A stretch of DNA of 26,297 nt from a virus: IMG/VR virus record IMGVR_UViG_3300033151_000021, positions 1 through 26,297 of that record. One strand, given 5' to 3'. Every line of letters starts with the position of its first letter. Positions within the stretch are counted from its first letter, which is position 1. Under the pieces are notes generated by a model. The model saw only the letters and a program-made list of their open reading frames with translations, did not search any database and was not told where the DNA came from. Both the position numbers and the translations under genes were made by a program. Positions 1-26,297 of the stretch are shown in pieces.

Positions 1-3000
1 ACCAAGTTTCATACCTTTACCATTAGTAGATACATTCATTGTGAAAGCAACTCTCCCGTTTTCTTTCATGTATTGTCTATTAAATTTCTCTAATAAACCC
101 TGAGTATCCGCCGCTAGTACGTTTTTATCTAAAAATCTTTCTCTATTATTAGCAATATCCAGCTGTCTCTGAATTTCATTCATCAATTGAAGTTGGTTGC
201 TAAATTTTTCGTTTAGTTTTTTATTTGATTTTATATTAGATAATTTTCCACCACCTTCTTCTTCATAAAGTCTTTGTAATTCTTTTTCAGTTCTAACTAA
301 AAGGTTTCTTTTACCTTGTCTAGTTATTGCTCTATCAGCCTTGTTAGCATGTGTAAGACCTATTATACTAAACTGCAACACCTCCATAAGAGCATGTTTA
401 GCCCAATCCTCCATGTCTCCATATTTTTCATCTACAAAAGTACCAAAAGCTTTTTCTTTTTGTAAATCTTTAAACATAGCTTCTAAAGGAGCAGCTGTCT
501 GAGCACCCGCAGCACCACCAAGTCCTGAGTATAAACCTTTTTCTAGAGCAGTATTTAAAGCAGCGGCACCACTAAAACCTTTAAACAGATTAGTAGGAAG
601 TACTTTTCTCATAGCGTGACCACCTATAACAAAACCCGCTCCAGCGCCAAGAGGCATGTCAACTCCAAACAACGGATCTAGTAAAGCCATTTTACCTTCT
701 TCTTGAAGCCCTTGTATAAATAAAGCTTGAGCTTTATTAAATGCAGTACCAGATGCTTTTACAAAACCTTTAGACTTAGCATAAGCATCAATTGTCATTT
801 TAGCTTTTTTAGCCCTAGCCGCTACAATAGCTTGTGATAAGGGTTTTACAGAATTTCTACCTGCTTTAGCTAAATAAGTAACATTTTTTAATTTGCTTAA
901 GTAATTACCTATACCAGCAGCAGTTCCCATACCTCCAGTTGCATAACTTACAACTCCAAGTTCAGCTATCATAGGTACAAACCCACCGAGCCCAGTAAAA
1001 AACTGTTCGCCAAATCCTATTTCAAAAGAATCTTTTTGTTCTTCAGATAATTCAAATGGTTGTTGATCGTCTTCCCTCGTTGTATTAATCTTATTAATTA
1101 AAGCTTCAGCATCAGTTAATTCATCTCTATCCGTAGTAAAAACATTTTTTCTAGCTGTACCAACACCAAACTCTTTTGATTGAAATGGTAATGCATCAAC
1201 CAAACCAGCGGCAAAATTACCAGCTTGACTAACAACATCAGATGCTTTTATTGAACCTGGATCTATATTAAGTAAATATAAGTCCTTCCAAGCCTCATGT
1301 TCTGTTGCTAATCTATATTGCGTTTGTCTTGCGTTACCTATGTATGTACGTAAATCTACAGGCGACGAATCTGGATCTGCAAATCTTACATTTTTAAGAG
1401 CATCTCGATCAAGATTTATTAGGTTTTTTAATGTCATTTCGCTGGCTGGTAAATCAAAAACCCCAACATCAACAACTACATCTAATTTTTTGTTTAAACT
1501 TTCATTAAAGTCAGCATACTCTATGTTATGTATTCTATAGTTACTTTGTATTGTTTGATAATCTTTAGTATCTAATTCTTTTTTAAGAGCTACTTTCGCT
1601 ATGTCGTAATCTTTTGTAAGATCTACAACTTGAATATCAGAACTATCAGCTAGTGGTTTAGATATTCTAACGCCATTATCACCAAATAAAAATGTTTGAC
1701 CCTCCTTATAAACCAAAGGGGTTAACAGTTCTCTATCATCCTTTAATTTTTTAAGCTCAGCCATTAAGTCACTTTGAGTAGTGTCTTGCTGCCCACCAGT
1801 TGGTTGATTCAATATATTAGTTATCTGCATTATACGGTCGTTAACCTGTGCAAATCTCTTTTGATCTGTATCTTGAATACTTTGTATATGTTGTTTTTTT
1901 AGGGTACCTGTATATTCTAAAAAATTACCAGCTTCTTTTAAAGGGTTTGCTAGTGTTTTTACAACATTATCAAAACTAGTTCTAACTTCGTTAGAGGTTA
2001 TATCACTAAGCATGCGATCAACAACTTGATCTATTTGTCTACCGTTTAAACCAGTACCTACAAATGGTGCTTGATCTTTAGTGTATTGCTGTATACCATA
2101 AATCATGTCAAACTTATCACCAGTTCCTAACCGTGTAACTGTTTCTTTTTCAACACCTTCAACAGGAGGATTTAAATATTGCTCATATTTTTCAAGTAAA
2201 TTCTTCCGCATGTAATTTCTAAAATCATCTTGCTTCATTAAAGAACTTACAATTTGAGTAGGATCATAAGCAACATCTTCTTCTTCAGCAAACTGTAAAG
2301 CTAAATCATTTACATTTTTTGATATATTATTTTCAAACCCAGCTACATTTTTTGTATATGTAGAATTTAATTCTTTATTAAAATTATTTTTAAGAAAATC
2401 GTTTATAAGTTTTTGAGGATCGTCTTTTTGAGATTGAGTAGATGGAGCGCTTATACCTGAAATATTAAATGGGTCAGCTTGTCTTTGTCTAGCTCGTGAC
2501 ATTGAATCAGGAACACCTTTAGTATTTACTGTTATAGAATTACCATTAAGAGCTGTGATGGTTATGTTGTTTACATTAGAATCAAACTCAAATCCACCAT
2601 TTTCACCACCATAAATTCTTTGGTATGCATTAGCTATATTTTTTGTAGATTGACTTTTGAAGTTGGGTATTTCAAATGTATCACCGTAATCTCTGTCCTC
2701 TGGTAATTCAATAATTGCTTTGCTAGTATCTTGTAATAGTTGTGCGTTGGGATATGTTTCTAAGAAAGATTTTTCACCTTCTTCAGTTACATTAACAGGA
2801 TCACTATATTGTTCTATTTTATACTTTTTGGAATCCAAGGAAGTATCTGCCGATGGTGATACCATATCTCCCAGAAAACCCCCAATTATGGATGCTCTGC
2901 TTGGACTTGCTGGAACTACAGGCGCATCCGTCCCCACAGTTCCGTTTTGAAAACCCTCCTGTATCAATTGAGCGTTTGGATATTTTTTTAAAAATGAATC

Positions 3001-3060
3001 AACATCTCCTTCTGCTACGTTTACAGGATCGCTATATTGTTCTATTTTATATTTAGGCAT
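1..3060 (-). CDS. Very large internal virion protein, N-terminal 1020 residues (3' end outside window)
   Basis: The minus-strand frame from ATG at 3060 was read through most of its length and stays open to base 1, so at least 1020 codons are present and the stop lies beyond the left edge. The N-terminus carries two copies of a roughly 32-residue repeat (residues 3-34 and 79-110). The middle is hydrophilic and helix-prone, with many Lys, Glu, Gln and Asp. Residues about 681-720 and 801-860 are rich in Gly, Ala and hydrophobic residues (for example GAGAGFVIGG) and could contact membrane or pack tightly in the virion. Very large proteins at the end of a podovirus structural operon are usually internal virion or ejection proteins; that role is inferred from size, composition and position only. 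I saw no clear lysozyme or transglycosylase motif. It follows the 526-aa gene after 40 bp of A/T-rich spacer. Confidence 0.72.
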   Translation of the reverse strand, partial: MPKYKIEQYSDPVNVAEGDVDSFLKKYPNAQLIQEGFQNGTVGTDAPVVPASPSRASIIGGFLGDMVSPSADTSLDSKKYKIEQYSDPVNVTEEGEKSFLETYPNAQLLQDTSKAIIELPEDRDYGDTFEIPNFKSQSTKNIANAYQRIYGGENGGFEFDSNVNNITITALNGNSITVNTKGVPDSMSRARQRQADPFNISGISAPSTQSQKDDPQKLINDFLKNNFNKELNSTYTKNVAGFENNISKNVNDLALQFAEEEDVAYDPTQIVSSLMKQDDFRNYMRKNLLEKYEQYLNPPVEGVEKETVTRLGTGDKFDMIYGIQQYTKDQAPFVGTGLNGRQIDQVVDRMLSDITSNEVRTSFDNVVKTLANPLKEAGNFLEYTGTLKKQHIQSIQDTDQKRFAQVNDRIMQITNILNQPTGGQQDTTQSDLMAELKKLKDDRELLTPLVYKEGQTFLFGDNGVRISKPLADSSDIQVVDLTKDYDIAKVALKKELDTKDYQTIQSNYRIHNIEYADFNESLNKKLDVVVDVGVFDLPASEMTLKNLINLDRDALKNVRFADPDSSPVDLRTYIGNARQTQYRLATEHEAWKDLYLLNIDPGSIKASDVVSQAGNFAAGLVDALPFQSKEFGVGTARKNVFTTDRDELTDAEALINKINTTREDDQQPFELSEEQKDSFEIGFGEQFFTGLGGFVPMIAELGVVSYATGGMGTAAGIGNYLSKLKNVTYLAKAGRNSVKPLSQAIVAARAKKAKMTIDAYAKSKGFVKASGTAFNKAQALFIQGLQEEGKMALLDPLFGVDMPLGAGAGFVIGGHAMRKVLPTNLFKGFSGAAALNTALEKGLYSGLGGAAGAQTAAPLEAMFKDLQKEKAFGTFVDEKYGDMEDWAKHALMEVLQFSIIGLTHANKADRAITRQGKRNLLVRTEKELQRLYEEEGGGKLSNIKSNKKLNEKFSNQLQLMNEIQRQLDIANNRERFLDKNVLAADTQGLLEKFNRQYMKENGRVAFTMNVSTNGKGMKLG
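2731..2826 (-). repeat. Internal protein repeat, copy 2 (residues 79-110 of the giant virion protein)
   Basis: Encodes KYKIEQYSDPVNV followed by a variable stretch and then SFLxxYPNAQLLQ. The first 13 residues are identical to copy 1 (2959-3054), with only third-base changes in the DNA. Confidence 0.85.
2959..3054 (-). repeat. Internal protein repeat, copy 1 (residues 3-34 of the giant virion protein)
   Basis: Encodes KYKIEQYSDPVNV, then a short variable part, then SFLKKYPNAQLIQ. It is separated from copy 2 by a 44-residue linker whose DNA is clearly richer in G+C than the rest of the gene (the line 2881-2940 is about 55% GC by hand count). Confidence 0.85.
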
Positions 3061-3100
3061 ATTATTTGCTTTTGGATTTTTAATTTTATTTAATTACCTC

Positions 3101-4681
3101 TTATTCTATACTTTGAGTAATTGGATTCCAGTTTAGACCTTCACTTGGGCGTGTAACTCCATAACCAGCTGGTGGTGTTGGATAATTTTGATCAATAAAA
3201 GAAATAATATCTTCTCTTTTTGAACCTAATTGTACATCACTTTTTATAATATCTCTAAGTAATCTCTGCCCATCAGGACTATATATACTAAAACTTTGAG
3301 GTTGTTGCTCTTCAAATTCTGTTGTTTTGTTTCCTTTTTTATCTTCTACTTCAAATTCAACATCTGATAATTGTAGCGTTATAATACCATTGTTTTTATC
3401 ATAAGAAAGACTTTTATAAATACTATCTTGTTCACCAATCGAAAATCTCTTTTCATAAAAATCTACAGGATCTGCCATGAAAGCATCTATATAATTCTTT
3501 TTAAAACCTGCTTGAGGTTTTGTATTATTAGAAGGAGTTGGTGTTAATCTTCTTATAGTACCTTGATTACCTTTAGGTAGTAAGTTAAATGCGTATTGAG
3601 ACATAGCCTCTGTAAAAATCTTAGAAGATTCAGGTGTAAACGCTGTACCAGCTGTACCTTTTGATAATTCTAACTCTATAGGTTCGCCATTATTTATACT
3701 TCTACCCTGATCTAAAATATGATTCCAAACGTTTAATGCAGCTGCAGGTCTTTTTAAATAAGATTTTGATTTAGCTGAAATAAAAGAAGAGCTTGCTGCT
3801 GCTACTGCAGATGGATTTACAGTTTGGTAGTTGTACTCTGTTTTATTATCTTTACTTTTTATTACTTGTACATCGTTATTGTAATAACCTTTACCTAATT
3901 TACCTTCTTTAATTATACCAGATTGATTATAAAACTTATTTATATCTGTTCTAACATCATCTATTTTACCAGCATCAAAAGAAAATAAATCAATAGGATT
4001 AGTATCTATATAAGGGTTTTTTATTTCTCCTCTTTCATAAGCAGATTTAATTTGATCACTAGTATATTTAGTTCTTATATTATCATTATCATCAAGATAC
4101 CATTCTTCATTGGGGTTTTTTGTACCACCAACTCTAACCGGCATTGCTAAATTGTAATTCATTGAACCACTAGGATTTAATCCACTCGTAGTAGATATTC
4201 CACCAGGCGTATTAACATTAGCATAGTTTGTTATATAGTCGCTACTGTACGAATCATCAGCAGCTATACCAGCTTTTCCTAATTCTATTAATTCACCCAA
4301 CTTAGAACTATATTTAGTAAAACGCTCATCAGCACCTTCTTTACCAGCCTTCATATCAAAATAAGCTTGTGACTTTAGTCTTATAATATCCATACCAGCT
4401 TTAGCAAAGCTAGGATTTTTTAAACCTGCTTTAGAAGCATTAGCAATAAAAGCATTATTTTCTGTTAAAACGAACCTTGCGTTTTCATCTAGAATTTTTT
4501 GTGTTTCTTTTACTTTAGCCTCAGCTTTAGCGTTTAAGGTATCTATTGTTTTAACAACTGTGTTACCTATACCTTGAATAGCATTAGCCCATATAGCACC
4601 TGATTGTGTATCAACTGGAGTTATAGGGTTTTCATAAGCACCTGACCTAGTATAGTTTCTTGAAAATTGTGGTAATGCCAT
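3101..4681 (-). CDS. Probable virion protein, 526 aa, function unknown
   Basis: A 526-residue protein starting MALPQFSRNYT, with no signal peptide or membrane segment. An N-terminal helix-prone, charged region (about residues 40-135, rich in Ala, Lys and Glu) is followed by a Gly/Asn/Ser-rich middle and a mixed alpha/beta C-terminus with an acidic stretch near 440-460. I recognise no catalytic motif. It lies between a small Gln-rich virion protein and the giant protein at the end of the operon, the usual place for internal virion (ejection) proteins in podovirus-like genomes, so that role is inferred by position. The start is preceded by an A/T-only tract without Shine-Dalgarno sequence, as for its neighbours. 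Confidence 0.6.
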   Translation of the reverse strand: MALPQFSRNYTRSGAYENPITPVDTQSGAIWANAIQGIGNTVVKTIDTLNAKAEAKVKETQKILDENARFVLTENNAFIANASKAGLKNPSFAKAGMDIIRLKSQAYFDMKAGKEGADERFTKYSSKLGELIELGKAGIAADDSYSSDYITNYANVNTPGGISTTSGLNPSGSMNYNLAMPVRVGGTKNPNEEWYLDDNDNIRTKYTSDQIKSAYERGEIKNPYIDTNPIDLFSFDAGKIDDVRTDINKFYNQSGIIKEGKLGKGYYNNDVQVIKSKDNKTEYNYQTVNPSAVAAASSSFISAKSKSYLKRPAAALNVWNHILDQGRSINNGEPIELELSKGTAGTAFTPESSKIFTEAMSQYAFNLLPKGNQGTIRRLTPTPSNNTKPQAGFKKNYIDAFMADPVDFYEKRFSIGEQDSIYKSLSYDKNNGIITLQLSDVEFEVEDKKGNKTTEFEEQQPQSFSIYSPDGQRLLRDIIKSDVQLGSKREDIISFIDQNYPTPPAGYGVTRPSEGLNWNPITQSIE

Positions 4682-4694
4682 TTATTTTTATTTT

Positions 4695-4844
4695 TTATTT
4701 TCCATATTCTGCAGTAATACCTGCACTTGCAATACCACCAATAGCTCCAATCCCAGCAGCGTTTATTGCGGCTCTGTTTTGATTAGCGGCTATTTCAGCT
4801 TGTGCAGTTCCAGTTATTTGAGCTTGCTTTCTATTCAAATACAT
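4695..4844 (-). CDS. 49-codon +1-frame continuation of the small Gln-rich virion protein
   Basis: An open frame of 49 codons, too short for a normal ORF cutoff, begins at an ATG inside the last codons of the preceding gene and ends at TAA 4697-4695. It fills what would otherwise be a 149-bp gap. Its product (MYLNRKQAQITGT, then an Ala/Asn/Gln-rich part, then GIGAIGGIASAG) continues the Gln/Ala-rich helical pattern that the upstream ORF breaks off at QQADVFE, and supplies a Gly/Ala/Ile-rich tail. No ribosome site precedes the ATG. The most natural reading is that both pieces form one protein of about 227 residues, joined by a +1 shift between about 4889 and 4833. That shift could be programmed frameshifting, a recent mutation or a sequencing or assembly indel. 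Confidence 0.5.
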   Translation of the reverse strand: MYLNRKQAQITGTAQAEIAANQNRAAINAAGIGAIGGIASAGITAEYGK

Positions 4845-5379
4845 CTGCTTGTTGTATACGTTGAGCCTCTGTCATTTGAGCTTGTTGGAATCTTTGCGCT
4901 TCAGACATTTGTTGTTGTTGTAAGAATTGTTCTCCTTGAGCAGCAAGCTTTTGATTATTAGTTTCTTGTTGTTCTAAACTAGCTGAAATATTACGCTTAC
5001 TTTGTAAAGCAGCTTGAGCCAATGCAGTTGCTCCACCAGCAGAAGCTCCAGATGCTAGTAAAGTATCTAAAGTATTTGCTAGAGCTATATCAGCTTCTTC
5101 TGCTTGGAATTTAGCAGCTTGTGTTGCTACGCCTATATTTTGAAAAGGATTAGAAAGTATATCACTATTATCTACTATCATATCATCCAAAGAAACAACA
5201 TTGCTATATGGATTTATAACTTCTTGACGATCTAATTCTAATTGATCTAGTTCGTCTGTAAGTCTTTCTTTATCATTTCTAGCCCTTCTTGCTGCTTTTT
5301 TCTGTTGTCCTGCCGCAACTGCTGTTCCGATTGCTGATATTCCAACACCTACTGCTACCGCAGCTACTACTCCTGCCAT
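4831..5379 (-). CDS. Small Gln/Ala-rich internal virion protein (182 aa, possibly frame-interrupted)
   Basis: The 182-residue product begins with a hydrophobic Ala/Val/Gly segment (residues 1-24), followed by a basic patch (QQKKAARRAR), a charged coiled-coil-like part and a Gln-rich helical C-terminus with repeats of the type AQRFQQAQMTEAQRIQQA. Its middle part (NPFQNIGVATQAAKFQAEEAD, TLLASGASAGGATALAQAAL) resembles a protein I remember from uncultured marine phage structural clusters. Small N-terminally hydrophobic, Gln-rich proteins beside ejection proteins are often internal virion proteins. The stop at 4831-4833 falls in the middle of the helical repeat, and the +1 frame continues it (4695-4844). 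It starts 2 bp after the acetyltransferase stop. Confidence 0.6.
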   Translation of the reverse strand: MAGVVAAVAVGVGISAIGTAVAAGQQKKAARRARNDKERLTDELDQLELDRQEVINPYSNVVSLDDMIVDNSDILSNPFQNIGVATQAAKFQAEEADIALANTLDTLLASGASAGGATALAQAALQSKRNISASLEQQETNNQKLAAQGEQFLQQQQMSEAQRFQQAQMTEAQRIQQADVFE

Positions 5380-5381
5380 AT

Positions 5382-5813
5382 TTAAATATTTTTAATTAAT
5401 TCATGAGAAGGACTTTCATCTACTGTCCAACCTAATTCTTTATGTGTATTGATTAAGTGTTTGTTTCTACCAATACTTAAGTGTTTGTTTCTACCAATAC
5501 TAAACATGTGCACTTTACCTAAATTCTTGCATAAATTCTCCGCTGAACTTATAAGTAATTTTATTGCATCTTTACGATCTTTGTCTCTATACTCTGGGTC
5601 TGATACAATCCATTCAAGTAATACTGCATCTGAATTTGTCATGTATAAAAAACCAGCACATATTGGTCTCCCGTTTTTTTCAACCATTAAACCTCCTTTA
5701 CCATTATCTGGTAAAAATGTTTTAGGTGGATTAACCCAGTCTGGCCAAGATTCCCACCATTTACAAAGTGTATCCCAGTCTTCGTTTTTTAATAAACGTG
5801 ATTTTAATTTCAT
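5382..5813 (-). CDS. GNAT-like N-acetyltransferase
   Basis: A 143-residue protein with the layout of a compact Gcn5-related acetyltransferase: an N-terminal helix with paired Trp residues (WWESWPDW), a beta strand pair around GGLMVEKNGRPICAGFLY, the central strand AVLLEWIVSDPEYRDKDRK leading into the helix where acetyl-CoA would bind (residues about 80-95), and a C-terminal part ending LINTHKELGW, which matches the common 'N...L..T..K.GF' end of GNAT proteins. Such genes are frequently embedded in tail modules of marine phages; their target is unknown. It contains a perfect 8-residue tandem duplication (SIGRNKHL twice) just before the LINTHKELGW segment. It lies 5 bp after the 782-aa tail gene and 2 bp before the small virion protein. 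Confidence 0.7.
   Translation of the reverse strand: MKLKSRLLKNEDWDTLCKWWESWPDWVNPPKTFLPDNGKGGLMVEKNGRPICAGFLYMTNSDAVLLEWIVSDPEYRDKDRKDAIKLLISSAENLCKNLGKVHMFSIGRNKHLSIGRNKHLINTHKELGWTVDESPSHELIKNI
5453..5501 (-). repeat. Perfect 24-bp tandem duplication inside the acetyltransferase gene
   Basis: Two identical 24-base units (5454-5477 and 5478-5501) stand head to tail; the period-24 match extends one base further to 5453. They encode SIGRNKHL twice in frame. The lack of any silent difference suggests a recent duplication or an assembly artefact. Confidence 0.95.
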
Positions 5814-5818
5814 ATAAT

Positions 5819-8167
5819 TTAATAGCTTGATACCACGTATCTAGATCCTACAGCCCACAACTCTTTTGCTCCAGCTATATCTGTAAGATTATCTGTAGAC
5901 ATTGTTACTGTTACATATCTACCTTTAATACCTGATATTTGATTTCCATATAACACTTCACCATTAGTTGCAGTGCTATTGTTTTTAATTACTCCATAAT
6001 ACTTGTTTTCTTTTAAATCAAACCCGTATCTATATATAGGTGAACCCATAGGGTTTGGAGTTACAAACGTATTACCAGCATCATCATAAGCGCCACCATA
6101 GTAACTAGGTATTTCTGGAGCTGTGTCATTAGTGCTAACATAATTACCTAAAGGATTTGACGTATAAGAACTATAAGTAAATCTTTGAGAATCAGATACA
6201 ATACTGTCCGCTTGCCAACCGTTATCTCCTTCATAGTTTAATGTTAGAAAGTTTTTACTAACACCAAAATTAGCGTTAAAAACAAATTCAATACTAGATT
6301 TATTATATATTCCATAGAATATATTTCTGTTGTTGTTAGAAGAAAGGGTTGTACCATTTTGAGCATAGTGTTGATATATATCCTTACTTTTTATAGAATA
6401 GTATTTATTCTTTAAACTAAGCATAAAGGTAGGTTTGTAAGTATAAAAACTACTCCAACCCCTAACTAACTCATCATAAGCTAACGTATTATATGTAGCG
6501 TTATCTCCAGATCCTACATCAACAATACCACTACTAGTTATTTTTAATGTTGCATTGTTGTTTCCACCTACTATAGTAATCACATCATTTACGTTATAAT
6601 TACCATTTCCAAAGCTATTAACTACAACTCCTGTAATTATACCACTTGCGGCTGGATTAGCAACTATGTCAACAGTCATACCAGAGCCTATACTAGGTGT
6701 AGCTGCAGTGGTAGCCACATTAGTTGCTGTGATATAACCACTACCACCCGCTTGTAAAGTAAATGTTGGAGCATTTATTAATTGAGATGCCCAAGTTGGT
6801 TCTTTTTGTATCGATACTACATAGTTTCTATTATGTACATCAAAACCACCTACAATTTGACCTTTAGCCGGAGTAACAAAAGCAAGGCCATTACCAGCAG
6901 TAACACTTATATTTCTATTAAAAGTAACTGTCTTACCAGCTATGTTTATTATTATTATATCTTTACCACTAGCTGAATCTATTTGCTTAGCGCCGTTTAT
7001 CCATAGCTGCATACCTTTTTGAGCATTGTTTAGTAACGATGCTGACTGTACTATAGTTAATTGATTTGTTGATGAAGATGCTGAAGCAGTTATTGTATAC
7101 GCTGCCTGTAAACTACCAACAATTATCTCTGTTTCCTCTGGTAAAGCTGTTAATTGATCTCTAAAATAATCAATCATACCATATTGAGATATTTCAGTAA
7201 GACCATCACGTGATAATCTAAGCACGCTGTTTCTATCTTTATCAACAAAGTATCTTCTAAATCCAAAGTAAGCAAAGCTTTCTGGGTTTCTACTTATACC
7301 AAAGTCACCCGCATAAGGAACTGCTTGCCCTATCACTTGAGTCGTGGAGGTTAAAGTAGCATTTCCTTCAGCTGAATATATAGCATCTTTATCTATTAAA
7401 GCTGTATTAACTTTGTTCTCTTGTAGTACAATTAGGTTATTATCTTCAGCATGTAATTTCTGTATAGATCCATATACTGGTGATAATGATTTAGTTATAT
7501 CCTCACCTATAGAAAATTGATTAGTATTATTTACACCTGTTCTAGAATTGAATATACCAGAATATATAAGTGAATTAAATCTATTTTCTTGAGAAGACTC
7601 TTGCTCTGCTAAATAAGCTAATACACCTATATCTACTTGAGCATTATTATAACCACCTCTAATTCTAGACTCTTCTACAAAAAAATTATTGTTAATATTT
7701 GTTTTATCTATAGTGCCTGGAAAATTAAGTTTTTTAGTAGCGGTACTTGTAGTATCAACATGTAATACTCTTATAGTAAAAGCACCACCAGCAGGCGTAG
7801 GTGTTCCAGTCTGAACAACAGTTACAGAGTCACCATCTTCATAATTTCCATCACCTAAGTTTCTTATTTTTAATTTAACTATTCCTCCAGAACCATTTAC
7901 TTCTAATATATCAACAGTCATACCTGCTCCATTGCTACTAGTTGTAGATAAGTTATTAGCACTTACTGTTGTTGTTCCTAAGTTGTAATTTGAACCTGCT
8001 GTTATAACATTAACAATTATCATTTGTTGTTCAAAACTACCTGTAGTTTGAACACCATTATATGGAAAACCACCAGGACTTAATGGTGTATAAGTTGATC
8101 CAACAACTTGATTTAACTGCTTTAATAAAAACGAATTGAAAAAATTAACTTCTAAATTAACAGCCAT
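5819..8167 (-). CDS. Tail stabilisation / muzzle-type protein, second large component (782 aa)
   Basis: A 782-residue, beta-rich protein full of Asn, Thr, Ser and Gly. A conserved-looking core (residues about 155-350: FFVEESRIRGGYNN, IYSGIFNSRTGVN, IQKLHAEDNNLIVLQENKV, FRRYFVDKDRNSVLRLSRDG) has the repeated strand pattern of a beta-propeller and continues at about 434-470 and 555-665 (WSSFYTYKPTFMLSLKNKYYS, SSIEFVFN). I associate this core with the P22 gp10-like tail accessory or 'muzzle' proteins of crAss-like and related marine phages; that is recall, not a search. Three extra modules interrupt the core at about residues 51-136, 365-433 and 472-545. The gene starts 2 bp after the 1384-aa gene, so the two are probably translated together and their products probably meet in the tail. 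Confidence 0.65.
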   Translation of the reverse strand: MAVNLEVNFFNSFLLKQLNQVVGSTYTPLSPGGFPYNGVQTTGSFEQQMIIVNVITAGSNYNLGTTTVSANNLSTTSSNGAGMTVDILEVNGSGGIVKLKIRNLGDGNYEDGDSVTVVQTGTPTPAGGAFTIRVLHVDTTSTATKKLNFPGTIDKTNINNNFFVEESRIRGGYNNAQVDIGVLAYLAEQESSQENRFNSLIYSGIFNSRTGVNNTNQFSIGEDITKSLSPVYGSIQKLHAEDNNLIVLQENKVNTALIDKDAIYSAEGNATLTSTTQVIGQAVPYAGDFGISRNPESFAYFGFRRYFVDKDRNSVLRLSRDGLTEISQYGMIDYFRDQLTALPEETEIIVGSLQAAYTITASASSSTNQLTIVQSASLLNNAQKGMQLWINGAKQIDSASGKDIIIINIAGKTVTFNRNISVTAGNGLAFVTPAKGQIVGGFDVHNRNYVVSIQKEPTWASQLINAPTFTLQAGGSGYITATNVATTAATPSIGSGMTVDIVANPAASGIITGVVVNSFGNGNYNVNDVITIVGGNNNATLKITSSGIVDVGSGDNATYNTLAYDELVRGWSSFYTYKPTFMLSLKNKYYSIKSKDIYQHYAQNGTTLSSNNNRNIFYGIYNKSSIEFVFNANFGVSKNFLTLNYEGDNGWQADSIVSDSQRFTYSSYTSNPLGNYVSTNDTAPEIPSYYGGAYDDAGNTFVTPNPMGSPIYRYGFDLKENKYYGVIKNNSTATNGEVLYGNQISGIKGRYVTVTMSTDNLTDIAGAKELWAVGSRYVVSSY
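6533..6754 (-). repeat. Gly-rich beta module A, copy in 782-aa tail protein (residues 472-545)
   Basis: Pattern GGSGY...GSGMTVDI...GIITGVVV...GNGNYNVNDVITIVGG...LKI. Same pattern as the copies at 7760-8017, 10270-10488 and 8431-8682. It sits inside the conserved core, between TWASQL and the YNTLAYDELVRGW segment. Confidence 0.75.
6869..7075 (-). repeat. Beta module B, copy in 782-aa tail protein (residues 365-433)
   Basis: Pattern of alternating strands ending KTVTFNRNISVTAGNGLAFVTP. It corresponds to ATTVTFSGAVTLIVGDDIAFAQP in the 1384-aa protein (11461-11640). Confidence 0.6.
7760..8017 (-). repeat. Gly-rich beta module A, copy in 782-aa tail protein (residues 51-136)
   Basis: Pattern SNYNLGT...NGAGMTVDILEV...GIVKLKIRNLGDGNYEDGDSVTV...FTIRV. 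This copy lies near the N-terminus, just before the conserved core. Confidence 0.75.
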
Positions 8168-8169
8168 AG

Positions 8170-11100
8170 TTATTGGTTTTTAAGTTGCATGTATATAGTA
8201 TAACCATCTATATTTCCATTATTAAGATTAGTACCTTCTATCAATTGAGTCCAAAATCCTGATTGATATATTAAACTACCACTATTTAAAGTAACTTTAG
8301 TTCCGATAGCAAGAGCACCTGTAACACCAGGTGTTCCCCTCCATAATTGTATTTCTAGCTTAGTTCCTGATGGAATACTTGCTAGTGATCCAGCAGAAAC
8401 TCCATTCACACGAGCTTCCATTCGAGTACCAAGATCTAGTTCAATCACGGAATTAGTACCACTAGTTCCTAAAATATTTAAAAACTCACCTGTTTGATAC
8501 TGAGCATTACCTGGTGAAATTATTTGAATAGTGTTTGGATTAGATACCCTTAATTGACCGAGCGCGTTAGAAAAAGCATCTACTGCAAGACCGCTTCCAT
8601 TTTGTGGTGGTGGTGGTGTACTGTTGTATGACGTTGATAAAAGAGATAAACTACCATTCGAGTAACCATTACCACTACTTGAAGATACTATTTTTGGAAC
8701 GTTAGTAGGTGGGTAACTAGTTAAAAGTCCACTAGATGAAGAGTATCTATACTCACCTTGAGTTGACGATCCAATACTACCTGTTGGTGTAGCTCCAGAA
8801 GAACCGCCAATTAGAGTTGTAAGAGGTATCGAATATGGGGTACCGCTAAAAAAGAAACTAGTTTCTAATTTAATAGCTTGAGTACTGTTCGTAGCTAAAT
8901 AATCAAACCAAAACCTAAAAGGTACATTATTTTGAGGATTTACTGTTACACTTGTAGTTTCTGTATCAGTAAGTCCACCGCCGTCTGTTAACGTAACCGT
9001 AACAGCATAGGTTCCAGGTGTTGGATAAGAGTTCAAAGATATTTGAGTACCATCAGATAATATTGTAAAACCATAATTATTAGAATCAGTAACACTAGAG
9101 CTATTTAAAACACCACCTGGTTCTATTGAATATTGAAGACCTACTTTCTTGTCTGCAGCTAACGCACCTGCGTTAACACCATTTGTTGATCCAGTATTGA
9201 AACTACTACCTGATATAGCACCTGTACTCGATACGGATAATGTAGCAGGAAAAGTTCCAATGTTAGGTAAAGAGTTAGTTAACGTACCTGTAATATTAAG
9301 ATTAGTACTAACTGATGGATCTGAAACTAAAGAACACGCTATAGTAAAAATAAAAGTATTATTTGCTGCTACAGAACTAAAAGGAAAAAATGCTGTTGTT
9401 GAAATATAGAATCCTGCTCCAGCTGGATCACTTGTAAGAGTAAATGGAAATGGTATTACAGGTCCTGTTGACGCGTTGTTATATTGTAAAAGCGATCCGT
9501 TACCGTCTACAACATTTACTAAAGAATATGTTCTATTTGTAATTGTATTTCCATTAAAATCTACAGCTCTAATCCTACTACCCGCGCTACCAAGAACGTC
9601 TGTTCCTATAGGGTCAGATTCATTTTGAGTGTAATTAGCTGCTGTAAAACCTACGGGAATACTTCCAGTGGTGGCTGAAATGTTGTTTAAGTCTTCAACT
9701 AATCCAGTTGTACTTGTTTCGTAGTATATATCTAATGATGACTCTACAGCTTCTGTTTCTAAAACAGCTAATTGAGGTATCATGCTTGTATTATTAGAAG
9801 CTCCTTTAGCACCAAGAGTTTTGCCAGTTGATATTCTAGCTATAGAAGGTTTTATTATAAATTGATAAAAACTTTCTTCACCAAAACTACTGAGATTTGC
9901 TGCTGTAAAATCTAAATCATCAGTGTCAGCTATGATAGAAACAGTATCTGGTAACACGTCAGGTTGATATTGATTAGAAAAACTTACACCAGCAACAGGT
10001 TGTGTATTCACAACTCTACCAAAAAGCTCTACAGAACTTCTAAATTTTCTTTGCTCAGGTCCTACTTCATTTAAATCTCTAGGCACTTTGTTAATATTGT
10101 CATTTAACAAAACCATATGTGATGTGCTTCCAGTTTCATTAGTAGGGAAAGTGCTAGGAGTTTGAGGGTCTGGATAACCATCTAAAATACCAGGAACATA
10201 GACATTGTAATAATCTTGCTCTGTTTGCCTTACAACTAATTTATAAGAATACCATCCCAGTGGATTAGGTTCTTTTAAAAACTGAACTGTAACTGTACCG
10301 TTTGATCCTCCAGAAATATTTACAACATCACCTTCAACATAACCTTCACCAGCTTTATTTATAATTGGTAATGCCGTTATAACACCACTACCATTTGTAG
10401 TTATATTTACAGTTAAACCAGTTCCACTACCTCCAGTAGTTTCAGCTTCTTGATTAGTTACACTTGCTGGATACCCGGTTCCAGCTGCAAATGCAGAGAA
10501 TGTATCCACAGCACCTATAGGAATGTATACACCAGGATAACCCTGTAAACCAGATATTGATTCAGGTATAACTGCATTACTATTTTCAGCTGTATCAAAT
10601 AAAACTTTTAAAGCAAGCCCTGGAAAGTTAAGTACACTCGGTGTTTGGTATGGATTATAAAGTGTTGAACCTATATATGATTGAGTTGATCCACCTGGTG
10701 TTATTTTTTTATCTCTCGATGATAATATAGTTGTTGAAGATCTACCATATCTGTCAGAAAGAACGACACCTACCTGGTAGTTTCTATTTTGTTTTAAAGT
10801 GCTACTAGGAAATTCTATCTGACTATATATACCAGAGGCTGTAGAATAACCAGTTTTAAAACCTTGCCCTACACCATAGTTTAAAGATGATGGGGATGTG
10901 TGTTTATCTATAAAGTTACCATATATTATTCTATTACTAACAGCTTCTTGAGAAAAAGCTCTTACTGGTACTTTGTCATATACTCTAGTTATTTGATCTG
11001 AAGGTAAAGTTCTATATGGTTTTGTAGATATGTACGTGTATGTATATATTTCTTTGTTAGCATTTAGTTTCATATTACTAAGAACATCTGCTATCGGTAT

Positions 11101-12324
11101 TGATTCTACTGATTTTATAGATATTTGATCAGATTCTTTATACAGTATTTCTACCTGATTAATATGGAATTTTGTTTGAGGATTATCTGTATCGCTAATC
11201 CACTCACAAGGCATTTTTATATTTAATATAGCTTGTGCTACATTATTTTCCATAAATCTAATAATACTACTTCTATAAGCTTGTTCGCTATCTTCTGTTA
11301 TAAAGTATCCATTTTGTTTTGGTATATAACAAACTTGGCTAAATGGTGCTATCAAGGAATATTCACCATCATCAAAAACAAATCTATAACTAAACCTTAC
11401 AAATTTTGTAGATAAATATTCTGGATCACCACCAAAGTTTTCATCATATTCAGGGTTTGGCTGAGCGAAAGCAATGTCGTCTCCAACTATTAAAGTAACT
11501 GCACCTGAAAAAGTTACAGTCGTAGCGGTTGCTGTTAGTACAATTTTACCATTTAAATCAGCATTGCTTTTACTAATTATTTTTGAACCTACTGTAGGCA
11601 CATATGTAGTACCACTAATCGCTGTAAAAGTGGCTGTTGTTACCGTTCCTACAGGTGCTACTATTCCAGAAGACATGTTTATAGTAAGAAACTCTTGTGA
11701 AGGATTTGATAATGTAGACCTTAAATTATTATTATAGGCTAAGTCAATAAATTTAACTGGCTCGTATGGTGCATATTTAGCTACAGATATTTGATCTTCT
11801 GTAGTATAATAACTTGGATTTAAATTACTACTACTTGTGTTCGCTAGTTTTACGTTTATTTTTCTAGGTTGATTTCTGTAGTCTGTAAAAAACAATAAAT
11901 CTTCTATTATACTTATACCATATATAGGACTGTTCTTTGAAAAGTTAAGAAAATAACCCTGCACTAAGCGAGTAAAAGTGTTTGAAATATTATTAAAACT
12001 GTAAATAAAGCAATTAGCTGTAGTTGGTGCAAAGTTGCTTATACCATCTAAAGATGAATCAACATAGTCTGTTAAAAAAAAATATACATTATTCTCTGAA
12101 GGATCTACATAGTAACCTATAACATCTAGGTTTTCATATGAAGATAAACCAGCATTTGCTATAATGTTATTACCTTCTATATTCTCTAAAGCTCCAACGT
12201 CTTCACCCTGTGATCTACTAATAGCCACGTTTTGTGCTGTTCTATACTCACCTTTAGGAACCAAACGATCATCAAGATCTTGGTTCATTTTAGATTGTAC
12301 AAAATTATTTTGAATATCTGGCAT
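8170..12324 (-). CDS. Large tail stabilisation / muzzle-type protein with Ig-like insert (1384 aa)
   Basis: A 1384-residue protein. The N-terminus (residues 12-48, SKMNQDLDDRLVPKGEYR then a DVGALENIEGN segment) matches the opening common to P22 gp10-like tail accessory proteins, followed by propeller-like strands (YENLDVIGYYVDPSENNVYFF, PIYGISIIEDLLFFTDYRN). Later parts: module B at 229-288; a conserved mixed region about 300-600; module A at 613-685; a bacterial Ig/cadherin-like region at about 905-1130 ending GTYAVTVTLTDGGGLTDTETT; a Ser/Gly/Pro-rich linker; a second A-like module at about 1215-1298; and a C-terminal beta domain. It is long for this family because of these inserts. In the virion it would form the distal tail tube or plug below the adaptors. 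It starts 6 bp after the 407-aa adaptor gene. Confidence 0.72.
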   Translation of the reverse strand: MPDIQNNFVQSKMNQDLDDRLVPKGEYRTAQNVAISRSQGEDVGALENIEGNNIIANAGLSSYENLDVIGYYVDPSENNVYFFLTDYVDSSLDGISNFAPTTANCFIYSFNNISNTFTRLVQGYFLNFSKNSPIYGISIIEDLLFFTDYRNQPRKINVKLANTSSSNLNPSYYTTEDQISVAKYAPYEPVKFIDLAYNNNLRSTLSNPSQEFLTINMSSGIVAPVGTVTTATFTAISGTTYVPTVGSKIISKSNADLNGKIVLTATATTVTFSGAVTLIVGDDIAFAQPNPEYDENFGGDPEYLSTKFVRFSYRFVFDDGEYSLIAPFSQVCYIPKQNGYFITEDSEQAYRSSIIRFMENNVAQAILNIKMPCEWISDTDNPQTKFHINQVEILYKESDQISIKSVESIPIADVLSNMKLNANKEIYTYTYISTKPYRTLPSDQITRVYDKVPVRAFSQEAVSNRIIYGNFIDKHTSPSSLNYGVGQGFKTGYSTASGIYSQIEFPSSTLKQNRNYQVGVVLSDRYGRSSTTILSSRDKKITPGGSTQSYIGSTLYNPYQTPSVLNFPGLALKVLFDTAENSNAVIPESISGLQGYPGVYIPIGAVDTFSAFAAGTGYPASVTNQEAETTGGSGTGLTVNITTNGSGVITALPIINKAGEGYVEGDVVNISGGSNGTVTVQFLKEPNPLGWYSYKLVVRQTEQDYYNVYVPGILDGYPDPQTPSTFPTNETGSTSHMVLLNDNINKVPRDLNEVGPEQRKFRSSVELFGRVVNTQPVAGVSFSNQYQPDVLPDTVSIIADTDDLDFTAANLSSFGEESFYQFIIKPSIARISTGKTLGAKGASNNTSMIPQLAVLETEAVESSLDIYYETSTTGLVEDLNNISATTGSIPVGFTAANYTQNESDPIGTDVLGSAGSRIRAVDFNGNTITNRTYSLVNVVDGNGSLLQYNNASTGPVIPFPFTLTSDPAGAGFYISTTAFFPFSSVAANNTFIFTIACSLVSDPSVSTNLNITGTLTNSLPNIGTFPATLSVSSTGAISGSSFNTGSTNGVNAGALAADKKVGLQYSIEPGGVLNSSSVTDSNNYGFTILSDGTQISLNSYPTPGTYAVTVTLTDGGGLTDTETTSVTVNPQNNVPFRFWFDYLATNSTQAIKLETSFFFSGTPYSIPLTTLIGGSSGATPTGSIGSSTQGEYRYSSSSGLLTSYPPTNVPKIVSSSSGNGYSNGSLSLLSTSYNSTPPPPQNGSGLAVDAFSNALGQLRVSNPNTIQIISPGNAQYQTGEFLNILGTSGTNSVIELDLGTRMEARVNGVSAGSLASIPSGTKLEIQLWRGTPGVTGALAIGTKVTLNSGSLIYQSGFWTQLIEGTNLNNGNIDGYTIYMQLKNQ
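8431..8682 (-). repeat. Degenerate module A in the C-terminal part of the 1384-aa tail protein (residues 1215-1298)
   Basis: Pattern SSSGNGYSNGS, PPPPQNGSGLAVDAF, then NAQYQTGEFLNILG and SVIELDL. The order of elements is the same as in the other A copies, but the match is weaker. Confidence 0.5.
10270..10488 (-). repeat. Gly-rich beta module A in 1384-aa tail protein (residues 613-685)
   Basis: Pattern AAGTGYPAS...GSGTGLTVNITTNGSG...ITALPIINKAGEGYVEGDVVNISGG...VTVQFL. Closest in layout to the copy at 6533-6754. Confidence 0.75.
11461..11640 (-). repeat. Beta module B in 1384-aa tail protein (residues 229-288)
   Basis: Pattern TATFTAISGTTYVPTVGSKI...GKIVLTATATTVTFSGAV...GDDIAFAQP. Partner of the copy at 6869-7075. 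It is inserted between the conserved SQEFLTINMSS and the Tyr/Phe-rich strand region after residue 300. Confidence 0.6.
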
Positions 12325-12330
12325 TTAATT

Positions 12331-13554
12331 CTAGTGTTTTATCCATTTAGATTTACCACGCATAACTTGAACTATCTCATTAGATTTAATATTTGATAAT
12401 CTAATCTTAGCATTACGTAGTTTAGCGCTAGCTTCTTTTTTAAGTCTTTGAATTATATACTCTGGTTGGTTTATTCTACTAGCAAGTATAGCATGTTTTA
12501 AATAAGCATAGACAGCCTCTTCTGCCATCTTTGGTACTCTAGTATCTAAATCATTTGAAAGACCATCAGAGATATATTGTAGTAGTATTATCTTATCTAC
12601 TAAGTCTGCTGAAAAAGAAAACTTACCTTCTCTTTCGTTTATAGTAAACCATCCATTAGCGTTGGCAAGTTCTGGTTGTAATCCATATAGTTGACCATAA
12701 CCATACATGTTTCCACCATTAGCATAGTAGTAGTCATATGATACTAGACTATTACCTTCAATACTTCTTATATCTTTGTATACATTATTCCTCCATCTTT
12801 CTTCGGTTAAAGATGTTCCATCGATGTTGTTATTAAAAGAATCTTGAATAGGAACTCCTTTATTATCTTGAACAGGCATTTCACTAGGATTACTAGTAAG
12901 TGTAGTAGGGTATATAATATGTTTAACACCTTGAGTATCAACCCAAGAAAGCTCTACATAATTAACATAGTCTTGAGGTATTACAACACTTAAGTTTTTT
13001 GGCACTGTAAGTTCTTGAGCATTTATACTTCTAAGAGTATCATAACTAAATTCTTGTATTGCTCTTTTAGTATGAAATATAACATCCGTACGTTTTACAC
13101 TAGGTATAAGTTTACCAGCTCCAACGTATGCAACTAAAAAGTTTTCTACTAAATCACCTAGCTTTGCGTAAGCATAAGATCCATAGTTTTGTTCTACGAT
13201 GTTACCATATGCTTTATCAGCAATAGTAGCACCATAATTACCACCATCTAGTTTTTTTAACTGAACAACAACAACCGTATTAGCATTTAAATTACCAACT
13301 ATTTTTATAACATTGTTGGTTAATTCAAATTCACTTGTATATTCTGTAAACGTGCCAGGAGCTCCTGAAGGACTTGTATAAAGTTTAAAGTTATTTAAAG
13401 CATAATTAGCATTAGTTGGAGACCAAGATCCTGTGGCGCCTAGTATTAAATCTGTATCAAACGTTGTTGTAAATAATTGGTTAGCACCAGCTGCACTTAC
13501 AAAACTCTGAGCACCTTCGTAGTATTGTCTGTTATTTTCTTGCATCATTGCCAT
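12331..13554 (-). CDS. Head-tail connector / tail adaptor protein with extra N-terminal domain (407 aa)
   Basis: A 407-residue protein in two parts. Residues about 12-110 are a beta-rich Asn/Thr/Ser domain (TTFDTDLILG, LNNFKLYTSPSGAPGTFTEY, NNVIKIVGNLNANTVVVVQL) with the strand pattern seen in N-terminal adhesion domains of phage tail proteins. Residues about 125-407 form the conserved body: KLGDLVENFLVAYVGAGKL, IFHTKRAIQEFSYDTLR, VVIPQDYVNYVELSWVD, a Tyr/Gly-rich loop (YYYANGGNMYGYGQLYG), IILLQYISDGL, MAEEAVYAYLKHAILASR and the basic end GKSKWIKH. I recall this body from structural clusters of crAss-like and marine phages, where it is a neck ring or tail adaptor; the exact ring position cannot be told from sequence. 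It starts 3 bp after the 250-aa gene. Confidence 0.65.
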   Translation of the reverse strand: MAMMQENNRQYYEGAQSFVSAAGANQLFTTTFDTDLILGATGSWSPTNANYALNNFKLYTSPSGAPGTFTEYTSEFELTNNVIKIVGNLNANTVVVVQLKKLDGGNYGATIADKAYGNIVEQNYGSYAYAKLGDLVENFLVAYVGAGKLIPSVKRTDVIFHTKRAIQEFSYDTLRSINAQELTVPKNLSVVIPQDYVNYVELSWVDTQGVKHIIYPTTLTSNPSEMPVQDNKGVPIQDSFNNNIDGTSLTEERWRNNVYKDIRSIEGNSLVSYDYYYANGGNMYGYGQLYGLQPELANANGWFTINEREGKFSFSADLVDKIILLQYISDGLSNDLDTRVPKMAEEAVYAYLKHAILASRINQPEYIIQRLKKEASAKLRNAKIRLSNIKSNEIVQVMRGKSKWIKH

Positions 13555-13557
13555 ATC

Positions 13558-14310
13558 TTAACTTTTTGAATTTACTTCTTCAGCTTGAACAGCTTGAGCT
13601 GCGGCTTGAACTATTTGTGGATCTCTTATAACAACACCAGCGTATGCAAGTATTCTAATTATAACTTCTGTTTGCTCTGTATTATCAAGCTCGAACTGAG
13701 TTGAATCACCAGCATTATATATGTAAGGACCAGAAGTCCAAGTACCACCACCAAGTTGTTGAAAAGCCCAAACAACATCTGCGGGTTTACGTATATAACT
13801 AACAGTGATGTCAGCCGCCGTATTTATTGTAGTAGGTTTAACAAACATATGAGGTTGTCCTGTGTTACCGCCTGAGGTACCTGCAGTAGCTTGTTCATAT
13901 AAATAAACAGGGAATTGAGTTGTGGGTCTTGTTAAAGGAGAGAGATTTATATTTAAAAAATCACTACGCTCTACACGTTGTAATTCTTTTTCGTCTCTGT
14001 ATATTACCGCGCCTATTCTATGCAAATTAGAAGGTGGTAGAAAATAACCACCAGCTACATCATAAGTGGCATTACCTATAGTTTTAAATATAGATATACA
14101 GTTGTCAATATTTTTTTGTCTGTTAGCGTATTCACTATCAGTCTGTGGCACTCGTAGTTGCTGGTTAAGATCTTCAAAATAATTTTCAAAAATTTCTAAC
14201 TGAACCTGTGTGCCTAACTTATTAAACTCTTCTGGTGTTATATAACCTCTTTGTTCTTTATTAAGAATAGACAACACTGTTGTGTAAACAGTATTTACGT
14301 TTATTGCCAT
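13558..14310 (-). CDS. Head-tail connector (ring/adaptor) protein, 250 aa
   Basis: The 250-residue product has a helical N-terminus (VNTVYTTVLSILNKEQRGYITPEEFNKL, EIFENYFEDLNQQL), a central beta part with YFLPPSNLHRIGAVIY and RVERSDFLNINLSPLTRPT, then ADITVSYIRKPADVVW, and a C-terminal helix (TEVIIRILAYAGVVIRDPQIVQAA) ending in an Ala/Gln-rich tail. This architecture, its size and its place between the capsid region and the tail adaptor fit a portal-bound ring or connector protein of podovirus-like phages. No catalytic residues are visible. It is preceded by a strong intercistronic hairpin (14327-14360) and an A/T-rich leader without Shine-Dalgarno sequence. Confidence 0.6.
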   Translation of the reverse strand: MAINVNTVYTTVLSILNKEQRGYITPEEFNKLGTQVQLEIFENYFEDLNQQLRVPQTDSEYANRQKNIDNCISIFKTIGNATYDVAGGYFLPPSNLHRIGAVIYRDEKELQRVERSDFLNINLSPLTRPTTQFPVYLYEQATAGTSGGNTGQPHMFVKPTTINTAADITVSYIRKPADVVWAFQQLGGGTWTSGPYIYNAGDSTQFELDNTEQTEVIIRILAYAGVVIRDPQIVQAAAQAVQAEEVNSKS

Positions 14311-14326
14311 TGATATTTTTTATTTT

Positions 14327-14360
14327 AATATACAGGGCGCATTACACGCCCTTATATATT
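14327..14360 (-). promoter_or_regulatory. Intercistronic RNA hairpin before the 250-aa connector gene
   Basis: On the minus strand the arms are AATATATAAGGGCG and CGCCCTGTATATT around a 7-base loop (TGTAATG): 6 GC-rich pairs, a small internal loop and 6 outer A/T pairs. It is followed by A-rich sequence (AAAATAAAAAATATC), not a U-tract, so it looks more like an mRNA stabiliser, processing site or weak attenuator than a classical terminator. Confidence 0.7.
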
Positions 14361-14368
14361 ATTACATG

Positions 14369-15190
14369 TTAGAGAAGTTTTTTCTCTATTGATTTATAAA
14401 CTTCAACACCTTCGTCAGTTTTAAACCATGCTGCCATTGCAGAATATGGATTTTCATCAAAAGGTACATTCATTAATTTTCTTCCATTACTACCCCAATT
14501 GAAAGATCTTTGATCTTGTGACAATGTAACTACTCCATTTTCAACAGCCATTATAGCTATGTTTCTTAATTGTACATTTTCGTCATTTGCTAACTCTATA
14601 AACAAGTTAGGATTTTTCTTAGCGAATAATAATAAATCTCTTTTAAGTTCCTTAGAACTCATCTGAGAGACTCTAGAACCAAGTTCAACTCTAAGTATTG
14701 CTTCAGCTTGATCTATTGCCATTGATTTAGCAGCGTTAAGAGCTTCTATTTCTTGTTCAATAATATCAAGTTCATCTTCAGCATCAGCTTGTAGATTTAA
14801 CTCTGTATATATTCTTTCTTTTAGTGGATGATATAAGGAAAGTAGCTTCTGTAAATTTTGTTTTTGTTTTGGAACTGATAACACTCCATCTTTAAACATA
14901 ATGTGACCTAAAGTTACTTCACCCTTTTGCTCATCAACTAATGGTGAGTCTTGATTTGTTGCATATCTTATTTCTCTTTGTTTTCCATTATTCTGATCGA
15001 AATAAAGTAATGCATGTTTCTTTGTATGTCTGCCTGGTATTTTTAATGTTAAAGGAGATTGATTACCTTTTAAGTAATATGTTCTATCTTTAATTTCCCA
15101 AGTAGGTTTAACTTCTTTTTTTGGTGTAGGTTTTACTACTACCTTTTGAGGTGCAACCTCAACATTTTCTGCTTTAGCTTGTTTAGCCAT
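14369..15190 (-). CDS. Conserved phage protein of unknown function directly after the capsid gene (273 aa)
   Basis: The 273-residue product has a basic, Lys/Pro/Val-rich N-terminal tail (residues 1-30, probably disordered), a beta region with YYLKGNQSPLTLKIPGRHT and LLYFDQ...REIRYATNQDSPLVDEQKG, then VFSVP-type strands (KDGVLSVPKQKQNLQKLL), a Glu/Asp-rich helical part (residues about 130-175), MSSKELKRDLLLFAKKNPNLFIEL, and a C-terminal part ending VPFDENPYSAMAAWFKTDEGVEVYKSIE. I remember similar proteins just after the capsid gene in uncultured marine phages, without a known function; a head decoration, head-completion or other structural role is possible. The gene is flanked by two hairpins (15218-15250 upstream, 14327-14360 downstream), which suggests its expression level is separated from that of the capsid. 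Confidence 0.6.
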   Translation of the reverse strand: MAKQAKAENVEVAPQKVVVKPTPKKEVKPTWEIKDRTYYLKGNQSPLTLKIPGRHTKKHALLYFDQNNGKQREIRYATNQDSPLVDEQKGEVTLGHIMFKDGVLSVPKQKQNLQKLLSLYHPLKERIYTELNLQADAEDELDIIEQEIEALNAAKSMAIDQAEAILRVELGSRVSQMSSKELKRDLLLFAKKNPNLFIELANDENVQLRNIAIMAVENGVVTLSQDQRSFNWGSNGRKLMNVPFDENPYSAMAAWFKTDEGVEVYKSIEKKLL

Positions 15191-15217
15191 GATATAATAA
15201 AATTAAATAGTTATAAA

Positions 15218-15250
15218 AATAATACCCCGCCCTAAGACGGGGATATTATT
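15218..15250 (-). terminator. Rho-independent terminator/attenuator after the major capsid gene
   Basis: On the minus strand: AATAATATCCCCG, loop TCTTAGGG, CGGGGTATTATT, then a T-rich run (TTTATAACTATTTAATTTTA). The stem is 5 G/C pairs plus 7 A/T pairs with one bulged T. It lies 16 bases after the capsid stop and before the 273-aa gene. This is the usual way capsid mRNA is made abundant while downstream genes are read at a lower level. Confidence 0.8.
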
Positions 15251-15265
15251 AAGTTTGAATCATTA

Positions 15266-16792
15266 TTAGATTCCTTTGAACAATACAAAGTTGTTAGCAC
15301 CTTGAGTTACTAAACATCTTTCAGATAGGAAGTTTACTTCCATAGCGTCTAGAGTTGAAGTAAAAGCACCACCAGCAGAACCAGTTAACCAAGATTTCAT
15401 TCTTCTGTCGTCGTTTTCAGAAGCTCTGTAACGTACGTGTAAGAATGGTCTACGGATATTAGTTCCTAAGATTTGATCATAAACTGTAGAAGTTCCAGCA
15501 GGTACTAATACTCCTTCAATAGAGTTAATACCATTGATTCCTCCACGAGTAGAAGCATCGTTTAAGTATTTCCAGTCAGTTTTGTAGAAGTCATAAGAAC
15601 CTCTTCTGAATCCAGAGAAACCTAAATTTAATGCCATTTCTTCTGAATTTTCAAATAATCCAAAAGCAGTACCTCCAGCGAATCCACCAGAAATAGAAGC
15701 TAGCATATCATCAAAATCTAAAGATGTTTGTCTTTGTAAGAATAACATGTTCTCTTCAATAGCTCCTTGAGTATCTAAGTTCTTCAAGATAGCATCAAAC
15801 TCATCAAGTCCAGCAGCAGCAGTAAATCCTACTTCTACGTTACCTCTAGCTTGAATAGCAGCGAATAAACCTTGAGTACCAGGTAATGTAGCAGCTACGT
15901 AAGGTTGACTTCCTGCAGCAACAGTTTGGTTAAGTTCACCTTCAACAAGTGCCATTTCTAAGTAATCTTCGAAACGTAATCTTGTTTCAGACTCAGCTTT
16001 TAAATACCATAAGTATCCAGAAGTTCCATCTTCAGTAGCAACTTCAACCCATCCAATTTGAGCCATATCAGAACCAGATACTACGTATTGATCTCTAATG
16101 ATGATTGGAGAGTTAGAAAATTGAGTTAACTGAGGTTCAACGCTTTGACGTACAGCACTGTTAGGAGTATTACCTTGACCAGCACCTATGTTTAAAGCAC
16201 CACCAATAGTAGTTCCTTTTGTATAAGCAGAACCGTATACAAACACTTTAAGACCACCAGTTGCATTAGCAGCAGAAGCAGTAATACCTTGAGCAGTTAA
16301 AGTTGTTCCAGTAAAAGATTGAACTGTAATCTGTGCAGATCCAGCACCACCAATAGCAGTAGCAGTGTTAGTTGCTAATACAATTGCTTTTGCTTCAGCA
16401 CCTGTTACAGGGTCTAATACAACAACAGTATCATTGATAGATATAACGTTGATTGCAGTAGCACCACCACCAAGAGTTATTACAGATGGGTTAGTACCAA
16501 CACCACCACCATTAGCCTGACCACAGCTTGCATATGATATATGTAATCTGTTTTGTTCAGACCAAATTACTTGATCAGATGTCATTGGCATTTCAGCGCC
16601 AACCATTCTTAAGAATCCAGATAACGTTCTGTTTCCATAACGCTCTACTTCTTGTTCGTAAATTTCAGGTAAATATAAATACTGTTGAGCAAAGTCACTT
16701 CCAGCACCTGTGTTAAATTGTAGGTAATTTGAAGCCAAGATCTGTTGAGTAGACGATGGAACTAAAGTACCAAATTGTGGAGTTAAAGCCAT
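15266..16792 (-). CDS. Major capsid protein (508 aa)
   Basis: A 508-residue protein beginning MALTPQFGTLVPSS, followed by YLYLPEIYEQEVERYGNRTL, FLRMVGAEMPMTSDQVIW and SEQNRLHISY, segments I associate with capsid proteins of crAss-like and related phages. Residues about 100-200 are a Gly/Ala/Thr/Val-rich beta insertion, after which the core resumes (SPIIIRDQYVVSGSDMAQIGW, RFEDYLEMALVEGELNQT, FDAILKNLDTQGAIEENMLFL, RRPFLHVRYRASENDDRRMKSWL). An HK97-type fold is inferred from family knowledge. Supporting context: it lies after portal and scaffold, is followed by a strong terminator, and its codons are visibly richer in G+C than its neighbours, as expected for a highly expressed gene. Confidence 0.87.
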   Translation of the reverse strand: MALTPQFGTLVPSSTQQILASNYLQFNTGAGSDFAQQYLYLPEIYEQEVERYGNRTLSGFLRMVGAEMPMTSDQVIWSEQNRLHISYASCGQANGGGVGTNPSVITLGGGATAINVISINDTVVVLDPVTGAEAKAIVLATNTATAIGGAGSAQITVQSFTGTTLTAQGITASAANATGGLKVFVYGSAYTKGTTIGGALNIGAGQGNTPNSAVRQSVEPQLTQFSNSPIIIRDQYVVSGSDMAQIGWVEVATEDGTSGYLWYLKAESETRLRFEDYLEMALVEGELNQTVAAGSQPYVAATLPGTQGLFAAIQARGNVEVGFTAAAGLDEFDAILKNLDTQGAIEENMLFLQRQTSLDFDDMLASISGGFAGGTAFGLFENSEEMALNLGFSGFRRGSYDFYKTDWKYLNDASTRGGINGINSIEGVLVPAGTSTVYDQILGTNIRRPFLHVRYRASENDDRRMKSWLTGSAGGAFTSTLDAMEVNFLSERCLVTQGANNFVLFKGI

Positions 16793-16806
16793 AATTATAA
16801 TTTTTG

Positions 16807-17994
16807 TTAGTTAAATTTTTTAGTTTTGATTTTTAGTTTTGAAGAATCAAGACCGGTAATTGCTTTAACTTTTAATCCTCCAACATATACATCACCAGAA
16901 GCTGTTTGCCTAGGTTCGTTACTTATGTTTTTAGATTTAGCCATAACATTCTTAATAGCATCGGCTTTGCCTTGCTCATAAAAATGTTGTGCTATTGTGT
17001 CAGCATTACGCGCAGCGTATATAGCCTTGTGATAACCTTGAGTATCTTGTACTTCTCCTTTTTCATTTAAGAACGTCTTAATAAAATTTGAAATATCAGA
17101 TTGTTGCTCTGCTACCTGTGATGGGTTTTTAAGTCCGTATCTAAACTTCTTATCACTAACATTAAATTCAAAACCTTTGAATTCATTATTTAGCAATTGA
17201 TTAGTTCTTTGCTTAAAAACATCTCGTCTAGCTTTATTTGCTTCCTGCTCTTCGTTGTAGCGGTTGAAAAAGTCTGTAGCTTTCTTCTGATCTTGAGTTA
17301 CGCCGGGTCTCAACTTGATTTCGTCGTAGTATTTACTCTTTAAACCTTCTAAAAACTTTTTAGCTCTTGCAGCCTCTTCCTTAAACGCAATTTTCTTTTT
17401 GCGTATATCTTTTGGTTCGTCTAAATCTTCATCGTAATCAAAGTCTTCTAATAAAAGACTTACATCTTCTGAATCTAAATGTGGTTTTGTTTGTTTATAA
17501 TATTCGCTTATTAAACTTTTATTATCAACATTGGTATAATCTGCATTAAGCCTAACATAGTCTTCTACAGTTCCACCAGTTTCTTCCATAAATGAAACTA
17601 GTTTTTCAATATTATCAGGTAGAACTCTTTGCTCTTGTATAGTTTGTTCTACTTCTTTTTTTACTTCTGGTTGAGCTTCAGTTTCCTCTACTAATTGTAT
17701 TGGAGAATCTACTTCTTCGTCGGTGTTCCGTACTTCTTCAACCACTGCTTCGCTGTTGCCACTGTCTTTGGATTCTTCGACAACAACATCGCTATCATTT
17801 GTCTCTTGTGTTTGAACGGCATTTGTTTCTTCTTGTTCTTTTGGTATTACTACTTTTGTAACACTAGGCTCTATATCTACTAAAGGTTCTTTAATGTTTA
17901 CTTTAGTTATTTCACCTTGATTGCTACCTAAATTTTTAGGTTTTGAAGGAGCTTTTATTTTAAACTCTCCTTCCTGTTTTACTTCTTCTGACAT
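16807..17994 (-). CDS. Probable scaffolding (head assembly) protein, 395 aa
   Basis: A very charged, helix-rich 395-residue protein. Residues 1-125 are acidic and low-complexity (Glu, Asp, Val, Thr, Ser; for example EEVRNTDEEVD), followed by IEKLVSFMEETGGTVEDYVRL, an acidic patch (LLEDFDYDEDLDEPKD), long Lys/Glu/Arg/Ala-rich helices (about 205-290), and a basic C-terminal tail ending KLKIKTKKFN. Phage scaffolds commonly have long helices and a small basic capsid-binding C-terminus, and this gene sits exactly between portal and capsid genes. No protease motif is visible. The assignment rests on position and composition; a different structural role cannot be excluded. Confidence 0.65.
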   Translation of the reverse strand: MSEEVKQEGEFKIKAPSKPKNLGSNQGEITKVNIKEPLVDIEPSVTKVVIPKEQEETNAVQTQETNDSDVVVEESKDSGNSEAVVEEVRNTDEEVDSPIQLVEETEAQPEVKKEVEQTIQEQRVLPDNIEKLVSFMEETGGTVEDYVRLNADYTNVDNKSLISEYYKQTKPHLDSEDVSLLLEDFDYDEDLDEPKDIRKKKIAFKEEAARAKKFLEGLKSKYYDEIKLRPGVTQDQKKATDFFNRYNEEQEANKARRDVFKQRTNQLLNNEFKGFEFNVSDKKFRYGLKNPSQVAEQQSDISNFIKTFLNEKGEVQDTQGYHKAIYAARNADTIAQHFYEQGKADAIKNVMAKSKNISNEPRQTASGDVYVGGLKVKAITGLDSSKLKIKTKKFN

Positions 17995-18026
17995 AATATA
18001 ATAATATAAAATTAAAGGATTTTGTT

Positions 18027-20447
18027 TTATTTAGTAGGCTCGAATTGTTCTATTCCAAAACTACCTAGTGAGTCAAATCCTGATGACTCAAAATTCTTAG
18101 GAAGACCATCTGTTTTTCTTTGATTTATCATTTCAGATTGTTGAGTTCCTATGATACGAGCTCGCTGATCTTTACGATCTTCTATTTCTTTTTCTTTTTG
18201 TTTTTCAACCTCAGTTTTTACTTGAGCTAATTGCATGTTGTATTGAAACTCTTGCTCCATCAATTGTCTTTTGATTTGAGCCTCCATTTCCATACGTTGT
18301 ATTTCGAATTGAGATTTACCCTGCTCCAATTGTAACTTACTCTCTGTTAATGCTTGTTGCTTTTGCATTTCAGCTAGTGCTGCTTGTTCTGAAGCCTGAG
18401 CATTTGCTTGAGCTTGCATTTGTATATTCTGTTGTTGAGCAGCCGCAGCAGCCTCTGCTTTTTGTCTTTGTTTCTGTTTTAAAAGTTGATTGGCTAGTTT
18501 GAAATTATTTATCTCTCTTATATCTATAGCATCTTCTAAACCAATTTGACCAGCTTTAATAGCTATCTGTATGTTTTGTTCTAACTGAGCTTGCTCTTCT
18601 TGCTCTGGTTCTAACTCTAAGAATATACCAAACTCATGCATATTAAGTTTTTCTATTTCACTTAATGTTGCTACATTTGTTTGATTAATAGAACTTATTA
18701 AAGCATTTTTAAGTAAAGGGAAACTTAATGCATCAGCAGCTCTTAGACTTATATTCTCAGCAACTCTAACAGTTAGATACATTAAAGACTGTAGTATATG
18801 TTTTGTAGCTGTATTAGAAGCTGCAGCTGCTAGTTTCTGTAAACCTACTAATGAATCCTTAGCTGGTTGACTACCATCTCTAGCTTCATTAAGTCCGGTA
18901 ACATCTCTAATCATTTGTAAATAATACTGATACGTTTGTATCAACGCTTGTATTTTACTTATACCAGACGATGTTTGTAATTCTTGTATTGGTACTTTAC
19001 CTCTATTAGGATCACCATCTTGCGTTAAGCTTCTACCAACAATACTACCAGTTTGGAAGTACATGTTTAAAGCTTCTGCGGGATTATAATTAGTACCATT
19101 ACCAAGATCAACTTCTGCTAAACCATCTACATCAACATAAACACCATCAGGCACCATGCGTGAAAGTACTTGTTGAATTTTTAAATGTGTAAGCTGTATC
19201 ATATCAGCAAAGCCAATACATTTGCTTACAACACTTTCTATTTTACCTTTATACATACGAGGCGCAGATATAGCATAGTTCATTTCAACCTTAGTTTGAT
19301 CACTATAAGGTCTTGTCATATTTTCAGCTAATTCCCATTGAAGCATTTTTTTGAAACCTAGTATTTTAGCTCCACTATACAATACCTCTATGGCTCTATG
19401 TACTTTATTAAAGTTATCTGTTTCAGGTGGATCAAATGAATCATCTTTTTCAAGTGCTTTTTCTAATCCTTGATCTGTTTGTTTTATTTTAAATACCTGG
19501 TTTTCATAAGTCTTGTATTCAAAATACAAAACCTGTATAGTATTATTATCACTGTTTTGATTGTAATAATTTCTAGTATAACTTATATCTCCAGGGTATT
19601 TTTCTATTTCTTCTAACTCGTCTTGAGTTAAATAAGGAAATTGTTTTTTTAGTTCTTCTAAGCTAACTGATTTAACTTCACCAACATAATAAACATCTTC
19701 GAAGTTTGGATCTTCTGTATAAGAATAAACTAAATTAGCAGGATCTACATAATCAACAGTAACACCATTAGCTAAATTAAAATTTGTTTTAACACAAGAT
19801 ATACCTAAAACAGTAAGATCATATGCTAAACGTTTTTTAGTCTCGTGGTATTTATTATAATTAAATATATTTTCTATAAGTTCTTCTTCAGCAATTTCTA
19901 CAGATTGCTTGTAGTCAAGTTGCATGTATAACTCAAGCTCGTCTTCGTTAGCAGGAAGTTGTTTTATAGTTTTATTAGAAAAAAGATTTTGACCAGTAAG
20001 TTCATTCAAAGCAGTAATTTCATTTCTACTTTGCATATCACTTATAGCATCAAATATAAAATCTGTTCTTTCTTTTATTGCAAATGGATCTGAAGCAAAT
20101 GATTTTATTCTATAACCTTTATCAGTCATACCATTAACTACAATATCTACAAATTTAGATAATACAGCTACCGGTTTCCAGTCTAAATTTAAATAAGATA
20201 AGTCACCATTAATAGATAATTCATCTTTATATTTTTGAACACTTTGTTCTCCTCTAGCATATAGCCTTAAACTATTAAAGTATCTCCAATTGTTTCCAAA
20301 TCTTCCACCGTCTCCTAAGCCTCTATCTCCTCTGAACCATTCGTTTTCAATAGCTCTTCCTACAGCCAAACCATATTCTAATGTTTTCTTTTCTGCGTCT
20401 GGTACTACCTGACTTGGGAAAGAACTATTAACGTTAGTATAAATCAT
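18027..20447 (-). CDS. Portal protein with long Gln/Glu-rich coiled-coil tail (806 aa)
   Basis: An 806-residue portal. The N-terminal segment (EYGLAVGRAIENEWF, then LRLYARGEQSVQKYKDELS and NGDLSYLNLDWKPV, KFVDIVVNGM) strongly resembles portals of crAss-like phages as I remember them. Residues about 180-650 follow the portal layout: stem helices, wing (DYVDPANLVYSYTEDPNFEDVYYVGEV) and crown. Residues about 650-775 are an uninterrupted Gln/Glu/Ala-rich coiled coil, followed by a short tail ending GFDSLGSFGIEQFEPTK. The portal is the ring through which DNA is packaged by TerL and to which the connectors bind. Its start overlaps the terL stop in an ATGA arrangement (20444-20447), so the two are translationally coupled. 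Confidence 0.9.
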   Translation of the reverse strand: MIYTNVNSSFPSQVVPDAEKKTLEYGLAVGRAIENEWFRGDRGLGDGGRFGNNWRYFNSLRLYARGEQSVQKYKDELSINGDLSYLNLDWKPVAVLSKFVDIVVNGMTDKGYRIKSFASDPFAIKERTDFIFDAISDMQSRNEITALNELTGQNLFSNKTIKQLPANEDELELYMQLDYKQSVEIAEEELIENIFNYNKYHETKKRLAYDLTVLGISCVKTNFNLANGVTVDYVDPANLVYSYTEDPNFEDVYYVGEVKSVSLEELKKQFPYLTQDELEEIEKYPGDISYTRNYYNQNSDNNTIQVLYFEYKTYENQVFKIKQTDQGLEKALEKDDSFDPPETDNFNKVHRAIEVLYSGAKILGFKKMLQWELAENMTRPYSDQTKVEMNYAISAPRMYKGKIESVVSKCIGFADMIQLTHLKIQQVLSRMVPDGVYVDVDGLAEVDLGNGTNYNPAEALNMYFQTGSIVGRSLTQDGDPNRGKVPIQELQTSSGISKIQALIQTYQYYLQMIRDVTGLNEARDGSQPAKDSLVGLQKLAAAASNTATKHILQSLMYLTVRVAENISLRAADALSFPLLKNALISSINQTNVATLSEIEKLNMHEFGIFLELEPEQEEQAQLEQNIQIAIKAGQIGLEDAIDIREINNFKLANQLLKQKQRQKAEAAAAAQQQNIQMQAQANAQASEQAALAEMQKQQALTESKLQLEQGKSQFEIQRMEMEAQIKRQLMEQEFQYNMQLAQVKTEVEKQKEKEIEDRKDQRARIIGTQQSEMINQRKTDGLPKNFESSGFDSLGSFGIEQFEPTK

Positions 20448-22660
20448 TTATTTATTATTTTTGAAATACCACCTTTATTATCATACTTTCTGAAACCTAA
20501 AGGAAAAACATTTTTTTTAACTTTAAAAACTGGTGTATATCTATTCTTGTTACAAGCCATGAGAGCTAGACCAGAACTTATTGTTGCATCAAATTTTGTT
20601 CTATTATTTATATTAAATTTTGCCCAGTCTTCTAGTGTGCGCTGAAAATACATATCACCGTACGTAGTTTCTTTTAATCCAACAAAATCTTCTATATAAG
20701 ATTCGATAGCTGCAGCATGCGCTTGCTTAATATCTTCAGAGGAGTTTGGTATACCTCCAATTTCTTTTTCAGTTATAGATAACTTGTTGTATGTTTTATC
20801 TGGGCGATTCATACTGAATCCTCTATAACCTCTTCTTTTAAAATGGTATAATAATCTTGGTTTGTTATTCTCACATAGTATTGGCATACCATAAAATATA
20901 CAAGCCATAAGTACCTCTTCAAAAAATATTTCAGCAGTCTGTGGACGCGCTACATATTCTAAAAAGAATTTATTTGGTGGCACATCTTCCATACTAAATT
21001 TAGTGAGTCCATGTAAAGATCCTTTAGAACCTCTATTATCTACGGTACCTGATATATCATAGGAGTCACACCCAAACGCCCCGCAGTGCTCATTGCCAGG
21101 GTATTTAATTCCATTTTTTATTATTATACGATTTTGTAAATTTACAGGTGGTACCCACGATATTAAAAACCTACCGTCTCTATGTGGTACAAATTCAACC
21201 ACAGTATCTTTATGACCATTAGCCCATCTAAAAGAGCCTTTAGTTAACAACCCTGCATTTCTTAAGTCCTCGTTGTAATCTATTTGTTCGTATATTTTAG
21301 TTAGATTAAATAAAGACTCTTTGGTTTCATCTCTAAAAGCATGTTGCTCAGTACGCGGAAATTGTCTATAATATTCATTTAAACTATCTTGATCGCCTTT
21401 TAAACCTTCAACTTCATTTTCCCAATGATTAATAACACCTACCTCAACTTGTAATCCATCTGCTCCTTCAATAGGTTTTTCTGGCGTATCAAAGACAGGG
21501 TGTCCATAAGTATCAATGAATCCCTCGTAGTTCCATTCCATAGGTATGAACAAAGAATATAATCCTGAGCTAGTTTGACCATTGCGGTTTCTTTTTGTGA
21601 CATCTGACGCATAGTATAATTTTTTAAAATTTTCACCACCCTTATCCAAAGCGTTAGACGTTGAACCCATCATACATTTACCTACAATTCTAGAACCTAA
21701 CCTTAAACAAGTTTTTGTAACTCTCCAGTTATTTAATATATTATCTGGTCTTTCCCACTTTCCACTCTCATCATGTACTAATAGTTTTAATTTTTCACCA
21801 TCATAAGAATTGTCTCCTGTATTTTTCCAGTCAATGGTTGTATCTAATCCTTCTAGTTCCTCCTGTGTTTCACCTTCGTTAAGTTTACGTCTGGTGAGCC
21901 TTGACGCTGGTACCCTATAGGCGAGCTCCGTTTTCGGCCTGTCCATTCCGTCTTGTATGGGTTTAAAAAAGAATGGGTAATTGATGGAAATCGGCACAAC
22001 TTTATCTGTGAACATTTTCTTTGCATCGGCTCCAGATTTGGACAATATCCCAAACCGTGAATCCGTTGATATGGTCGCCATGTTAACCGTTTCACCTGAT
22101 GACATGAAAGAAAATCCTGAACGTCTGTTCTTGAGATACGACATTCCATAGCAACGTTTGTCTGCTTTGCAAGCCTCCCAGAATAAGTAGAATAATCTGT
22201 TTGATTCCCTAAAATCTGGGAACCCAACATCAATCTTGGACCACTGCAAGTACATGTAATGAGTACCACTAATATAAGTAGGTAAACCTTTATTATTAAA
22301 CCAGAAACCCTCTTCACGTCTTCTAAATTCTTCATCGATATACTCATACCAGTTTTCTTTAAAATGTTCTGGATGTTTATTCCAATCAAATACACTTTTT
22401 ATTCTATCTAATTCCTTAGGATAATCTTGTCTACACCACCTATCTATACTTTTATTTAACTTACCCTTAAAAAGCGGTAGTGCTATTTTTAGATTTTGTA
22501 TTTCATATATTTCACCGATTTGACCGGTCTTGCTTACAATAACTATATCATGCTCTTTATTGTAACCATATTCCCATTTTTTATTTTTGTTATTTCTTTT
22601 AACAATATGAGGTTTTATATGATCATCTAATATTCTGTACAAACTTTGAGTATACATCAT
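20444..22660 (-). CDS. terL: Terminase large subunit (packaging ATPase/nuclease), 738 aa
   Basis: It pumps genome DNA into the prohead and cuts it. Visible motifs: a deviant Walker A, KNRRSGFS (residues 177-184), with the lysine at the front as in lambda gpA, not before the final Ser/Thr; Walker B plus catalytic glutamate in KLLVHDE (about 292-298); a coupling motif MMGSTSN (about 330-336); and a C-terminal RNase H-like nuclease with Asp532 in FGCDSYD, Glu597 in PILCENN and Asp691 in KFDATISSG as the likely metal-binding triad. The length suits large terminases of this phage group. The start at 22660 (a second ATG follows at once) overlaps the stop of the small upstream gene. Bases 21841-22260 within it have clearly higher G+C than the flanks. 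Confidence 0.92.
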   Translation of the reverse strand: MMYTQSLYRILDDHIKPHIVKRNNKNKKWEYGYNKEHDIVIVSKTGQIGEIYEIQNLKIALPLFKGKLNKSIDRWCRQDYPKELDRIKSVFDWNKHPEHFKENWYEYIDEEFRRREEGFWFNNKGLPTYISGTHYMYLQWSKIDVGFPDFRESNRLFYLFWEACKADKRCYGMSYLKNRRSGFSFMSSGETVNMATISTDSRFGILSKSGADAKKMFTDKVVPISINYPFFFKPIQDGMDRPKTELAYRVPASRLTRRKLNEGETQEELEGLDTTIDWKNTGDNSYDGEKLKLLVHDESGKWERPDNILNNWRVTKTCLRLGSRIVGKCMMGSTSNALDKGGENFKKLYYASDVTKRNRNGQTSSGLYSLFIPMEWNYEGFIDTYGHPVFDTPEKPIEGADGLQVEVGVINHWENEVEGLKGDQDSLNEYYRQFPRTEQHAFRDETKESLFNLTKIYEQIDYNEDLRNAGLLTKGSFRWANGHKDTVVEFVPHRDGRFLISWVPPVNLQNRIIIKNGIKYPGNEHCGAFGCDSYDISGTVDNRGSKGSLHGLTKFSMEDVPPNKFFLEYVARPQTAEIFFEEVLMACIFYGMPILCENNKPRLLYHFKRRGYRGFSMNRPDKTYNKLSITEKEIGGIPNSSEDIKQAHAAAIESYIEDFVGLKETTYGDMYFQRTLEDWAKFNINNRTKFDATISSGLALMACNKNRYTPVFKVKKNVFPLGFRKYDNKGGISKIINK
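21841..22260 (-). other. GC-rich, foreign-looking patch within terL
   Basis: Hand counts give about 42% G+C over these 420 bases (up to 55% in 21901-21960), against about 25-35% in neighbouring 60-base lines. Codons such as CGG, ACG, CCG, TCC, GCC and CTC, scarce elsewhere in the window, cluster here. The patch covers residues about 134-273, including Walker A, and leaves an unusually long open shadow frame on the same strand. Confidence 0.7.
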
Positions 22661-22926
22661 TTAGATCTTCCTTCTGCAAAACCTTTAAAAGATTTTTGTT
22701 TACTACTTGATCTATCTTCAAGCATATTTTTTTCCTCTTCAATACGTGTTAGTATTTCAAAAGCATCAAATATAGCTAACTTTTTTGTTGCAGCTGCGTT
22801 CTTTAAACGATCAGCTGAGATGTCGTCGTCTGAATCTACAATAGGTTCTTTAGCTACCTTAATTAATTCCTCAACTGCTTTTTGCCCAGCTTGGATTATA
22901 TTCAACTTGGTTTTCTTGGTGCTCAT
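22657..22926 (-). CDS. Probable small terminase subunit / terminase-associated protein (89 aa)
   Basis: An 89-residue helical, charged protein: IIQAGQKAVEELIKVAKE, an acidic turn VDSDDDISADR, then LKNAAATKKLAIFDAFEILTRIEEEKN and a basic Ser/Lys-rich tail ending FKGFAEGRSK. It lies directly before terL, with its TGA overlapping the terL ATG. Position, size and helical composition suit a small terminase subunit, which recognises phage DNA and loads TerL, but no helix-turn-helix is certain, so the name is an inference. Its ATG at 22926 lies inside the end of the GroES-like gene (56-base overlap); no later Met gives a better start. Confidence 0.5.
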   Translation of the reverse strand: MSTKKTKLNIIQAGQKAVEELIKVAKEPIVDSDDDISADRLKNAAATKKLAIFDAFEILTRIEEEKNMLEDRSSSKQKSFKGFAEGRSK

Positions 22927-23479
22927 ACTTAATTACAATATCATTTGATTTCATACAATAAAGCCGTTGATCATCTATAATAAACTCAAACTCACTGTTA
23001 GGTTTAAATCCAATTACATCTCCCTCGGCCACTCCCTTATCTTCTAAGGACTTATTACCATATTTTAATATACCAATAAGCTTTTGCTCTTTATCGAGCT
23101 CTAGATCGTTGTTATTTTCAATTGGCATAGCGAAGCATCTATCAGCAAATGCTAGCCAATCCTTAGTTCTTCTATATAAATATATTTGATCTATTTGACA
23201 AAAATAAAGATTATCTTTAAAAAACTTACTACTATTTACTTCATTACCTCTAACGTTGTAATACCTTCTAAATATGTTATGATGAACTATTACTTCATCA
23301 CCTTCTTTTATAGGTGTTTTAAAAGCTGTTGGTGTTGATACTACAATAGCTTTATTGTTTACAAACTTATGTTTTTCAATGCTAGTATTTAGTAGGAGTT
23401 CTTTACCGTCTACATCTATAGAGTTATCATAAATATCACCAACTGGTTTTATGATAAAATCATATACACTCTTCATCAA
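22871..23479 (-). CDS. Phage GroES-like co-chaperonin with two tandem domains (202 aa)
   Basis: A 202-residue protein in which the GroES beta-barrel pattern can be read twice. First unit (residues about 8-105): DFIIKPVGDIYDN, a variable loop, AIVVSTPTAFKTPIKEGDEVIVHHNIF, then LYFCQIDQIYLYRR. Second unit (about 115-186): CFAMPIENN, IGILKYGNKSLEDKGVAEGDVIGF, SEFEFIIDDQRLYCMKSNDIVIKYE. The 'GDxV' turn and the closing 'LYxMxxxDI' strand are the clearest GroES features. Phage co-chaperonins such as T4 gp31 help the host GroEL fold capsid protein, and this gene's place beside the terminase and head genes fits that. It overlaps the preceding gene by 4 bases and the next by 56. An alternative is a head protein with a similar fold. 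Confidence 0.65.
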   Translation of the reverse strand: MMKSVYDFIIKPVGDIYDNSIDVDGKELLLNTSIEKHKFVNNKAIVVSTPTAFKTPIKEGDEVIVHHNIFRRYYNVRGNEVNSSKFFKDNLYFCQIDQIYLYRRTKDWLAFADRCFAMPIENNNDLELDKEQKLIGILKYGNKSLEDKGVAEGDVIGFKPNSEFEFIIDDQRLYCMKSNDIVIKYEHQENQVEYNPSWAKSS

Positions 23480-23703
23480 TACTCTAAATCATATTCAACA
23501 GATACTGCCATGTGTGAATTAAATTTCTTCCATGGCAATACCTCGTTGTTTTTCTTTATATGAATATTATAAGAATTGTCTGATTCTTCAAATAAAATAT
23601 ACGCTATCTCATGACCACCATAAACCTGTTGGCCTATAGAGTAATGCATAGCATCATTTTTATAATCAGAACCTATACTGATTTTTCTTATAACAGAATC
23701 CAT
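23476..23703 (-). CDS. Hypothetical small protein (75 aa)
   Basis: Not recognised. A 75-residue, soluble, beta-leaning protein: MDSVIRKISIGSDYKNDAMHY, then GQQVYGGHEIAYILFEESDNS, YNIHIKKNNEVLPWKKFN and VSVEYDLEY. It starts one base after the stop of the coiled-coil gene and its stop overlaps the start of the GroES-like gene by 4 bases, so it is embedded in the translationally coupled pre-terminase cluster. No signal peptide, membrane segment or cysteine pair is visible. Confidence 0.6.
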   Translation of the reverse strand: MDSVIRKISIGSDYKNDAMHYSIGQQVYGGHEIAYILFEESDNSYNIHIKKNNEVLPWKKFNSHMAVSVEYDLEY

Positions 23704-23704
23704 T

Positions 23705-23974
23705 TTAGTCTTCTGCTTTAACTACAGATAAATCCCCTTCTTTATCCTCTAAATCAACTAATGTATATTCTCCACTAGTCATATCTATATTAATAGATCC
23801 ATATTCTTCTTCGAGATCTTTCTTAAAATCTTCTAGATCTTTATTAATACCAGCTATTTCATGAAGCAAAGCATGTTTGTTTGATTCTAAAATACCTATT
23901 TGACTAAGTATTTCACCTAGTTTAGTATTATAACCTTTTAATTCCTCTAATTGTTTTTCAGTAATTTTTGACAT
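23705..23974 (-). CDS. Small coiled-coil protein (89 aa), function unknown
   Basis: Residues 1-55 form a continuous heptad-like helix (EKQLEELKGYNTKLGEILSQ, then LESNKHALLHEIAGINKDLE and DFKKDLEEEYG), followed by a short beta end, SINIDMTSGEYTLVD, and an acidic tail. Similar small proteins with the EEEYG-xxNID-x-xxGxYT ending occur, as I remember, beside packaging genes of uncultured marine phages, without assigned function. The leader between 23975 and 24027 is almost pure A/T and may hold a promoter, but I cannot identify one with confidence. Confidence 0.6.
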   Translation of the reverse strand: MSKITEKQLEELKGYNTKLGEILSQIGILESNKHALLHEIAGINKDLEDFKKDLEEEYGSINIDMTSGEYTLVDLEDKEGDLSVVKAED

Positions 23975-24027
23975 TTGATTTAATTTAATTAATTTATAGT
24001 AATATAGTTACACTATATTTTACTTTT

Positions 24028-24273
24028 CTACACTGGTAAATCTTCGTATTCTTCTTGGTAGTCACTTGGTAAATAACTTTCCATTTCTGAAATTTGTTCA
24101 GCGCTTAACTCATCTTTATAAAAGTCATTTGCTAAAACCCATTTAAAATGTTCTTTGATTGCTTCAACATTTTCATCAGAACCTATCTGTGATAGTTGGT
24201 CTGGTATCTGTGAAGTAATTACCTCTTTGTGGCTTTCTTCTGTATTTTCTGATGTTATTACGTTTTTGTACAT
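24028..24273 (-). CDS. Small acidic protein overlapping the end of the tail fibre gene (81 aa)
   Basis: An 81-residue acidic protein (MYKNVITSENTEESHKEV, then VEAIKEHFKWVLANDFYKDE and LSAEQISEMESYLPSDYQEEYEDLPV). It begins 98 bases inside the fibre gene, in the +1 frame relative to it, immediately at a run of six A (24273-24278). It could be a separate fibre-associated protein made by coupled re-initiation, as small genes after tail fibres often are, or the true C-terminus of the fibre reached by slippage on the A run. An in-frame TAA lies two codons before the ATG. No other start fits. Confidence 0.5.
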   Translation of the reverse strand: MYKNVITSENTEESHKEVITSQIPDQLSQIGSDENVEAIKEHFKWVLANDFYKDELSAEQISEMESYLPSDYQEEYEDLPV

Positions 24274-26297
24274 TTTTTACAAGTTTTCCATAACTTAATT
24301 CTAACTTATCTGGGTTTTCATCATATACTAATCGTAAAGTATCGTTGTCTAATTCTTTAACTTCTTGTGCTATAAACCCAAAGTCTTTTTTACCTTTATT
24401 GGCTGAATAAAATTCTACTTCTTCAACTGTATCATCATCATTTACAACAGTTTTTGTTTCTGGTCTATTATCCCAAACAAACTCTCTTGGTTGTAAAGCA
24501 TCAATAAAAGCAAGTCCGTATTTTAAATCTTTAATTTCTGATTTATCTCTTTCGTCTGAAAGTGAAGTTATTGAAGTAACTGCACAACGTAAAGATGTTA
24601 TATTTGAATCGCCTAAAGTTATTTCATTTGAAACAGTTGCACTTGAGGGAGTTGAACCATTACCAATAGCAATATTATTACTACCAGTTGTCGCTGTATC
24701 TCCAGCATTATTACCTATGTAAGTATTATTATTACCAGTAGTTATATCACTACCAGCTGTTCTTCCGACACAAGTATTATCATTCGCACCAGTTCCTAAA
24801 CTAAAGCCCATAGACCTCCAACCAATAGATACGTTACCAGTACAAGCGTTTGGAGTAGAACCAGCACCTAATGACCGACCACCAATAGCTACGTTTGAAT
24901 TTCCAGCATTAGTCAATGTGCTACCAGCTTGATTACCTATATAAACAGCTTCTATATTACTTGTTGTTGTTGTAGATTTACCAGCTTGATAACCTATAAA
25001 AACACCTTTACTTCCGATTGTCATTGCTGCACCAGCTTCATAACCTATCATAACGTGATTTGAACCAGTTGTAATCGAATAACCAGCTCGATAACCTAAC
25101 GTAACATTATTGTCACCAGATGCTAAACTATTTGCAGCTTGATGACCTACTACTACGTTTGATTCACCGCTGTAACCAGCTGCGGACAAACAGTTAGCAC
25201 CAATAGCTATTGTAGAATTTGCTCCAGAAGTTGTATTAGCTGCCATATAGTTTCCTATAAAAACCGAATTACTTGCAGCAGAACCACTTTCCATAACACC
25301 TTGTCCTATCGCTATGGTTTGAGAACCGCTACCAGAACCCTTTCCAGCACCTTTACCTAAAAATACGTTATTACTTCCAGTATTGTTTAACCCAGCTTCA
25401 TATCCTACATTTACTTTACTTCCGCCAACTGTATTAGCATACCCAGCTTGGTAACCTAAATTTGTATTTGCACTTCCAGAAGTGTTTGAGTAACCAGCTT
25501 GGTAACCTATTGAAGTGTGTCCAGCAGAAGTCGTACTTCTTCCAGCTTCTTTACCAATAGCTACTGAATTTGTTTTACTTGCACCGCTACCAAAAGCAAA
25601 CGCTTGATAACCAATAGCAACTATATTTTCAGCAGATTGAGACCCAGCACTTTTACCAATAACAACAGCGTTTGTAGTAACATTATCGGTTCCAGCATTT
25701 ACACCAATAACAACAGCGTTGTTCCCTGTTGATGCAAATTTAGCTCCATAACCAACAACAACTGAATCTGTGAAATTTGCTCCATCCGCCCCTGCTCTTG
25801 CTCCTATTATTGTATTAAATGTGCCTGTAGTAATTCTTTTTCCAGTTTCTGAATCTCCTAAAATTGTATTTGAATGACCAGTTGTTAAGCTTGTTCCTCC
25901 TTGTATCGTTAAATTGTCAATAGGAGTTCCACTTAATCCACTTGGTATATTTACAAAATAACTTGAAATAGATGTGCCAGAGTTTTGAATACTTACATCA
26001 CTTAATCCATTCAAGCTTGATGCACCTCCGCCACCACCAGATTGTAATTCTAATTTACCTGCCGAAGCGTTATATGTTAAAACATCGCCGTTACTTGCTC
26101 CTGATTGTAATCCCGGTATTCTTAAAGATGTAACTGCTGCATTTCCTAAAGTTATTTCATTTGATACAGTAGCACTTGAAGCCTCTGCATCATAACCTAT
26201 TAATGTAACATTTGAACCTGTATATGTAGCACTATTTCCAGCATATTGACCAACTACAGTATAGCCGCTTCCTGTACTAATACCAGAACCAGCGTAT
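24176..26297 (-). CDS. Tail fibre/appendage with beta-roll repeats and Peptidase S74 chaperone domain (5' end outside window)
   Basis: At least 706 residues are visible. The frame is open to the right edge, so TTG at 26014 is only an internal Leu codon, not a start. Upstream residues read YAGSGISTGSGYTVVGQYAG and on into GGGGGASSLNGLSDV. The body has about 25 repeats of the type 'xxIGxxAGxxxxxGxxN' (IGYQAGYS, LGYQAGYA, VGYEAGLN, IGNNAGDT), as in YadA-like heads and other trimeric beta-rolls. Near the end LSDERDKSEIKDL marks the Peptidase S74 (intramolecular chaperone) domain, with the Ser (24557-24559) and Lys (24542-24544) expected of its self-cleaving dyad; FGFIAQEVKEL and LELSYGKLV follow. 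After YGKLV the usual hydrophobic helix is missing and a basic tail takes its place. It would trimerise, self-cleave and bind host surface glycans or proteins. Confidence 0.88.
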   Translation of the reverse strand, partial: YAGSGISTGSGYTVVGQYAGNSATYTGSNVTLIGYDAEASSATVSNEITLGNAAVTSLRIPGLQSGASNGDVLTYNASAGKLELQSGGGGGASSLNGLSDVSIQNSGTSISSYFVNIPSGLSGTPIDNLTIQGGTSLTTGHSNTILGDSETGKRITTGTFNTIIGARAGADGANFTDSVVVGYGAKFASTGNNAVVIGVNAGTDNVTTNAVVIGKSAGSQSAENIVAIGYQAFAFGSGASKTNSVAIGKEAGRSTTSAGHTSIGYQAGYSNTSGSANTNLGYQAGYANTVGGSKVNVGYEAGLNNTGSNNVFLGKGAGKGSGSGSQTIAIGQGVMESGSAASNSVFIGNYMAANTTSGANSTIAIGANCLSAAGYSGESNVVVGHQAANSLASGDNNVTLGYRAGYSITTGSNHVMIGYEAGAAMTIGSKGVFIGYQAGKSTTTTSNIEAVYIGNQAGSTLTNAGNSNVAIGGRSLGAGSTPNACTGNVSIGWRSMGFSLGTGANDNTCVGRTAGSDITTGNNNTYIGNNAGDTATTGSNNIAIGNGSTPSSATVSNEITLGDSNITSLRCAVTSITSLSDERDKSEIKDLKYGLAFIDALQPREFVWDNRPETKTVVNDDDTVEEVEFYSANKGKKDFGFIAQEVKELDNDTLRLVYDENPDKLELSYGKLVKNVQKRNNIRKYRRKPQRGNYFTDTRPTITDRF
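24612..24647 (-). repeat. Repeat connector in the fibre gene, copy 2 (before the S74 domain)
   Basis: Encodes SSATVSNEITLG, directly before the S74 domain. At DNA level it is nearly identical (3 mismatches in 36 bases) to 26145-26180. Confidence 0.8.
26145..26180 (-). repeat. Repeat connector in the fibre gene, copy 1
   Basis: Encodes SSATVSNEITLG followed by NAAVTSLR, matching DSNITSLR after copy 2. It ends the preceding block of beta-roll repeats, so the visible fibre has two blocks of repeats, each closed by the same connector. Confidence 0.8.

Follow-up and report, generated by a model that had tools for sequence, protein, structure and literature searches.

Two neighbouring genes of a marine virus of bacteria encode one muzzle (tail-tip) protein of the crassvirus type, divided into an N-terminal and a C-terminal part, and both parts carry small beta domains at sites which in related viruses can be empty, filled with the same domain or filled with another one. 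The best characterised of these domains, here called module A, has a length of approximately 80 aa and is present in the muzzle in three clear copies and one marginal copy; it is also present in tail proteins of marine viruses of a quite different kind. The stretch of DNA that was analysed, the window, is a virus record of 26,297 bases. The muzzle controls the release of cargo in a phage group that ranks among the most abundant, and its surface loops presumably touch the cell.

A crassvirus-type muzzle encoded by two genes

The 1384-aa protein P0001, which we call MUZ-N (8170..12324, minus strand), matches positions 2-180 of phrog_14478 and corresponds to the N-terminal muzzle part, and the 782-aa protein P0002, MUZ-C (5819..8167, minus strand), matches positions 919-1101 of the same family and corresponds to the C-terminal part. 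P0002 was also recognised by the Pfam model crAss_MUZ_C (PF25729) with 32.8 bits at a cut-off of 27. Both ends align with high confidence to gp44, the muzzle protein of crAss001: with gp44 aligned with four cultured relatives, hhalign placed residues 1-478 of P0001 on gp44 1-319 at 100% and residues 207-773 of P0002 on gp44 1037-1365 at 99.95%, and with gp44 as a lone sequence the alignments were shorter (P0001 11-161 at 90%, P0002 561-660 at 96%). The top fold matches of the AlphaFold model of P0002 (mean pLDDT 64.9) were the gp44 structures 7qol (Z 14.7) and 7qok (Z 14.3), which superimposed over 309-311 residues with an rmsd of 4.4-4.5; the next-ranked structure reached Z 10.0. A profile search with P0002 against PDB sequences returned no match. 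Because of the phrog_14478 and Pfam profiles, the gp44 alignments and the fold match to 7qol/7qok, the two proteins are identified as a crassvirus-type muzzle protein in two pieces, with P0001 as the N-terminal and P0002 as the C-terminal one.

The likeness to gp44 includes the gene order, with the muzzle gene located downstream of the head and ring genes, and the occurrence of insertions, which are known in the family. According to the crAss001 structure paper, the crassvirus muzzle is a hexameric tail tip that serves cargo ejection, and insertions in the crass and IG2 regions make muzzles differ in length (PMC10172136). In contrast to the one gene of crAss001, the window has two muzzle genes, which are separated by a gap of 2 bases (window 8165-8172). 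All 64 viral loci in which both parts could be located show the same arrangement, in a sample that is biased toward the relatives of the window, since these loci were retrieved with queries derived from it. The muzzle is one annotated gene in crAss001 and in four cultured phages of Flavobacteriia, namely Cellulophaga phi38:1 and phi13:2, Tenacibaculum Gundel_1 and Flavobacterium elemoF. The single chain, a feature of gp44 that the source does not give as defining for muzzles, is absent in the window, and we classed the window muzzle as a split homologue.

A different junction was seen in Maribacter phage Panino (L087, 6001-6422), in which the muzzle match extends from the last part of an annotated gene into the first part of the following one. 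This junction is located inside the conserved core, which suggests that a break or frameshift has occurred elsewhere than at the split of the window.

Inserted modules, their sites and their history

Module A was searched with a profile trained on 31 copies from outside the window, together with 6066 decoys that were made from 1011 ORFs (one reversed version and five local shuffles of each). The top decoy reached 12.2 bits and none exceeded 15 bits, a value surpassed by 36 real stretches. The first-pass annotation of this DNA had placed module A twice in the 782-aa protein (7760-8017 and 6533-6754), and both copies were recovered with slightly wider bounds, namely A1 at site C1 (7751..8023, minus strand; P0002 residues 49-139) with 46.8 bits and A2 at site C3 (6527..6772, minus strand; P0002 residues 466-547) with 39.8 bits. 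In the 1384-aa protein it had seen one copy and probably a second one (10270-10488 and 8431-8682); here, A3 at site N2 (10273..10509, minus strand; P0001 residues 606-684) obtained 62.9 bits, and A4 in the variable C-terminal tail of MUZ-N (8425..8700, minus strand; P0001 residues 1209-1300) a marginal 15.9 bits.

The pairs formed by A1, A2 and A3 were matched by 0 of 1000 shuffles in Smith-Waterman alignments, and the pairs involving A4 by 1, 0 and 4 of 1000. When the module A sets from N2, C1 and N1 of other phages and the C3 copy of the window were compared profile to profile, five of six pairs reached 93-99%, and the sixth, the N1 set versus the C3 copy, 43%; A4 gave 62-65% with the N2 and C1 sets and 9-11% with the other two. 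Hence, A4 exceeds every decoy and yet represents a marginal, putative copy, for which no counterpart was found in the MUZ-N tails of L010, L020, L007 and L008. Since the A copies score above every decoy, the objection that they align no better than random Gly/Asn-rich beta sequence fails. The copies have diverged, as had been noticed before, and the key Gly/Tyr positions are kept across 34 copies. The GC content of the modules (0.337-0.388) is near or slightly over that of the host genes (0.327-0.340) and is uninformative.

The insertion sites were defined in alignments of MUZ-N (77 distinct proteins) and MUZ-C (60 distinct proteins), in which the site lengths were measured between fixed anchors. 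The insert lengths are bimodal and the junctions are clean. At N1, 37-54 aa were found in 11 of 76 proteins and 89-191 aa in the other 65; at N2, 0-14 aa in 27 of 77 and 74-203 aa, counting any insert, in 50. Site C1 is less clean, with 20-59 aa in 33 and 77-164 aa in 27 of the 60 proteins. Among the proteins with both anchors, C2 has 1-10 aa in 33/59 and 80-103 aa in 26/59, and C3 has 2-25 aa in 55/58 and 91-102 aa in only 3/58. These values bear out the earlier claim that the copies at 6533-6754 (site C3) and 11461-11640 (site N1) interrupt conserved core sequence. Module A occupies N1 in 3 proteins, N2 in 14, C1 in 6 and C3 in 1, i.e. in the window alone, and the same sites house other domains in other phages; N1, for example, holds module A in L040, L075 and L080 and module B in the window.

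On gp44, N1 is equivalent to position 176/177 (within IG1, 163-292), C2 to 1175-1184 and C3 to 1195/1196. In contrast to the window, where all three are filled, gp44 has no insert at these sites, and module A was not found in it. Sites N2 and C1 fall in the IG2/crass-domain part by order alone and are unaligned to gp44. By gp44 position, two of the six module copies (A2 and B1) are placed in propeller loops and B2 in the IG1-equivalent region; the remaining copies A1, A3 and A4 belong by their order to the IG2/crass-domain part.

Module B had been claimed to occur once in each protein. Copy B1 is located at site C2 in a propeller loop (about 6857..7096, minus strand; P0002 about 358-437; pLDDT mostly 68-91) and obtained 46.2 bits when scored with a C2 profile that was built from 25 inserts and excluded the window, and copy B2 is located at site N1 (about 11458..11676, minus strand; P0001 about 217-289) and obtained 59.9 bits with the N1 insert profile, again with the window excluded. 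The relation between the two sites is seen at the level of the families: with 1710 decoys for comparison, the C2 profile (25 inserts) scored 8 of 65 N1 inserts higher than the top decoy and the N1 profile (61 inserts) did so for 7 of 26 C2 inserts, all of them from relatives. For the window's own pair, Smith-Waterman alignment gave z 5.0 with 0 of 1000 shuffles as good, whereas hhalign was weak (4%, and 18% for B2 versus near relatives of B1) and both copies stayed under the top decoy in the cross-scans (6.8 vs 13.8 and 8.6 vs 11.3). Thus, the claim stands as a supported family-level homology of N1 and C2 inserts, which is weak for the pair in the window. No convincing family was found for module B in Pfam or PHROGs (DUF6383 with E 0.0023, below the cut-off).

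The history of the sites was followed on a tree of 55 loci, from which four partial ones had been dropped; it is based on 1012 columns of the core, left after every insert column had been taken out. Changes between filled and empty numbered 3 at N1, 3 at N2, 5 at C1, 1 at C2 and 2 at C3. Module A itself changed once at N1, three times at N2, twice at C1 and once at C3, i.e. at least seven times over four muzzle sites, which is in agreement with the repeated acquisition of modules proposed before, as is the finding that one site can hold module A or other inserts. A clade of nine phages has module A at N2 in common and a clade of five phages has module A at C1 together with an insert at N1; module A at C3 is found only in the window and is missing in L010, L020, L007 and L008. 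Read from the tree, the copies would have been built up stepwise toward the window, at N2, then C1 and then C3, a direction taken from unpolarised parsimony, in which a gain may also be losses elsewhere. In a tree of the module A copies, A1 clusters with the C1 copies of L007, L008, L010 and L020 (support 98/94). Among the window copies, this C1 group alone is well supported, and the module tree is generally poorly resolved, with 6 of 39 inner branches starred and 23 of 39 drawn open.

Module A beyond the muzzle and its fold

Module A is not restricted to muzzles. With a copy from L003 as query, 124 of 50,697 phage records were matched at E<=0.01, with no phage of Bacteroidota among their names, and with A3 of the window 57 of 50,697 at the same threshold. 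Most of these records belong to Synechococcus and Prochlorococcus phages, and the search with the L003 copy found rhizobial phages as well. The gp7-like baseplate protein of S-SSM4 (6932 aa; L090 8262-29060) contains seven copies and gp7 of P-SSM4 (7312 aa; L091 6832-28770) eight; altogether, the long proteins of S-SSM4, P-SSM4 and S-H25 gave 17 matches of at least 13 bits, up to 56 bits. Three weaker matches were found in a cyanophage wedge and neck protein, with 0 of 95 decoys above 8 bits. A fold search of BFVD with module A likewise retrieved cyanophage structural proteins, with 2 matches at E<=0.001. The gp7-like giants, the structural proteins with YadA domain and the neck-region proteins of T4-like cyanophages share the same domain by profile, with several copies per protein, but they belong to T4-like phages of cyanobacteria and the module-bearing proteins are other ones.

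Among viral contigs, 98 stretches were related to one module A copy; the best 80 of the 98 were analysed. The 82 ORFs that carry them fall into 19 clusters by sequence, two of which are muzzle proteins, whereby 19 is an upper count because contig ends truncate some of the ORFs. Only three relatives were found among 84,980 bacterial and archaeal genomes in a non-exhaustive scan with peptide patterns of one copy. As judged from these searches, module A is a phage-wide element that is almost missing from the cellular genomes scanned.

In the relatives L035, L036, L040 and L075, module A interrupts a ring/adaptor protein, whose sequence on either side of the insert aligns to a 250-aa protein of the window (13558..14310, minus strand), which has a weak SU10_adaptor match and is free of module A. 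L036 (4157-4903) and L075 (4294-4929) additionally possess a small gene with module A between the presumed capsid gene and a 273-aa homologue; no clear counterpart of it was found among the seven window proteins compared.

Modelled alone, module A is predicted with pLDDT 92.0 and pTM 0.78 as a domain of six strands; inside the AF2 model of the 782-aa protein its quality is poor to moderate, with ten-residue means of about 36-70. Foldseek gave no match on PDB at E<=0.001, VIA-align reached a best Z of 3.8 with the EF-Tu domain 3 barrel, which is too weak for a fold assignment, and no dedicated Pfam model matched. Domain I of the T4 tail sheath protein gp18 was considered as parent family. The Pfam model Gp18_dom_I matched 2 of 34 module A copies (best E 0.0018), and a loop motif over 19 columns is common to gp18 and module A (hhalign 58%), but there is no whole-domain match, gp18 scored 10.2 bits with the module A profile, under the decoy maximum of 12.2, and the PDB sequence match to 3fo8 had E 0.4. 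With this short motif match, gp18 as parent family is kept as no more than a lead. Ig-like and other promiscuous tail domains resemble module A as small beta domains of patchy presence on conserved tail proteins, and adhesion or stabilisation is the role proposed for such additions (PMC9230969, PMC10684548). Module A differs from them in being short, Gly-rich and six-stranded, and it was unmatched to the Ig fold by the searches run. Both gp18 and Ig domains are absent from the fold matches listed for module A, which excludes neither.

Possible origin and role of the inserts

The explanation that we favour, with somewhat more confidence than doubt, is a split muzzle with insert-tolerant sites that gained module A stepwise and whose surface decoration tunes reversible adhesion or stabilises the tip. 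The two genes would provide one muzzle in two pieces for the tail tip of a crassvirus-type short-tailed phage, in which five places (N1, N2, C1, C2 and C3) may each accept a small beta domain as a whole. Module A, a predicted 80-aa six-stranded beta domain, would be drawn from a phage-wide pool and placed in the lineage of the window in the order proposed above; in other lineages, the same sites are occupied by module B and other domains. We infer that the inserts are exposed to the solvent on the outside of a hexameric muzzle with six copies per site, where they could decorate the tip and either tune how it reversibly adheres to the cell envelope or stabilise it, with an unchanged gating core. 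Binding of carbohydrate or host, as suggested before, may be a function of module A, for which the fold searches gave no clear match to any known binding fold. The presence of module A across cyanobacterial and rhizobial phages, according to their annotated hosts, argues against one host-specific ligand; its wide spread points to an interaction that is general and weak, or to a structural role, and not to one receptor.

A purely structural function, in which the inserts cement the muzzle subunits or stabilise the tip and play no part in adhesion, appears less likely to us. It would agree with the occurrence of module A in phages of several bacterial phyla and in other structural proteins, namely ring proteins in relatives and proteins of the baseplate and neck region in cyanophages, and a survey of sheath proteins gives stabilisation as an alternative to adhesion (PMC9230969). 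However, the copy at C3 is missing in the close relatives L010, L020, L007 and L008, an indication that assembly does not require at least this one. Similarly doubtful is the assumption that the extra copies originated from duplication within the window genome and not from import, for which one could quote the four copies in this one phage and the six in L075. But the window copies resemble one another no more than they resemble those from other phages, an argument that is weak with the poorly resolved module tree, and the nearest relatives of the C3 copy are those of L039 and P-SSM4 by path and of L011 by identity (48%). Internal copying and import are indistinguishable here because the module tree, with too few columns, resolves just the C1 group.

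It is improbable that the inserts are neutral hitchhikers in loops and bring no benefit: the divergence of the copies and the different sites used between lineages speak for this reading, but the insert state is stable on deep branches, with one change at C2 over 55 rows, and the conservation of the key Gly/Tyr positions over 34 copies also speaks against it. The empty sites in relatives rule out that the modules are always present and originate from the core fold, and their descent from ancestral muzzle core parts lost in some relatives is very improbable, since, even if the filled state may be the older one at some sites (N1 filled in 65/76, N2 in 50/77), filled sites carry different domains (A, B or others) per lineage, module A was found neither in the muzzle gp44 nor in those of five cultured relatives (0/5) and C3 is filled in just 3/58.

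Coming back to stepwise gain on a split muzzle, a wider generalisation, to which we give slightly less than even credence, would regard the muzzle as a cassette board with fixed sites and interchangeable beta domains of approximately 80-100 aa. Virus-borne module A would then have moved between unrelated tail machines, i.e. crassvirus-type muzzles and rings and T4-like baseplates and necks, in phages of different host phyla, and would serve as a general tail decoration.

Insertions into muzzles are known in general, so the case belongs to a known kind of evolution; new are the named sites and cassettes, their history, the sites in the IG1-equivalent and propeller regions and the sharing with cyanophage baseplates. 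In titles and abstracts, mostly of non-subscription literature, on crassvirus muzzles, split muzzles, marine crAss-like insertions, Ig-like tail domains, gp18, cyanophage structures and domain shuffling, no description of these cassettes was found. With named sites that can be empty, carry module A or carry another domain, the general remark on length variation turns into a testable system, and the module A family connects the tails of crassvirus-type phages with those of cyanobacterial phages.

Two further proteins of the window contain repeats. The translation of a 143-aa protein (window 5382-5813) has the stretch SIGRNKHL in tandem copy, and a large protein at window 24176-26296 has many short glycine-rich repeats and a C-terminal stretch that presumably resembles the phage chaperone/endosialidase domain.
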